The position numbers were made by a program, and so were the translations under genes. The notes beneath the pieces are model-generated. The model had not been told where the DNA came from and made no database searches. It was given only the letters and a program-made list of their open reading frames with translations. This document shows positions 1-64,000 of a stretch of 64,000 nt of DNA, piece after piece; position 1 is the stretch's first letter; each line of letters opens with the position of its first letter. Source of the DNA: Zetaproteobacteria bacterium (GTDB lineage: Bacteria; Pseudomonadota; Zetaproteobacteria; Mariprofundales; Mariprofundaceae); the NCBI GenBank assembly GCA_002753275.1, contig PEAA01000001.1, positions 1-64,000 on the forward strand, written 5' to 3'.

Positions 1-555
1 CAAAAAAATTGTAACGGAATCGCTTTTTATTTTTTTGGGGATTAGATTCCCTGGACTTTCTTTTCCAAATCTATGTTGGTTGGTTCTGTATATTATTCTT
101 GGTTTTAGGCCTAAGCTAATGAAATGGTTTAAAACGCATTCTTTTATAATAATTAGATTTGTTTTAAATTGATTACTGATTTTGGGAACGGAAGAACTTA
201 ATATTGTTTTTTTCTTCCCTTGCCATTCTTGAAATAGATTTTTTATTAATGAATACTCAAGTTCAAATAATACTTGTTTTTCTATCGAACATATTACTGT
301 ATTGGCATAAAATTGTATGTAAGCATAATCTATAGCATCTTTTTTTTCTCTATTATATTTTTTAGGTGTTGTCTGTATTTCATTAAAATATCGAGCAGAT
401 TTCACATCAATACTTCTTCCGTTTAATATAAAGTCAGTACTCTCACTATGTTTTCTTTTAATTTGATGACCAGAATACTGATATTCAAAAACATACTCTC
501 CAAATGAGCCAAATTGCGGGTTATTTAGTTTTTTTATAGCCTCAATTATCTCCAT
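1..555 (-). CDS. Partial AT-rich gene, candidate PD-(D/E)XK nuclease in an integron-cassette position
   Basis: An open frame of 185 codons runs from an ATG at 555 to the left edge without a stop, so the C-terminus is missing. An AAAAGG ribosome site lies about 9 bases upstream. I do not recognise the protein as a whole. Residues E20, D41, D50 and K52 form an E...D-x8-D-V-K pattern, with hydrophobic residues before D50 (TDFILNGRSIDVKSA). This is the usual active-site layout of PD-(D/E)XK nucleases such as restriction enzymes and related phage or plasmid nucleases. Base composition is far more AT-rich than the rest of the window, which suggests transfer. The ATG follows an attC-like core by 17 bases, the usual layout of a cassette gene. 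The nuclease fold is inference from the motif only; presence of a gene is well supported. Confidence 0.7.
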   Translation of the reverse strand, partial: MEIIEAIKKLNNPQFGSFGEYVFEYQYSGHQIKRKHSESTDFILNGRSIDVKSARYFNEIQTTPKKYNREKKDAIDYAYIQFYANTVICSIEKQVLFELEYSLIKNLFQEWQGKKKTILSSSVPKISNQFKTNLIIIKECVLNHFISLGLKPRIIYRTNQHRFGKESPGNLIPKKIKSDSVTIFL

Positions 556-572
556 AATGACTGACCTTTTGT

Positions 573-602
573 GTATAACGCTCAAGCTGTGGAGCGCGCG
601 CC
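573..602 (-). other. attC (partial): Right half of a probable integron attC site
   Basis: Read on the minus strand, a GC-rich arm (GGCGCGCGCTCCACAG) leads into CTTGAGCGTTATAC. The final GTTATAC resembles the R' core (GTTRRRY) and CTTGAGC the L' box of attC sites. Cassette genes begin just downstream of this core, as the ORF at 555 does. The left half (R'', L'' and the rest of the stem) is absent because the IS3 relic begins at 603. No integrase gene is in the window. Call rests on motif and position, not on a folded structure. Confidence 0.5.
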
Positions 603-642
603 GGGTAATCCCCCCATTTTTAACCGAAGTTAAAAGTAGAGG

Positions 643-1484
643 TTATGCAGCTAACACTCGTTTTTGAATTGGAGTTATGCCACCGATGGCCATATTAGGT
701 CGCTCATTATTGTATGTCCATAACCATCGAGTCGCATGTTCCTGAACTTGTTCAATGCTTTTGAAAATGAACTGCGCCAACCAATCATACCGAACTGTGC
801 GATTATAGCGTTCAACATAGCCATTTTGTTGTGGGTTTCCTGGCTGGATAAAATCCAAAATAATGTCGTTATTTTCAGCCCATGCTTTAAGCAACTCGCT
901 GATATATTCTGGGCCATTGTCACTACGAATACGCTTGGGTTGGACTCGCCAATCAATGATCTGATTCAGTGCTCGAATGACACGCAATGCAGGCAGAGAA
1001 AAGTCAGCTTCGATCGCCAGTCCTTCACGATTAAGGTCATCAATGACATTGAATAAGCGGAAACTTCGACCATCACCAAATTAATCGTGCATGAAATCCA
1101 TCGACCAGCATTCATTGATTGCATCAGGCACCATCAGAGCGTCTGGCTTGTCTCGCTTTAACCGTTTCCTTGGTCTGATAGGCAAATTGAGTTCAATTTC
1201 CCTGTAGATGCGATACACACGCTTATGGTTCCAGCCAAAGCCTTTCACATTACGCAGATATAAAAAGCATAGTCCAAAACCCCAGTGGATCTGATTCTGG
1301 GTGAGCCTGATTAGATTGAGTCCCAATCTGCAATAATTTCATTTTCAGGTTGCAGTTTGGATTCATAGCGATAACAGGTTTCACTAATCGTAAATGCGCA
1401 ACAAGCAAGACGGATACTTACTCTTTCACTACGAACTGCCTTCTTTGCCATATCTCGTCGCTCTGAAGGCTTTACCACTTTTTT
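643..1484 (-). pseudogene. IS3 orfB transposase (DDE), broken
   Basis: The frame opens through the slippery run A-AAA-AAG at 1478-1484, the classic -1 frameshift signal joining orfA to orfB in IS3 elements. It reads on through an HTH-like N-terminus (MAKKAVRSERVSIRLAC). After ENEIIADW an 8-base insertion (GACTCAAT, near 1315-1325) breaks the frame. The next piece (1081-1326) holds the first catalytic Asp in CWSMDFMHD and then a TAA at 1081-1083. That TAA is one base from CAA, so it looks like a C-to-T nonsense mutation. The remaining piece (643-1080) holds the second Asp (RSDNGPEY) and the catalytic Glu ([10 protein letters not shown]). All three catalytic residues survive but cannot be made as one protein. 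Confidence 0.85.
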
Positions 1485-1679
1485 GCCATCGACTCCTGAA
1501 TGATTTCATACTTAAGGCGCTCTTCAGAATACATTCGTTTCAAACGACGATTCTCAGCCTCAAGCTCTTTCATGCGGGCACCATTGATGCGTCCATGCCA
1601 CCATATTTGCTGCGCCATTTGTAAAATGATGCCGAGCTCATGCCATGTTCACGACAGAGCTCAGGAACGGGGATTACCC
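1472..1679 (-). pseudogene. IS3 orfA fragment
   Basis: Starts mid-gene with VIPVPELCREHGMSSASFYK, the helix-turn-helix end of an IS3 orfA. A missing base near the GGMDAS segment shifts the frame; the coiled-coil part (MKELEAENRRLKRMYSEERL) continues in another frame and ends MAKKW-stop at 1472. The N-terminal third is absent. Confidence 0.8.
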
Positions 1680-1681
1680 TC

Positions 1682-2857
1682 TCAACAATAACTCCCGGCA
1701 GCATAGCCAGAAGACCATGCCCATTGAAAATTAAAGCCGCCCAAATGGCCCGTTACATCGACCACTTCTCCGATGAAATAGAGGTTGGGATGATGTTTGC
1801 TGGCCATGGTTTTGGATGAAAGATGGTGGGTGTCCACACCGCCACGGGTCGCTTCAGCGGTTCGGTAACCTTCTGTTCCGCTTGGTTTTAATTGCCAACC
1901 GTGCATCTGTTGTGAAATTTTAATGATCGATGGATGGGAGAGTTGGCGTAATTCCATCTGCTCGGGAATATGACCCATGCTGATGAAGAGGTTGATGAGT
2001 CGTTTGGGCAGCAGGGTGGCCAAGTAGTTGTGAAGATGCTGTTTGCTATCACGAAGCTGTTCAAGGTTGTCTTGCAAATTTTGCCCTGGCAAGAGATCGA
2101 TGGTGATAAAATCGCCGGGTTGCCAATAGGATGAAATTTGTAAAATGGCCGGCCCCGATAGCCCGCGGTGGGTGAAGAGCATTGCTTCGCAAAAATTGTG
2201 ATTTTTGTAATGAACGGCGATGGGAATGGCGATGCCCGCCAATTGTTCCAATGCCAATTTTTCTTTGCCTGTGAAGGTGAGGGGCACCAGTGCTGCCGCC
2301 GTTTCTACACATGGAATATCAAACTGTTTGGCAATACGGTGCCCAAAAGGTGAAGCGCCAATTTTGGGCAGTGATAAACCGCCCGTGGCAATGACTAGGG
2401 CATGTGAATGAAAGCTTCCTTGATGACTCTTGATTTCAAAATGTGGATCATGGTATCGCACGGCATCGATGTGACATTGCAATTGAATCTCAACACCCAG
2501 TTGTTGGCATTGCTTGGCAAAGAGATCGATGATTTGCTGTGCCGAGTCATTGCAAAAAAGCTGACCATGATCCCGTTCATGGTATTCGATACCCGCTTGT
2601 GTGATAAAGTCGATAAAGTCGTAGGGGCTATAACCCGCCAACGCAGATTTTACAAAGTGAGGATTTTGGCAAAGGTAGTGGCTGGCATCGGTATGTAGAT
2701 TGGTGAAATTGCAGCGCCCGCCACCCGAGATGCGAATCTTTTTCCCCAGTTGATCGTTGTGTTCGAGGATAAGAACCCGTTTGCCTCGTTTGGCAGCCGT
2801 GATGGCACACATCAATCCGGCCGCACCAGCACCGATAATACAGAGATCGTAACTCAT
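1682..2857 (-). CDS. HI0933/BaiN-family NAD(P)/FAD-dependent oxidoreductase
   Basis: A 391-residue flavoprotein. The N-terminal dinucleotide-binding motif is GAGAAG at residues 9-14, followed by GKKIRISGGGRCNFTN, a signature of the HI0933 (YhiN/BaiN) family. The C-terminal GGFNFQWAWSSGYAAG is the conserved end of the family. The substrate of most members is unknown; a few anaerobes use relatives for bile-acid reduction, so I assign no reaction. The gene stops two bases after the IS3 relic begins, so its last residues (SYC) may have been replaced by the insertion or deletion event. It lies 38 bases downstream of malQ on the same strand and may be the last gene of that operon. No clear ribosome site precedes the ATG. 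Confidence 0.85.
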   Translation of the reverse strand: MSYDLCIIGAGAAGLMCAITAAKRGKRVLILEHNDQLGKKIRISGGGRCNFTNLHTDASHYLCQNPHFVKSALAGYSPYDFIDFITQAGIEYHERDHGQLFCNDSAQQIIDLFAKQCQQLGVEIQLQCHIDAVRYHDPHFEIKSHQGSFHSHALVIATGGLSLPKIGASPFGHRIAKQFDIPCVETAAALVPLTFTGKEKLALEQLAGIAIPIAVHYKNHNFCEAMLFTHRGLSGPAILQISSYWQPGDFITIDLLPGQNLQDNLEQLRDSKQHLHNYLATLLPKRLINLFISMGHIPEQMELRQLSHPSIIKISQQMHGWQLKPSGTEGYRTAEATRGGVDTHHLSSKTMASKHHPNLYFIGEVVDVTGHLGGFNFQWAWSSGYAAGSYC

Positions 2858-2895
2858 TTGAGGCGGTCGGATATCAAGGTTATCGGTGTCTCATC

Positions 2896-4392
2896 TTATG
2901 AATGCGCAGTGCGACCATAGAGCGTATTGAATTGTTGCATGCGTTGCCACTGACTCTCTTTGGGCATTTGGCTCATGCGCCAGGACCAGTTCTTTTCGAG
3001 GGTTCCAGGGGTGTTGAAACGAGCCTCGCTGCCAAGTGCCAGCACATCTTGCATTGGTAAAATTGCCAGTTGAGAGACAGAAGCAAGGCACGCTTTGACC
3101 AACGGCCATGGCATCGGGTCATCAATCGGAGCATTGAGGTAGCGTAACATGTGTTCGCGTTCATGTTTGGGCGCAGATGTGTACCAGCCCAGTGATGTGT
3201 CATTGTCATGGGTCCCGGTATAACAGACGCTATCTTGGCGATGTTGATGCGGCAGGTAGGGGTTGTCAGCATTGCCCCCAAACGCAAATTGTAAAATTTT
3301 CATTCCAGGCAGTGCAAATTGGTTGCGCAGTGCATCCACCTCAGCGGTGATAATACCTAGATCTTCGGCAATTAATGGCAGTGAACCCAGGGCCTTTTCA
3401 ATGGCGGATAAACATCGATCACCCGGCGCCTTGCGCCATTCACCAATGCGACCATCTTCGCTATGGCCAGGAATGGCCCAATAGGCTTCAAGCCCGCGGA
3501 AGTGGTCGATACGCATCATATGCATGCGTTGATATTGAACCTTGATGCGTTCAATCCACCACTGGAAATGATCAGCTTCCAACATATCCCAGCGATAGAG
3601 CGGATTGCCCCAACGCTGGCCGGTTTCGGAGAAGTAATCGGGCGGAACACCCGCGACTTCATCACATAACCCCTGTTTGTTGATGGTAAAATATTGTCGA
3701 TTGACCCATGCATCGACAGAGTCATGGGCAACATAGATGGGGATATCACCAAAGAGCAATACCCCTTTGGCTTCCGCATACGCTTTAATTCGGCACCACT
3801 GGCGATCAAAGAGATACTGTTCAAAGAGTGTTTGTTGAATGAAGGTGTAGGAATCGGTCGTCGCTTGCGAGAGCGCTGTCGGGTGGCGATCACGAATATT
3901 TAATGGCCACTGCCACCATGGCTGTTGATGGTAAGTACGCTTGAGTGCAGAGAAGAGTGCATAATCATAAAGCCATGAATCTTGCGCCAATGAAAAGGCA
4001 TCGACTGAGGCCAAAAGCGCCTCATCAGTTTTACATTGCTGCCAAAAGGCCGCTGCAGCAATCGCCCGAGCATCGGACATGGTGCACTCTTGCCTTAAGA
4101 CCCGCTGATAATCAACTTCACTTAGCCACCCTTCGTTGAGACACTCACGCAGATCAATCAAGTCAGGATTGCCCGCCATCGATGAGAGCGATTCATAAGG
4201 TGAACCATGGGCATGGGTTGGGCCCAATGGCAGAAATTGCCAAACGGTAAAGCCACCAAGAACAAGACCATCAATGAATTGCAGCGCTTCAATGCCCAGC
4301 GAGCCTGTTTTTTGCGGGCTGGGTAAGGAGGTGATGTGCAGCAATAATCCCGATCGTCGTTGATGAAAGAGAGGATTGATCGGCGAACTCAT
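2896..4392 (-). CDS. malQ: 4-alpha-glucanotransferase (amylomaltase, GH77)
   Basis: 498 residues, the usual length of bacterial MalQ. It transfers alpha-1,4-glucan segments between maltooligosaccharides in the cytoplasm. Visible GH77 motifs are the nucleophile region MRIDHFRGLEAYW, the acid/base region LIAEDLG and the third carboxylate in GTHDNDT. The N-terminal RRSGLLLHITSLPSP and GPTHAHGSPYES segments are also typical. The ATG overlaps the stop of the upstream GH57 gene by four bases (ATGA), so the two are translationally coupled. With GH57, glgC and glgB nearby, its likely job is recycling short glucans during storage-glucan turnover. Confidence 0.95.
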   Translation of the reverse strand: MSSPINPLFHQRRSGLLLHITSLPSPQKTGSLGIEALQFIDGLVLGGFTVWQFLPLGPTHAHGSPYESLSSMAGNPDLIDLRECLNEGWLSEVDYQRVLRQECTMSDARAIAAAAFWQQCKTDEALLASVDAFSLAQDSWLYDYALFSALKRTYHQQPWWQWPLNIRDRHPTALSQATTDSYTFIQQTLFEQYLFDRQWCRIKAYAEAKGVLLFGDIPIYVAHDSVDAWVNRQYFTINKQGLCDEVAGVPPDYFSETGQRWGNPLYRWDMLEADHFQWWIERIKVQYQRMHMMRIDHFRGLEAYWAIPGHSEDGRIGEWRKAPGDRCLSAIEKALGSLPLIAEDLGIITAEVDALRNQFALPGMKILQFAFGGNADNPYLPHQHRQDSVCYTGTHDNDTSLGWYTSAPKHEREHMLRYLNAPIDDPMPWPLVKACLASVSQLAILPMQDVLALGSEARFNTPGTLEKNWSWRMSQMPKESQWQRMQQFNTLYGRTAHS

Positions 4393-6089
4393 GCGGTAGG
4401 CGTATTGCGACGCATGGTGCCGCCATCTTCTGCTGTGCCACCACCACTTGAAAGTTGCGCTTCAAGGGAGGCAGGGGTGTTGGCTCCCATAATAGTATAG
4501 AGTTTGCGTAGATGTTGCCGGTATAAATTATCGAAATCTTGCACAACATCCGAGGGGTTGTAGTCACCAAACCACCAACACCAATCAGAACCTTCACAAA
4601 TGCGCAACTGCTCATCTGCGGCCTGGCGTTGTTGTTGCCCCATTTTAGGCCAACACTTTTCAAGCGAGGATTTGGCTTCGATCAGCAACTCCCAAGCGCG
4701 GGTTTTGGCATCGTCACCAATCCAGGTGGAGAGGTTGCCATAGACCCAAGAGCCTGCGACCACATGCGCCAAGGGGCGCATCGCCTTGGCATGATCGGCT
4801 AAATAAGCATCATAAGTGGTTAATTTGTAATGTTTGTCTTCGGAGATGCGGGTATAGAGTTCGGTTAAGAAAGGCAGTCCATTTTCATGGAAGTGTTCCC
4901 AGGCATTTTCCCCATCCATGATGATCGAGACGACGGGGGCTTGACACCCTTGGGTACGATGACGAATCCCTGAAAGTTCGTGCATGAAATGGTTGACCGC
5001 ATCGGTGGTTTGCCAACGCGAATACTCAAATCCAATCAGATCAGAGAGGCGGTCATCGCGGAAGAAGCAGGGGAGCGTGTGGTCTCCACTGCCAACCTCC
5101 CATGGATGGTATAATCCTTGATCGTGATGTTCGCGTGGATTGTAGTGCAGTGAGTGGTGCAATACCGCTTCACCCGTTGCACACCACTTGAAGCCTGTCT
5201 CGGCAAGTAGTGCGACCGTCTCTTGCGAAACAGCCCCCTCTGCGGGCCAACATCCTGTGACGGGAACACCAAAGGTGCGTTCATGGGTGGTTTGTGCCAA
5301 TTGAATATGGTTAATCGCCCGTGCCCGTCCATGGGGGTAGGAGGTTTCAGGAATATGTGCATCTGGAATGCGCTCTTGTGCACTGTGGAAATCGAGCATC
5401 AAAGGGATAATCGGGTGGGCATAAGGGGTGGTTGAAATCTCGATTTTTTTCTCTTGTTGCAGTTTGCGATACTTCTCTGGAATCTCTTTTAAAAGTTGCG
5501 AGATCAGCGTAATCAAATCAAAGCGATCTTGTTGGGTATAAAGCTCACCTTTTTGAATGAGACGACGGGCAATGAAATGGTGTTTACGCACTGTTTCACC
5601 AAGCCAGCCCAGGTGGTACCAAGTGACAAGATCGGCAAAGTATTGATTGCTTAAATAGTGGTGCGCGTTGTGTTGTTTGGTATGTTCTGCAATATGCCAT
5701 AGCCGGCTAAATGCGGGATAACGATGCAAGTTGCGCTCGTGGTTAAGACGGAAACAACTCTTGAGAATCAAGGCTCTTTCATCAGTAGAGTAGAGGGTTT
5801 GATCATGGGCCAATGCCGCCAACAATGGATCGGGCATTTCATGTGTTTCTGGGGCAGATAGCCACGCATTCACACGATTGGCATAATCTTCGATCTGTAC
5901 GGTTAACGAAGGGACAAAGTTGATCACAGCACGCGCGCCAGGGACTTGTTCGAGAATGTGTGCCATATCGGTATAGTCTTTCATGGCGTGCAAATAGACC
6001 CACGGTAAGTGGTATTGACCGCTGTCTGCTTCGCGATAAAAAGGTTGGTGCATATGCCAGTGAAAGATGATGTTTAAGGGTTGATTCAT
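4389..6089 (-). CDS. GH57 family alpha-glucan hydrolase/transferase
   Basis: 566 residues. GH57 motifs are clear: HWHMHQPFY near the N-terminus, GCWPAEGAVS with the catalytic nucleophile Glu, and IMDGENAWEHF with the acid/base Asp. GH57 includes alpha-amylases, amylopullulanases, 4-alpha-glucanotransferases and branching enzymes; sequence reading alone cannot separate them. No signal peptide is visible, so it acts in the cytoplasm, probably on storage glucan. I chose the ATG at 6089, six codons after the first possible ATG, because AGGAAGG lies just upstream of it. It overlaps malQ by four bases. Confidence 0.9.
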   Translation of the reverse strand: MNQPLNIIFHWHMHQPFYREADSGQYHLPWVYLHAMKDYTDMAHILEQVPGARAVINFVPSLTVQIEDYANRVNAWLSAPETHEMPDPLLAALAHDQTLYSTDERALILKSCFRLNHERNLHRYPAFSRLWHIAEHTKQHNAHHYLSNQYFADLVTWYHLGWLGETVRKHHFIARRLIQKGELYTQQDRFDLITLISQLLKEIPEKYRKLQQEKKIEISTTPYAHPIIPLMLDFHSAQERIPDAHIPETSYPHGRARAINHIQLAQTTHERTFGVPVTGCWPAEGAVSQETVALLAETGFKWCATGEAVLHHSLHYNPREHHDQGLYHPWEVGSGDHTLPCFFRDDRLSDLIGFEYSRWQTTDAVNHFMHELSGIRHRTQGCQAPVVSIIMDGENAWEHFHENGLPFLTELYTRISEDKHYKLTTYDAYLADHAKAMRPLAHVVAGSWVYGNLSTWIGDDAKTRAWELLIEAKSSLEKCWPKMGQQQRQAADEQLRICEGSDWCWWFGDYNPSDVVQDFDNLYRQHLRKLYTIMGANTPASLEAQLSSGGGTAEDGGTMRRNTPTA

Positions 6090-6141
6090 GGGCCTTCCTG
6101 TTTTCATTTTTTCAGATTTCTATATTGAGGCGTGCAAGCGT

Positions 6142-6181
6142 TACAGATTTGCATGGAGGGTTAAGCCAATGCAAATCTGCA
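6142..6181. other. Intergenic hairpin between glgC and the GH57 gene
   Basis: A 13-base arm at 6142-6154 pairs with 6169-6181 with one mismatch (core CAGATTTGCAT / ATGCAAATCTG). No T-run follows on the minus strand, so it is not a standard terminator. It could be an RNA processing or stability element. Confidence 0.5.
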
Positions 6182-6198
6182 TTTTTCTTGCGAACTGT

Positions 6199-7545
6199 TT
6201 AGCTGAAACTGTGTAAGTTTAATCCAAACATTTCAGGGGTGACCAAAACAATGCCACCTTCTGAAACATAATAGCGTTTGGCATCTTCTTCTAGGTTTTC
6301 ACCGATAATGGTGCCTTCTGGGATCACTGTTCCTTTATCGACAACACAGCGAGTCAAACGACAGTTTCGTTGAATCTCCACATCTGGCAAGATCACACTA
6401 TCCGTCACTTTGGCGTAAGAGTGGACGCGAACATTGGAGAAGAGCAGCGATCGTTTGATGCAAGATCCCGTGATCAAACAGCCACCTGAAACCAAGGAAT
6501 CGACAGCCATGCCGCGCCGTTCATCATTATCAAATACAAACTTGGCAGGGGGCAACTGCTCTTGGTGGGTCCAGATTGGCCACTCTTCATCATAAAGATT
6601 CAGTTCAGGTTCGAGGCCTGCAAGATCAATATTGGCGGACCAATAAGCATCAATGGTTCCTACATCGCGCCAATAGGCAGGGCCACCGGTGCTGGCATTG
6701 ACAAATGGAAAGGCAAACGCATTGTCATTTAAAATGGCATGGGGAATCAAATCGTTACCAAAATCATGTGAGGAGTTGGGATTAGCGGCATCTTCTATTA
6801 AGCGTTGTTGCAGGTATTTTGCTGAGAAGACATAGATTCCCATTGAAGCGAGCGCTTGATTGGGATCATTCTCCATCGCTTTTGGATTTTTTGGTTTCTC
6901 TGCAAACTCTGTAATACGCCACTCACTGTCGGTGCTCATGACACCAAAAGCGCTGGCCTCTTTAATTGGAACAGGAATACAACCGACGGTAATGTCTGCT
7001 CCCATGGCAACATGGGCGGCGATCATTTTGCCGTAATCCATCTTATAGATATGGTCACCTGCAAGAATTAAAATGTATTCGGGATCATAGTGACGGAGAA
7101 TATCGAGGTTTTGATAAACGGCATCGGCTGTGCCTTCATACCAACCTTCACCCAACCGTTGTTGTGCGGGGAGTGCTTCAACAAATTCACCAAATTGCCC
7201 GGAAAGAAAGGACCAACCGCGTTGCAGATGGCGTTGCAGTGAGTGAGATTTATATTGCGTAACGACCGAGATACGGCGAATGCCTGAGTTGAGGCAGTTG
7301 GAGAGTGGAAAGTCGATAATCCGAAACTTGCCACCAAAGGGGACTGCCGGTTTGGCACGCCATTCGGTCAGTGCTTTTAAGCGAGATCCTTTGCCGCCTG
7401 CTAAAACCATAGCAACAGTTTTTGCTGTCAGTTGGCTGATGTTTCGCTCAAGTGGTTGCCGCCTGTCAATGAAATTTTCATCTTCTGCTGCGACAGTTGG
7501 GTTTAAAGGATTCCTTCGCTCATTCATGTGTTGTTCGTGACTCAT
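6199..7545 (-). CDS. glgC: Glucose-1-phosphate adenylyltransferase (ADP-glucose pyrophosphorylase)
   Basis: 448 residues. It makes ADP-glucose from glucose-1-P and ATP, the committed step of bacterial glycogen synthesis. Motifs are the nucleotide-binding [14 protein letters not shown], the [19 protein letters not shown] segment, the Glc-1-P site [12 protein letters not shown], and a C-terminal left-handed beta-helix region. I use the ATG at 7545 rather than the first at 7563, because GGAGGG sits six bases before it. A CRP-like palindrome lies 95-110 bases upstream. The gene is followed by GH57 and malQ on the same strand. Glycogen synthase (glgA) is not found in this window. Confidence 0.97.
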
Positions 7546-7639
7546 TGCTGACCCTCCAATCATTCATTGTAGAATTTCCATTCCCTTGCATGACGCTAGC
7601 GTAGCACGCAATTTTTTTTATCCAAAGGATTTTACATAT

Positions 7640-7655
7640 TGTGATTCATATCACG
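7640..7655. promoter_or_regulatory. CRP-like binding palindrome upstream of glgC
   Basis: TGTGATTCATATCACG closely matches the CRP consensus TGTGA-N6-TCACA. It is in the 121-base gap between pgl and glgC, about 95 bases upstream of the glgC start. In enterobacteria glgC is activated by cAMP-CRP, which fits, but whether this organism has CRP was not visible. Confidence 0.45.
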
Positions 7656-7666
7656 GCTTATGGTTT

Positions 7667-8344
7667 TTAGAACGCGTAGTGCCATTCCGATGCAGGAATG
7701 GAAATAGGGAACAACTCTCCTTTGCAGATGCGTTCAAAAACGGCGCGTTTGCCATCGCCTGTCACGATGATCATGCGGTGTCGTGCGTGGTTGATCGACG
7801 CGTAGCCCAGTGAGACGCGTTCTGGCGGCGGTTTGGGGGCGTTGAAAACAGCAACGACTACCTGCTCTTTTTCAAGTAGCGCAGGGTTGTTGGGAAAAAG
7901 GCTGGCGGTATGACCATCTTCGCCCATGCCCAAAAGAACCAGATCAAAGGTGACGCCTTGTTCGATTAACTGATGCGCATAATTCTCGGCTGCGAATATG
8001 GCACCCCGTTCAGCGGCCATGGGATGAATGTTCTCTTTGGGGATGTCGATATGTTCAATGAGCGCATCCTTCGCCATAGTATCATTGCGCTCTGGATCGC
8101 CGATGGGCAAACAGCGCTCATCGCCAAACCATAGATGAATGTTTGACCAGTCGAGATCAGCATGGCGTAAGCGTTGATAACACACTTTAGGCGTAGTCCC
8201 CCCCGCCAGTGCGACATGAAAGCGGCCACGAGCCTCTATCGCTTGGGTCGCCATGGTGACGAAACGATCGACGATGGCATCCGCAAGCAGATCGCTGTTA
8301 CCATGCGCGGTCATGGTGGTGTGTGGATCGAAGACGCTGTTCAC
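7667..8344 (-). CDS. pgl: 6-phosphogluconolactonase (DevB/SOL type)
   Basis: 225 residues, typical of the family. It hydrolyses 6-phosphogluconolactone, the product of Zwf. Recognisable segments are ALAGGTTPKVCYQRL, the IHLWFGDERCLP block, NDTMAKDALIEH and LLGMGEDGHTASLFP. The ATG overlaps the zwf stop by four bases, so it is coupled to zwf. It is the last gene of the gnd-zwf-pgl operon, giving all enzymes of the oxidative pentose-phosphate branch together. Confidence 0.95.
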   Translation of the reverse strand: MNSVFDPHTTMTAHGNSDLLADAIVDRFVTMATQAIEARGRFHVALAGGTTPKVCYQRLRHADLDWSNIHLWFGDERCLPIGDPERNDTMAKDALIEHIDIPKENIHPMAAERGAIFAAENYAHQLIEQGVTFDLVLLGMGEDGHTASLFPNNPALLEKEQVVVAVFNAPKPPPERVSLGYASINHARHRMIIVTGDGKRAVFERICKGELFPISIPASEWHYAF

Positions 8345-9903
8345 TGCTCTTCATCATCTGCATGGCAATTGCGCCATGCACCGCAGCAATCATTGAGGAG
8401 TTCATCCATGCCGGGAATCTCCCATGTGCCGGCTTCATAAGTGGCAATATCTTGCTCTTTGGCCCATGCCTGCATGATCGGTTCAACAATTTTCCAACTC
8501 TCTTCCACTTCATCAGCGCGTGAAAAGAGGGCGGCTTCACCCAAAAGAACATCATGAAGCAGCGTTTCATACGCTTCTGGCATGCCTGCGCCTTCCATAC
8601 TATAAAGGGCATTGAGTTTAAGTTGGCGCATGGCAGTCGATAGACCTGGTTGCTTGGCGGTCATGGAGAGTTGCATCCCCTCATCAGGCTGTAAGCGGAA
8701 CACCAGTTCGTTTTGTGGCAACGATTGCTGGGCATTGTTCTTAAAGAGGTTTTGCGGTGGTGTTTTGAAGCGAATGCAGATTTCAGAGACCCGCGACGGT
8801 AGCCGTTTTCCGGTGCGTAAAACAAAGGGGACATTTTGCCAACGCCAGTTGTCGATATAAAATTTTACCGCCGCAAAGGTTTCAGTGCAGGAGTTGTGGG
8901 CAACATCCTCCTCCTCACGGTAGGCAGGCACCCGTTTTCCTTCAACCTTTCCATCGCTGTATTGGGCGCGTACACAATTATTTTGAAGATCATCCTCAGT
9001 AAAGGGGCGAATGGCACGCAATACTTTCATCTTTTCCGTACGCACATCATCGGCATGCAGAGAGACAGGAGGTTCCATCGCCACCAAGGTCATCACCTGC
9101 ATCAGATGGCTTTGGATCATATCGCGCAGCGCGCCTGATGTTTCATAATAGCCAGCGCGATAACCAATGCCCAAGGTTTCTGAAACAGAAATTTGCACAT
9201 GATCGATATAGTTACGGTTCCAAAGCGGCTCCAAGACACTGTTGGCGAAGCGGAATACCATCAAGTTCTGCACGGCCTCTTTACCAAGGTAGTGGTCTAT
9301 TCGGTAAATTTGCGACTCTTTGAAATAGGTCTGAAATTCGCTGTTGAGTTGATGGGCCGAGTGGTAGTCCATGCCGAATGGCTTTTCAACGACAATACGG
9401 CGAAAGCCTGCGTCCTCATTGGATAGCCCTGCATCATGCAGGTTTTTGCATACCGTCGCATACCACGAGGGAGGAATCGCCAGGTAGAAGAGGACATTGG
9501 TTTTACCATCTTCAGCGGCGTGCAAGGTTTTGATCAATTCCTGGTAAAGTTGCGGATCACTTAGATCGCCACGGACAAAATTGAGTTTTTTGTTGATCGC
9601 TTGCCACGAGGGCGGGTTGAGTACCGCATCAGGGAAGTATTGCAGCAGTTGATCATGCACATAGTTGACCCAGTGCGACTGTTTCCACTGCTCGCGTGAG
9701 ACGCCAATAATGCGCGAATGGGGGCCAAGAAGATTCCAGCGGTGCATGTGCGCCAATGCTGGTAACAGTTTGCGTTTGGTCAAATCGCCTGAGGCTCCAA
9801 AAATGACGATATTGGCGGGTTCTGGAATTTCCCCTCCGACCAAACAAGCGTAGGGAGCTTTTTCCAAAGAAGGTTCTTGGTTGATGATGTCATGATGGTT
9901 CAT
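8341..9903 (-). CDS. zwf: Glucose-6-phosphate 1-dehydrogenase
   Basis: 520 residues. It oxidises glucose-6-P to 6-phosphogluconolactone. The Rossmann motif IFGASGDLTKRKLLPAL is near residue 34, and the active-site block is RIDHYLGKEAVQNLM, with the substrate-binding EKPFGMDY before it. The ATG overlaps the gnd stop by four bases, and the gene overlaps pgl by four bases. Length is at the upper end of the usual range because of an N-terminal extension of about 25 residues before the Rossmann fold. Confidence 0.97.
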   Translation of the reverse strand: MNHHDIINQEPSLEKAPYACLVGGEIPEPANIVIFGASGDLTKRKLLPALAHMHRWNLLGPHSRIIGVSREQWKQSHWVNYVHDQLLQYFPDAVLNPPSWQAINKKLNFVRGDLSDPQLYQELIKTLHAAEDGKTNVLFYLAIPPSWYATVCKNLHDAGLSNEDAGFRRIVVEKPFGMDYHSAHQLNSEFQTYFKESQIYRIDHYLGKEAVQNLMVFRFANSVLEPLWNRNYIDHVQISVSETLGIGYRAGYYETSGALRDMIQSHLMQVMTLVAMEPPVSLHADDVRTEKMKVLRAIRPFTEDDLQNNCVRAQYSDGKVEGKRVPAYREEEDVAHNSCTETFAAVKFYIDNWRWQNVPFVLRTGKRLPSRVSEICIRFKTPPQNLFKNNAQQSLPQNELVFRLQPDEGMQLSMTAKQPGLSTAMRQLKLNALYSMEGAGMPEAYETLLHDVLLGEAALFSRADEVEESWKIVEPIMQAWAKEQDIATYEAGTWEIPGMDELLNDCCGAWRNCHADDEEQ

Positions 9904-10829
9904 GATGCAAGGTCCTCATTGGCAGCCTTAATCGCATGGCCACCAAACCCTGCGCGTTGTGCATTGAGTATTTTTCCTGCAAAGGTATCGCGCTGACGGC
10001 TACGGAAACGCATTTGTAATGCCAGTGTGAGTACGGGTGTTGGGATGCCAAGATCGATGGCTTCATTGACCGTCCAACGGCCTTCACCCGAATCATCGAC
10101 CCAATCTGAAAGGGATTCGAGATTCCCATCGCGTTCAAGCGCATCGCCGGTTAAGTCCAATAGCCAGGAGCTGACCACCGAGCCATGTTGCCAAACGCGA
10201 GAGATTTGATGCATGTTGAGTGCAAACTCCTCTTTGGCTTGCATCAACTCAAACCCTTCGGCAAACGCTTGCATCATGCCATACTCAATGCCGTTATGAA
10301 CCATCTTAACGAAGTGACCGGAGCCTACGGGGCCCATGTGTCCCCAGCCTTTGCCATTGTCTGAGGCTAACGATGTCAGTGCTGGGGCAAGGCGATCAAT
10401 CGCCTCTTTTTCACCACCGATCATGAGCGAATAACCATTTTGCAAGCCCCAAACGCCGCCAGAAGTTCCGCAATCGGCAAATAAAACACCTTGTTCAGCA
10501 AGGCGTGCACCGCGTGTTTGACCCTCTTTGTAGTTGGAGTTTCCACCGTCGATGATCAAGTCTCCCGCTTCAAGGCCTGCTTGCAATAGTGCGTCAATGG
10601 TAGAATCAACAAATTGATGCGGCAGCATGATCCAGATTGAACGCGGGATCGGGAGCTGGTGAATAAGATCTTGCAATGATTCAGCGGCAACAGTGTGTGG
10701 AAGTTCATTTGCAAGTGTTTGGGTTAAGCCTTGATCGACATCATACACGACTACCTCATGGGCGGCTCCTGTTAATCGTTTTACCATATTGCCGCCCATG
10801 CGACCCAAACCAATCATGGCCAATTTCAT
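9900..10829 (-). CDS. gnd: 6-phosphogluconate dehydrogenase, short (GndA/YqeC-like) type
   Basis: 309 residues, the short decarboxylating form rather than the 470-residue enzyme. The dinucleotide motif is GLGRMG at 7-12, and the substrate block is DGGNSNYKEGQ then CGTSGGVWGLQNG; HFVKMVHNGIEYGMMQA carries the catalytic Lys and following helix. The acidic residue at the end of the second beta strand (VVVYDVDQ) suggests NAD+ rather than NADP+ preference; this is inference. It yields ribulose-5-P from 6-phosphogluconate. AAAGGAG lies before the ATG. First gene of the gnd-zwf-pgl operon. Upstream are mobile-element relics. Confidence 0.93.
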   Translation of the reverse strand: MKLAMIGLGRMGGNMVKRLTGAAHEVVVYDVDQGLTQTLANELPHTVAAESLQDLIHQLPIPRSIWIMLPHQFVDSTIDALLQAGLEAGDLIIDGGNSNYKEGQTRGARLAEQGVLFADCGTSGGVWGLQNGYSLMIGGEKEAIDRLAPALTSLASDNGKGWGHMGPVGSGHFVKMVHNGIEYGMMQAFAEGFELMQAKEEFALNMHQISRVWQHGSVVSSWLLDLTGDALERDGNLESLSDWVDDSGEGRWTVNEAIDLGIPTPVLTLALQMRFRSRQRDTFAGKILNAQRAGFGGHAIKAANEDLAS

Positions 10830-10912
10830 AATGACTCCTTTAATGTACTTAAATTATTTATGTATTGGGCGCGTATGCTAGTGAGATGATGTGACATAGA
10901 GAATAAAAAACA

Positions 10913-10958
10913 AGGTTGAGTCCCAATCGTGCTGTAAATTCAGATTGGGACTCAACCT
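10913..10958. repeat. Perfect 16-base inverted repeat (TTGAGTCCC repeat family)
   Basis: AGGTTGAGTCCCAATC (10913-10928) is repeated as its exact reverse complement at 10943-10958, with a 14-base loop. The left arm plus loop start (10916-10939) matches 31406-31429 at 21 of 24 positions, and 13 bases recur inside the IS3 relic at 1316-1328. Every copy abuts a decayed mobile gene. It may be the end of an unrecognised element. Confidence 0.75.
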
Positions 10959-11126
10959 GGATTTGGCAACACAACCTCGGTGCAGTTATCTCAGACCAGC
11001 CATGGCCAGATAAAGATTTAGGAAGCTGCTTGAACAACATTGGCAATGCCCAACCAGCACTGCGCCAGGATGCTCGCTATAAAAAGCTACAGGATTATTT
11101 GCAAAGAAGACATTACCCGAATACCT

Positions 11127-11128
<2 letters not shown>
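10959..11128 (+). pseudogene. Relic coding fragment of unknown origin
   Basis: Reads as an uninterrupted frame with ordinary protein-like composition (LGSCLNNIGNAQPALRQDA, then RYKKLQDYLQRRHYP) ending at TGA 11126-11128. It has no start or ribosome site of its own: the frame opens inside the inverted repeat. I do not recognise the family. Together with the next fragment it looks like debris of a plasmid or phage gene cluster left between gnd and pgm. Confidence 0.4.
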
Positions 11129-12961
<1,833 letters not shown>

Positions 12962-13136
12962 TCGCGTGTGATGGGATCAACTTAAAACAGTGCCAATGGA
13001 ATCATGGAGCCACATCGTATAAATAAATGGTTGTGGTTGATGAAAAAGGTGGGTTTGTTGGTTGATCACTGATAGTGTGCAATAGATGAATCTTCAAAAT
13101 ATGTGCAATAACAAGAAGAGCAGGAAGGGGTTTTAT

Positions 13137-15314
13137 ATGAAATTGACGACACCAGCGTATCAAATCATGGAAGCGAGGTCGCACGACCCTTTTTCTTTCC
13201 TGGGGCGACATCTTGATGATGCCAAGCGTTTGGTGGTGCGCGCCTTCAAACCACGCGCAGAAAAGATGTGGTTGTTAGTCGCAGGTCAAAAAGCAAAACC
13301 GATGATGCGGGTTGAGGGCACTGATTTTTTTGAGGTGTCGTGGAACAGTGGTGATTTTGAGACCGCTTATCAATTTCGTATTGAAGATAAAGAGGGCCAT
13401 CAGTGGCAAGAGGATGATGCTTACCGCTTCGCTCCGCTCTTGGGAGAGTTGGATCTTCACTTGATTGCTGAGGGAAACCACTATCAAAAATACCATCTCA
13501 TGGGCGCACATGTGCGTGAATGTGAAGGCGTCTCAGGGGTGAGTTTTGCGGTGTGGGCACCGTCAGCTGAACGGGTCAGTGTGGTCGGAAACTTTAACCA
13601 TTGGGATGGCCGTGAGCATGGCATGCGCGTGCGCGGAAGTTCGGGTATTTGGGAGTTGTTTATCCCGGGACTGTGCGCAGGTGAAACCTATAAATATGAG
13701 ATTCGTGCACAAAATGGCGATGTGTTTGAAAAGACTGACCCCTATGCGCAACAGATGGAACTTCGTCCGGCAACTGCGAGTGTAGTATGTCATTCCGCTG
13801 GCTATGCGTGGGGCGATGAGGCCTGGCTTGACGAACGCCCCAAGCGGCAGGCTCCCGATCAGCCGATGTCGATTTATGAACTTCATTTGGGTTCGTGGCG
13901 CAGAGGTGATGACACTTATCTCAATTATCGTGATCTCGCGCATCAATTGGTCGATTACTGCCGCTGGATGGGATATACCCATATTGAATTAATGCCCGTG
14001 ACAGAACACCCCTTTGATGGCTCTTGGGGCTATCAAGCGGTAGGTTATTTTGCCCCAACAAGTCGTTTTGGAACCCCCGATGATTTCCGTTATTTTGTCG
14101 ATTACTGCCATCGACATGGCCTCGGCGTATTTTTGGATTGGGTGCCTGCCCATTTTCCTAAAGATGCGCATGGGTTGGCCCGTTTTGATGGAACGGCACT
14201 GTATGAACATGAAGATCCAAGGTTAGGTGAGCACCGTGATTGGGGCACTTATATTTTTAACTTTGGTCGCAATGAGGTGCGTAACTTTTTGATTGCCTCA
14301 GCACTTTTTTGGCTTGATGAGTACCATATTGATGGTCTGCGTGTTGATGCGGTGGCTTCGATGCTCTATCTCGATTATTCGCGCAATGATGGTGAATGGT
14401 TACCCAATCAATATGGTGGGCGTGAAAATTTAGAGGCGGTTGAATTTTTAAAACAATTTAACTGCCTGGTTCACGAACGCTTCCCTGGGGCAGTAACCAT
14501 GGCTGAAGAGTCTACCTCGTGGCCAATGGTCTCCCGCCCGACCTATTTGGGGGGGCTTGGCTTTACCATGAAGTGGAACATGGGCTGGATGAATGACACC
14601 CTCTCTTATTTTGAGAATAATCCGATTCATCGCTCTTATCACCACCATCAACTTACATTTTCAATGATGTATGCCTTCACTGAAAACTTTGTCTTGCCCT
14701 TCTCCCATGATGAAGTGGTGCATGGCAAACGCTCTATGCTTGAAAAGATGCCAGGCGATGATTGGCAGAAATTTGCCAATTTGCGGTTGCTCTATGCCTA
14801 CATGTTTATGCACCCCGGTAAAAAATTGCAATTCATGGGGGATGAGTTTGGGCAGCGCACCGAGTGGAACTACGACAGTGAACTGCCGTGGGCGGAGAGC
14901 GAATTGGAATCGCATCGTGGATTGCAAACCTTGGTGCGTGATCTTAACCATCTCTATGGTGAGATTCCGGCCCTGCATGCCTATGACTTTGATTCACAAG
15001 GCTTTGAGTGGATTGATTGCAATGATACCGAACAATCGGTGATGAGTTTTAGACGCAAAGATGGTCAAGGTCATGAGGTGGTGGTGATATTAAATCTTAC
15101 ACCTGTGCCACGATTTGGTTATCGTTTGGGCGTTCCTTGTCACGGATATTATGAAGAGATTCTTAATACCGATGCCGCCATGTATGGAGGATCCAATGTT
15201 GGTAATGGTGGGGGGCAGCATACCGAACCGTTGGGATGGATGGGGTTACCTGCATCTGTTGTGCTCACCTTGCCACCCTTGGCTTGTATAGGTTTATTGC
15301 GTAGCCATGAATGA
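13137..15314 (+). CDS. glgB: 1,4-alpha-glucan branching enzyme (GH13)
   Basis: 725 residues. It introduces alpha-1,6 branches in glycogen. Order: N-terminal CBM48-like module ([10 protein letters not shown]; second copy [20 protein letters not shown]), the GH13 barrel and a C-terminal beta domain. Catalytic motifs are [17 protein letters not shown] (nucleophile Asp), [14 protein letters not shown] (acid/base Glu) and [16 protein letters not shown] chose the ATG at 13137 because AGGAAGG lies nine bases before it; an in-frame ATG at 13086 adds an unconserved leader. It lies 175 bases after pgm on the same strand. Confidence 0.97.
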
Positions 15315-15376
15315 AGTGAGGATGGGGTCGCTTTGAAGAAAGTGATGCAGGACTGACAACCTATACCATAGAATTT

Positions 15377-18286
15377 TTGTATCGACAGGGATATTTTTTG
15401 AATCACTATTTTTTATTGGAAATGCCAACGGGAATGGTTCTGAATCAGCAGTACCATCCGTTTTTCGTCTTTCTTTCACTGTTGGTAATGGTTTTTTCCG
15501 CCTATACAACGATTCGCCTTTTGGTTCATTTGCGTTTTGATTATTTGAGCCAGGCCGAATCGCGTTGGTGGTGGCTTGTTGCCTCGTTTGCATTGGGCGG
15601 TGGCATTTTTGCTATGCATTTTGTGGCGATGTTGGCTTTCTCGATCGCTGTGAAAATCAGCTATGATTTGGGTCTAACACTGTTGTCGATGTTGGTCATT
15701 GTTGTCGTTTCTGCGTATCTGTTACGCCAAGTGCAGAAGCCTGTGCTTTCCCATTTTCAATTGGCGATCTCTTCTGTTTTGGTAGGGCTTGGTATTTCAT
15801 CGATGCACTACCTGGGCATGGAGGCGGTTATTGCTTCCGCATTGATGTTGTATCAGCCGATCTATTGGATCGCCTCCATTGTTATTGCGGTTGTCGTTTC
15901 AGCGGTTGCGATTGTACTTTTACGCTACACACTGGATGAACAAAAGAAGCTATCGAAAATAAAGAAAATGAGTATTGCGCTGTTGATCGCCATTGGCGCT
16001 GCAACGATTCATTACTCAGGAATGGTCGCTACGGTATTTTATAGCGGTGGTGTTTGTGGGAGCCATCATATCATCTTCGATATTGAGATGGACGCCAGTG
16101 ACTTGGCCATTTTGGTCGTATTGATTGCAATAACATTGTTAGCGATTGCGTTGGTTATTTCCGTGGTGATTGAGAAGTTCCATTTTCTTTTGGGTGAAAA
16201 CAGTCGTGTCATTGAAGATCTTGTTTTTGCGCGAACGATGGAGATTCATCAGGCAAAACTTGAAACCGATTTAATTTTAGACTCGATGAATGAAGGGGTT
16301 GTATTGCTTGATGCGCAGGCGGTGATGAAGCGCGTCAATCAAAGTATTTGTGATCTTCTAGGATATGATGCATCCGAGTTGATCGATCAACCCGTCAGCC
16401 TGCTGTTTGCTGATGCGGGTGAAGATGACCATTTTCTTGAACGAAAAGTTTTACCGTTAGTGAATAGCAAATTACAACTGGCTTTCAACTATCAGAATAA
16501 GCAATTTTTTGAGAATATTGAGCAGGCGCCTATGGCGGTACTGATTGTCGATGCACATGGGCACATTATTAGCTTTAATCCCAAGGCGGCAGCACTTTTT
16601 GGTTACGCTAAACGCGAGGTATTGTATCAATCGGTTCATCATCTTGTTCCATTTCATCTACGCAAAGGGCATGAAGATTCATTGAAAGAATTTATGCACA
16701 GCGCGCGCATAACAAAGGGAGCACGGCTTCATCATCTGGGCGAAGCAAGAGTGCTTGAAGCGTTGCATCAAAATGGTTCAACCTTTCAAGTGGAGATTGC
16801 TTTGTTGCCTTTTTTAATGGCGGATACCTCTTGCGTTGTTGCTGCTCTTCGCGATGTAGAGCATGATGCCAGTTGGGATAACCTTATGAAAGAGAGTGCC
16901 TTTGGTGAGATGATTACAGAATCCAACGATGAGTTTGCATCGATGGTCGAACTGCAGAGAAAAGATGGCCAACAGTGTAATGTTCTGATTTCTGGAACTT
17001 CAACGCTTGATGAAGCGGCGCAAATTACAGGTGCAGTATTGGTTTTTAATGATATCAGTAAGTATTTGCAAGCGATCAAAGAGGTTGAGAAGGCTGAAAT
17101 GAATGTGTTGGCCGAACAACAAAAGCGGTTGGAATCCTTGGGGTTGATGGCGAGTAGTGTCGCCCATGATTTTAACAACTTGCTTACACCGATTATTGGC
17201 CATGTTGAAATGGTGATGAGCTCGATGCCGGAAGAGTCTCGTAACTACATTTCACTTCAGAATGCACTGGATGCCGCATTTCAGGCAGCGCGTTTGTCCA
17301 AACAGATGCTAAGTTATTCGGGTTCGGGGCGAATGAGTTCCACCACCATGGATGTCGGCACATTGATTAAAGGAATGCAGTCAGTGTTGGTTAGCTCGAT
17401 TGCACCGCATGTGAATTTGCAATTTAATTATTTGGATCAGCAATTGTTGATTGCGATCGATGTTTCCGAGGTTGAACAGGTGTTACTTAATATGGTGATC
17501 AATGCCTCTGATGCGATGAATGGTCGCCCTGGTGATGTTCGCGTATTTGAAATTTTCCAAGAGATCGATCAATCATTTTTAATGAATCCTCATACCTACA
17601 GTAAACCAGAGGCTGTTCCTGGTCTTTATATTGGCTTCCGTGTGCAAGATAATGGCTGTGGTATGTCCGAAGAGGTGCAGCGTCAAATTTTTGATCCATT
17701 TTTTACCACTAAATTTACAGGACGAGGTTTGGGCATGTCAGCGGCCCTTGGGGTGGTTTATTCCAATAAAGGGGTGCTGCACATTGATTCAAAAGTAGGG
17801 GTCGGAACAACCTTTACGGTGCTTTTCCCCAAGAGTGAAATGGAAGTCGCAACGCTTCAGCAGCCGCATTCGGAAGAGAAGAGTGCATCCAAAATACAGG
17901 CGATTTTCCAAGGCAAAACGATTTTGATTATTGATGATGATGATCTGGTGCGATTAACGCTACAAGCGCGTCTTGATTCATTGGGGTGTGATGTCTTGCA
18001 CGCCTGTGATGGTCAAGAGGGACTCGCAGTTTATCGAGAACATCAAACCAATATTGATGCCATCATTTTGGATATGACGATGCCCGTCATGGATGGCAGT
18101 GTTTGCTTTAAAGAGCTTCAGTCAATTGATCCTAAAGTGAAAGTTATACTCTCATCGGGTTATGCGGATGAGGATTTGTTGGCAAGTTTCGAAGGAAATC
18201 CTCCTGCTGCGACGCTTGAGAAACCCTATGATATGAAAAAGTTGAAGGTGACGCTGGCGCGGATATTGCTTTTGAAACAGGGCTAA
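15377..18286 (+). CDS. MHYT-domain hybrid sensor histidine kinase
   Basis: Up to 969 residues. The N-terminus is an integral-membrane MHYT sensor with three repeats of the motif (GIFAMHFVAMLAF, GISSMHYLGMEAV, ATIHYSGMVATV), thought to bind a metal and sense O2, CO or NO. Then come PAS-like modules (about 290-560), a dimerisation/phosphoacceptor domain with His597 in SSVAHDFNNLLTP, an ATPase domain (NMVINASDAM, VQDNGCGM, GRGLGMSAALG) and a C-terminal receiver with Asp899 (LDMTMPVMDG). The longest frame starts at TTG 15377; TTG 15398 or ATG 15422 are alternatives, and none has a strong ribosome site. It lies 62 bases after glgB, so it may be co-transcribed with pgm-glgB. Output target is unknown. 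Confidence 0.9.
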   Translation: MYRQGYFLNHYFLLEMPTGMVLNQQYHPFFVFLSLLVMVFSAYTTIRLLVHLRFDYLSQAESRWWWLVASFALGGGIFAMHFVAMLAFSIAVKISYDLGLTLLSMLVIVVVSAYLLRQVQKPVLSHFQLAISSVLVGLGISSMHYLGMEAVIASALMLYQPIYWIASIVIAVVVSAVAIVLLRYTLDEQKKLSKIKKMSIALLIAIGAATIHYSGMVATVFYSGGVCGSHHIIFDIEMDASDLAILVVLIAITLLAIALVISVVIEKFHFLLGENSRVIEDLVFARTMEIHQAKLETDLILDSMNEGVVLLDAQAVMKRVNQSICDLLGYDASELIDQPVSLLFADAGEDDHFLERKVLPLVNSKLQLAFNYQNKQFFENIEQAPMAVLIVDAHGHIISFNPKAAALFGYAKREVLYQSVHHLVPFHLRKGHEDSLKEFMHSARITKGARLHHLGEARVLEALHQNGSTFQVEIALLPFLMADTSCVVAALRDVEHDASWDNLMKESAFGEMITESNDEFASMVELQRKDGQQCNVLISGTSTLDEAAQITGAVLVFNDISKYLQAIKEVEKAEMNVLAEQQKRLESLGLMASSVAHDFNNLLTPIIGHVEMVMSSMPEESRNYISLQNALDAAFQAARLSKQMLSYSGSGRMSSTTMDVGTLIKGMQSVLVSSIAPHVNLQFNYLDQQLLIAIDVSEVEQVLLNMVINASDAMNGRPGDVRVFEIFQEIDQSFLMNPHTYSKPEAVPGLYIGFRVQDNGCGMSEEVQRQIFDPFFTTKFTGRGLGMSAALGVVYSNKGVLHIDSKVGVGTTFTVLFPKSEMEVATLQQPHSEEKSASKIQAIFQGKTILIIDDDDLVRLTLQARLDSLGCDVLHACDGQEGLAVYREHQTNIDAIILDMTMPVMDGSVCFKELQSIDPKVKVILSSGYADEDLLASFEGNPPAATLEKPYDMKKLKVTLARILLLKQG

Positions 18287-18365
18287 TCGATGAATGAGGA
18301 AAAGAAAAAAATGTGATTTTTCCTGTTCTCACAAAACCAATCACTTGCAGCTTATGGTTTTAGCA

Positions 18366-18411
18366 GGTCATCCATGGCCTGCACGGATACTCTGACTGAT
18401 TCAGAATATCC
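18366..18411. repeat. REP-like palindromic repeat, copy 1
   Basis: Contains CTGCACGGATACTCTGA followed by a near-palindromic TTCAGAATATCC, giving a stem (GGATACTCTGA / TTCAGAATATCC, one mismatch). The CTGCACGGATA(C/T)TCT block recurs at 42989-43003. It lies between the convergent kinase and gloB genes and may also act as a transcription end. Confidence 0.5.
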
Positions 18412-19224
18412 TTAAAAGTGATTGCGTCGCTCACGCAAATGGGTGAAAACATCCTCTGAGCGTGCGGTGCATGTGGGAGGAAAGTTGAGCTGATTTTCTC
18501 TTGTATAATCTTGGCAAAATTCTTTCTCCATGGGCCAAAGAAAAGGGTTGGTTGCGATCTCCATGCCGACAGTGGTTGGAATAGTTGGTAAATCTTGTGC
18601 GCGCCGTGCTTGATCGTATGCGGTGCGGACGGTGAGGGCTTGTAGATTAGGACGAATGGCATTGGCAAAAGCGAGATTGGCCAGCGTATATTCATGGGCG
18701 CAATAAATGCTGGTTTTGGGATCCAGGGCAGTTATTTTTTGCAGTGAATGCCACATTTCAGTACAGGTTCCTTCAAAAACTCGACCGCAGCCGGCACCAA
18801 AAATAAGGTCGCCACAAAAGAGCGCATCGTCAATCTGCAAAACAATATGTCCATGTGTATGCCCTGGGGTTGCAATGATTTGCGCGGGTAAGCCGCCGAT
18901 CATCACTTGCGCTGAAGCTTCAACAAAAACATCAATGGCAGGAATACGCGCCGCATCATGTTTGTACCCGACAACGCTGCAGTGGTAGCGCTCTTTTAAA
19001 GGAATATTGCCATCGGTGTGATCCCAGTGGTGATGGGTGTTAAATATATGGGTGGGTATGATGCCCAACGGTTCGCAGGCATTGATTACGCATTGGGCCT
19101 CGCCAGGATCAATAATAAGGGTCGTTGGATCCCCCACCAGGGTGCTGCGAACCATGTAGATATAGTTATCCCTTAAGGCGGGGATTTGGTAGAGTTCAAA
19201 CGATGGGTGATGGTATGTCCACAT
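18412..19224 (-). CDS. gloB: Hydroxyacylglutathione hydrolase (glyoxalase II)
   Basis: 270 residues. It hydrolyses S-lactoylglutathione to lactate and glutathione, the second step of methylglyoxal removal. The metallo-beta-lactamase metal motif is FNTHHHWDHTDGN (THxHxDH), with further ligands in TPGHTHGH, FCGDLIFGAGCGR and YCAHEYTLANL. The C-terminal helical HAGH domain is shorter and less typical than in E. coli GloB. Glyoxalase I is not in the window. Confidence 0.93.
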   Translation of the reverse strand: MWTYHHPSFELYQIPALRDNYIYMVRSTLVGDPTTLIIDPGEAQCVINACEPLGIIPTHIFNTHHHWDHTDGNIPLKERYHCSVVGYKHDAARIPAIDVFVEASAQVMIGGLPAQIIATPGHTHGHIVLQIDDALFCGDLIFGAGCGRVFEGTCTEMWHSLQKITALDPKTSIYCAHEYTLANLAFANAIRPNLQALTVRTAYDQARRAQDLPTIPTTVGMEIATNPFLWPMEKEFCQDYTRENQLNFPPTCTARSEDVFTHLRERRNHF

Positions 19225-19280
19225 GCTGCGAGCGTATCTCCATCCATTGTAAAAACCAAATAAGAATGGAGAAGTTCACC

Positions 19281-20243
19281 ATGTCCCACGGATCAAGCAA
19301 GACTGTCATTACTGCCATTGCCGGAAATTTTATTGTGACCATCGCAAAGTTTATTGGTTTTTCACTCTCGGGTTCAAGCGCGTTGTTGGCGGAAGCTGTT
19401 CACTCCTTGGCAGACACTTCCAATCAGGCGCTACTCTATTTGGGGCTGCGGCGATCATTGCGTCAGGCCGATACAGACCATCACTTTGGCTATGGTCAGG
19501 AACAATATTTCTGGAATCTGGTCTCAGCGGTGACGATCTTTTTTATTGGCTGTGTCTATACGGTGATGCATGCCGTAGATCAGGTGCAACATGGCCATGA
19601 CCCCCAGCTATCGTTGGTTGCTTTTGCGATTTTAGGTGTCGCTTTTTTGGTTGAAGGTTACTCATTTTTTGTGGCCCTGATGGAGTTTACACGGCAGAGA
19701 AAAGAGGCGGGAAAAACATTTAAGGCCTATTTTGTGGAGACGCGCGACCCAACGACACTGGCAGTTTTAATTGAAGATTCGGTGGCGATGTTGGGCTTGG
19801 TGTTGGCGCTGGTGGGGATGGGCATGTCGATGTGGTTAGGGTCGGGGATTTTTGATGGTATTGCTGCAATATGCATCGGCTTGCTGATGGGATTTTTGGC
19901 GGTATTTTTGGCAATGGTGAACCGTAAGTATCTATTGAATCGGTCGGATGACCATCTAACAGAAATTGCGACCCGCGTGTGGGCCAATGATAAGCGGGTT
20001 CAAGGCGTGCATCGTTTAAATAGCATTGTTTTATCACCCACTGAGAGTGTGTTGATGGTCGAGTTGGAGTTGCGCGAAGAGGCGATGTTTGCCGATATGA
20101 GCGCACAAGAGGTGGAGCGTGCTGTGCTCTTTATGCGCAAGTTGAACAGTGCGCGGCAAGATCTGGAAGATAATGTGATGCGAGAAGCGCCTTCCGCAAA
20201 ACATATTTTTGTCGAGTTTACTTTACCCAAGCATGTTGAATAA
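19281..20243 (+). CDS. Cation diffusion facilitator (CDF) transporter, SLC30A9-like subgroup
   Basis: 320 residues with about six membrane segments. TM2 carries ALLAEAVHSLADTSNQ, the HxxxD metal site of CDF proteins. The loop DTDHHFGYGQEQYFW is characteristic. TM5 reads DPTTLAVLIEDSVAMLGL, with Glu-Asp where zinc exporters have HxxxD; this is typical of the group near mammalian SLC30A9. The C-terminal domain (from about 215) is a cytoplasmic dimer domain. Likely exports Zn2+, Mn2+ or Co2+ against proton; substrate is not decidable here. I place the start at 19281 (GGAG upstream); a longer frame would overlap gloB antisense. Confidence 0.9.
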   Translation: MSHGSSKTVITAIAGNFIVTIAKFIGFSLSGSSALLAEAVHSLADTSNQALLYLGLRRSLRQADTDHHFGYGQEQYFWNLVSAVTIFFIGCVYTVMHAVDQVQHGHDPQLSLVAFAILGVAFLVEGYSFFVALMEFTRQRKEAGKTFKAYFVETRDPTTLAVLIEDSVAMLGLVLALVGMGMSMWLGSGIFDGIAAICIGLLMGFLAVFLAMVNRKYLLNRSDDHLTEIATRVWANDKRVQGVHRLNSIVLSPTESVLMVELELREEAMFADMSAQEVERAVLFMRKLNSARQDLEDNVMREAPSAKHIFVEFTLPKHVE

Positions 20244-20269
20244 GGGTGACGGAGAAGGTTTGCGCTTGA

Positions 20270-21673
20270 TCACAAGGGCGATGCGTCTTCGTTGCGTTGC
20301 TGTTCTAGCCAACCTTCAATCAATGCCCGCATTTCATTAAGCCGATTTTGACAAGGCGCCTCAAAACGCATCACCAAGGCAGCTTGGGTATTGGAGGCAC
20401 GCAGCAGTGCCCAGCCATCCTCAAACTCCAAGCGCATTCCATCGATGATAATCATGGTGTAACCGGCCGCTGAAAAATAGTTTTTGGCCTCTTCAACGCG
20501 TTGAAATTTTATCGCATCGGGGCATGCAATACGAATCTCGGGGGTGATGATCGAGAAGGGAACATCGTTCAATAAGTTTGCCAGCGGTTCATCTTGCGCT
20601 GCGAGTAATTGCAAAATACGCGCCCCTGCATAGGTGGCATCATCAAAACCAAAATAGCGATCAGCAAAGAAGATGTGACCACTCATTTCCCCCGCCAGCA
20701 GTGCGCCGGTCGCACGCATTTTAGCTTTGATGGGAGAGTGCCCAGTTTCTCCCATGATGGCATTCCCACCAGCTGCGCGAATGCCATCATACATGTGCAT
20801 AGAAGATTTGATTTCAGAAATAATGGTGGCGCCAGGATGGTGGGTAAGAAGTTCCTTTGCGAGAAGAAGCAAGAGCATATCGCCCCAAATGATTTTTCCC
20901 TGATGGTTCACAACACCAATACGATCACCATCGCCATCAAAGGCGATACCAAGATCAGCATTCCTTTTCATGACGGTTGTGGCGAGATCCTTCATGTTCT
21001 CTTCCACAGTTGGATCAGGATGATGGTTGGGGAAATGACCATTCGGTTCACAAAAGAGTTCAGTCACCTCACACCCCATGGCGCGATAGAGAGGGGCGGC
21101 AATGACGCCTGCGGGGCCATTTCCTGCATCAATCACCACGCGAAGAGGTCTTCGCAATGGACAATCTTGTTGGACAAAGGTGATATAATCATGGGTGACA
21201 TCGATGGTTTGATAGTGCCCCGTGCGATTGCTTTTTTCTGTTTCTGAAGGTTCGTCAGCGAGCATGATGATTTGGTTCTTTAAGGTTTGTAAGATTTCAC
21301 CATGCAAACTATTGCGCCCAACCATCATTTTAAAGCCGTTATCAGCGCCAGGGTTATGGCTGGCCGTTACTTCAATGCATCCCGCAGCTTCAAGGTGGTA
21401 GGTAGCGTAGTAGGCCAGTGGTGTTGGCACCACCCCTAAGTCGAGCACATCCAAACCTGATTCACGCAATCCTTTGATCAAAGCTGCTTGCAAATGCGGA
21501 CCCGATAAGCGCACATCACGACCGACAATGACAGGACGGGTTTCACCCTCAGGAAGTAGTGTCATAAAGACTTTTCCCAATGCATAGGCGAGCTGTTCGC
21601 TAATTTCATCATCAGCAACGCCGCGAATATCATATTCACGAAACACATGATGGGGGAAATCTTTCCAGACCAT
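20270..21673 (-). CDS. algC: Phosphomannomutase/phosphoglucomutase (AlgC/ManB type)
   Basis: 467 residues. It interconverts hexose 1- and 6-phosphates for sugar-nucleotide supply (GDP-mannose, LPS or exopolysaccharide). Domain motifs are the phosphoserine loop VTASHNPGADNGFKMMVG, the Mg2+ loop AFDGDGDRIGVV, the sugar loop LLAGEMSGHIFFAD, and the C-terminal phosphate loop LRASNTQAALVMRFEA. The N-terminal FREYDIRGVADDE is typical of AlgC-type enzymes. AAAGGA precedes the ATG. It is convergent with the CDF gene (26-base gap). It is a second, broader hexose-phosphate mutase in addition to Pgm. Confidence 0.93.
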   Translation of the reverse strand: MVWKDFPHHVFREYDIRGVADDEISEQLAYALGKVFMTLLPEGETRPVIVGRDVRLSGPHLQAALIKGLRESGLDVLDLGVVPTPLAYYATYHLEAAGCIEVTASHNPGADNGFKMMVGRNSLHGEILQTLKNQIIMLADEPSETEKSNRTGHYQTIDVTHDYITFVQQDCPLRRPLRVVIDAGNGPAGVIAAPLYRAMGCEVTELFCEPNGHFPNHHPDPTVEENMKDLATTVMKRNADLGIAFDGDGDRIGVVNHQGKIIWGDMLLLLLAKELLTHHPGATIISEIKSSMHMYDGIRAAGGNAIMGETGHSPIKAKMRATGALLAGEMSGHIFFADRYFGFDDATYAGARILQLLAAQDEPLANLLNDVPFSIITPEIRIACPDAIKFQRVEEAKNYFSAAGYTMIIIDGMRLEFEDGWALLRASNTQAALVMRFEAPCQNRLNEMRALIEGWLEQQRNEDASPL

Positions 21674-21780
21674 GATTCATCCTTTGCTCAAATTTCAAGT
21701 CGAAGGGGAAATTATAAATAAAAGGGGGAGATTTGCATCTGTAACCTTGCCTTGACTACCTTGTCACCTATCCTACGCCC

Positions 21781-23724
21781 ATGTCGACTGCATCCCTTAA
21801 CCCCGAACAATATCAAGCGGTTTTTCACCGTGGTAGCCCACTGCTTGTGCTTGCAGGTGCAGGTTCTGGAAAAACACGCGTGATTACTGAGCGTATTGCC
21901 GCATTGGTTGAGCGCGATGTTCCTGAAGATGCCATTACCGCTGTAACCTTTACCAACAAAGCGGCCAAGGAGATGCGCGAGCGTCTCGAGAAACGGCTGG
22001 GTGAACGCACCAAACGGCTACGAATTTGCACTTTCCACGCCTTTGGTCTCGCGGTGGTGCGTGAAGATGCCGATCGGGTGGGACGCAAAGCCAATGTTTC
22101 GATCTTTTCAGGCGCCGAGCAGCGCTCTGCGGTGCGCAGTGTGTTGGGGGATCTTAAACTCCCTACCGATGCGGATCAGGTGGAACGGGTGATTTCACGG
22201 CTCTCTTCGAGTAAGAATGAGTTAATGGCGGATGATGCTTCCATTTTAGCCATTCGAGAACATTACGATGCGCTACTACAACGCATGAATGCGGTGGACT
22301 TTGATGATCTGATGATTTTACCGATTAAGATGATGCGTGAACATACCGATGTTCGTGCCAAATGGCAGGGGAAAACCCGTCATATGTTAGTTGATGAGTA
22401 TCAAGATTCGAGTCGTATTCAGTATGAGATGATCCGTTTATTGGTGCCAGATACGGGGAACTTAACGGTGGTGGGGGATGATGATCAGTCGATCTATGGT
22501 TGGCGCGGGGCGGATATTCGCAACCTCTTTCAACTGGATCGTGATTACCCGACCTTGACAGTGATTCGTCTTGAAGAAAATTATCGCTCAACCGCCCATA
22601 TTTTACACGCTTCCAACAGTTTGATTGCGAAAAATTCCGAACGCATGGGTAAAACGCTGCGCTCCAATTTGGGTGCGGGTAAACCAATTCGTGTATGGGA
22701 GGTTGAGACTGCCGAAGATGAGGCGGAGCGGGTTGCGGCCGATATTAAGGCGCAGTTTGCCAGTTCGCGCGAGTTGCATTGGGATGGTTTCTGCATTCTT
22801 TATCGTGCCAGTTACCAATCGCGTCCCATTGAGATGGCGTTGCGTACAGCAGGGGTTCCGTATCATGTGAGCGGCGGTTTGTCGTTTTTTGATCGTGCTG
22901 AGATTCAAGATGTGCTCTCTTACATGCGTTTGATGTTAAATCCTGATGATGATATGGCGTTTATGCGTGCCATCTCTCGGCCACGGCGCGGTGTCGGCGC
23001 CAAAGCATTGGGTGATTTAGGTGATTTTGCACAAGAGCATGGCATGTCACTGCTGGTGGCTTGTTCCAATGACGAACTCGAACATAAATTGCTGCCGACG
23101 CTGCGGCAGTTTTCAGACCTGATCTCAAGCCTGGATCACATGTTTAAACATTCAGAACCGGATGATGCCTTTGATACGCTGCTCGATATGTCGCTGCTTG
23201 AGGTGGCGATTGAAAAAGAGTCCGCTGATGAGGATGAGTACAATCGCCGCATGGGCAATATCCATGAACTGCGTCGTTGGTGGTTGCGGCATACGGACAA
23301 TGGCGGAAATTTATCTGAGTTTTTACAACTGATCTTCTTGCTCGCCGATCAGGAGAATGAGCCCGATGGGCAGGTGCGTTTGATGACCGTACATGCGGCC
23401 AAGGGGCTTGAATTTGATCATGTTTATATCATCGGCATGGAGGAAGGGGGCTTTCCCCATCAATCAGCTTTAGATGAAAATCGTTTGGAAGAGGAGCGCC
23501 GCTTGATGTATGTGGCGATGACGCGGGCCCGTTTTCGCTTAACGCTGAGCCGTGCCAAATCACGCAAACGCTTTGGTCAGATCGAGAAACGGGCCGCCTC
23601 ACCATTTTTGCTTGAGCCCGATCAGGAAAATCTGCGCTGGGTCGATCGAGATATCGATTCTGAAGATGCCAAGGAGGAGGTCGAATCGCACATGGAGGCG
23701 ATTCGGAAGGCTTTGGGATTATAA
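21781..23724 (+). CDS. rep: UvrD/Rep-family ATP-dependent DNA helicase (Rep-like)
   Basis: 647 residues. A superfamily 1A 3'-5' helicase. Motifs in order: Q motif (LNPEQYQAV), Walker A GAGSGKT at 26-32, Ia TFTNKAAKEMRERL, II VDEYQDSS, III VVGDDDQSIYGWRGAD, IV RLEENYRS, V LMTVHAAKGLEFDHVYIIG and VI YVAMTRARFRLTLS. It has the VDEYQD variant of motif II. Length and the absence of the UvrD C-terminal extension favour Rep, which aids replication past bound proteins. There is no Shine-Dalgarno sequence before the ATG; -35/-10-like TTGCCT and TATCCT end just upstream, so the mRNA may be nearly leaderless. Confidence 0.92.
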   Translation: MSTASLNPEQYQAVFHRGSPLLVLAGAGSGKTRVITERIAALVERDVPEDAITAVTFTNKAAKEMRERLEKRLGERTKRLRICTFHAFGLAVVREDADRVGRKANVSIFSGAEQRSAVRSVLGDLKLPTDADQVERVISRLSSSKNELMADDASILAIREHYDALLQRMNAVDFDDLMILPIKMMREHTDVRAKWQGKTRHMLVDEYQDSSRIQYEMIRLLVPDTGNLTVVGDDDQSIYGWRGADIRNLFQLDRDYPTLTVIRLEENYRSTAHILHASNSLIAKNSERMGKTLRSNLGAGKPIRVWEVETAEDEAERVAADIKAQFASSRELHWDGFCILYRASYQSRPIEMALRTAGVPYHVSGGLSFFDRAEIQDVLSYMRLMLNPDDDMAFMRAISRPRRGVGAKALGDLGDFAQEHGMSLLVACSNDELEHKLLPTLRQFSDLISSLDHMFKHSEPDDAFDTLLDMSLLEVAIEKESADEDEYNRRMGNIHELRRWWLRHTDNGGNLSEFLQLIFLLADQENEPDGQVRLMTVHAAKGLEFDHVYIIGMEEGGFPHQSALDENRLEEERRLMYVAMTRARFRLTLSRAKSRKRFGQIEKRAASPFLLEPDQENLRWVDRDIDSEDAKEEVESHMEAIRKALGL

Positions 23725-23908
23725 TTCATTGGCTCTATGGGTGGTTTGGACATTTTGCTCCTTTATGCCTACCATGGGCTGCAATTTTTAGTTGTGAAGA
23801 TAGGGCTTGTGTTGATTTTTCTGAAGAGTGACAAAAAAGGAATCACGCACTTGCAATAGACATTTTACCCGTATGAATAACCTTAAACAAGGATGGACGA
23901 ACCCACTT

Positions 23909-26572
23909 ATGACTCAATCAACAACCGATACATTTAATGCCAGATCAACCTTGGTGATCAATGATAAAGAGTATGCTTATTATGCCCTTGAAGCGGTAGG
24001 CGATGTTTCGCATCTGCCATATTCGATGAAAATTTTGCTTGAAAACTTATTGCGTCGTGAAGATGGCGGTGTGGTTACTGCGGAAGATGTTCGTTTGATT
24101 GCCAACTGGGATGCGCAAGCCGAGCCCAATCACGAAATTGCCTACATGCCGGCGCGCGTCTTGATGCAAGATTTTACTGGCGTGCCTGCGGTTGTTGATT
24201 TGGCAGCCATGCGCGATGCGGTGATTGCACTCGGTGGCGATGCCAGCAAGATTAATCCACTCATTCCTGCGGAGTTGGTGATTGACCATTCGGTGCAAGT
24301 GGATGCTTTTGGTTCTGATGAAGCCTTTGCGATCAATGCGGATCTGGAGTTTGAGCGCAATGAAGAGCGTTATGGCTTCTTGAAATGGGGACAGCAAGCC
24401 TTTGATAATTTCAAGGTTGTTCCGCCGGATATGGGGATTGTTCATCAGGTTAACCTTGAAAATTTGGCGCGTACCGTCTTTGTTGATAAGGCTGGGGTTG
24501 CCTACCCTGATACCTTGGTTGGAACCGATTCACACACCACTATGATCAATGGTCTTGGCGTGTTGGGTTGGGGTGTAGGCGGCATTGAAGCGGAAGCGGC
24601 GATGCTCGGGCAGCCCATTTCGATGTTGGTTCCTAAAGTCGTTGGTTTTGAACTCACCGGTATCCTTCCTGAAGGAACAACCGCAACGGACCTGGTTTTG
24701 GTGATTGTGGAGCGTTTACGCAAGCACGGCGTTGTTGGTAAATTCGTTGAATTCTATGGTAGTGCGCTTGATGCACTCCCATTGGCGGATCGTGCAACCA
24801 TTGCCAACATGGCGCCTGAATATGGGGCAACTTGTGGGATTTTCCCGATTGATGAAGAGACTTTGAACTACTTGCGTTTGTCTGGGCGATCGGATGAAGA
24901 GATTGATTTGGTTGAGTATTACGCCAAAGCGCAAGGGATGTTCCGCCATGATGGTCAACCTGTCGCGATGTACAGTGAAACACTTTCACTTGATATTTCC
25001 ACGGTTGTTCCCTCAATATCGGGGCCAAAGCGTCCACAAGATCGTATCGCATTGCGTGAGGCGCAATCAGCATTTTCAAGCAGTGTGCAAGCGATCAGTG
25101 CAGAAGCCAAATTGAACTCTAAACCCGTCACGACAACCATCAACGGTCAAGAGGTGACCATTAAAAATGGTGCTGTGGTGATTGCTGCGATTACCTCTTG
25201 TACCAATACCTCCAATCCATCGGTGATGCTTGGCGCAGGATTGGTGGCGAAAAAAGCAGCAGCACTTGGCTTGCAAGTGATGCCTTGGGTCAAGACCTCT
25301 CTGGGGCCTGGTTCTCAAGTAGTCACGGAATACCTGCAAGCAGCTGGCTTGATCGAACCGCTCAAAGCGATGGGATTTCATGTGGTTGGTTATGGCTGCA
25401 CCACTTGCATTGGCAATTCTGGGCCTTTGCCAAGTGAGGTTTCACAAGCGATTGCTGAAGGAGAGCTGGCGGTTTGCTCAGTGCTTTCAGGCAATCGAAA
25501 TTTTGAAGGGCGCGTACATGCTGAAGTGCGTATGAACTTTTTGGCAAGTCCGCCGTTGGTGGTTGCGTATGCCATTGCAGGCACCATGGATATTGATCTT
25601 GTCAATGCAGCGATTGCACAGACACCCGAAGGAAAAGATGTTTACCTTCGTGATATCTGGCCAAGCCAGGCAGAAGTGGCTGAAGCGATGCAGTGCCTTA
25701 ATGCGGCGCAATTTAATAAAGCCTATGCTGCTGTTTTTGCAGGGGATGAGAAATGGCAAGCGATGCATGCACCGGAAGGGGCCCATTTTGCCTGGGAAAA
25801 TGATTCGACCTATATTCAAAACCCACCCTACTTTCAGGGTATGACCCAAGCGATCAATGCGATTGAGGACATTCAATCGGCACGCGTATTGGCCATGCTA
25901 GGCGATTCGGTCACCACCGACCATATTTCACCAGCAGGAAACATTAAAGCGAACTCACCTGCGGGTATCTATTTGAAAGCGCATGGTGTGGATGCCAAAG
26001 ATTTCAATTCCTACGGTTCGCGCCGTGGTAACCATGAAGTGATGATGCGCGGTACTTTTGCCAATATCCGTCTGCGCAATCGATTAGCGCCTGGAACGGA
26101 GGGTGGCGTTACACTGCATCAACCTTCACAGGCTCCGATGAGTATTTATGATGCCGCGATGCGTTATCAGAGCGAAGGGGTTGCTTCGATCATTTTGGCA
26201 GGGAAAGAGTATGGTTCAGGATCTTCACGCGATTGGGCAGCGAAAGGCCCATGTTTGCTTGGAGTGCAAGCAGTGATTGCCGAATCGTATGAACGAATTC
26301 ATCGCAGTAACTTGGTGGGCATGGGAATTTTGCCGTTGCAATTTATGCCCGATGAAAATAGCCAGTCACTGGGGCTAACGGGTTCAGAGTCTTACGATAT
26401 TCGCGGGCTTGCGGGTGGTGGCGTTCAATATGTTGAGGTTCATGCCACAGCAGAAGATGGCGCTAAAAAGCAATTCAAAGCGCAGGTGCGTATTGATACC
26501 CCCAAAGAGTGGGAATATTATCAACATGGTGGCATCCTGCATTTTGTTTTGCGTCAACTCTCTGTTGCATAA
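23909..26572 (+). CDS. acnA: Aconitate hydratase A
   Basis: 887 residues from the ATG at 23909, the usual AcnA length; the longer GTG frame from 23828 adds an unconserved leader. It isomerises citrate and isocitrate through a [4Fe-4S] cluster. Cluster cysteines are in [18 protein letters not shown] and [14 protein letters not shown]. Substrate motifs include [22 protein letters not shown] and, in the C-terminal swivel domain, [13 protein letters not shown] and [16 protein letters not shown]. The ribosome site is weak (AAGGA about 15 bases away). The Sel1-repeat lipoprotein gene begins 28 bases downstream. Confidence 0.96.
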
Positions 26573-26600
26573 ATTCACGGTATATCAACAAGGGAACACG

Positions 26601-28121
26601 ATGCATCAAGCTCCATCATTCATTTCAATACCTTTAATGATTGCCATATCGATGGTGCTTGGTGCATGCCAGGTGCAATATGCCCATGCACCGTTATTGT
26701 CGAACTTGTCGTTGGCGAAAAACAAGACAGACCCCAATATTTCGCAGTGTCATCACCACTGGGAGAAAGGGGAATATGAACTGGCTTTTCCTTTTTGCAC
26801 CAAGGCGGCAGGGCCAGTCAATGATCCACAATCACAATATCAATTGGCTTGGATGTATGGCCAGGGTCAAGGCGTTGAAGAGAATGATCAACTTGCCCTT
26901 GCGTGGTATCAACGCGCTGCGGCAGGTGGAGACAGTGATGCAGCCTTTCGTTTGGGGCAGATGTTTCAACAAGGCATTGCAACCCAGGCGGATGAAAATG
27001 CGGCGATTCATTGGTATGAAAGTGCCGCCAAGCAAGGCGCCGTTGAGGCGCAATATGCCCTTGCAATGCTTTATGATCGCGATGCATTTGCCAATGGAGA
27101 TGAGCAAAAAGCTCTTTATTGGTATGAGCAAGCAGCCAATCAAGGCACGGTGGAAGCGGAGCTGCGGGTTGCGCAGATGTATGATTTCGGTGTAGGAACC
27201 CATGAGGATGATTCCAAGGCGATTCGTTGGTATACTCAAGCAGCTAAGCAAGGAAATGCACAAGCACAAGAGAGTTTGGGTTGGATGTATCAAAATGGCT
27301 ATGGTGTTAATCAATACTACTCCAAAGCAATCTATTATTACCAACTGGCCGCTGAACAAAACTTGCCAGCAGCGCAAAATAATTTGGGTTGGATGTATCA
27401 GCATGGCTTAGGGGCACCACAAAACTACCAAGAAGCGGTCAAGTGTTATCAGTTGGCGGCGGATCAGAACTTGTCTGATGCGCAAAACAATTTGGGCTGG
27501 GTCTATCAAAATGGTTTGGGTGTGCATAAAAGTAACAGCACGGCGGTTGAATGGTATAAATTGGCGGCGACGCAAGGGAATAAGAATGCCCAAAACAACC
27601 TTGGTTGGATGTATCACAATGGCTATGGTGTCACCCTTGATTATGCGGAAGCGGCGCACTGGTATCGTTTGGCGGCTGATCAAGGCCATGCGGCGGCACA
27701 AAAAAATATGGGTTGGATTTATCAGCATGGCAATGGCGTAAATAAAAACGAGGTTGAAGCGATGCGTTGGTATCAACGCGCAGCCGCTCAAGGGCTTGCC
27801 GATGCTCAATATGCGATTGGGATGATGTATCAGTTTGGTGAGGGTGGTGTGGCCAAAAGTTATCAGCAGGCATACCAATGGTTTGTATTAGCGGCCAAAC
27901 AGAAACATGCCAATGCACAGCGTCAATTGGCACAGATGTATGAACATGGTTTAGGTGTTGAGAAAGACTATGTACAAGCGCATGCGTGGTATAATCTTGC
28001 TTCAAGCAATGGTTATGATGCAGGTGCCAGTTATCGTGACCGTTTGGCGCAACAGATGGGTGCAGATGATATTTCCAAAGCCTTGAAGCTGGCCCATACA
28101 TGGCAATCTTCAATGGAGTAA
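26601..28121 (+). CDS. Sel1-like-repeat lipoprotein
   Basis: 506 residues. Residues 1-23 are a lipoprotein signal ending in VLGAC (lipobox; lipidated Cys near 23). From about residue 72 there are eleven consecutive Sel1-like repeats of about 36 residues with the pattern A.(Y/N)NLGWMYQ.G.GV......A..WY..AA.QG. Repeats 5-8 are the most alike (QNNLGWMYQHGLG). Such alpha-solenoids bind proteins or peptidoglycan; the partner is unknown. An AAGGGA site precedes the ATG at 26601, whereas the long upstream frame overlaps acnA and is not credible. The 28-base gap suggests co-transcription with acnA, though no functional tie is obvious. Confidence 0.88.
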   Translation: MHQAPSFISIPLMIAISMVLGACQVQYAHAPLLSNLSLAKNKTDPNISQCHHHWEKGEYELAFPFCTKAAGPVNDPQSQYQLAWMYGQGQGVEENDQLALAWYQRAAAGGDSDAAFRLGQMFQQGIATQADENAAIHWYESAAKQGAVEAQYALAMLYDRDAFANGDEQKALYWYEQAANQGTVEAELRVAQMYDFGVGTHEDDSKAIRWYTQAAKQGNAQAQESLGWMYQNGYGVNQYYSKAIYYYQLAAEQNLPAAQNNLGWMYQHGLGAPQNYQEAVKCYQLAADQNLSDAQNNLGWVYQNGLGVHKSNSTAVEWYKLAATQGNKNAQNNLGWMYHNGYGVTLDYAEAAHWYRLAADQGHAAAQKNMGWIYQHGNGVNKNEVEAMRWYQRAAAQGLADAQYAIGMMYQFGEGGVAKSYQQAYQWFVLAAKQKHANAQRQLAQMYEHGLGVEKDYVQAHAWYNLASSNGYDAGASYRDRLAQQMGADDISKALKLAHTWQSSME

Positions 28122-28274
28122 TGGCTTAATCGGCCGCTCTTTTTATTGGAAAATAGCCCGGTGATTTGATGTCATTCCCTTGACATATCAGAGCTGCGTA
28201 ATAGCGATGAAACATCTGTATCGCCTGACTCGATCAATATTAATATATGGAAAAAATGGAAGCGGAGTGTAAAT

Positions 28275-30518
28275 ATGAGTCCAAGCCAAACCTTAACTGC
28301 ATGGCGTGATTTTCATGGTGAAAATTGGAAAGAAAGCGTCAATGTGCGCGATTTTATTCAGCACAACTACACCCCTTACGAGGGCGATGCAACCTTTCTT
28401 ACACATGCGACAGCGCGGACAAAGCAATTATGGGCAAAGGTTCAGCAGTTGCTTGAGCAGGAGCGTATCAAAGGCATTCTGGATGTTTCTGCTGAAGTTG
28501 GCGCCTCCATCGTTGCCCATGCGCCAGGTTATATTGACCAGGGGTTAGAGCGTATTGTTGGACTGCAAACCGATGCACCATTAAAGCGCGCCATTGTTCC
28601 CAACGGGGGGGTGCGCATGGTTGAAGCGGGCCTTGAAGCCTATGGCTATACGCTGGGAGATGAGGTGCGTGACGCGTATGCGCGTTATCGCAAAAGTCAC
28701 AATGAAGGCGTGTTTGATGTTTATAGTCCGGATATTCTTGCATGCCGTCGCTCGGGTATTATCACCGGTTTACCCGATGGTTATGGGCGTGGAAGAATTG
28801 TAGGCGATTATCGCCGCGTGGCACTTTACGGCGTCGATTTTCTCATTGCCGATAAAAAGCGTGAAAAGAGTGCGTTGGATGATCAACCGTTTGAGGAGGA
28901 TCTGCTGCGTACACGCGAAGAGCTATCCGAACAAATTCGGGCCCTGCAAGAACTTAAAGTTATGGCGAAAAGTTATGGCTTTGATATTGGTCAGCCTGCA
29001 ACCACCGCGCATGAAGCGGTACAGTGGACCTATTTTGGCTACTTGGGCGCGATCAAAGAGCAGAATGGTGCGGCGATGTCGATGGGGCGTATCTCTACTT
29101 TTCTCGATATCTATATTGCGCGTGATCTGCAAGCTGGGGTGTTGGATGAATCGCTGGCGCAAGAGTTGATCGATGATTTGATTATCAAATTGCGCATGGT
29201 CCGTTTTTTGCGTACACCGGAGTATGATGAACTTTTCTCAGGTGATCCAACCTGGGTCACGGAAGCCATTGGTGGTATGGGTGAAGATCAGCGCACTCTG
29301 GTGACACGCAATAGCTTTCGTTTTTTACACTCTCTCTACAATTTGGGGGCAGCACCAGAGCCCAATTTAACCGTCTTATGGTCACAATCGCTTCCTGCAG
29401 GATTTAAAGCATTTTGTGCAAAGGTTTCTATCGATACCAGCTCAATTCAATATGAGTCTGATGATTTAATGCGCGAACATTGGGGTGATGATTATGCCAT
29501 TGCCTGCTGCGTTTCGGCAATGCGGGTTGGTAAACAGATGCAGTTTTTTGGTGCCAGATCGAACTTGGCCAAAACTTTGTTGTATGCCATCAACGGTGGT
29601 GTTGATGAGATCAGCGGTGCGCAAATAGCCAAGGGTTTTGAACCGATTTCAGCCGATTATCTCGACTATGATGAGGTGGTTCAGAAATATGAAACGATGA
29701 TGGCGTGGCTTGCAAAAATTTATATCAAAGCACTTAATGCCATTCATTACATGCATGATAAATATCATTATGAGCGCCTTGAGATGGCGCTACATGATCG
29801 TGATTTGTTGCGCACGATGGCATGTGGCATTGCTGGTTTATCGGTCGCAGCGGACTCGCTATCGGCAATCAAATATGCGCGTGTTAAAGTGGTGCGTAAT
29901 CACAATGGCTTGGCTACGGATTTCTTGATTGAGGGTGATTATCCCTGTTATGGTAACAATGACGACCGTGTGGATGGTATCGCTATATGGCTGGTCGAAA
30001 CCTTTATGGAAAAAATCCGCCAACATAAAACTTATCGCAACAGTGTGCCGACACAATCGGTATTAACGATTACCTCCAATGTGGTTTACGGTAAAAAAAC
30101 AGGCAATACGCCTGATGGTCGTCGCGCTGGTGAGCCTTTTGCCCCAGGGGCCAATCCGATGAATCGTCGTGATACCAAAGGGTTTATTGCATCGGGTGCA
30201 TCGGTTGCCAAACTCCCTTACAAAGCGGCGCTGGATGGCATCTCCTGGACGGCAACATGCACTCCCGATGCTTTTGGCCACACGCTTTCAGACCGTGTCA
30301 ATAATCTCAGCAATTGCATTGACATGTTTTGTCATGCCAATGGTTTTCATGTGAATGTGAATGTGTTGAACAAGGAGACCTTATTGGATGCGATGGAACA
30401 TCCTGAAAACTATCCGCAACTGACTTTGCGTGTTTCGGGTTATGCCGTCAATTTCATCAAGCTGACCCGTGAACAGCAACTTGATGTCATTCACCGTACA
30501 TTTCACCTCCATTTTTAA
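28275..30518 (+). CDS. pflB: Formate C-acetyltransferase (pyruvate formate-lyase)
   Basis: 747 residues. It converts pyruvate and CoA to acetyl-CoA and formate under anaerobic conditions by glycyl-radical chemistry. The catalytic cysteine pair is in [19 protein letters not shown]. The glycyl-radical site is RVSGYAVNF near the C-terminus. [18 protein letters not shown] is also characteristic. A GGAG site precedes the ATG. The activase follows three bases after the stop, so the two form an operon. It indicates a fermentative or facultatively anaerobic life style. Confidence 0.97.
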
Positions 30519-30521
30519 TTG

Positions 30522-31316
30522 ATGGCTTGGACGGCTTTGGTTGCGCATGATGGGGGAATTGCCCCCGTCACATTGGATCAAGAGGGGCACCTTGCAGGCT
30601 TTGTTCACTCTTTTGAGATGGGCAGTGCGGTGGATGGCCCGGGGATGCGTTTTGTGGTGTTTGTTTCAGGGTGTCAATTTCGTTGCCTCTATTGCCACAA
30701 TCCAGATTCGGTGAAAATGCACAATGGTACGCTGATGAATGCTGCTGGTGTTATGCAAGAAATCATTCCCTATGTCCCTTTTCTGCAAGGGGCAGGGGGG
30801 CTGACTATTACGGGCGGGGAGCCGATGGTTCAAGCCCATTTTGTGCGCGAGCTCTTTTATTTGGCCAAACATACTTACCAGTTGCACACCACTTTGGATA
30901 CGCAGGGTTTTTTAGCGGCACATTTAGAAGATGCATGGTTCGATGACATTGATCTGGTGATGCTGGATATTAAACACATTGATCCTCAGAAGTATTTGGC
31001 ACTAACATCGCAGCCGTTGCAACCCACGCTTATTTTTGCCAAACGCCTTGCGGCGATGAGGAAAAAAATATGGATTCGTTATGTCTTGGTTCCAGGGTAT
31101 ACCGATGATTATGATGATGTGGAAACACTGGCTGATTTTGTCGTAACCTTGTCAGGAGTTGAGCGGGTTGAGGTGCTTCCTTTTCATAAAATGGGCGAGG
31201 GCAAGTGGCAGCAGCTTGGTTACCCTTATCAATTAACGGATGTCCCCCCCCCTTCCGTAGCATTGTTGTCGCGTGTGGTGGGTCAATTGAAAGCACGCGG
31301 GTTGAATGTGTGTTAA
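30522..31316 (+). CDS. pflA: Pyruvate formate-lyase activating enzyme (radical SAM)
   Basis: 264 residues. It uses S-adenosylmethionine and a [4Fe-4S] cluster to place the glycyl radical on PflB. The cluster motif is CQFRCLYCHNPDS (CxxxCxxC), preceded by VDGPGMRFVVFVSG; LTITGGEPMVQ binds SAM. The start at 30522 lies three bases after the pflB stop with no strong ribosome site, so translation is probably coupled. It has an N-terminal extension of about 25 residues before the core. A low-complexity tract of C near 31246-31254 lies near the end of the gene. Confidence 0.95.
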   Translation: MAWTALVAHDGGIAPVTLDQEGHLAGFVHSFEMGSAVDGPGMRFVVFVSGCQFRCLYCHNPDSVKMHNGTLMNAAGVMQEIIPYVPFLQGAGGLTITGGEPMVQAHFVRELFYLAKHTYQLHTTLDTQGFLAAHLEDAWFDDIDLVMLDIKHIDPQKYLALTSQPLQPTLIFAKRLAAMRKKIWIRYVLVPGYTDDYDDVETLADFVVTLSGVERVEVLPFHKMGEGKWQQLGYPYQLTDVPPPSVALLSRVVGQLKARGLNVC

Positions 31317-31357
31317 GGATACTCTGAATAACTACAGGGGCGTAGTTACTCAGATCC
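31317..31357. repeat. REP-like palindromic repeat, copy 2
   Basis: GGATACTCTGAATAACTACAG is followed by a GTAGTTACTCAGATCC arm that pairs imperfectly with it. On the minus strand it shows CCTGTAGTTATTCA, identical to 42969-42982, and GGATACTCTGA identical to 18381-18391. It begins one base after the pflA stop. GTAG at the foot of a stem is usual in REP sequences, and a RAYT relic lies beside it. Confidence 0.5.
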
Positions 31358-31405
31358 ATCTTAAGAAAAAATATAGGGATGAGATACCGTCTTGGCCATC
31401 AAGAA

Positions 31406-31429
31406 TTGAGTCCCGATAGCGCTGTAAAT
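31406..31429 (+). repeat. TTGAGTCCC repeat, second long copy
   Basis: TTGAGTCCCGATAGC followed by GCTGTAAAT matches 10916-10939 at 21 of 24 positions. It ends where the RAYT relic begins, so it may mark the junction that truncated that gene. Confidence 0.6.
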
Positions 31430-31601
31430 GGGTGGCTCATCAAGCAGAATGCATGACATTTTCCATCAAACCGCTCAACCACAGGTTTCATTCAACACAT
31501 CATCAAGAAATAGCTTGCGATCTGCATCGTTCAGATAGATCTCTGACTACGCATTTTCACCAGAGGTGCATGATGATCAAGAGCACCCTTTCTATGCGCA
31601 G
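31430..31601 (-). pseudogene. Relic of a REP-associated tyrosine transposase (RAYT, Y1 family)
   Basis: On the minus strand the frames read, with two or more frameshifts and stops, LTLRIE, GAL, SEIYLNDADRKLFLDDVL, NETCG and RFDGKCHAFCLMSHPF. These match in order the N-terminal half of RAYT/IS200-like TnpA proteins (LRIE..GALYHVTSRGN....IYL.DADR..FL..L.....RF.....AYCLMSNH.H). The HxH nucleophile region is destroyed (SHPF) and the catalytic Tyr half is missing, so it is dead. It lies immediately 3' of tex and next to a REP-like palindrome, as RAYT genes normally do. Confidence 0.65.
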
Positions 31602-31603
31602 CG

Positions 31604-34015
31604 TTAATCTTTTTCCATCGCCTTGGCAAAGGCTGCTGCAAAGGCATTTTGTGGTTGATTTTTTTGTTTATCCAACTGTTTTTTGACTTGATTCAGCGGA
31701 TCTGCAGGCGTTTTCTTTTCGAGACTGTTGTTCTCATGGGTGCGTTGTTTCTTGTTAGGTGTAGAGGGACTTCTCTTTTGACGATGGGACGATGGATTGT
31801 CGCGTGTTTTTGCTGCGCGTTCGGGTTCGCTGGCCCCTGCATCCTGCAAGCGCATTGTCAACGAGATGCGTTTTCGCTTGGCATCCGCCTCCAATACTTT
31901 CACCGTGACCACATCTCCTGTTTTAACAACGGAGCGCGGATCATCAACAAACTTATGGGTCAATGCGGAAATGTGTACCAAACCATCTTGATGCACGCCA
32001 ATATCAACAAAAGCGCCGAAGTTGGCCACATTGGTGACAACGCCTTCCAAAATCATCCCTTCACGCAGATCGCGTAGTTCATGAACGCCCGATTTGAATT
32101 TAGCAGTACGGAACTCAGGACGAGGATCGCGCCCAGGCTTTTCCAATTCCAGCAACACATCGCGCACCGTCATATCGCCAAACTGGCTATCGGCAAAGTC
32201 ACTTGCTTGAATCTGCTCCACAAAAGCACGGTTGCCCATAATTTGAGCTAAGGGGGTTGCCGTCGATTGGGCTATTTTTTCAACCAGTGGATAGGCTTCT
32301 GGATGGACGGCGGAGGCATCCAGAGGGTTGTCTCCATGCATAATGCGCAAAAATCCAGCCGCTTGTTCAAAGCTTTTTGGACCTACACCTTGCACTTTCA
32401 AAAACTGCTGCCGGTTGCGAAAAACACCTTTCTCATCACGGTAACGGATAAAGTTTTCGGCAACACTCTTACTTAATCCTGCAATGTGCGTTAATAGTGC
32501 TGATGAGGCGGTGTTTACATCCACACCAACATGATTGACACAATCTTCAATCACAGCATCCAGTGAACGCGCTAAATGGGTTTGATTGAGGTCATGCTGA
32601 TATTGACCAACACCGATCGCTTTGGGTTCAATCTTGACCAATTCAGCCAATGGATCTTGTAATCGGCGCGCAATTGAGACGGCACCACGCAAGGTCACAT
32701 CGAGAAGGGGGAACTCTTTGGCTGCCAACTCGGAAGCCGAGTAGACCGAAGCCCCCGCTTCGGAGACCATCACTTGGGTTAAATGGAGTTGAGGGAATTG
32801 CTCGCGCAGTTCTTTCACCAATTTTTCAGTTTCACGCGAACCTGTGCCATTGCCGATGGAGACCAAATCAACATGGTGTTTATCGGCCAGCACAGCAAGA
32901 GCGGCAAGGGCTTCTTGCCAGCGGTTGGCTGGGGCGTGGGGATAGATGGTTGCGGTTTCAAGCAGTTTCCCTGTCGGGTCGACAACAGCGACTTTTACGC
33001 CGGTACGCATGCCGGGGTCAAGCCCCATGGTAGTGCGTTGTCCTGCGGGTGCTGCAAGGAGCAAATCCCGAAGATTGTTGGCAAACACTTTGATCGCTTC
33101 CTCTTCGGCTTTTTGTCGAAGTTGGGTAAACAGCTCTGTCTCCAAGCGCGAAAATATTTTGCTTTTCCATGCCTGTGTTACGGTTTCTAATAACCAGCTA
33201 TCGGCGGCTCGGTTTTTATTGGCAATAGCGAAGTGACGGGCAATGGCTTGTTCACAAGGGCCAAAACCTTCACGCATTTCACTCTCACTATCTTCAACCA
33301 TTTTATAGGTTAAAAAGCCTTCCTGTTTGCCGCGGAATATGGCCAATGCCCGATGGGAGGGAATTTTTTTGAGTAACTCTTGAAATTGAAAATAGTCACT
33401 AAATTTCACGCCCTCTTCGGCTCTCTTTTTCACGACTGCGCTGTGCACCCAGGCATGCTGATTTAAATAGTCGCGCAAACGCCCCACCAAATCGGCATCT
33501 TCGCCAAAATATTCCATTAAAATTTGTCGTGCTCCCTCCAGTGCCTGTTCGTTATTCATAACACCTTTTTCAGCATCAACAAATGTTTCGGCTTCAGCCG
33601 CAGGCTCTTTTTGCGGGTGATTCAACAGTGACATGGCTAAGGGTTCCAGTCCCGCTTCACGCGCCAATTGGGCCTTGGTCCGGCGCTTGGGTTTGAAGGG
33701 GAGATAGAGATCTTCTAAACGCGCCATGGTTTCAGCTTGCATCAGTGATTTCTCTAATGCAGGCGTTAATTTTTCCTGTTCGCGAATCGATTTCAAGATT
33801 GCGGTACGACGCGATTCCAATTCACGCAAATAGCGCAAGCGCTCTTCAAGTGTACGCAACTGCGTATCATCAAGACCACCGGTGACCTCTTTACGGTAAC
33901 GGGCAATAAATGGCACGGTTGCGCCACCATCCAAGAGGGCGATGGCTGCCGCCACTTGCCGCTGTTGAACTTGTAGCGCCTCAGCAATACGCATCTCGAT
34001 CTGCACTTTATGCAT
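31604..34015 (-). CDS. tex: Tex-family RNA-binding transcription accessory protein
   Basis: 803 residues. Order: N-terminal Tex helices ([15 protein letters not shown]), a YqgF/RuvX-like nuclease-fold domain ([18 protein letters not shown]), tandem helix-hairpin-helix motifs ([33 protein letters not shown]) and a C-terminal S1 domain ([19 protein letters not shown]) followed by a charged tail. Tex binds nucleic acids and acts on transcription. I chose the ATG at 34015, not the TTG at 34027, because GAGGTGG lies just before it. The Lys/Gln/Asn-rich tail after S1 is about 65 residues, longer than usual. Confidence 0.95.
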
Positions 34016-34124
34016 AGACCACCTCAATAAGAAAATCGAAAAATAATTTGGGTAAGTTTACTGTGAAAAATGAATAAAGAAATGGTTGAGGATGAGCAAA
34101 AAGAATTGGGAGAGGAAGGAGGGT

Positions 34125-34171
34125 GTCTGATGCCTCGATGAATAGGGAGGGAGGGGTCAAAGGCATCAGAC
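34125..34171. other. Perfect 11-base hairpin between the RND gene and tex
   Basis: GTCTGATGCCT (34125-34135) pairs with AGGCATCAGAC (34161-34171) around a purine-rich 25-base loop. No T-run follows on either strand. It sits in the 228-base gap downstream of the RND gene and may end or process that transcript; nothing else was seen in the gap. Confidence 0.5.
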
Positions 34172-34243
34172 GGAGAGAACAGTAATGGTTGAAAATGATT
34201 GCACCATGAAGTTGAGGTTAAATGATGTTAACCACCAATGGCA

Positions 34244-37200
34244 CTATGATTCTAGGGTGATCGCGTCGGGGGATTTTTGTCGTCGTTGCAACAGGCGCTT
34301 CATATCCAGCGCAATCGCCAAGGTTGCCGGTACTGAGAAAAGGGTGATGAAGGTTGAGAAAATCAATCCCCATGAGAGAGCCAATGCCATCGGTGCAACA
34401 AATGGGTCCATTCCACCCCAGCCATAGGCGGTAGGTAACAGTCCAACGACGGTGGTAATAGCCGTCAACAAAACAGCACGCAAACGCCGTTTTCCCCCAT
34501 CCAAAATCGCATCGAACCAAGGAACGCCGTCATCAAGCTGGCGTTGAATAAATACAGCCATCACCAGAGAAGAGTTCACGACGACGCCTGTTAGAGCGAC
34601 AAATCCCATCAACGACATAAACGAAATCGGTTGCCCATGCAGCAATAATCCTGTCACAATGCCAATCATGCCAAAAGGAATTGCCAGCATCACCAAGAAT
34701 GGGTATGAAATACGATTAAATTGAATGGCTAAAATGACAAAAATTCCAAGCAGCGCAAAAATAAAGCTATAGATTAATCCTGAGACAGATTCATCGGTAC
34801 GCTCTTTTTCGCCACCAAAACGGTAATGGATTCCCGAGGTTGCCGTTTGATCAAACCACTCCGATTCACGCGCCAATACTTGCGCATTTAACTCTGCTGA
34901 GGTGATCTCATCCGCTTTCACTTCTGCAGAGATGTGCACCACACGGACTCCCGCTTTATGATGCACGGCTGTTACCCCAGGTTCTTCTGTAAATGTGGCA
35001 ACTTTATAGAGAGGAATGAGACCACCAAGCGCATTGGGGATTTGTAGGTTTTTCAATGTGTCGAGATGGGTTTGGTCTGAAGACGAGAAACGCAGGGTAA
35101 CATCAATTTCCTCATTGCCGCGCTTTAGGGTGGAGACAGGTAAACCATCGTAAGCTACGCGCACATGGGTGGCGACAGTGGATAGATCAATCTTGGCATA
35201 GGCAGCCTTTTCACGGTCCAATTGCACATGAATCTCTGGATTACCCTGTTGTAGATTGCTCTCAATAGAGTGCGCACCTTGGATGCCTTGCAGCAGTACG
35301 ATGAGTTTTTGCGCCGAAAGTTCACGCTCTTCGGTGGTTCCCCCACTGATTTCAACTTGCAGCGCACGGCCTGTTGGAGGGCCTGAAGCCATTTTAACAA
35401 AGTTGATTTCAAGATTTGGGAAGCGTTGTGGAATTTGTTTTTTTAATATTTCCATGACTTCATCAACTGTGGTGGTGCGATGTACAAAAGAGGTGAGTGC
35501 AACGCGGACAAAACCAAAATGATCGCCGACGCTCTTGAGTGATTCTCGCTCATCGGCACTATTCATGCCTGCCATTGTGATGGTCGTTTCTAGCAAATTT
35601 GGGGCAATATGGGCACGCACTTCCGCATCAATTTCAAGAAGTTTTTGTCGCATTTCAGGCAGCGTTGTACCTACGGGTGCACTCACACGCAGATAGAATT
35701 GATCCTCTGCCCCGGGTGGGAAAAGTTGAAATTTCATTTGGCTTGCCATGATGCCGCTTGCAATGAGGGCCGTGATAGTAAGAAATGCTGTGAAGTAGCG
35801 CCACTTTAGTGCACGCGCCAAAACACGACCATACCATTGGGTGATGTAGATAAGAAAGGTACGCTCTTTGGGGTGTTTCTTGGCATTGGCTAGATCGCAA
35901 ATATGGTTGGGCAAAATGAAAATGGCTTCAATCCAGGAGAAAAAGAGTAAAATGACAACAACGACAGGAATGGAATAGACAAATTTACCAATGATTCCAT
36001 CCATAAACATCATCGGTAAAAAGGCAACAATGGTGGTGAGAACGGTGGCGGTTACCGGGCCAAGAAGTTCGTAGGTCCCGACAATGGCCGCTTCGCGTGG
36101 CGGTAATCCGCGCTCCATGTGCCAAGTGCTGTTTTCTCCAATAATGATTGCATCATCGACCATGAGCCCCAGTACAATAATAAAGCCAAACATGGTGAGA
36201 AGATTAAGGGTGGTGCCAAGAAGATAGAGAATCAATAGCCCGGAAAAGAAGATGATCGGTAAGCCCCATGCGGTAGTAATGGCAACCGAAGGGCGTAAGA
36301 AGAGAAAGAGGCAGATAAAGACCAGTGCTAAGCCGATCATACCATTGCTGGTTAATACATTGAGTCGCAAACGGGTATTAATGGAGAAATCTTGATAGGT
36401 ATGGATTTCAAGTGCGCTGTTGTAGCGCTCGGGGATTGTAGGAAGGTATTGACGCACAGCATCTACCAATTCAATGATATCCGCATCGCCCCGTTTCATA
36501 ATAATGAAATTCATTGCCGGCTTACCCATAGAATCAACATAACGACGGGGGCGCTCCAAGGCTTGTTCTACAGTGGCAATATCACGAAGGTAAAGTGCAT
36601 TACCCTCATGGTTGCTGCGAATCACCAAGGCGGCTGCATCTTCAGCTGAGGTAAATTCGCCATTGATGCGAATGGTTTTTTGATCACCTTGTGCCACCAT
36701 GGAACCGCCGGGTGCATTGACATTCCATCCACGAATAAGCCGCATCACATCACTGACTGAAACACGATAACGCTGCATTTTTTCAGGGTCGAGGGTGACG
36801 CGAATCTCCTCTTTTCGATCTCCCTGAACAAATACTTTAGAAACGCCAGCGATGGAGAGAAGGTCATCTTCGACATGATCAGAGATCTGTTTTAAGGTGA
36901 TTTCATCAAGATCTCCCAGCAGCGAAAAAGAGATCACTGGAGTTTGCTCTGACTTGACCTCCATAATAATCGGTGCTACGGGTAAATCTTGTGGCAATGA
37001 TGCACGATTGACAGCCTGCTGAATGTCGGAGACCAGGCGCGCACGATCTTTATACTCAGGGCTAATTTCAATCAAGATGTTCATCGAACCAGGATAAGAG
37101 GTGGATGAATAGGTTTTGATCCCATCCAGCCCTTTTAGCTCCCGTTCAATGGGAGATACGATCAACTGCTCAACCTCATGGGGGGAGGCCCCAGGATAGC

Positions 37201-37351
37201 CCGCCGTGACCGTAACCAGATCAAAATTGACACTTGGAAAAGCCTCCCGCTGAATGGAACTGGCCGCATAGATGCCCGCAAGCAGCAACATGATAGAGAG
37301 CATATTGACCAACAGCCCGCGGTTAACAAAAAATGCGATAACAGATTTCAT
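34244..37351 (-). CDS. RND efflux transporter permease (HAE1/AcrB-like)
   Basis: 1035 residues, the usual size of a tripartite RND pump. It has the twelve-helix plan with two large periplasmic loops. TM1 is at the N-terminus (NMLSIMLLLAGIYAASS), followed by the REAFPSVNFD segment. TM4 carries GLMVDDAIIIGENS, the proton-relay Asp pair. The MSLMGFVALTGVVVNSSLVM segment is the matching second-half helix. It overlaps the outer-membrane-factor gene by four bases. No periplasmic adaptor (membrane-fusion) gene is adjacent, which is unusual. Substrate unknown. Confidence 0.93.
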   Translation of the reverse strand: MKSVIAFFVNRGLLVNMLSIMLLLAGIYAASSIQREAFPSVNFDLVTVTAGYPGASPHEVEQLIVSPIERELKGLDGIKTYSSTSYPGSMNILIEISPEYKDRARLVSDIQQAVNRASLPQDLPVAPIIMEVKSEQTPVISFSLLGDLDEITLKQISDHVEDDLLSIAGVSKVFVQGDRKEEIRVTLDPEKMQRYRVSVSDVMRLIRGWNVNAPGGSMVAQGDQKTIRINGEFTSAEDAAALVIRSNHEGNALYLRDIATVEQALERPRRYVDSMGKPAMNFIIMKRGDADIIELVDAVRQYLPTIPERYNSALEIHTYQDFSINTRLRLNVLTSNGMIGLALVFICLFLFLRPSVAITTAWGLPIIFFSGLLILYLLGTTLNLLTMFGFIIVLGLMVDDAIIIGENSTWHMERGLPPREAAIVGTYELLGPVTATVLTTIVAFLPMMFMDGIIGKFVYSIPVVVVILLFFSWIEAIFILPNHICDLANAKKHPKERTFLIYITQWYGRVLARALKWRYFTAFLTITALIASGIMASQMKFQLFPPGAEDQFYLRVSAPVGTTLPEMRQKLLEIDAEVRAHIAPNLLETTITMAGMNSADERESLKSVGDHFGFVRVALTSFVHRTTTVDEVMEILKKQIPQRFPNLEINFVKMASGPPTGRALQVEISGGTTEERELSAQKLIVLLQGIQGAHSIESNLQQGNPEIHVQLDREKAAYAKIDLSTVATHVRVAYDGLPVSTLKRGNEEIDVTLRFSSSDQTHLDTLKNLQIPNALGGLIPLYKVATFTEEPGVTAVHHKAGVRVVHISAEVKADEITSAELNAQVLARESEWFDQTATSGIHYRFGGEKERTDESVSGLIYSFIFALLGIFVILAIQFNRISYPFLVMLAIPFGMIGIVTGLLLHGQPISFMSLMGFVALTGVVVNSSLVMAVFIQRQLDDGVPWFDAILDGGKRRLRAVLLTAITTVVGLLPTAYGWGGMDPFVAPMALALSWGLIFSTFITLFSVPATLAIALDMKRLLQRRQKSPDAITLES

Positions 37352-38829
37352 GGCTGGGTTAAGATGGGAATGAGCGTGCCACGCGCCAACGAAAGTCTAT
37401 ATTCGGCGAGTTGTAATGAGATCTCTTGCTGTGCTTTTTGCACTTCAGCCGCATGCAACTCATTCTCAAAACGAATCAGTGTAGCGGTGTCAGAGCGACC
37501 ATCACGGTAACGACGGGTCTCTTCTTTAAGTTTTAACATCTCAATGGCGGCCTGTTTACGCATCAAGGAAATTTGAGCATAGTGACGCTCGACACTATCT
37601 TCAGCCATGGTAAGCTCATCTTTCAATGTTTCAAGGGCTTGCTGATGCTCCTGTAAAATTCGTTGTCGATCGAGCTCTACCTTTTCAATGGCATTCTCTT
37701 CTTGACGGCTGGGCATGAATGATGACCACTCAACTTGCATTGAGACATAGGGGTAGGTGGCATGCAATCCTTGTGAAACGGCGCCGCCAGGGCGTTGGTT
37801 TAAGGCACGGGTGCCAACCTCGGTGATCACATCAAGTTGCATTTTTTCGCCATCATTGGCGATTTGCATGCGTGCATCGCTGGCTTGAAGGCGTGAGCTT
37901 AGTGCTTTGAAGTAGGGGCGACTTTGACGGGCAGTATCAAAGGCATTCGCTGTGTCCAGCGTTGGGCGAATTTGCTCAAGTATTTGATCAGATTCAACAG
38001 GATTAATCTCAATAGGAGTATCGCTGGCACGAAACATTAAGCGATTCATCATGCGTTTGCTGCGTAAGGCATCACTTTTTGCCTTTGAAAGTTCCACTTT
38101 TCTTGTCGCCAATTGTGCTTCTGCTTGTAGACGATCCGCTTTTTCAATTAGCCCCATCTCTTCCCGTTCCCGTTGATATTGTAGCAATCGGTTGGCGCGC
38201 TTGACACTATCCTTGGCCAATTGCAACGAAACATCGTTGGCCAACATCTGAAAATATTGGCTAATGGCTTCATCTGCCAATTTTTCTTTCAATTGCTCAC
38301 GCATGAAGGTCAATGCGCTAGCTTCGGAAGTCAGTGCGAAGTGTTGTTGATGGTAAGAGGGAAAATCGTGTCCTTTTAAGATGGGATAACGATAACTGAT
38401 GCCAATTTCTTGTTCATAGGCAGGATTATACGCAGATTGAAAGGTGGCAGGCATGGTGTTTGGATACCTTAAACGGGTACGGTTGTAGCTAATATGGGCC
38501 GAGAGGCTGCTGCCATCTTCTAAAGGTTGGCTTACCCGCCCCGCGACTTGGGCAAGGGTGGTTTTGTCGACTGAAAAAAGATTGCTTGGGGTATTGTTAT
38601 CTTCACGAATCATGCTCGATATTGAGGCATCTGCATCCAACATGCTCTCTATCGAAAGGGTTCTGTTTTGTGCCAAGGCATGATCGGTATTGGCAATTTT
38701 AAGATCGGGATTGGCTTGCCAGACTTGCTGGATAATATCTAACAATCCAATGGGTTCTGCGGATGCCAAAAAGGGAGGCATCCACAGCGCCAAAAAGATT
38801 AGTCCGTATTTTCGATCTAAACAGCGCAT
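37348..38829 (-). CDS. TolC-like outer membrane efflux protein
   Basis: 493 residues. A signal peptide (MRCLDRKYGLIFLALWMPPF, then LASA) is followed by mature residues starting near EPIGLLDIIQQ. The long coiled-coil helices typical of OEP domains are visible (QREREEMGLIEKADRLQAEA; YRDGRSDTATLIRFENELHA). It would form the outer-membrane channel for the overlapping RND pump. It starts six bases after efp stops, so it is in the same transcript as efp. Its partner adaptor must come from elsewhere. Confidence 0.88.
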   Translation of the reverse strand: MRCLDRKYGLIFLALWMPPFLASAEPIGLLDIIQQVWQANPDLKIANTDHALAQNRTLSIESMLDADASISSMIREDNNTPSNLFSVDKTTLAQVAGRVSQPLEDGSSLSAHISYNRTRLRYPNTMPATFQSAYNPAYEQEIGISYRYPILKGHDFPSYHQQHFALTSEASALTFMREQLKEKLADEAISQYFQMLANDVSLQLAKDSVKRANRLLQYQREREEMGLIEKADRLQAEAQLATRKVELSKAKSDALRSKRMMNRLMFRASDTPIEINPVESDQILEQIRPTLDTANAFDTARQSRPYFKALSSRLQASDARMQIANDGEKMQLDVITEVGTRALNQRPGGAVSQGLHATYPYVSMQVEWSSFMPSRQEENAIEKVELDRQRILQEHQQALETLKDELTMAEDSVERHYAQISLMRKQAAIEMLKLKEETRRYRDGRSDTATLIRFENELHAAEVQKAQQEISLQLAEYRLSLARGTLIPILTQP

Positions 38830-38835
38830 GGCTGT

Positions 38836-39396
38836 TTATGCACGCTCCATATATTCGCCGGTTTCTGTATTGACTTTGATTTTGGTTCCTGATTCTAAAT
38901 AGGGTGGAACCATGATTGAAGCACCTGTTTCTAACACGCCGGGTTTATATGAGCTTGTTGCGGTTTGCCCTTTGAGAGATGCATCACACTCAACCACGGT
39001 CAAGACCACATGCTGTGGCATCCGCACATTAAGAGGACGCTCTTCATGGCACTCGATTTCAACTTCCATGTCTGGTAACAGGTAAGGTTTAGCCTCTTCC
39101 ATCATATCATCAGCCAAAGAGATCTGCTCGTAGCTCTCCATATCCATGAAGTGATAGTTGCCACCATCTTCATAAAGGAATTGCATTTTGCGTTGTGAAA
39201 GTGTGATTCGTTCCACTTTTTCTGTTGAGTTAAAACGCTTGTTGGTTTTATTGCCTGTTTCAATATTACGCATCTCGACCTGCATACAAGCGACCCCTTT
39301 TCCGGGTGTCACATGCTGCGTCTTCATGACTCGCCAAAGCGCTTGATCTACATCAAGAATCATCCCTTGTCGAATAGCTGTTGCATTGATAATCAT
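38836..39396 (-). CDS. efp: Translation elongation factor P
   Basis: 186 residues. It relieves ribosome stalling at polyproline stretches. The loop VTPGKGVACMQVEMRN places Lys33 at the position that EpmA lysylates in E. coli (Lys34). The three beta domains are complete and the C-terminus GTKIKVNTETGEYMERA is conserved. An AGGAGA site precedes the ATG. It is the first gene of an efp-outer-membrane-factor-RND transcription unit. The modification genes epmA and epmB are not in this window. Confidence 0.97.
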   Translation of the reverse strand: MIINATAIRQGMILDVDQALWRVMKTQHVTPGKGVACMQVEMRNIETGNKTNKRFNSTEKVERITLSQRKMQFLYEDGGNYHFMDMESYEQISLADDMMEEAKPYLLPDMEVEIECHEERPLNVRMPQHVVLTVVECDASLKGQTATSSYKPGVLETGASIMVPPYLESGTKIKVNTETGEYMERA

Positions 39397-39496
39397 AGAT
39401 TCTCCTCACTTTATCACAATGTTCTATTGCTGAAATATATATCAATATTGGGTCGTAAAGGTACTCTTGGCATGGATTGTCGGCAAGGAGTTACTG

Positions 39497-40303
39497 GTGG
39501 GAATAACATTGCAAGATAGCTTGGATGATTTCATTGTATATCTACAAGCACAAAACATAGAGAGCCTTGACACTGAGCAGCACATCGCACTGTTTGCTGA
39601 ATATTTACTGCACTACTCCGATCTTTTTCAAGAAGGTTGGGTGGATGATGAAGGTGAACTCGATGAATGGGAACTGAATTTGCACCAGCAGATGGAACAA
39701 CTGCTGCAGGAAGAGGATGGCGTTGATGAGAGTTTAGACTTGGGCAACTTGCCTCTGGATGAGATTGATGTCGATCATCTCTCTGATTTTTTGGGCTGGT
39801 TTTTATTGCGTGAACCCAATATGGACAGTTTACAAATGGGCGCTGCCATTGAAACGATGCAGCATTGGTTACAATTTGTTTATCAACAGAAGTGGATGGA
39901 TGATGTGCAGTATGATGCTCTGTTCTCAACCATGAGTACGCTGGCTCCTGAAAGTATTCGTGTGGTTAAAGCAGCGCGCCTGCTTTTCCATTTTGTTCGG
40001 ATGGGAGGTTGTGGTTCCCCCCGGTTGCGTGGAGAACGCTTTGAGCGTTTTATCGAAGGGCATGCAAGAGTCGTGCACATCGGTGATAAAAGTTTGCAGT
40101 TAGCGTTTGATAACAGTGATGACAGCTTGGATGAGGTGATGGTTCCCAATGAAATTTTGGAATTTTTACAGGTTGGTGATGTGATCGATATTGAACTGGG
40201 ATTGCGTGGAAATAGCTGGACCATCGTCGATATTGGCCCTGTTTATCCGCGTTATATTTATATGTCGGCTGAATCTGTTGATATGGAAAATAAATTTATT
40301 TAA
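39497..40303 (+). CDS. Hypothetical acidic protein of two-part structure
   Basis: 268 residues; I do not recognise the family. The N-terminal 110 residues are very acidic and helical (QDSLDDFIVYLQAQ, then EDGVDESLDLGN). The C-terminal third looks like a small beta barrel (KSLQLAFDNSDD, VPNEILEFLQVGDVIDIEL, WTIVDIGPVYPRYIYM). No signal peptide or membrane segment is seen, so it is cytoplasmic. I chose GTG at 39497 because AAGGAG lies six bases before it; the TTG frame from 39467 is less likely. It is divergent from efp and convergent with folK. Confidence 0.75.
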   Translation: MGITLQDSLDDFIVYLQAQNIESLDTEQHIALFAEYLLHYSDLFQEGWVDDEGELDEWELNLHQQMEQLLQEEDGVDESLDLGNLPLDEIDVDHLSDFLGWFLLREPNMDSLQMGAAIETMQHWLQFVYQQKWMDDVQYDALFSTMSTLAPESIRVVKAARLLFHFVRMGGCGSPRLRGERFERFIEGHARVVHIGDKSLQLAFDNSDDSLDEVMVPNEILEFLQVGDVIDIELGLRGNSWTIVDIGPVYPRYIYMSAESVDMENKFI

Positions 40304-40315
40304 AAAGTTCTTCGC

Positions 40316-40840
40316 TTAGGGCCACTGTGCTTGAGCAAGTTCGATTCGTTGCTGGTGGCGTAACTTTTTGCGCATTGCTTGCAGTGATAGATGCTTTGTT
40401 GGGTGGATCCAATGGGGAACGATATCATGCAGTGGTTCCAATACAAAAAGTCGTTCATGCATGCGAGGGTGGGGCAGTGTAAGCCGTTCACTTGTAATCA
40501 TCTGATCATCATAGGCAATCAGATCCAGATCAAGGGTTCGCGCCCCCCAATGGACGAGGCGCTCTCTCCCATAGGTGCGTTCAATTTCCAGTAACCGTTG
40601 CAGTAATGGCATCGGCTGTTCAGATGTTTTTATTTGAATCACACCATTTAAATAATCGCCTTGCTCAGGGCCGCCAATCGGTGCGGTGGTATATAAGCGT
40701 GATGATGCCAACAGTTGGCAACCGTGATGGGCCACAATATCTGCCCGCGCCATAGTTAAGGTGTGCAACATGTTTCCCATATTTCCACCCAGGGCGATAA
40801 ATATATGCGCCTGCATTGAAGATTGATGTGAAGTTTTCAT
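40316..40840 (-). CDS. folK: 2-amino-4-hydroxy-6-hydroxymethyldihydropteridine pyrophosphokinase
   Basis: 174 residues. It pyrophosphorylates the pterin for folate synthesis. Motifs are IALGGNMGN at the start, YTTAPIGGPEQGDYLNGV, and WGARTLDLDLIAYDD followed by LTLPHPRMHERLFVLEPL. The ATG overlaps the M23 peptidase stop by four bases. It is the last gene of an xseA-M23-folK cluster. Confidence 0.95.
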   Translation of the reverse strand: MKTSHQSSMQAHIFIALGGNMGNMLHTLTMARADIVAHHGCQLLASSRLYTTAPIGGPEQGDYLNGVIQIKTSEQPMPLLQRLLEIERTYGRERLVHWGARTLDLDLIAYDDQMITSERLTLPHPRMHERLFVLEPLHDIVPHWIHPTKHLSLQAMRKKLRHQQRIELAQAQWP

Positions 40841-41661
40841 TGTGCGGGGAGAGGTGTATCTAAGATCGACAGTGGATGAATTCGAGCATTGTGATAACGG
40901 ACGCTCCAGTGTAAATGAGGGCCAGTTGAGCGCCCCGTACTACCGACATGACCAATGAGATCGCCAGTTTTAATCCATTGCCCCTCTTGCACATTGCTGT
41001 CTTGCAAATGACAAAACACAGAGACCAAACCATTTCCATGACCAATCACCACCGTATTGCCATTGAGATACATCGAACGATTGACCAAGACACTTCCTGC
41101 CAGAGGAAGATAAACCTGATCTCCTGCAGAGGCGGCAATGTCCAGTCCTGAGTGAGGTGAACGAGGGGTGTCATTGATGTGACGGCGCGCGCCGAACTCC
41201 GTTGAGATGGGGCCCTCAACAGGCATCCTTGAAAAATGAATGATTGGATTGGCATCTACAGTTTTGACATACGATGCCTTTAATATTTTTTGATCGCTAC
41301 GGATCCTTTGCAGTAATGTTTGATCAAAATCAGCCATCTTTTTTGCAACGGTGATATAGGATTGCGGGAAATCTGCCGCCTCAACATAGAGTGTCTCATG
41401 ATTGGTTTCACCGGTTTCATTTAGCAGGGTAATCATATATTCACCGACCTTGGTTTCGAGATCGATGCCAATCCACGCTTCTGACCCGGTGGCTTTGTTG
41501 GCTCTTAGGGTCCATTTTTTTCCAAAACACTCGACCTCTCGCCATTGCTGGGCGGATTGAAGATGCAACACTTGCCCTTGCAAAAGATGATATTCAGCAG
41601 CAGAAAGGACCGTGTTGAATGTCAATGTTGTCAATACAAGCGCAAGGAGGAGTAATTTCAT
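40837..41661 (-). CDS. Secreted M23-family (LytM/NlpD-like) peptidase
   Basis: 274 residues. The signal peptide is MKLLLLALVLTTLTFNTVLS then AAEYH. An N-terminal domain of about 150 residues precedes the M23 domain. Metal ligands are His and Asp of RSPHSGLDIAA and the last HxH in STGPHLHWSV; the GHGNGLVSVFCHL segment is also conserved. All expected zinc ligands are present, so it could be an active peptidoglycan endopeptidase. The ATG at 41661 follows CGGAGAG and overlaps the xseA stop by four bases. Confidence 0.93.
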   Translation of the reverse strand: MKLLLLALVLTTLTFNTVLSAAEYHLLQGQVLHLQSAQQWREVECFGKKWTLRANKATGSEAWIGIDLETKVGEYMITLLNETGETNHETLYVEAADFPQSYITVAKKMADFDQTLLQRIRSDQKILKASYVKTVDANPIIHFSRMPVEGPISTEFGARRHINDTPRSPHSGLDIAASAGDQVYLPLAGSVLVNRSMYLNGNTVVIGHGNGLVSVFCHLQDSNVQEGQWIKTGDLIGHVGSTGRSTGPHLHWSVRYHNARIHPLSILDTPLPAQ

Positions 41662-42872
41662 TGAACGCTCTCCGGATCTGTAATCTTTGTGATCGTTGCC
41701 CAAGCACTGCCCTCATGAAAATGAACATGGACCTGCTCTTCTAACATTAAATCGCCACTATTGCTGATAACGCGACCGTTGTTATTCATGGTGATAGAGT
41801 AACCTCGCGCCAAGACGCGCTTGGGATTCAACGCTTCAAGTTTTTCAGATAAGGTGATGATGCGTTGGCGATGGCTTTGCAAACGCTCTTTTTTTTGTTG
41901 TAGTAACCGTTGCTCAATTCTTTCCAGTTGATGGTGGCGATCATCTTGAGCTAAGCGCCAGCGATGCTCCAGTTGATTCGTTTGTAAACGAAGATGTCGC
42001 CGCGCCTGGGCAATGCGTGGTTGTAAGAATTGCGCCAACATCTGTAGCCTTGGCATCCGTTTACGCAAGCTCTCACAATCAGGCGCCGCAATCTCTGCGG
42101 CATTGGAAGGGGTCGCTGCACGAACATCCGCAGCCAGATCAGTCAGCGTGGTGTCGATCTCATGACCAATGCCACTGATGACGGGAATAGTGCAATCTAC
42201 CACCGCTTGAACCACCCGTTCATCATTGAAACACCATAAATCTTCCATCGAACCGCCGCCACGAACCAACAGAACTACATCAACAGGGGGGATATCTTCC
42301 ATCTTTTTTAAAGCATCAAACGCTGCGACAATGGTCGCCGGTGCCTGTGCACCTTGAACGATACAGGTAATCAAGGTTTTTTTGATCCAACTGGGGCGCG
42401 TATTCAAAATCTTTTTCACATCTTGTAATGCTGCCGTTGTTGGTGATGTGATAATTGCGATGTGATTTGGAAGCGCTGGAATTGGTAATTTTTTGGCTGC
42501 ATCAAACCAGCCTCGCGCAAAAAATGCTTGTTTTCTGCGTTCAAACTCAGCGGCTAATTGTCCTTCCCCAGTGCTTTCAACCGATTGCACCACCAGTTGA
42601 TAACGACCTTGCGGCTCATAGAGGCTTAAATGACCCGAAAAGATAAATTGTCCCTGCTCTTTGGGAAGGTTATTTAAGCGGGCAGCTGTTGATCGCCACA
42701 CCACTGCGGTGATCGACGCTCCAGCATCTTTGATGGTGAAATAGAGGTGACCCGAGTGGTGGGTGGTGAGGCGAGAGACTTCACCACAGACTCGGACATT
42801 GGCAAAGCGTTGTTCTAAAAGATGTTTAATATCTGCAGTAAGTTCGCTGACTGAAAGAGGCGATTGATCCAT
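41658..42872 (-). CDS. xseA: Exodeoxyribonuclease VII large subunit
   Basis: 404 residues. The N-terminal OB fold (ANVRCGEVSR-like; FANVRVCGEVSRLTTHHSG) is followed by the catalytic core with ITSPTTAALQDV, VDVVLLVRGGGSMEDLW and SGIGHEIDTTLTDLAADVRA. Then comes a long coiled coil (RHLRLQTNQLEHRWRLAQDD) and the C-terminal PKRVLARGYSI block. It degrades single-stranded DNA with XseB, which is not in the window. It is the first gene of the cluster. Confidence 0.96.
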   Translation of the reverse strand: MDQSPLSVSELTADIKHLLEQRFANVRVCGEVSRLTTHHSGHLYFTIKDAGASITAVVWRSTAARLNNLPKEQGQFIFSGHLSLYEPQGRYQLVVQSVESTGEGQLAAEFERRKQAFFARGWFDAAKKLPIPALPNHIAIITSPTTAALQDVKKILNTRPSWIKKTLITCIVQGAQAPATIVAAFDALKKMEDIPPVDVVLLVRGGGSMEDLWCFNDERVVQAVVDCTIPVISGIGHEIDTTLTDLAADVRAATPSNAAEIAAPDCESLRKRMPRLQMLAQFLQPRIAQARRHLRLQTNQLEHRWRLAQDDRHHQLERIEQRLLQQKKERLQSHRQRIITLSEKLEALNPKRVLARGYSITMNNNGRVISNSGDLMLEEQVHVHFHEGSAWATITKITDPESVQ

Positions 42873-42969
42873 TAACTATTTATAATCGAATGATGGGGGA
42901 TTGGTCAATCAGTTTAAGAAGATGCGTGAAAATCGCTGTGGTTTAGGGTTGATCTGAATCACTGCCTCC

Positions 42970-43001
42970 CTGTAGTTATTCATGTACTGCACGGATATTC
43001 T
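42970..43001. repeat. REP-like repeat, copy 3
   Basis: CTGTAGTTATTCATGTACTG then CACGGATATTCT. The first block matches the reverse complement of copy 2 (31325-31337 area), the second matches copy 1 at 18378-18395 with one difference. It lies between xseA (upstream on the minus strand) and the terminator after phoU. Confidence 0.5.
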
Positions 43002-43002
43002 C

Positions 43003-43038
43003 TTAATAAAAAGGGCGCTAAACATTGACAGCGCCCTT
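43003..43038 (-). terminator. Rho-independent terminator of the pst-phoU operon
   Basis: AAGGGCGCT (43011-43019) pairs with AGCGCCCTT (43030-43038); on the minus strand the stem is followed by TTTTTATT. It lies 37 bases downstream of the phoU stop. Confidence 0.85.
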
Positions 43039-43074
43039 CGTGTTCATTGGATAAGCTGCTGAAGTACGGAGGAA

Positions 43075-43860
43075 TTATTCTACTTCGCTCTCTTCATTCG
43101 AAATCTCATCGGATAGCGGTGCTTTGCTCACCTTATCTTTGCCAGGCTTGTCATTGTTATAGTTGACCAACTCTTTGACCGCTTTAATATCAATATGGCG
43201 TACATCTTGGCCACTGGTAATGTAGATGACCAATTTTGCCACATTGACAGCATGATCAGAGATGCGTTCAAGCTGTTTGGCGACTGTCGATAAATTTAAC
43301 AATTGAGAGATCGAGCGGGGATCTTCCATCATGTAGGTCAATACTTCGCGCTGCATGGCACGATGGCGTTTATCAATTTTTTTATCGCGTGCAATCACAT
43401 CAATGGCCATTTCAATATCACCACGCGCCAACGCATCGAGGGCATTGTGCATCTGTTCGACAACCTTCTCGCCCATTGTTTCGATGGAATCATAATAGTT
43501 GGAAGGTTGTTTGCTGGTTTGCAAGGCCGTTGTTGCGATACTTGCCGCCAGATCGCCCATGTGTTCGAGATCTTCAACCAGTTTAATAATGGCAATGATA
43601 AAGCGTAAATCACCTGCTGCAGGTTGACGACGAACCATGATGTTGCGGGTCAACTCATCGCATTCAACCTCAAGTGCATTAATGGTTTTATCGCGTTCAA
43701 TGGTTTTTCGCGCCAAGCTTTCATCTTGGTTAATAATGCTGGATATTGCATTTTCAATGGCGCGCTCAACCAAGGCCCCCATAGATAAAATCAATTTTTT
43801 GACATCATCCATCTCTTGATCGAACCGTTTCATAATATGGTGTGGAGCATTTACTGGCAT
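43075..43860 (-). CDS. phoU: Phosphate transport regulator PhoU, copy 2
   Basis: 261 residues, with PhoU three-helix bundles in tandem (NIMVRRQPAAGDLRFIIAII; DHAVNVAKLVIYITSG). PhoU represses the PhoR-PhoB system and moderates Pst transport when phosphate is plentiful. Metal-binding (E/D)xxxD repeats of the family are recognisable. The C-terminal 50 residues (LVNYNNDKPGKDKVSKAP) are a charged extension absent from copy 1. ATG 43860 is preferred because GAGGT lies seven bases upstream. It ends the pst operon and is 43 bases after copy 1. Confidence 0.95.
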   Translation of the reverse strand: MPVNAPHHIMKRFDQEMDDVKKLILSMGALVERAIENAISSIINQDESLARKTIERDKTINALEVECDELTRNIMVRRQPAAGDLRFIIAIIKLVEDLEHMGDLAASIATTALQTSKQPSNYYDSIETMGEKVVEQMHNALDALARGDIEMAIDVIARDKKIDKRHRAMQREVLTYMMEDPRSISQLLNLSTVAKQLERISDHAVNVAKLVIYITSGQDVRHIDIKAVKELVNYNNDKPGKDKVSKAPLSDEISNEESEVE

Positions 43861-43903
43861 CGTCATACCTCGTGTACAAATTGATGGAATAGCATCGTTG
43901 ATG

Positions 43904-44551
43904 CTATTCAGAATAGGAAATTACTAATTTTGAAACATGCACGGCATGGTCAGCAATGCGCTCAAGCTGTTTGGCTACATTGGAGAGGTTTAATAAATGT
44001 GAAATTGAATGCGGTTCCTCAAGCATGTAAGTCAACACTTCGCGTTGGATGACCCGGTAGCGTTTATTAATTTTTTGATCACGGTCAATCACTTTATGGG
44101 CCAATTTGCTATTGCTGTTTGCCAATGCTTTGAAGGCATCATGCACCTGAATGACTACTTTTTCACCCATCGATTCAAGTGAATCATAATACTCAGTCGG
44201 TTGTTTCACCGTTTGCAGCGCCATGGATGAGATGCTGGCTGAAAGGTGTCCCATGTATTCCAGATCTTTTAAGAGCTTAATGATGGCAATAATAAAACGA
44301 AGGTCACTGGCTGTGGGCTGGCGACGCACAATAATTGATTGCGCCAACTCTTCACATTCTGCCTCCAATTCCTCAATTTTTTTATCGCAATTTAAAATTT
44401 TATGGGCCAAATCTTCGCTGGGGGAGATGAGGGTCTCCATGGCATCTTTGATTGACTGCTCCACCAATTCACCCATCGATAAAACAATCTCTTTCACTTC
44501 TTCAAGCTCTTTATCAAAGCGTTTCATAATATGTTGCGTTTTTTTTGCCAT
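43904..44551 (-). CDS. phoU: Phosphate transport regulator PhoU, copy 1
   Basis: 215 residues, a close paralogue of the gene just downstream: HIMKRFDKELEEVKEIVLSMG and DLRFIIAIIKLLKDLEYMG align almost throughout. It lacks the C-terminal extension of copy 2. GAGGTAG precedes the ATG. Two adjacent phoU genes in a pst operon are not usual and suggest a local duplication with divergence, perhaps one acting on PhoR and the other on Pst. Confidence 0.94.
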   Translation of the reverse strand: MAKKTQHIMKRFDKELEEVKEIVLSMGELVEQSIKDAMETLISPSEDLAHKILNCDKKIEELEAECEELAQSIIVRRQPTASDLRFIIAIIKLLKDLEYMGHLSASISSMALQTVKQPTEYYDSLESMGEKVVIQVHDAFKALANSNSKLAHKVIDRDQKINKRYRVIQREVLTYMLEEPHSISHLLNLSNVAKQLERIADHAVHVSKLVISYSE

Positions 44552-44606
44552 GATCTACTACCTCGCTTAATTTACGAAATGAATATCATCCAACACGATG
44601 AGCATT

Positions 44607-45371
44607 TTAACCAAATCGACCAGTGATATAATCTTCTGTTTGTTGCTCTTTGGGTTGAGTAAACATCGCCTCTGTATCTGAATACTCAATCAAATCGCCC
44701 ATGTAGAAAAAAGCTGTTTCATCGGAGATGCGTGCAGCTTGCTGCATGCTGTGAGTCACCATAATAATGGTGTAATCTTGCTTCAACTCATCGATTAACT
44801 CTTCAATCTTGAGGGTTGCGATTGGATCAAGGGCTGAGCATGGTTCATCCATTAAAATAACACTGGGTTGCACGGCAATGGTTCGAGCGATGCATAAGCG
44901 TTGCTGCTGCCCCCCGGAAAGAGCGGTTCCTGGTTGTTGCAACTTGTCTTTCACCTCATCCCACAGTGAGGCTTTGCGCAGGGATGTTTCAACCAACTGA
45001 TCCATCTCTATGCCCTTTTTGGCAAGGCCATGAATACGCGGGGCATAGGCAATGTTTTCATAAATGGTTTTAGGAAAAGGATTGGGTTTTTGAAAGACCA
45101 TGCCAACATGGGTGCGCAGTTGAACAACATCCACAGATGGATCATAAATATTTTCACCGTCCATCAAGATCTTTCCCTCAATACGACACGCTGCGATTTG
45201 ATCATTCATGCGATTGAGGCAGCGTAGAAGGGTTGATTTACCGCAGCCTGAGGGGCCAATGAAGGCCGTAACTTTATTTTGTTTGATGTCGAGATCAATG
45301 CCATGCAGAGCCTCTGAGTCACCATACCAAAGCTTGAGTTGTTTAATGCTGATTTTCATGGAAGAACTCAT
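44607..45371 (-). CDS. pstB: Phosphate ABC transporter ATP-binding protein
   Basis: 254 residues. Walker A is [14 protein letters not shown], the Q-loop [12 protein letters not shown], the ABC signature [16 protein letters not shown] and Walker [14 protein letters not shown], followed by His of MVTHSM. It energises Pi uptake. The ATG at 45371 follows AAGGTGG and lies one base after the pstA stop. Confidence 0.97.
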
Positions 45372-45372
45372 G

Positions 45373-46539
45373 TTACCACCTTGTCTCAAATCGTTTTCTA
45401 AGCCAAACAGCTAAGCCATTTAAACTCAATAAAATTGCCAATAACACTAAAATCCCTGCGGCAGCACGCTCTGAATAGGCGCGAATTGATTCGCCTGTCC
45501 ATGTGTAAATTTGTGCAGGAAGTACCGTGGCTGCATCCAAAAAACCACCTGGGGAGTCAGGAACATACGCCATCATACCGATAATTAGCAGTGGAGCCGT
45601 TTCACCCATGGCTTGCGCCAGACCAATGATTGAACCTGTTAATATACCCGGAAAAGCAAGGGGAAGGACATGGTGCCAAATGGTTTGCCAACGCGATGCG
45701 CCTAGGCCAACAGCCGCTTCTCGAATCGAGCCAGGAACGGCACGCAACGCTGCCCTCGCACTGATAATGATGACGGGGAGCGTCATCAATGCGAGGGTCA
45801 ATCCACCTGTTAACGCCGAAGAGCGCGGTGTGCCAAAAAATGAGATAAAAATCGCCAAGCCAAGCAGGCCGAACAAAATGGAAGGGATGGCGGCAAGGTT
45901 GTTGATATTGACCTCAATAACCTGTGTTAACCGATTATCAGGCGCATACTCCTCCAGATAAAGAGCCGTCATTACGCCAATAGGGAGTGCCACAATCATG
46001 GTAATGAAAAGCAAGTAGAGTGAGCCTATCGTGGCCGATTTAATCCCTGCCAACTCGGGCATTTTGGAATCACCATTGGTGAAGAAACCACTGTTAAAGT
46101 TGAGTTGAATTGCGCCAACGGTCACCAGTTCATCGACCAGTTTTTTATGTTTAGCCTTTAAACGGTTGGGTTTACCTTTGAGGTATTGATCAATGTCTGA
46201 ATCCAGAACAACCCACTCCTGTACCGTGGTGCCCAACAACTCTGGATGATCCTTCATCTTGAGTGGCAAGGTGCGCAGATAACCGCGGCTTACCAGTTTG
46301 TTGATCGGGCTTTCTACCGCTTTATTGTAGTTGTCGAGGCTCTCTTGGTTGTAATGGACATCGACCAACACCTCCGCTTGCTGCATGGCTGAAGCACCTT
46401 TGGAGATGATATCGTAGAAAAAGAAGACCAAAAAACTTGCAGCAAGCAGTAGTGCCATCATGGAGAGGGCTTTGAAGCGTTTTTCTGCGCGAAAGCGTTT
46501 TTGGTGTGCAGAGGATTGAGATAATATACTTTCAGACAT
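45373..46539 (-). CDS. pstA: Phosphate ABC transporter permease PstA
   Basis: 388 residues. An N-terminal membrane segment and an unusually long periplasmic insert of about 100 residues ([16 protein letters not shown]) precede the usual five-helix permease core. The [20 protein letters not shown] motif (EAA loop) contacts PstB. It forms the channel with PstC. The N-terminal extension makes it about 90 residues longer than E. coli PstA. It begins three bases after pstC stops. Confidence 0.95.
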
Positions 46540-46542
46540 AAT

Positions 46543-47754
46543 TTACTCGTATTGCTGACGAAAACGGCGTACCACATAAATCGATACGATGTTAAGCATC
46601 AGCGTAATAATTAGAAGTACCAATCCTAAGCCAAAGGCAGATAAGGTCTCAGGACTGTCAAAGGATTGGTCGCCTGTAAGCGCATCAACAATGCGTACGG
46701 TGACGGTGGTCATCCCCTCAAGAGGGTTCCAGGTGAGGTTGGGGCGAAGACCTGCTGCCATCACCACAATCATTGTTTCACCCAAGGCGCGCGATACGCC
46801 CAACAAAAAAGCGGCGACAATGCCTGGAAGGGCAGCTGGCAATAAGATATGGCGGATGGTTTCTGAAACGGTTGTACCGAGCGCCAATGAACCATCACGC
46901 ATATTTTGCGGAATGGATCGAATCACATCATCCGAAAGGGACGAGATGAAAGGGATAATCATAATGCCCATGACCAAGCCAGGGGTGAGAATGTTGGTAT
47001 AATCAGCGGCAATGCCCATCGATTCGGCAAAATGAACAACCATGGGACTGATAGTGACAGCAGCAAAGAATCCGTAAACAACGGTAGGGATTCCCGCTAA
47101 CACTTCAAGCGCAGGTTTCGCAATGTTACGAACACGATTGCTACTGTATTCAGCGGTGTAAATAGCGGAAAGAAGTCCAATGGGAACGGCAACAAGCATG
47201 GCGATGAGCGTCACCATGAATGTACCTGCAAAGATAGGAACAGAGCCAAACATGCCTTTGGTATTGCCAGGGGTTGCATCATCAGGGGTCCATGAAGTAC
47301 CGGTGACAAAATCCCAGAAACTGACCATTTTAAAAAAGTGCGTGGCTTCAAAAATGACGGAGAGAACAATGCCGACAGTCGTTAAAATGGAGATCATTGC
47401 GGCCGTTACAAGTAGCCAACGAATGAAGCGCTCAACAGAGTCTCTGGCTTTCAAACTTGGAGCAATGGAGTTGAGACCGTACACAGCTCCGACGAGCACC
47501 ATGACCGTAACAAATGGCACATAGAGAGAAGCCGAGGCGTGGTAGAGGTCAAAAAGGTGTAAAATAGAGAAGAATGTGCCAATGATGATCGCAGGAAGGG
47601 TCGCGCAAATAATGGCATGCCATGCATAATAGCCAGGAAGGGAGTGCCATGAAGTGGTTGATAATCTTGAAACCTTTGTCCGTGCGATAATATAAATCAA
47701 TGCAAGCAGGGGTATGATTGCGAGCAATATGTTGCCATGAAGTTCAAATGTCAT
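46543..47754 (-). CDS. pstC: Phosphate ABC transporter permease PstC
   Basis: 403 residues with about seven membrane segments, two more at the N-terminus than E. coli PstC. The permease core contains GTFMVTLIAMLVAVPIGLLS and LVMGIMIIPFISSLSDDVIR, then the coupling motif ALGTTVSETIRHILLPAALP. It pairs with PstA. It is separated from pstS by a hairpin-bearing gap of 106 bases. Confidence 0.95.
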   Translation of the reverse strand: MTFELHGNILLAIIPLLALIYIIARTKVSRLSTTSWHSLPGYYAWHAIICATLPAIIIGTFFSILHLFDLYHASASLYVPFVTVMVLVGAVYGLNSIAPSLKARDSVERFIRWLLVTAAMISILTTVGIVLSVIFEATHFFKMVSFWDFVTGTSWTPDDATPGNTKGMFGSVPIFAGTFMVTLIAMLVAVPIGLLSAIYTAEYSSNRVRNIAKPALEVLAGIPTVVYGFFAAVTISPMVVHFAESMGIAADYTNILTPGLVMGIMIIPFISSLSDDVIRSIPQNMRDGSLALGTTVSETIRHILLPAALPGIVAAFLLGVSRALGETMIVVMAAGLRPNLTWNPLEGMTTVTVRIVDALTGDQSFDSPETLSAFGLGLVLLIITLMLNIVSIYVVRRFRQQYE

Positions 47755-47790
47755 CCTACACCTATTGTTTAATTAATTTACGATATTGTT

Positions 47791-47832
47791 AAAGAAAAGG
47801 CGGCTGAATTCAACTATCTCTTCAACCGCCTT
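47791..47832 (-). terminator. Attenuator/terminator hairpin between pstS and pstC
   Basis: AAGGCGGCTGAA (47797-47808) pairs with TTCAACCGCCTT (47821-47832) apart from one G-T position; on the minus strand the stem is followed by TTTTCTTT. Partial termination here would give more PstS than transporter, as is known for pst operons. Confidence 0.75.
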
Positions 47833-47860
47833 ACTTGATACTACGACTTAAGGGTGCAAC

Positions 47861-48925
47861 TTATTTCTTAGATTTTAAATCATCCATAGTCACTTGAGTA
47901 TGGTTAGCAAAACGGGCACGGCTTGCATCGCGTTCTGCTTTTGGAAGTGGAATCAAGCCGATATCGCTCAAGTTTCCACCTTCACCAATCATTTTCTCAT
48001 TCAAGAACAGGTTCACATAATCGGTCATGCCTTTGATCTGATTGATATGAGAGTTTTTGATGTAGAAGTAGAGTGAACGGGAGACTGGATATTCACCTGA
48101 AGAGATTGCAGAAGGTTGTGGAGAGACACCCTCAACATTGGCTGCGCTCAAACGCTCAATGTTCTCTTCATAAAATGAGTAACCAAAGATACCGAATGCA
48201 GACTCATCTTTGAGCAACTTCTGTACGATCAAGTTGTCATTTTCACCCGCTGGAACATAAACGCCATCGGTACGAATAGTTTTATATTTTTTATATTTCT
48301 TATTTTTCTCTTTATCTGCATGGTACAATGCAGTGTAGACATCCATGTGTTTGGTCAAATGCTTCATGACCAAATCTTCAAACGCATCACGGGTTCCTGA
48401 AGATGTTGGTGGGCCGTAAAACACAATTTTACGATGAGGCAACGAGGCGTTGATTTGATCCCAGTACTGATAAGGGTTGGCAACCAATGATTTACCATCT
48501 TTCGAAGGAACTTCAGCTGCTACAGCCATTAACAACTCGTTACGGGTAAGGTTGATTGCGCCATTTTTGTTGTTTTGTGCAATCACAATACCGTCAAAGC
48601 CAATCACAACTTCGGTAATGCTCTTCACGCCATTGCTTTCACATAAGGTGAGCTCTTTGTCTTTCATACGACGCGATGCATTGGTGATATCAGGCGTATC
48701 TAAGCCATCGCCTTCGCAGAACAGCTTCATGCCGCCGCCTGAACCCGTAGATTCAATTACTGGGGTTTTGAAGTGGGTGGTTGCACCCAATTCTTCAGCC
48801 ACATAACTGGCAAATGGATATACCGTTGATGAGCCAACAATGTTGATTTGGTCACGCGCTTGGGCTACGCCAGCACTTGCACAAATCGTTGCCACAGAGG
48901 CAATAGCAATCAGTTTTCGATTCAT
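47861..48925 (-). CDS. pstS: Periplasmic phosphate-binding protein
   Basis: 354 residues. The signal peptide is MNRKLIAIASVATICASAGV then AQA. Phosphate-binding segments are IVGSSTVYPFASYV, ESTGSGGGMKLFCEG, FDGIVIA and PTSSGTRDAFEDLVM. It captures Pi for PstCAB. The ATG at 48925 is preceded by AAAAGGAG; the longer frame upstream overlaps the chemoreceptor stop. A Pho-box-like element lies 48-65 bases upstream. Confidence 0.96.
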   Translation of the reverse strand: MNRKLIAIASVATICASAGVAQARDQINIVGSSTVYPFASYVAEELGATTHFKTPVIESTGSGGGMKLFCEGDGLDTPDITNASRRMKDKELTLCESNGVKSITEVVIGFDGIVIAQNNKNGAINLTRNELLMAVAAEVPSKDGKSLVANPYQYWDQINASLPHRKIVFYGPPTSSGTRDAFEDLVMKHLTKHMDVYTALYHADKEKNKKYKKYKTIRTDGVYVPAGENDNLIVQKLLKDESAFGIFGYSFYEENIERLSAANVEGVSPQPSAISSGEYPVSRSLYFYIKNSHINQIKGMTDYVNLFLNEKMIGEGGNLSDIGLIPLPKAERDASRARFANHTQVTMDDLKSKK

Positions 48926-48972
48926 ACGAAAAACTCCTTTTCTAAAATATGGTGAGATGGTAGTGGCTATTT

Positions 48973-48990
48973 GTGACATGATCATGACAA
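48973..48990 (-). promoter_or_regulatory. Pho-box-like element for pstS
   Basis: On the minus strand TTGTCATGATCATGTCAC: two 7-mers near CTGTCAT/C separated by four bases, the PhoB half-site arrangement. TACCAT ten bases downstream (48957-48962) could be the -10. The box overlaps the last codons and stop (TCA TGA) of the chemoreceptor gene. Confidence 0.6.
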
Positions 48991-51000
48991 TTCTTCAACA
49001 TTCATCGTATCTCGCATCACATGAAGACGGTTTAAAAAGTGATCAACGACCTTTTTTTGATTCAGTGCGGCATGGTCCAATACATCCGAAGAGGCCATTA
49101 ATTCACCATACATGTGCGAGACCTGATCGGTTGCGGAGAGTAGGTCTCGCACCGCCTCATGAACGCCTCCCATGCCATGCATTGTCATTTGCGAACACTC
49201 TGAAATGGCTGAGATTGCAGAAGATTGTTGTTCCATTGCCGCTGAAACCGTGCGTGTATGCTCAGAAATGTTTTGAATAATCTTTGCAATATCGTGAATC
49301 GCGACCACGGCATGTTCGCTCTCTTTTTGCATGCCGGAGATTTGTTGTTCGATCTCTTTTGTTGCTAGGGCTGTTTGATGCGCCAAATCTTTGACTTCGT
49401 TGGCAACAACTGCAAAGCCTCGCCCTGCATCGCCTGCGCGTGCAGCCTCGATGGAGGCGTTGAGCGCCAAGAGGTTGGTTTGATCGGCAATGTCGTTGAT
49501 AGTGTTGACGACATTGCCAATATCTGAAGAGACCTTCTTTAAATGCTGCACAATTTCACCCGTGCGAGAAGCCTCTCGTTCGGCATTCTCTGCGATGGTT
49601 AATGCATCTTGCACCCGTTTGGCGACATCAATCACGACGATATTCATATCATCCGATGATTGTGCGGTCATCTTGGCATTGTTGAGCCCATCATCGGTCC
49701 CTTGCGAAACGCGCCCCGTTTGTTGCATCACTTCTTGCGACATCTCTTGCAGGGCTGCTGCTGTCGCATTGAGTTCGGTCGAGGATGTGGATACAGACTC
49801 GACGAGTTCGGAGACCTGCTTTTCAAATTCACGGATCAATTGGTTTTCAGCCTCTTGTTGATCAAGGCGTTTTTGCATTTCGGCTTCGCGTTTGGCATGA
49901 CGCGTCTCTTTGGCCAGTTGATGCTTTTCAATATTTTTCTGAAAGATTGAAATGGCTTTGGCCAATTTTCCAATAATATCTTTGTTGCCAGTGCAGGGAA
50001 TGTCTAGCCCGGTCTCTCCTTTGCTTAACTTCTGCGTGGTCTCAATGATCGCATGCACAGGTTTGGTGATCGAGCGCATAATAACATAGCCCACCAGTAA
50101 AAAGAGGAGCAATGTTAATGATCCGCCAATTAAAACTTCAATCTTGGTGTTGGCGACGGTCTCAAGGCGCTCTTGCTCGGCGGCATTGCAGGCACGCAAG
50201 GATTCCTCCTCAATTTTATTAAGAATTGGAACAATCGCCTCTTGCGCTTCATTGAGCTGGCTCTGTTCATGATCAATGCTTTGTGCCAGTGCCGCAAATA
50301 ATTTCATGTAGCGCTGATAGTCGAGAATCAAGGATCGAATGGTCTCTTTTTGTTGTCCGTTCAAACCATGTGATTCATCGAGCATGGTTGTTAAACGGTC
50401 GCCCTCTTCGGCAACACTACGCAGGTGACCATCACCTTTTTGAATAATAAACTCTTTCTCTTCCAACCGCATAACCAGCATCGCATTATTCAACTTTTCT
50501 TCGGCATGGTAGCGGCGAAATGATTTTTCCATTTTACGAATCGATTTTTTCAATTGTCCCTGCATACCATCCAATTCGGTGAGTCCCATGCGCTGCCTGT
50601 AATTGGTGAGTAGCTTGAAATGGGTCTGGTGCGTATCAATGAGATCTTTTAACTGCAAAAGTGCAGCTGAATCAATGGTGAGGTCAGACTCTAGCAACTG
50701 TGCAGCGCTCTGTTCGGCCAACTTTGCATGGTGTAAGTAATCTTCGATAAACTTGAGATCGTCATGCAGCATAAAAAGTTGTTGATTCCGCCCCATCTCG
50801 AGGGCGTTGACATTGATGGTTGAGACTTCTTGCCGCAGTGCTTGCCATTTTTGTAAATGTCCTATGCTCTGCTCAAGATGGTAGTTGGCGATGGTCATTT
50901 GAGAGACAATTAAAATGACAGCCGCCAATCCAAGAATCAGCAGAGCACCGATGCGTAGCTCAAGTGATATGTCACCTAAAAATGTCTTATGTTTATGCAT
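48982..51000 (-). CDS. Methyl-accepting chemoreceptor with a long helical periplasmic sensor (HBM-like)
   Basis: 672 residues. TM1 is near residue 18-38 (GALLILGLAAVILIVSQ), a periplasmic helical sensor of about 260 residues follows, then TM2, a HAMP domain and the signalling domain. The conserved hairpin tip is LALNASIEAARAGDAGRGFA and VVANEVKDLAHQ. The sensor contains GMQGQLKKSIRKMEKSF and VMRLEEKEFIIQKGD, which resemble the helical bimodular (HBM) fold. A Pho-box-like element lies upstream, and pstS follows with the reading frames 56 bases apart. This suggests a receptor for phosphate or PstS; ligand is inference. ATG 51000 is chosen because AGGGTGG precedes it. Confidence 0.92.
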   Translation of the reverse strand: MHKHKTFLGDISLELRIGALLILGLAAVILIVSQMTIANYHLEQSIGHLQKWQALRQEVSTINVNALEMGRNQQLFMLHDDLKFIEDYLHHAKLAEQSAAQLLESDLTIDSAALLQLKDLIDTHQTHFKLLTNYRQRMGLTELDGMQGQLKKSIRKMEKSFRRYHAEEKLNNAMLVMRLEEKEFIIQKGDGHLRSVAEEGDRLTTMLDESHGLNGQQKETIRSLILDYQRYMKLFAALAQSIDHEQSQLNEAQEAIVPILNKIEEESLRACNAAEQERLETVANTKIEVLIGGSLTLLLFLLVGYVIMRSITKPVHAIIETTQKLSKGETGLDIPCTGNKDIIGKLAKAISIFQKNIEKHQLAKETRHAKREAEMQKRLDQQEAENQLIREFEKQVSELVESVSTSSTELNATAAALQEMSQEVMQQTGRVSQGTDDGLNNAKMTAQSSDDMNIVVIDVAKRVQDALTIAENAEREASRTGEIVQHLKKVSSDIGNVVNTINDIADQTNLLALNASIEAARAGDAGRGFAVVANEVKDLAHQTALATKEIEQQISGMQKESEHAVVAIHDIAKIIQNISEHTRTVSAAMEQQSSAISAISECSQMTMHGMGGVHEAVRDLLSATDQVSHMYGELMASSDVLDHAALNQKKVVDHFLNRLHVMRDTMNVEELS

Positions 51001-51064
51001 GAATAACCACCCTGATATATGCTTACTTTTCCTATGAAGTTTAGGGGGGGAATATGTCATGCAC

Positions 51065-51082
51065 ATGACGACAAGATGACAG
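51065..51082 (-). promoter_or_regulatory. Pho-box-like element for the chemoreceptor
   Basis: On the minus strand CTGTCATCTTGTCGTCAT: 7-mers CTGTCAT and TCGTCAT four bases apart, close to the PhoB consensus. TATTCC ten bases downstream (51049-51054) could be the -10. The gene start is 48 bases beyond it. Confidence 0.6.
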
Positions 51083-51110
51083 ATTATGAGTAGTATAATC
51101 GTTATCAAAT

Positions 51111-51142
51111 AAAAAAGGCCCGCACAAGTGCGAGCCTTTTTT
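51111..51142. terminator. Bidirectional-looking terminator between porin and chemoreceptor genes
   Basis: A stem (AAAAAAGGC..GCAC / GTGC..GCCTTTTTT) with one internal mismatch and A/T runs on both sides. It ends the porin transcript on the minus strand. Confidence 0.8.
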
Positions 51143-51172
51143 CAACCAGCGATGGATCGTTGGATTGAGGTC

Positions 51173-52210
51173 TTAGAATGTGAATTGTGTAAAAAGACCG
51201 TACTGCTTGTTTCCAGCAGTGTTTGCACCAGCTTTTGTGGTTTTGTCATCAATGTATGCAAGGCTTAACGTGACACCTTTGCTTACAAAATAGTCAGCAC
51301 CTACAACAAAGCGCTGTCTTTTTGTTGGGCTAACAGCTTTGTCTTTGTTGTTTTCAATTTTTGCAAAGGCACCAACATTGTCAATATGTGCCCAGCCCCA
51401 AAGTGCTGTAGCAGTAATGTCATTGGCAACAGTGTTGCCGAAGTTTTTCACAGAGATGTAGTTACCGCCAACACGGAACTCATCGGTACCATAAGAAGCC
51501 ATGAATTGAGCTAGTTTTTCTTTTGCTGCAGGATTCGCTACTGCTGCAGAGGCTTTCTTTCCACGGTAGCCTGTACGATACTGTGCAGAAAGGTCGAGGC
51601 CCTTAACAGGTGCTACTGAGATACGAGAGTTGTAATCAATTGAACCCGTAGCCGATGCTGCTTTACCATAACCGCCACCATTGGTTGCAGTAATCCAATA
51701 GTTTACCATGCCATCAGCAACTTTGCCTTTCAAGCCAATGCCAGCATCTGCTGAGTCATCAAATTTAAATTCATCAGTGGTAACTTTAGCAACAAAGCGA
51801 TGTTTCCAAAGGTGCTGTTCGTAATCAATCCATGGTGTATGTGACATACCCAAACGCAATACTGCAGCATCATCAAAATGACCTTGGATATAGGCATATT
51901 TTACAAAAACATTGTTCGCTTTTCCTAAAGCTTCTGCAGCTGTATCTGTAGTGAAACGAACAGACCATACAGCGTCTTTTTTATATTTAACATCGAAGTA
52001 GAAACGCGTTAAATTCAAGCCTGTAGTGTCAGCAGCAGGAGCGACTTGCCCTGGTAGAACCAATGGTTTTTTTGCTGAGAAGTCAGCAAACATTTTTGCG
52101 CCAACGCTCAATTTAGAATCACCATCTTGTGCAACAGTCATGCCTGCAAAGGCTGGGGCTGCGAAAGCCATGCTTGCTGCTACAGCAGCAACGAGTTTTG
52201 TTTTTTTCAT
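51173..52210 (-). CDS. Outer-membrane porin, Pho-regulated paralogue
   Basis: 345 residues. The signal peptide is MKKTKLVAAVAASMAFAAPA then FAG. The mature part is beta-strand rich, ends in QYGLFTQFTF with a terminal Phe, and resembles phosphate- or anion-type porins of proteobacteria. It shares PWIDYEQHLWKHRFVAKVTT and DDSADAGIGLKG with the neighbouring porin, so the two are tandem duplicates. GAGGAG precedes the ATG at 52210. A clear Pho-box-like tandem lies 52-69 bases upstream, so induction by phosphate starvation is likely. Substrate is not visible from sequence. Confidence 0.88.
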   Translation of the reverse strand: MKKTKLVAAVAASMAFAAPAFAGMTVAQDGDSKLSVGAKMFADFSAKKPLVLPGQVAPAADTTGLNLTRFYFDVKYKKDAVWSVRFTTDTAAEALGKANNVFVKYAYIQGHFDDAAVLRLGMSHTPWIDYEQHLWKHRFVAKVTTDEFKFDDSADAGIGLKGKVADGMVNYWITATNGGGYGKAASATGSIDYNSRISVAPVKGLDLSAQYRTGYRGKKASAAVANPAAKEKLAQFMASYGTDEFRVGGNYISVKNFGNTVANDITATALWGWAHIDNVGAFAKIENNKDKAVSPTKRQRFVVGADYFVSKGVTLSLAYIDDKTTKAGANTAGNKQYGLFTQFTF

Positions 52211-52261
52211 CGGAAAGAGCTCCTCTCGATTCATAAGATGGCGAGAGGCTAGAGGGAGATT

Positions 52262-52279
52262 GTGACACATTCGTGACAC
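52262..52279 (-). promoter_or_regulatory. Pho-box-like element for the porin at 51173
   Basis: On the minus strand GTGTCACGAATGTGTCAC: two identical 7-mers GTGTCAC four bases apart. TAGCCT ten bases downstream (52246-52251) could be the -10. The strongest of the three elements. Confidence 0.65.
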
Positions 52280-52316
52280 CTGAACTGCTATGTATCAAAT
52301 TGACACAGCAGTTCAG
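52280..52316. other. Intergenic hairpin after the upstream porin
   Basis: CTGAACTGCT (52280-52289) pairs with AGCAGTTCAG (52307-52316), 17-base loop, with the Pho-like element directly adjacent. No T-run follows on the minus strand. May end the 52331 transcript inefficiently. Confidence 0.5.
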
Positions 52317-52330
52317 ATTGACACATTTTT

Positions 52331-53383
52331 TTAGAATTTTGCTTGCGTGTAGAGACCAAATTTGGTGGTTTTTTTGGTGCTTCCAACGGTGTAACCATTG
52401 TTGGTAACATTGGTTTGATCGAGAGCCAATGCCATGGTGACATTTTTGCCATAACGCGATTCAAGCCCCAATACATAGTGCTTGGTGGTTTGGGTAGTGC
52501 CTACATTGGCATCACTTTTCGCCTTGGTTGATTCATAGCGTCCAAACACGCCCAAGACATCGGTTGCATTGGCCCAAACCCAAGTCTCAACACCACGGCT
52601 CTTCGTTTGTAGGTTGGTCGCAACAACCTTATCATTGTTCATGATATAGTTGGCACCTACACGGTAATCATTTTCACCATAGGTTGCCATGATCTGTGTT
52701 AACGCAGATTTGGTTCCTGATGATGTGGCTGTAACTACGCCTGTTCCCAATGTGTTGGTACCTTTAAAACCATTGCGATAACCGACATCGAAGGTGGCCC
52801 CTTCCGCAGCCAAACCAATGCGACCATTAAAATCCTGACCATTGCTTGCGGCAATGTTGCCATAACCTGCACCATTAACACCTGCAAGCGCATAGTGAAG
52901 AATAGAGGCTTGACCTGAAACCCCAATTCCTGCATCGGCAGAGGAATCAAAACCCATGGTGTCCGCATAAGACTTGGCCACATAACGGTGTTTGCTCAAA
53001 CCATCTTCATACGCGATCCAAGGGGTGGTGATAATACCCAATGAAACTTCAACCATGGGGGAAAATGAGCCTTTTACATAGGCATTCTTTACAAAAACAC
53101 TGGTTTTCTTTGAGAGAGTGTTTTCTTGTGCCGCATCAAGGGTTACACCCAAAGACCACATATCATCAATTTTGTATGAGGTTTGTAAATAAGCACGACC
53201 AATATTCATTCCAGTGGTTTTTGCTGTTGTTGCACCATTGAGCGTAGTCTTAGATTGGGTGTAATCTGCAAAAATCTTTGCGCCAATCTTCAAGTTGCTG
53301 TTGCCTGTTTCAACAGCCAAAGCAGGTGTTGCAGCAAACAGACTTAGTGCAGCAACTGCTTGAATAATTTGACTTTTTTTCAT
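52331..53383 (-). CDS. Outer-membrane porin, tandem paralogue
   Basis: 350 residues. The signal peptide MKKSQIIQAVAALSLFAATP ends ALA. The N-terminus SNLKIGAKIFADYTQ and the block PWIAYEDGLSKHRYVAKSYA match the neighbouring porin, and the end is LYTQAKF. AAGGAG precedes the ATG. No Pho-box is visible in its upstream region, so the two copies may be expressed in different conditions. Confidence 0.87.
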   Translation of the reverse strand: MKKSQIIQAVAALSLFAATPALAVETGNSNLKIGAKIFADYTQSKTTLNGATTAKTTGMNIGRAYLQTSYKIDDMWSLGVTLDAAQENTLSKKTSVFVKNAYVKGSFSPMVEVSLGIITTPWIAYEDGLSKHRYVAKSYADTMGFDSSADAGIGVSGQASILHYALAGVNGAGYGNIAASNGQDFNGRIGLAAEGATFDVGYRNGFKGTNTLGTGVVTATSSGTKSALTQIMATYGENDYRVGANYIMNNDKVVATNLQTKSRGVETWVWANATDVLGVFGRYESTKAKSDANVGTTQTTKHYVLGLESRYGKNVTMALALDQTNVTNNGYTVGSTKKTTKFGLYTQAKF

Positions 53384-53440
53384 GAGTTTAAACTCCTTGA
53401 TTTGGGTTATTTCATCTGCTTCAAACCATCCGATGGATGA

Positions 53441-53469
53441 TTGTCTAAAATTTATTTCGAGACTATAAT
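53441..53469 (+). promoter_or_regulatory. Sigma-70-type promoter for the FmdB-family gene
   Basis: TTGTCT (53441-53446), a 17-base spacer and TATAAT (53464-53469), 31 bases before the start codon. Four of six -35 and all six -10 positions match consensus. Confidence 0.7.
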
Positions 53470-53500
53470 ACAGATAATTTCAAATTTGGAGGATTATTTT

Positions 53501-53722
53501 ATGCCTATTTTCGAATTTCGTTGCAAATCATGCACACATACCTTCGAAACGCTGGTCATTCGTAGTGGCGATGCTGTTGTGTGTCCCGCATGTCAGAGCG
53601 ATGAACTGGCCAAAATGATCTCAGCGCATGCCATTGGTAGCTCTTCTTCACGCCAAGGTGAGAGATGCATCCCATCGGCCTGCGGCACCGGTGGCTGCCC
53701 AGCCATGGGTGGGTGCGGCTGA
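53501..53722 (+). CDS. FmdB-family zinc-ribbon protein
   Basis: 73 residues. The N-terminus MPIFEFRCKSCTHTFETLV and the second pair CPAC form the FmdB/PF09723 zinc ribbon (CxxC...CxxC). The C-terminus is Cys/Gly-rich (CGTGGCPAMGGCG), a further metal-binding tail seen in some relatives. GGAGG lies eight bases upstream. Family function is unclear. Confidence 0.9.
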   Translation: MPIFEFRCKSCTHTFETLVIRSGDAVVCPACQSDELAKMISAHAIGSSSSRQGERCIPSACGTGGCPAMGGCG

Positions 53723-53744
53723 TGTGAATAAATCTGTATTTTTT

Positions 53745-54761
53745 TTAACTGGCTCGGTTGGCGATCATGATCGCACGGGTTGGAGCAGGGTGTCCCTCAA
53801 TGGTCTGCAGCATATTGTCGGGATCAAGAAATGCTTCTAAAGATTCAAAGTTCATCCAATCGGTCATGCGTTGCTCTTCCATGGTCGTTTGATTGATATC
53901 AACACAACGAATATCAACAAAACCGGCACGATGAAGCCACAGCGAGAGCATCGCAACCGATGGAATAAACCAGACATTACGCATCTTGGCATAACGATCC
54001 TCAGGCATGAAACAGTGGTGCACATCTCCTTCAACCACCAATGTTTCAAGCACCAGTTCGCCACCTGGACGCAAAAGATCACGCAGTTGTTGTAAGTGGT
54101 CGATGGGTGATTTGCGATGGTATAAGACCCCCATTGAAAAAACAGTGTCTATCCCTTGAAGGGGGGGAAGATCACTATCCCTCGCAGGAATATAAAAGGC
54201 TTGCGGATGGTTGAAATAATGACGCACCGCTTGAAATTGTAGTCCAAAGAGAACACCAGGGTCGATTCCCAACACCATGCGTGGGTTTTGCGCCATCATT
54301 CTCCAAATATGGTAACCCGAACCACAGCCCATATCCAATACATTGCGCCCTGTTAGGGAGGTAATATGGGGGACTAACCGGTCCCACTTGAGATCGGATC
54401 TCCATTCGCAATCCACATAGACACCAAAAAAGTCAAAAGGACCTTTGCGCCAAGGCTGCAAGCCTCGCAGGTCAGCTTCAATCTCTGCGAGGTCGAGTGG
54501 TGGGTTCGCTTGTGTGGTGGCTAGCGTGGATTGAAGGTGAATGGCGGACTGATTCAAATCAACATGAACGGAATGAGGCAAAGGTGTGTGGCAAATAAGA
54601 TTGTGGTAGGCCGCCAACCAACGCGGAAAATCACCATGTTGTGCAGCTTGTTGCCATCCTTGCAGATATAGATTGAGTATAGATTCTGCATGTTGGCTCA
54701 GTCGTTTGTGCGTTTTCAACAGAGCCAATAATGCGTGGCCATCGTAAGGGATCGGGTTCAT
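53745..54761 (-). CDS. cmoB: tRNA U34 carboxymethyltransferase
   Basis: 338 residues, normal for CmoB. It transfers carboxymethyl from carboxy-SAM to ho5U34 giving cmo5U in tRNA. The methyltransferase fold starts near NVLDMGCGSGYHIWRM, with GIDPGVLFGLQFQAV and FSMGVLYHRKSPIDHLQQL following. The C-terminal TTMEEQRMTDWMNFESLE is conserved. It overlaps cmoA by four bases. Confidence 0.95.
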   Translation of the reverse strand: MNPIPYDGHALLALLKTHKRLSQHAESILNLYLQGWQQAAQHGDFPRWLAAYHNLICHTPLPHSVHVDLNQSAIHLQSTLATTQANPPLDLAEIEADLRGLQPWRKGPFDFFGVYVDCEWRSDLKWDRLVPHITSLTGRNVLDMGCGSGYHIWRMMAQNPRMVLGIDPGVLFGLQFQAVRHYFNHPQAFYIPARDSDLPPLQGIDTVFSMGVLYHRKSPIDHLQQLRDLLRPGGELVLETLVVEGDVHHCFMPEDRYAKMRNVWFIPSVAMLSLWLHRAGFVDIRCVDINQTTMEEQRMTDWMNFESLEAFLDPDNMLQTIEGHPAPTRAIMIANRAS

Positions 54762-55483
54762 TTGATTGCGACCAATGAGACAAAGCTAAAACATTGAAAC
54801 CATACAAACACTTTGGTAAATCCTGCATCATGCAAGCGTTGTTGGTGCAGTTTTAAAGTTTCAGGAATCAATACATTTTCTAACGCTGTCCGTTTCTGAC
54901 TTACTTCAAGATCGCTATAGCCTTGCTCTTTTTTAAATTCATGGTGCATATCTGTTTGAAAGGATTGTTCTTCTTGATCAGAAAAAGCGATCTTTTCGGA
55001 GAGAATCAGCACCGCATCAGAGCGCATACCATCATAGATCTTTTGTAACAATGGTAATCGCTCTGTTTTGGTAACAAATTGTAAAGTAAAGTTTAGCGTG
55101 ACCATGGAGGCATTGATAATCGGAATATCACAAATATCGCCATTGAGAAGTTGTACTGGGGTCGAGCCGTGATCGGCATCGATGAGCATCTGACACTGGG
55201 ATAGCATCGCTGCTGAATTATCAATGGCAATCATTTGGCAATGCGCTGCATGAATATTTTTTCGCATGGCCAATGTGGCTGCGCCCAATGAGCAACCTAA
55301 ATCATAGATGTGACTATGCGGCTGTACATACTCTTTGGCCAATAAACCGATCATCGCCAGACTGAGTTCGTAACCAGGAACAGAGCGTTGAATCATGTTT
55401 TCAAAGACCGATGCAACATTGGCATCAAATTGAAAGGGAGCAATCTGGGTTAAAGGTTGAGAAAAAATTTTATCATGCGTCAT
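54758..55483 (-). CDS. cmoA: Carboxy-S-adenosyl-L-methionine synthase
   Basis: 241 residues. It makes carboxy-SAM from SAM and prephenate for CmoB. Motifs are VASVFENMIQRSVPGY, the SAM-binding IYDLGCSLGAATLAM, IAIDNSAAMLSQC and LNFTLQFV. No strong ribosome site was seen before the ATG. First gene of the cmoA-cmoB pair. Confidence 0.95.
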   Translation of the reverse strand: MTHDKIFSQPLTQIAPFQFDANVASVFENMIQRSVPGYELSLAMIGLLAKEYVQPHSHIYDLGCSLGAATLAMRKNIHAAHCQMIAIDNSAAMLSQCQMLIDADHGSTPVQLLNGDICDIPIINASMVTLNFTLQFVTKTERLPLLQKIYDGMRSDAVLILSEKIAFSDQEEQSFQTDMHHEFKKEQGYSDLEVSQKRTALENVLIPETLKLHQQRLHDAGFTKVFVWFQCFSFVSLVAIK

Positions 55484-55515
55484 GGGTTGTATCCATTGCC
55501 ATCATCGCAAGGTTA

Positions 55516-55562
55516 GAAAAGTGCTGATTCAATCTTGAACGGCCACGACTGAATCAGCGCTT
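55516..55562 (-). terminator. Terminator after gltBD
   Basis: AGTGCTGATTCA (55521-55532) pairs with TGAATCAGCGCT (55551-55562); on the minus strand the stem is followed by TTTTCT. It starts two bases after the gltD stop. Confidence 0.7.
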
Positions 55563-55564
55563 CA

Positions 55565-57001
55565 TTAGGCAGGCAGGTCAGAATGACCCATCAAATAGGT
55601 ATCAACCGCACGCGCAGCTTGACGACCTTCACGAATAGCCCAAACCACCAATGACTGCCCACGGCGCATATCTCCCGCAGCAAATACTTTATCAATACTG
55701 GTTTGATAATTGGATGTGTTGGCCGCGACATTGCCACGGTTATCTTTGTTGACACCAAGTGTTTCGATCATTCCCTCATGGACAGGGTGCACAAAGCCCA
55801 TCGCCAAAAGGACCAAATCCGCTTTAAGTTCAAAGGCGCTACCCTCGACCTCTTTCATGTTCCATTGCCCATTTTCTTGAACCCACTCCACGCGCACACA
55901 CGCAATGGCCGTCACTTCACCTTGATCATTGGAGATGAAGCGTTGGGTTGCCACATTCCAATCGCGTGCACACCCTTCATCTTGCGAAGTTGATGTGCGT
56001 AATTTCATTGGCCAATTTGGCCATACCAATAACTTATTAATGGCTTCAGGTGGTTTGGGCATGATCTCAATCTGTGTCACTGATGCCGCACCATGGCGGT
56101 TGGAAGTGCCGATACAGTCAGAACCTGTATCACCGCCACCAATCACCACCACATGCTTGCCTTTTGCGGAGATACGGATGTTTTCATCAATCTCATCGCC
56201 CAAGACCAACTTGGTTTGTTGCTTTAAAAAATCCATCGCAAAATAGATACCGGAAGATTCGCGTCCATCGATATTAAGATCTCGTGCAGCTTCAGAACCA
56301 CCGCTTAACACGACCGCATCAAACTCTGCCATGATCGATTCAATGGAGATATCAACACCAATGTGGGCATTAACATGAAAATCAACACCTTCCGCACGCA
56401 TTTGAGCCATGCGACGGTCGATCACCTGTTTATCAAACTTAAAGTTGGGAATACCATAACGCATCAACCCACCGATACGGTTCTCTTTTTCAAACAACAC
56501 CACATCGTGACCTGCACGCGCCAACTGTTGTGATGCCGCCATGCCTGCAGGGCCAGAGCCAATAACGGCAACCCGTTTCCCTGTTTTATGTTTGGCAATT
56601 TGGGGTGTGATCCAACCCTCTTTCCAAGCCTTTTCAACAATGGCGAGTTCAATGTTTTTGATACTCACTGCATCACCAATCAAGTTGACAGTGCAGGACT
56701 CCTCGCAAGGGGCAGGGCAGATGCGACCTGTAAACTCAGGAAAATTGTTGGTTGAGTGCAGCACATCAATAGCCTGCTTCCAATGACCATGATAAACCAA
56801 ATCATTCCAATCGGGGATGATATTGTTGACGGGGCAACCATTGTGACAAAAGGGGATACCACAATCCATGCAGCGCGCCGCCTGTTGCGACATATTTCCC
56901 GGTAAGACTGCAAACTCATTGTAGTGTTGTATGCGATCTTCGACGGGGGCATAGCCCAACCCTTCACGCGAAAACTCTTTAAAACCCGTTGGCTTACCCA
57001 T
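55565..57001 (-). CDS. gltD: Glutamate synthase (NADPH) small subunit
   Basis: 478 residues. It passes electrons from NADPH through FAD to GltB. The N-terminal cluster-binding cysteines lie in [15 protein letters not shown] and CPAPCEESC. The FAD motif is [20 protein letters not shown] and the NADPH motif [13 protein letters not shown]. The end is [12 protein letters not shown] then a [20 protein letters not shown] block. AAGGAG precedes the ATG at 57001, which lies inside the gltB end (8-base overlap). Confidence 0.97.
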
Positions 57002-60000
57002 GTGCATGCTCCTTCTCAGCAGAGTGTTGTTCGGCCATATCTTTTAAGGCGCTGCGATAATCGACTGGAATCACTTTGACAAATTTACCTGCATAATCAT
57101 TCCAATGGGTCAAAATTGTCTGTGCTTTTTTAGAGCCCGTTAACGAGGCATGCCTTGAAATAAGCGTCAATAAGATCAATTGATCATTTTGTGACAGTGA
57201 GTGTTTGATATCAATGCGTCCATGGGCTTCAAGATCAGCACCTTGATGATCCCACTCCTCAAGCGCATCCGCCTCGGAAATGATGGGCTCAAGTTCAACT
57301 TGTGCCAAATTGCAGCGTGAGGAGAAGGTTGATGATTCGTCAAGAACATATGCAATCCCCCCCGACATCCCCGCCGCAAAGTTGCGCCCTGTTTCACCAA
57401 GAACAACGACGGTACCGCCCGTCATGTATTCACATCCATGATCGCCAACACCCTCAACCACAGCGGTTGCGCCAGAGTTGCGTACGGCAAAGCGCTCGCC
57501 ACCAATACCATTGAAATAACATTCACCAGCAATGGCACCAAAGAGTACGGTATTGCCCACAATGATATTTTCATCAGCTGCAATCGGAGTTTGATGGGGG
57601 GGGCGAATAATGATACGGCCGCCAGAGAGACCTTTACCCACATAGTCATTGCCTTCACCGGTTAAGTCGATGGTGATACCGCGGCTTAACCAAGCACCCA
57701 AACTTTGACCTGCGGTTCCATGTGCTTTGATATGAATGGTATTGTCTTCTAAACCTGCGTGACCATATTTTTTTGCAACCTTACCTGAGAGCATAGTGCC
57801 AAAACTACGATCCACATTGCAAATTTTAGTATTGATCACGACAGGCTGTTTCGATTCAAGCGCAGCGCTTGCTTCAGCAATCAATTTATTGTCGATCAAC
57901 TGCGCCAAACCATGGTCTTGTGTTTCACAGTGGTAAACTGCGGCATGGGGCTGATCAACCTTATGAAACATCGGGGTTAAATCGAGCCCCTGTGCTTTCC
58001 AGTGCAGAATTGCTTCATTGGTATCCAACATATCCACACGGTTAATCATCTCTTGATAGGTTTTAAAGCCAAGCTTGGCCATGATTTCACGGACTTCTTC
58101 AGCGAGGAACATAAAGAAGTTCACCACATCTTCAGGTTTGCCAACAAACTTTTTGCGCAAATCAGGGTCTTGTGTTGCAACGCCAACAGGGCAGGTGTTG
58201 AGATGACACTTACGCATCATGATGCAACCCTCTGCTACCAGTGCAATGGTTCCAAATGCAACTTCATCGGCACCCAAAAGGGCAGCAATGACGACATCGC
58301 GGCCAGTGCGCATCTGTCCATCGGCTTGTAGGCGGGTACGGCCACGAAGACGGTTGAGTACAAGCGTTTGCTGGGTCTCGGCCAGACCCAATTCCCATGG
58401 TGAACCTGCATATTTAATGGAAGTGAGTGGAGATGCACCGGTTCCGCCATCGTGACCAGCAATCACAACATGATCGGCATGGGCTTTGACCACACCTGCG
58501 GCAATAGTGCCCACGCCAATTTCAGAAACCAGCTTCACACTGATGTCTGCATCGGTATTGGCATTTTTCAAATCAAAAATGAGCTGGGCTAAATCTTCAA
58601 TGGAGTAGATATCATGGTGGGGTGGTGGAGAGATTAATCCTACACCTGGTGTTGAATGACGGACACGACCAATACGCTGATCGACCTTGTGACCAGGAAG
58701 TTGACCACCTTCACCCGGCTTGGCACCTTGTGCCACTTTAATCTGAATTTGATCGGCATTGGCAAGGTATTCCGCGGTTACCCCAAAACGACCCGATGCA
58801 ACTTGCTTAATTGCTGAGCGCATCGAATCCCCGTTTGCAAGAGGAGTAAAGCGTTCTGGCTCTTCACCACCTTCACCGGTGTTGGATTTTCCACCCAACC
58901 GGTTCATGGCAATGGCCAATGTTGAGTGTGCTTCATGGGAGATTGAACCAAACGACATGGCGCCTGTGACAAAACGCTTGACGATTTCAGTAGCTGGCTC
59001 AACTTCATCGAGATCAATCGACACGCCATCATTGAACTTAAACATGCCGCGTAGCGTCATCAATCGACCGCTTTGATGGTCGATCAGTTTGCTGTACTCT
59101 TTAAAGAGTGCGTAGTTTCCACTACGCACTGCCTGTTGAACTTTGGCAATCGCTTCGGGTGTTAAAAGGTGCTCTTCACCGCGAACGCGCCAAGCGTAGT
59201 CGCCACCAACATCAAGTGCATGTTTGTAAATATCAAGATGACCAAATGCATCGCGGTGCCAGCGAACGGCTTCTTCGGCTATTTCACTTAGGCCAACCCC
59301 TTCAATTTGTGTCGGGGTACCAGTGAAGTATTCCTCTACAAATTGTGAAGAGAGGCCGATTGCTTCATAGATTTGCGCCCCACAGTAGGATTGATAGGTT
59401 GAGATACCCATCTTTGACATCACTTTATGAATTCCTTTGCTGACCGCTTTAATGTACCGTTTGTTGATCTCATAGGTTGATAAATCAACAGGAATAAGTC
59501 CCGTGCGTTGCATGTCGCTTAAGGTTTCAAATGCCAAATAAGGGTTAATGGCTTCTGCGCCATAGCCTGCCAGTGTGGTGAAGTGGTGAACTTCTCGGCT
59601 GCTTCCTGTTTCAATCACCAAGCCAGTTTCAGTACGCAGACCTTGACGAATCAAGTGTTGATGAACCGCACTGGTCGCTAATAGAGCGGGGATCGCCAAG
59701 TGATCTTCATCCATCTCCCGATCGGAAAGAATGATGATATTGTCACGGTTTTTGACTGCTTGTTCAGCTTGTGCGCAGAGTGTTTGCAAAGCTGCTTGCA
59801 TACCTTCTGCACCTTCCGTTGCGGCGTAACAGACTGAGAGGGTGATAGAACGGAATGCACCACTGGTATAACGATCAATATGACGAATTTTTTCAAGATC
59901 TTCATTGGTTAAGATTGGTTGACGCACTTCAAGGCGCATCAAAGGTGATTCTTCGCCCAATCCCAAAAGGTTAGGACGGGGACCAATGATAGAGGTGAGG

Positions 60001-61634
60001 CTCATCACCATCTCTTCCCGAATGGGGTCAATCGGTGGGTTGGTGACTTGGGCAAAAAGTTGGCGGAAGTAATTGGCCAGCGGCTTGGAGCGGTTGGATA
60101 AAACAGCCAACGGACTATCATTGCCCATTGACCCTGTCGCTTCTTGGCCACTGATCGCCATTGGCGTTAATAAAAACTTCAAATCTTCTTGTGTGTAACC
60201 AAAGGCTTGTTGACGATTTAATAAGGTTTCATGGTCGGGTGTCATGGGCGTAACTTCACTTGGAAGATCTTCCAGACAAATTTGCGTATTGCTTAGAATT
60301 TCGGCATAAGGCTTCATATTCGCCAAGTTGTTTTTGACTGTTTCATCATTAATGATCACCCCTTGCTCAAGGTCAATCAAAAACATACGGCCGGGTTGTA
60401 AACGCCATTTTTTAATAATCTTCTCTTCAGGAATATCCAGCACACCCATTTCAGAAGCCATAACCACCAAATCATCGTTGGTGATCAGATAGCGGGCAGG
60501 GCGCAGTCCATTACGATCGAGGGTGGCGCCAATTTGACGACCATCGGTAAAAGCGATCGCGGCGGGGCCATCCCAAGGTTCCATCAGTGCTGCATGGTAT
60601 TCATAAAATGCTTTGCGCTGTTGATCCATGCTTTGATTGCCCGACCACGCTTCTGGAACCAAAAGCATTGCCGCATGCGCCAGTGAATAACCACCCATAA
60701 CCAAAAGTTCCAAGGCATTGTCAAAACAGGCTGTGTCCGATTGCCCTTCAGGAATCAACGGCCACACCTTTTCTAAATCATTGCCCAGCAGTTTAGAACG
60801 CATCGAGTGACGACGGGCATTCATCCAGTTGATGTTACCGCGTACGGTATTGATTTCACCATTGTGTGCAATCATGCGGAATGGGTGGGCAAGCTCCCAC
60901 GCAGGAAAGGTGTTGGTTGAAAAGCGTTGATGTACCAGCGCCATCGCCGAGGTCATGCGGGCATCACGAAGATCTTCATAATAGGCACCTACTTGGTGGG
61001 AGTGGAACATCCCTTTGTAAACCAAGGTGCGTGATGAGAGCGATGAGAAGTAAAACCGTGCAGCATCTTGCCAACCTGCCGATGCAACCTGATGCTCAAT
61101 CAATTTTCGAATTACGAAGAGTTTGCGTTCAAAGGCATCTTGATCGGCACAGTTTTCGCCACGCGCAATGAACAGTTGACGAACAACCGGTTCGCAGGCC
61201 AAAACGCTTTCAGGTAGATCTGCGCGCACGCTGTCCACAGGAACATCACGCCAGCCAAGAAGAGTTTGTCCTTCAGAGGCAACGGTTTCAGCAATGTACG
61301 CTTCGCAGGCTTGGCGGTGTGCAGCATCTTGCGGCAAAAAGAGCATGCCGACACCATAATGGCCAACCGTAGGCAAATGAATATTGAGATCTGGGGTGAT
61401 GGCTTGAAAAAAAGCGTCGGGGATTTGAATCAAGATTCCTGCGCCATCCCCTTCGCGAACATCAGCACCGGCAGCGCCGCGATGGGTAATACGCAATAAA
61501 ATTTCTAAGCCTTGTTCAATGATGTGATGACTTTTTTTATTTCTAATATGGGCGACAAAGCCAACACCACAGGCGTCATGTTCGTGGATAGGATCATATA
61601 ACCCTTGCTTTAATGGCAATGTAGACAATGTCAT
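56994..61634 (-). CDS. gltB: Glutamate synthase large subunit
   Basis: 1546 residues. It makes two glutamates from glutamine and 2-oxoglutarate. Cys22 ([10 protein letters not shown]) becomes the N-terminal nucleophile of the class-II glutaminase after processing. Then come the central domain, the FMN-binding synthase domain ([34 protein letters not shown]), the [3Fe-4S] cysteines in [15 protein letters not shown], and the C-terminal GXGXG beta-helix domain. GAGGT precedes the ATG. Length is normal for bacterial GltB. Confidence 0.98.
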
Positions 61635-61684
61635 GGTTTACCTCTTATTCATAAAAATCATCAATCTTTTCGCGCACAACGCAA

Positions 61685-61708
61685 ACGCGACCCAAAATTG
61701 GGTCGCGT
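61685..61708 (-). terminator. Perfect hairpin downstream of gatB
   Basis: ACGCGACCCAA pairs exactly with TTGGGTCGCGT around AA. On the minus strand it is followed by a weak TTTGCGTT tract. Likely ends the gatB transcript or lies at the very start of the gltB transcript. Confidence 0.5.
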
Positions 61709-61714
61709 ATTATA
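61709..61714 (-). promoter_or_regulatory. Possible -10 box for gltB
   Basis: TATAAT on the minus strand, 75 bases upstream of the gltB start. A -35 (TAGAGA, 17 bases away) is weak, so the call is tentative. Confidence 0.3.
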
Positions 61715-61760
61715 GCGGAAAATCTTCTCACTCTCTACCCTCTGAGAGAAAATTTACATT

Positions 61761-63194
61761 TTAGCTATTTAACAAGAGTTTCAAGCGTTCATTGACCAAT
61801 GCAGGATTTGCTTGACCACGGCTTGCTTTCATCACTTGCCCGACAAAAAATCCAAACAGACGATCTTTGCCTGATTTGAATTCAGCGACCGAATCGGGGT
61901 TGGCATCAAGAACGGTTTGAATCATGGCATCAATAGCTCCTGTGTCTGAAACTTGCTTCAACCCTTTGGCTTCGATAATAGTATCGGCACTTTGACCGCA
62001 CCGCATCATCTCATCCAAGACATCTTTAGCAATTTTTCCTGAAATGGTATTGTCGGCAATACGATCCAGTAAGAGTCCTAGCGCGCTGGCTGAAACAGGC
62101 GAATTTACGATCTCATGCCCCGACTCTTTCAGGCGACCCAAAAGCTCATTGGCGAGCCAGTTGGCAGCGATTTTTGGATTGGCAGGATGCGCCGCGATTA
62201 AATCTTCAAGGTAACGGGCAAGCTCCAGTGTTTGTGATAAAACATCAGCATCATAGGATGAAAGTCCATATTCGCGCTCAAAGCGTTGACGCAACTGGCT
62301 AGGTAGTTCTGGCATGCCGGCTTTGATTGCTGCAACCTCTTCAGCAGTGACCCGCAGTGCTGGCAGATCAGGCTCGGGGAAGTAACGGTAGTCGTGCGCT
62401 TCCTCTTTGCTACGCATTGAACGAGATTCGCCTTTGACGGAGTCATACAAACGGGTCTCTTGCACGACCTGACCGCCATCTTCGATAATCTCAATCTGAC
62501 GGACAACCTCATAGTCAATTGCTTGTTTGATAAAGCGGAAGGAGTTAAGGTTTTTCAACTCGGCACGGGTGCCAAGAGGTGCGCCAAAACGACGCACGGA
62601 AACATTGGCATCACAACGGAATTGGCCTTTTTCCATATCCGCACCGGATACATCGAGGAAGCGGATCAATTGATGTAACTGTTTTAAGTACGCGACGGCT
62701 TCATCGGCACTACGCATATCGGGTTCGGAAACGATCTCCATTAATGGAACGCCCGAGCGGTTTAAGTCGATGTGTGAAACACTATCTAAACCTTCATGCA
62801 TCGATTTTCCCGCATCCTCTTCCATGTGAATACGGGTAATACCAATCCGTTTTTCACCACCACCTTCTACAGGGATGTCGAGATGCCCATGTTCAACCAA
62901 CGGTACAGTGAATTGTGAAATTTGATACCCTTTAGGGAGATCAGGGTAAAAATAATTTTTACGATCAAATTTCGATTCAAGATTGATGGTTGCATCAATC
63001 GCAAGGCCTGTAAGAATCGTTTTCTGTACCGCTTCATTGTTAAGGACAGGAAGCTGCCCTGGCATCCCCAAACAGACTGGACAAGTTTGCGAGTTGGGTT
63101 CTGCACCAAATTCTGTTGAACAACCACAAAACGCCTTGGTCTTTGAATTGATCTGTGTGTGGACCTCAAGTCCGATTACGACTTCCCAGCTCAT
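61761..63194 (-). CDS. gatB: Asp-tRNA(Asn)/Glu-tRNA(Gln) amidotransferase subunit B
   Basis: 477 residues. It converts mischarged Glu-tRNAGln or Asp-tRNAAsn with GatA and GatC. The N-terminus [19 protein letters not shown], zinc cysteines FCGC and CPVCLGMPG, and the synthetase-like domain with [14 protein letters not shown] are typical. GGAGG precedes the ATG at 63194. It overlaps gatA by four bases. Confidence 0.97.
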
Positions 63195-64000
63195 TGAAAT
63201 GCCTCCGGATGTTGTTGATGCCAAGTTGTGGCGGATTCATAAGCACTTGCCGCACCAAGCAAACAATCTTCCTGCCATGCTGGTGCAATCCACTGCATGC
63301 CGACGGGGAGGCCGTTCACGAAGCCACATGGCTGTGACAGTGCAGGAAGCCCCGCCAAGTTTACCGCAATGGTGAAAATATCGGAGAGATACATGGTCAA
63401 TGGATCATCGGCTTTTTCACCCAAGGCAAAGGCTGTGATCGGGCTTGTGGGAGTGGCAATGAGATCTACTTTTTCAAAAGCCTCTAAAAAATCTTGACGA
63501 ATCAAGGTGCGAACACGCTGAGCTTTGATGTAATAGGCATCATAATAGCCGGATGAGAGCGCGAATGTTCCCGTTAAAATGCGTCGTTTGACCTCGTTGC
63601 CAAAGCCCTCATCACGCGAGCGCATATAGAGATCATTTAAATCTTCCGGGTTATCGCAGCGCTGACCAAAGCGTACACCATCATAGCGTGACAAATTTGC
63701 AGAGGCCTCCGAAGGTGCAATCACATAGTAGGCGGCAACAGCCGACTCGGTATGCGGCAGTGAGATATCAACAATTTCTGCGCCAAGTGCTTCGCACTGT
63801 TTGAGTGCGTTTTCAATGGTGGCTCGAACATCAGCATCCATACCTTCAATAAAATACTCTTTGGGTTTACCAATGCGTAAGCCTTTCATATCCCGTTGAT
63901 CACAAGCGCCGAGCCAATCGATAGTTGGTGCATCCATGACTGATGTGGAATCGCCCGCATCATGCCCAGACATTACAGCGGTTAACATCGCCGAATCTTT
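63191..64000 (-). CDS. gatA: Amidotransferase subunit A, C-terminal part
   Basis: Open to the right edge: 269 codons plus stop of the C-terminal part. The frame shows [13 protein letters not shown], the conserved GatA block, [20 protein letters not shown] and [15 protein letters not shown]. The amidase Ser-cisSer-Lys triad lies upstream, outside the window. It overlaps gatB by four bases. Confidence 0.95.

Follow-up and report, generated by a model that had tools for sequence, protein, structure and literature searches.

In a working integron, a cassette is moved when the integrase IntI acts at the R' core of a complete attC site whose bottom strand is folded, recombining that strand. The ORFs of an integron generally point away from attI, with every R' core preceding the next cassette. 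A cluster of attC sites without an integrase is known as a CALIN, and IntegronFinder 2.0 requires at least two attC sites to recognize one (PMC9024848). Similar attC sites are also known to complicate assembly, splitting integrons across contigs (PMC9024848), and the broken contig ends described here fit that effect.

The DNA analysed here, referred to below as the window, is a stretch of 64,000 nucleotides (C1:1-64000) from a 1.86-Mb assembly of 55 contigs, and its base 1 is a contig end. Its left edge resembles a CALIN or a stray cassette in having an R'-like core, a short leader with a possible ribosome-binding site and an AT-rich orphan ORF, with no integrase beside them, in a genome that bears an integron. 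Unlike a CALIN, it has half of one site visible. We judge it slightly more probable than not (roughly 0.55) that the edge is the start of an integron cassette with a truncated attC. The features of the edge are listed in Table 1.

Table 1. Features of the window edge, and attC-bearing contigs of a genome of the same family (G023)
Feature	Coordinates or contigs	Strand	Remarks
AT-rich orphan ORF	1..555	(-)	at least 184 codons, ATG at 555-553, runs off contig; candidate cassette gene
17-nt leader	556..572	(-)	contains AAAAGG, a possible ribosome-binding site
Candidate attC right half	573..603	(-)	stem and L' part GCGCGCTCCACA, followed by a spacer and the R' core GTTATAC (573-579)
IS3-family relic	604..1678	(-)	both terminal repeats, orfA-end internal deletion, broken frames, no matching target duplication
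Flavoprotein gene, normal C-terminus	1682..2857	(-)	chromosomal side of junction
G023 attC contigs	C9, C22, C43, C52, C55, C97, C104, C117, C125, C126		L268-L277

The orphan ORF at the contig end

The initial annotation had described an AT-rich ORF whose ATG lies 17 bases after the core, and both the spacing and the shift in composition were borne out. The ATG at 555-553 is the best start for this ORF, which has a GC content of about 28% (27.9% for bases 1-552) vs 47% for the part of the window past the IS. Among the readable contig ends of the genome, the one at base 1 is by far the most AT-rich (GC 0.278; the next is 0.38). The leader resembles the start of the cassette at L092, GCGTTATACGCAAAAGG...ATG. 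The encoded protein has no recognised relatives: searches of PDB, phage, plasmid, viral and family collections returned no significant match, and no relatives were found in cassette arrays. Comparison with 78 genomes of the same class (mostly of one family) and 399 of the phylum gave a single weak match (E=3.5e-5 over 49 aa); the frame that it hits is short and its surroundings are unrelated. A nuclease-like motif, TDF...DVKS, was spotted in the ORF by eye only. The single-sequence structure prediction for this protein had a mean pLDDT of 37 and was set aside.

The IS3 relic and a possibly rearranged junction

The IS3 relic that had been reported next to the motif is present, with its boundary at 604 rather than 603, as placed by aligning the terminal repeat GGTAATCCCCCC with those of intact IS3 elements. 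Its terminal inverted repeats read GGTAATCCCC...GGGGATTACC, the transposase pieces (rve, HTH_21) lie in broken frames from about 640 to 1700, more than 100 bp are missing from the orfA end, and by the criteria of the IS3 family the element belongs there. Intact IS3 elements on plasmids of Legionella, Marinobacter and Catenovulum have terminal repeats GGTAATCCCCCC...GGGGGGATTACC, of which GGTAATCCCCCC is common to the relic, and are about 70% identical to it at the DNA level over the body of the element. In contrast to these relatives, the relic has broken frames and an internal deletion and lacks a matching target duplication; by our own reading, 4-bp target duplications flank two of the three intact relatives compared, with none at the window copy. 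An IS that lacks a target duplication suggests that the junction is rearranged, so that the sequences on its two sides, including the flavoprotein gene that we read as HI0933-like, may not always have been neighbours. An intergenic region of another contig (L082; G000:C51, 13537-13601) holds an isolated 65-bp piece of the same IS3 end with 91% identity.

The candidate attC half-site

The attC-like motif that had been placed at 573-589 on the minus strand is there letter for letter (CAGCTTGAGCGTTATAC) and has a single occurrence in the genome. As for the GTTRRRY ending ascribed to attC sites, GTTATAC is one base off the strict form, and the same GTTATAC ends real attC sites in other genomes of the phylum or family (G023 and G034). 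The L' box is imperfect (GCTCCACA vs GCCCCTCA) and correctly spaced; the L part of the half-site contributes 1-7 bits depending on the model, and about zero or a negative score with other training. The segment 573-602 had been expected to fold or align as an attC. No hairpin above shuffles was found in 573-603. The segment resembles the right halves of attC sites from the same class, and the edge site aligns without gaps to two sites on contig C12 (GCGCGCCCATGAGCCCGGTCGTTAGCT, GCGCGCCCCTGATCCCGGGCGTTAGCA, GCGCGCTCCACAGCTTGAGCGTTATAC). The left half (R''/L'') is absent, the sequence past 603 being that of the IS, and there is no complete attC at the edge. Near-identical motifs at C10:30355 and at position 59866 of the window were rejected as candidates, both lying inside coding genes. 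The exact string AGCTTGAGCGTTATAC has nine matches in viral contigs, none with an attC nearby.

The edge site was scored against real attC sites, some collected at loci whose IntI proteins are related and others in genomes of the same family. A core of the form GTT[AG][AGT][AG]Y lies at most 45 nt upstream of 63 of the 1115 ORFs of the genome and its GCGTT[AG][AGT][AG]Y form upstream of six, so the core motif alone is a weak indication. Those six ORFs can be counted in favour of a rival explanation that we hold to be somewhat short of even odds, namely that horizontal transfer brought in the edge ORF as an ordinary AT-rich gene (of an island, phage or restriction-like kind), now beside an IS3 relic, and that its core arose by chance. 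The two near-identical motifs inside coding genes and the lack of a complete attC nearby count in the same direction.

Position-specific scoring matrices trained mostly on other classes placed the edge site below all real sites, with 27-108 equally good sites per 64 kb. With right-half matrices from the same family, built at several block lengths after removal of redundancy, it scored 12-18 bits and fell in the low tail of the real sites, 2-6 of 23 of which score no higher, while sites as good as this one number 0.2-1.2 per 64 kb; because several model variants were tried, these better figures carry some selection. An equally good site by the same-class right-half profile lies just upstream of only one of the 1101 other ORFs. 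The family model strongly favours a right half over a left half, and the left-half reading fails. Both the right-half profile and the spacing match cassettes of the same class, which argues against a chance core. An independent HMM trained on other genomes only (R2) gave the edge site 6.1 bits and E=2.1 in the window, where it ranked third best, with about two equally good sites per 64 kb, and this result again fits the chance-core explanation.

A search of the whole genome with a whole-site attC covariance model (R1) found nothing at E<=1 (best 13.8 bits, E=9.3); this negative is weak because R1 also misses the C12 sites described below. Applied to the truncated edge site, R1 was uninformative, since a real attC cut in the same way also scores about zero. 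With sites as good as this one occurring about 0.2-1.2 times (matrices) or about twice (HMM) per 64 kb, sequence alone does not settle the identity of the edge site, and the scores are suggestive of an attC right half rather than proof of one. Large-contig interiors were covered by the genome-wide searches only, and the cassette checks extended over the readable sequence, to which C41-C43 do not belong, being N throughout (about 2.75 kb each); N also fills some other stretches.

An attC-bounded cassette on contig C12

The right-half profile pointed to the left end of C12 (L044; G000:C12, 1-2280), where a cassette bounded by attC sites (C12:121-2136) lies between two right halves that the whole-site model missed. 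The stretch C12:6-121 is about 96% identical to one beside a group II intron ltrA gene in pIMP4_000369 and other class 1 integron plasmids, and the intron breaks the first C12 attC at the position where those plasmids have it too. From this context and general knowledge, we take C12:6-121 to be the end of a group IIC-attC-type intron. C12 thus joins an intron end to the remainder of an attC, as do class 1 integron arrays with such an intron; unlike in those arrays, the intron on C12 is truncated where the contig ends, and resistance genes were not seen beside it. The second right half was found genome-wide at E=0.019, with AGCTAAC as a candidate R'', and two bases further on there is a remnant of the same type of IS as at the edge. 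Taken singly, the two C12 sites fold no better than shuffled sequences.

The cassette carries a 260-aa gene that fits no known family, overlapped by a C5-cytosine methylase gene; the pair makes a restriction-methylation-like integron cassette. It reads toward chromosomal genes, as expected of the far end of an array. A relative of the pair, with a 260-aa protein 74% identical and a methylase alongside, is found in a viral contig (L289; IMGVR_UViG_3300025876_002246, 712-2579), where no attC sites occur near the two genes.

The integrase on contig C29 and the polarity of the edge

An IntI gene is located at the end of contig C29 (C29:3249-4184; L013); it matches TIGR02249 with 477 bits vs a cut-off of 265, so the genome carries an integron, a further point against a chance core at the edge. 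The protein is 89% identical to IntI proteins of Gallionella and other Nitrosomonadales. The host belongs to a different group from these closest relatives, a sign of horizontal transfer. Shared ends of 121 bases join the left end of C29 to C10 and the right end of C1 to C25. No joining partner was found for the left ends of C1 and C12 or for the right end of C29, which does not set them apart, as most contig ends lack one. In a genome of the same family (G023), 48 attC matches were recorded, most of them on small contigs (Table 1), as in a large, fragmented cassette array.

The initial annotation had taken the edge for the edge of a cassette array, with an integrase or more cassettes to the left. 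In favour of that proposal are the IntI gene, the attC sites and cassette elsewhere in the genome and the likeness of the half-site to right halves of the same class; against it, the edge offers half a site, which by sequence alone scores near chance over the window. Since the R'-like core and its ORF are read leftward, the attI and integrase side would lie to the right; on the left this orientation predicts more cassettes at most, and no integrase. To the right of the core there is the IS and then the chromosome. This polarity is at odds with a C29-C12 array, a point that also favours a chance core. Junctions of attI with a cassette, too, have a GTT core at their end and a cassette ORF after it, and here the attI side would fall to the right, at the IS. 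That the core at 573-579 is such a junction, its integrase side lost at the IS, is nevertheless very improbable: loci of close relatives of the resident IntI read TGTTTTCTAT... before their first core vs CCACAGCTTGAGC here, and there is no intI near the edge.

Because the integrase and a clearer cassette are on other contigs, the truncated cassette favoured here would stand apart from the main array as a stray cassette end. A stray or rearranged cassette also describes the edge better than the terminus of a C29-C12 array does. The R' side of an attC at 573-603 on the minus strand would be followed by the 17-nt leader and the AT-rich orphan gene, and the rest of the attC would have been lost at the IS3-family element. 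Having lost its left half, the edge site should no longer recombine. We infer the identity of the half-site as an attC and of the ORF as a cassette gene; the edge is probably a stray gene cassette, an ordinary element of an already known kind.

It is rather unlikely, in our estimate, that the edge belongs to a larger integron that has been rearranged, in a lineage whose integrons seem little described in the open literature searched. Such an integron would hold restriction-like cassette genes, among them the C12 methylase pair and possibly the nuclease-like orphan at the edge, and its array would have been broken up by a group IIC-attC-type intron as well as by IS3 remnants.

Implications

As seen on C12, whole-site attC models can miss real attC sites that are interrupted or half-lost. 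If the edge is indeed a truncated cassette, it would illustrate the decay of cassette arrays in which attC sites are cut by IS elements. An integron-bearing group of Pseudomonadota with small genomes would then also gain an orphan cassette gene, along with a restriction-methylation-like cassette.
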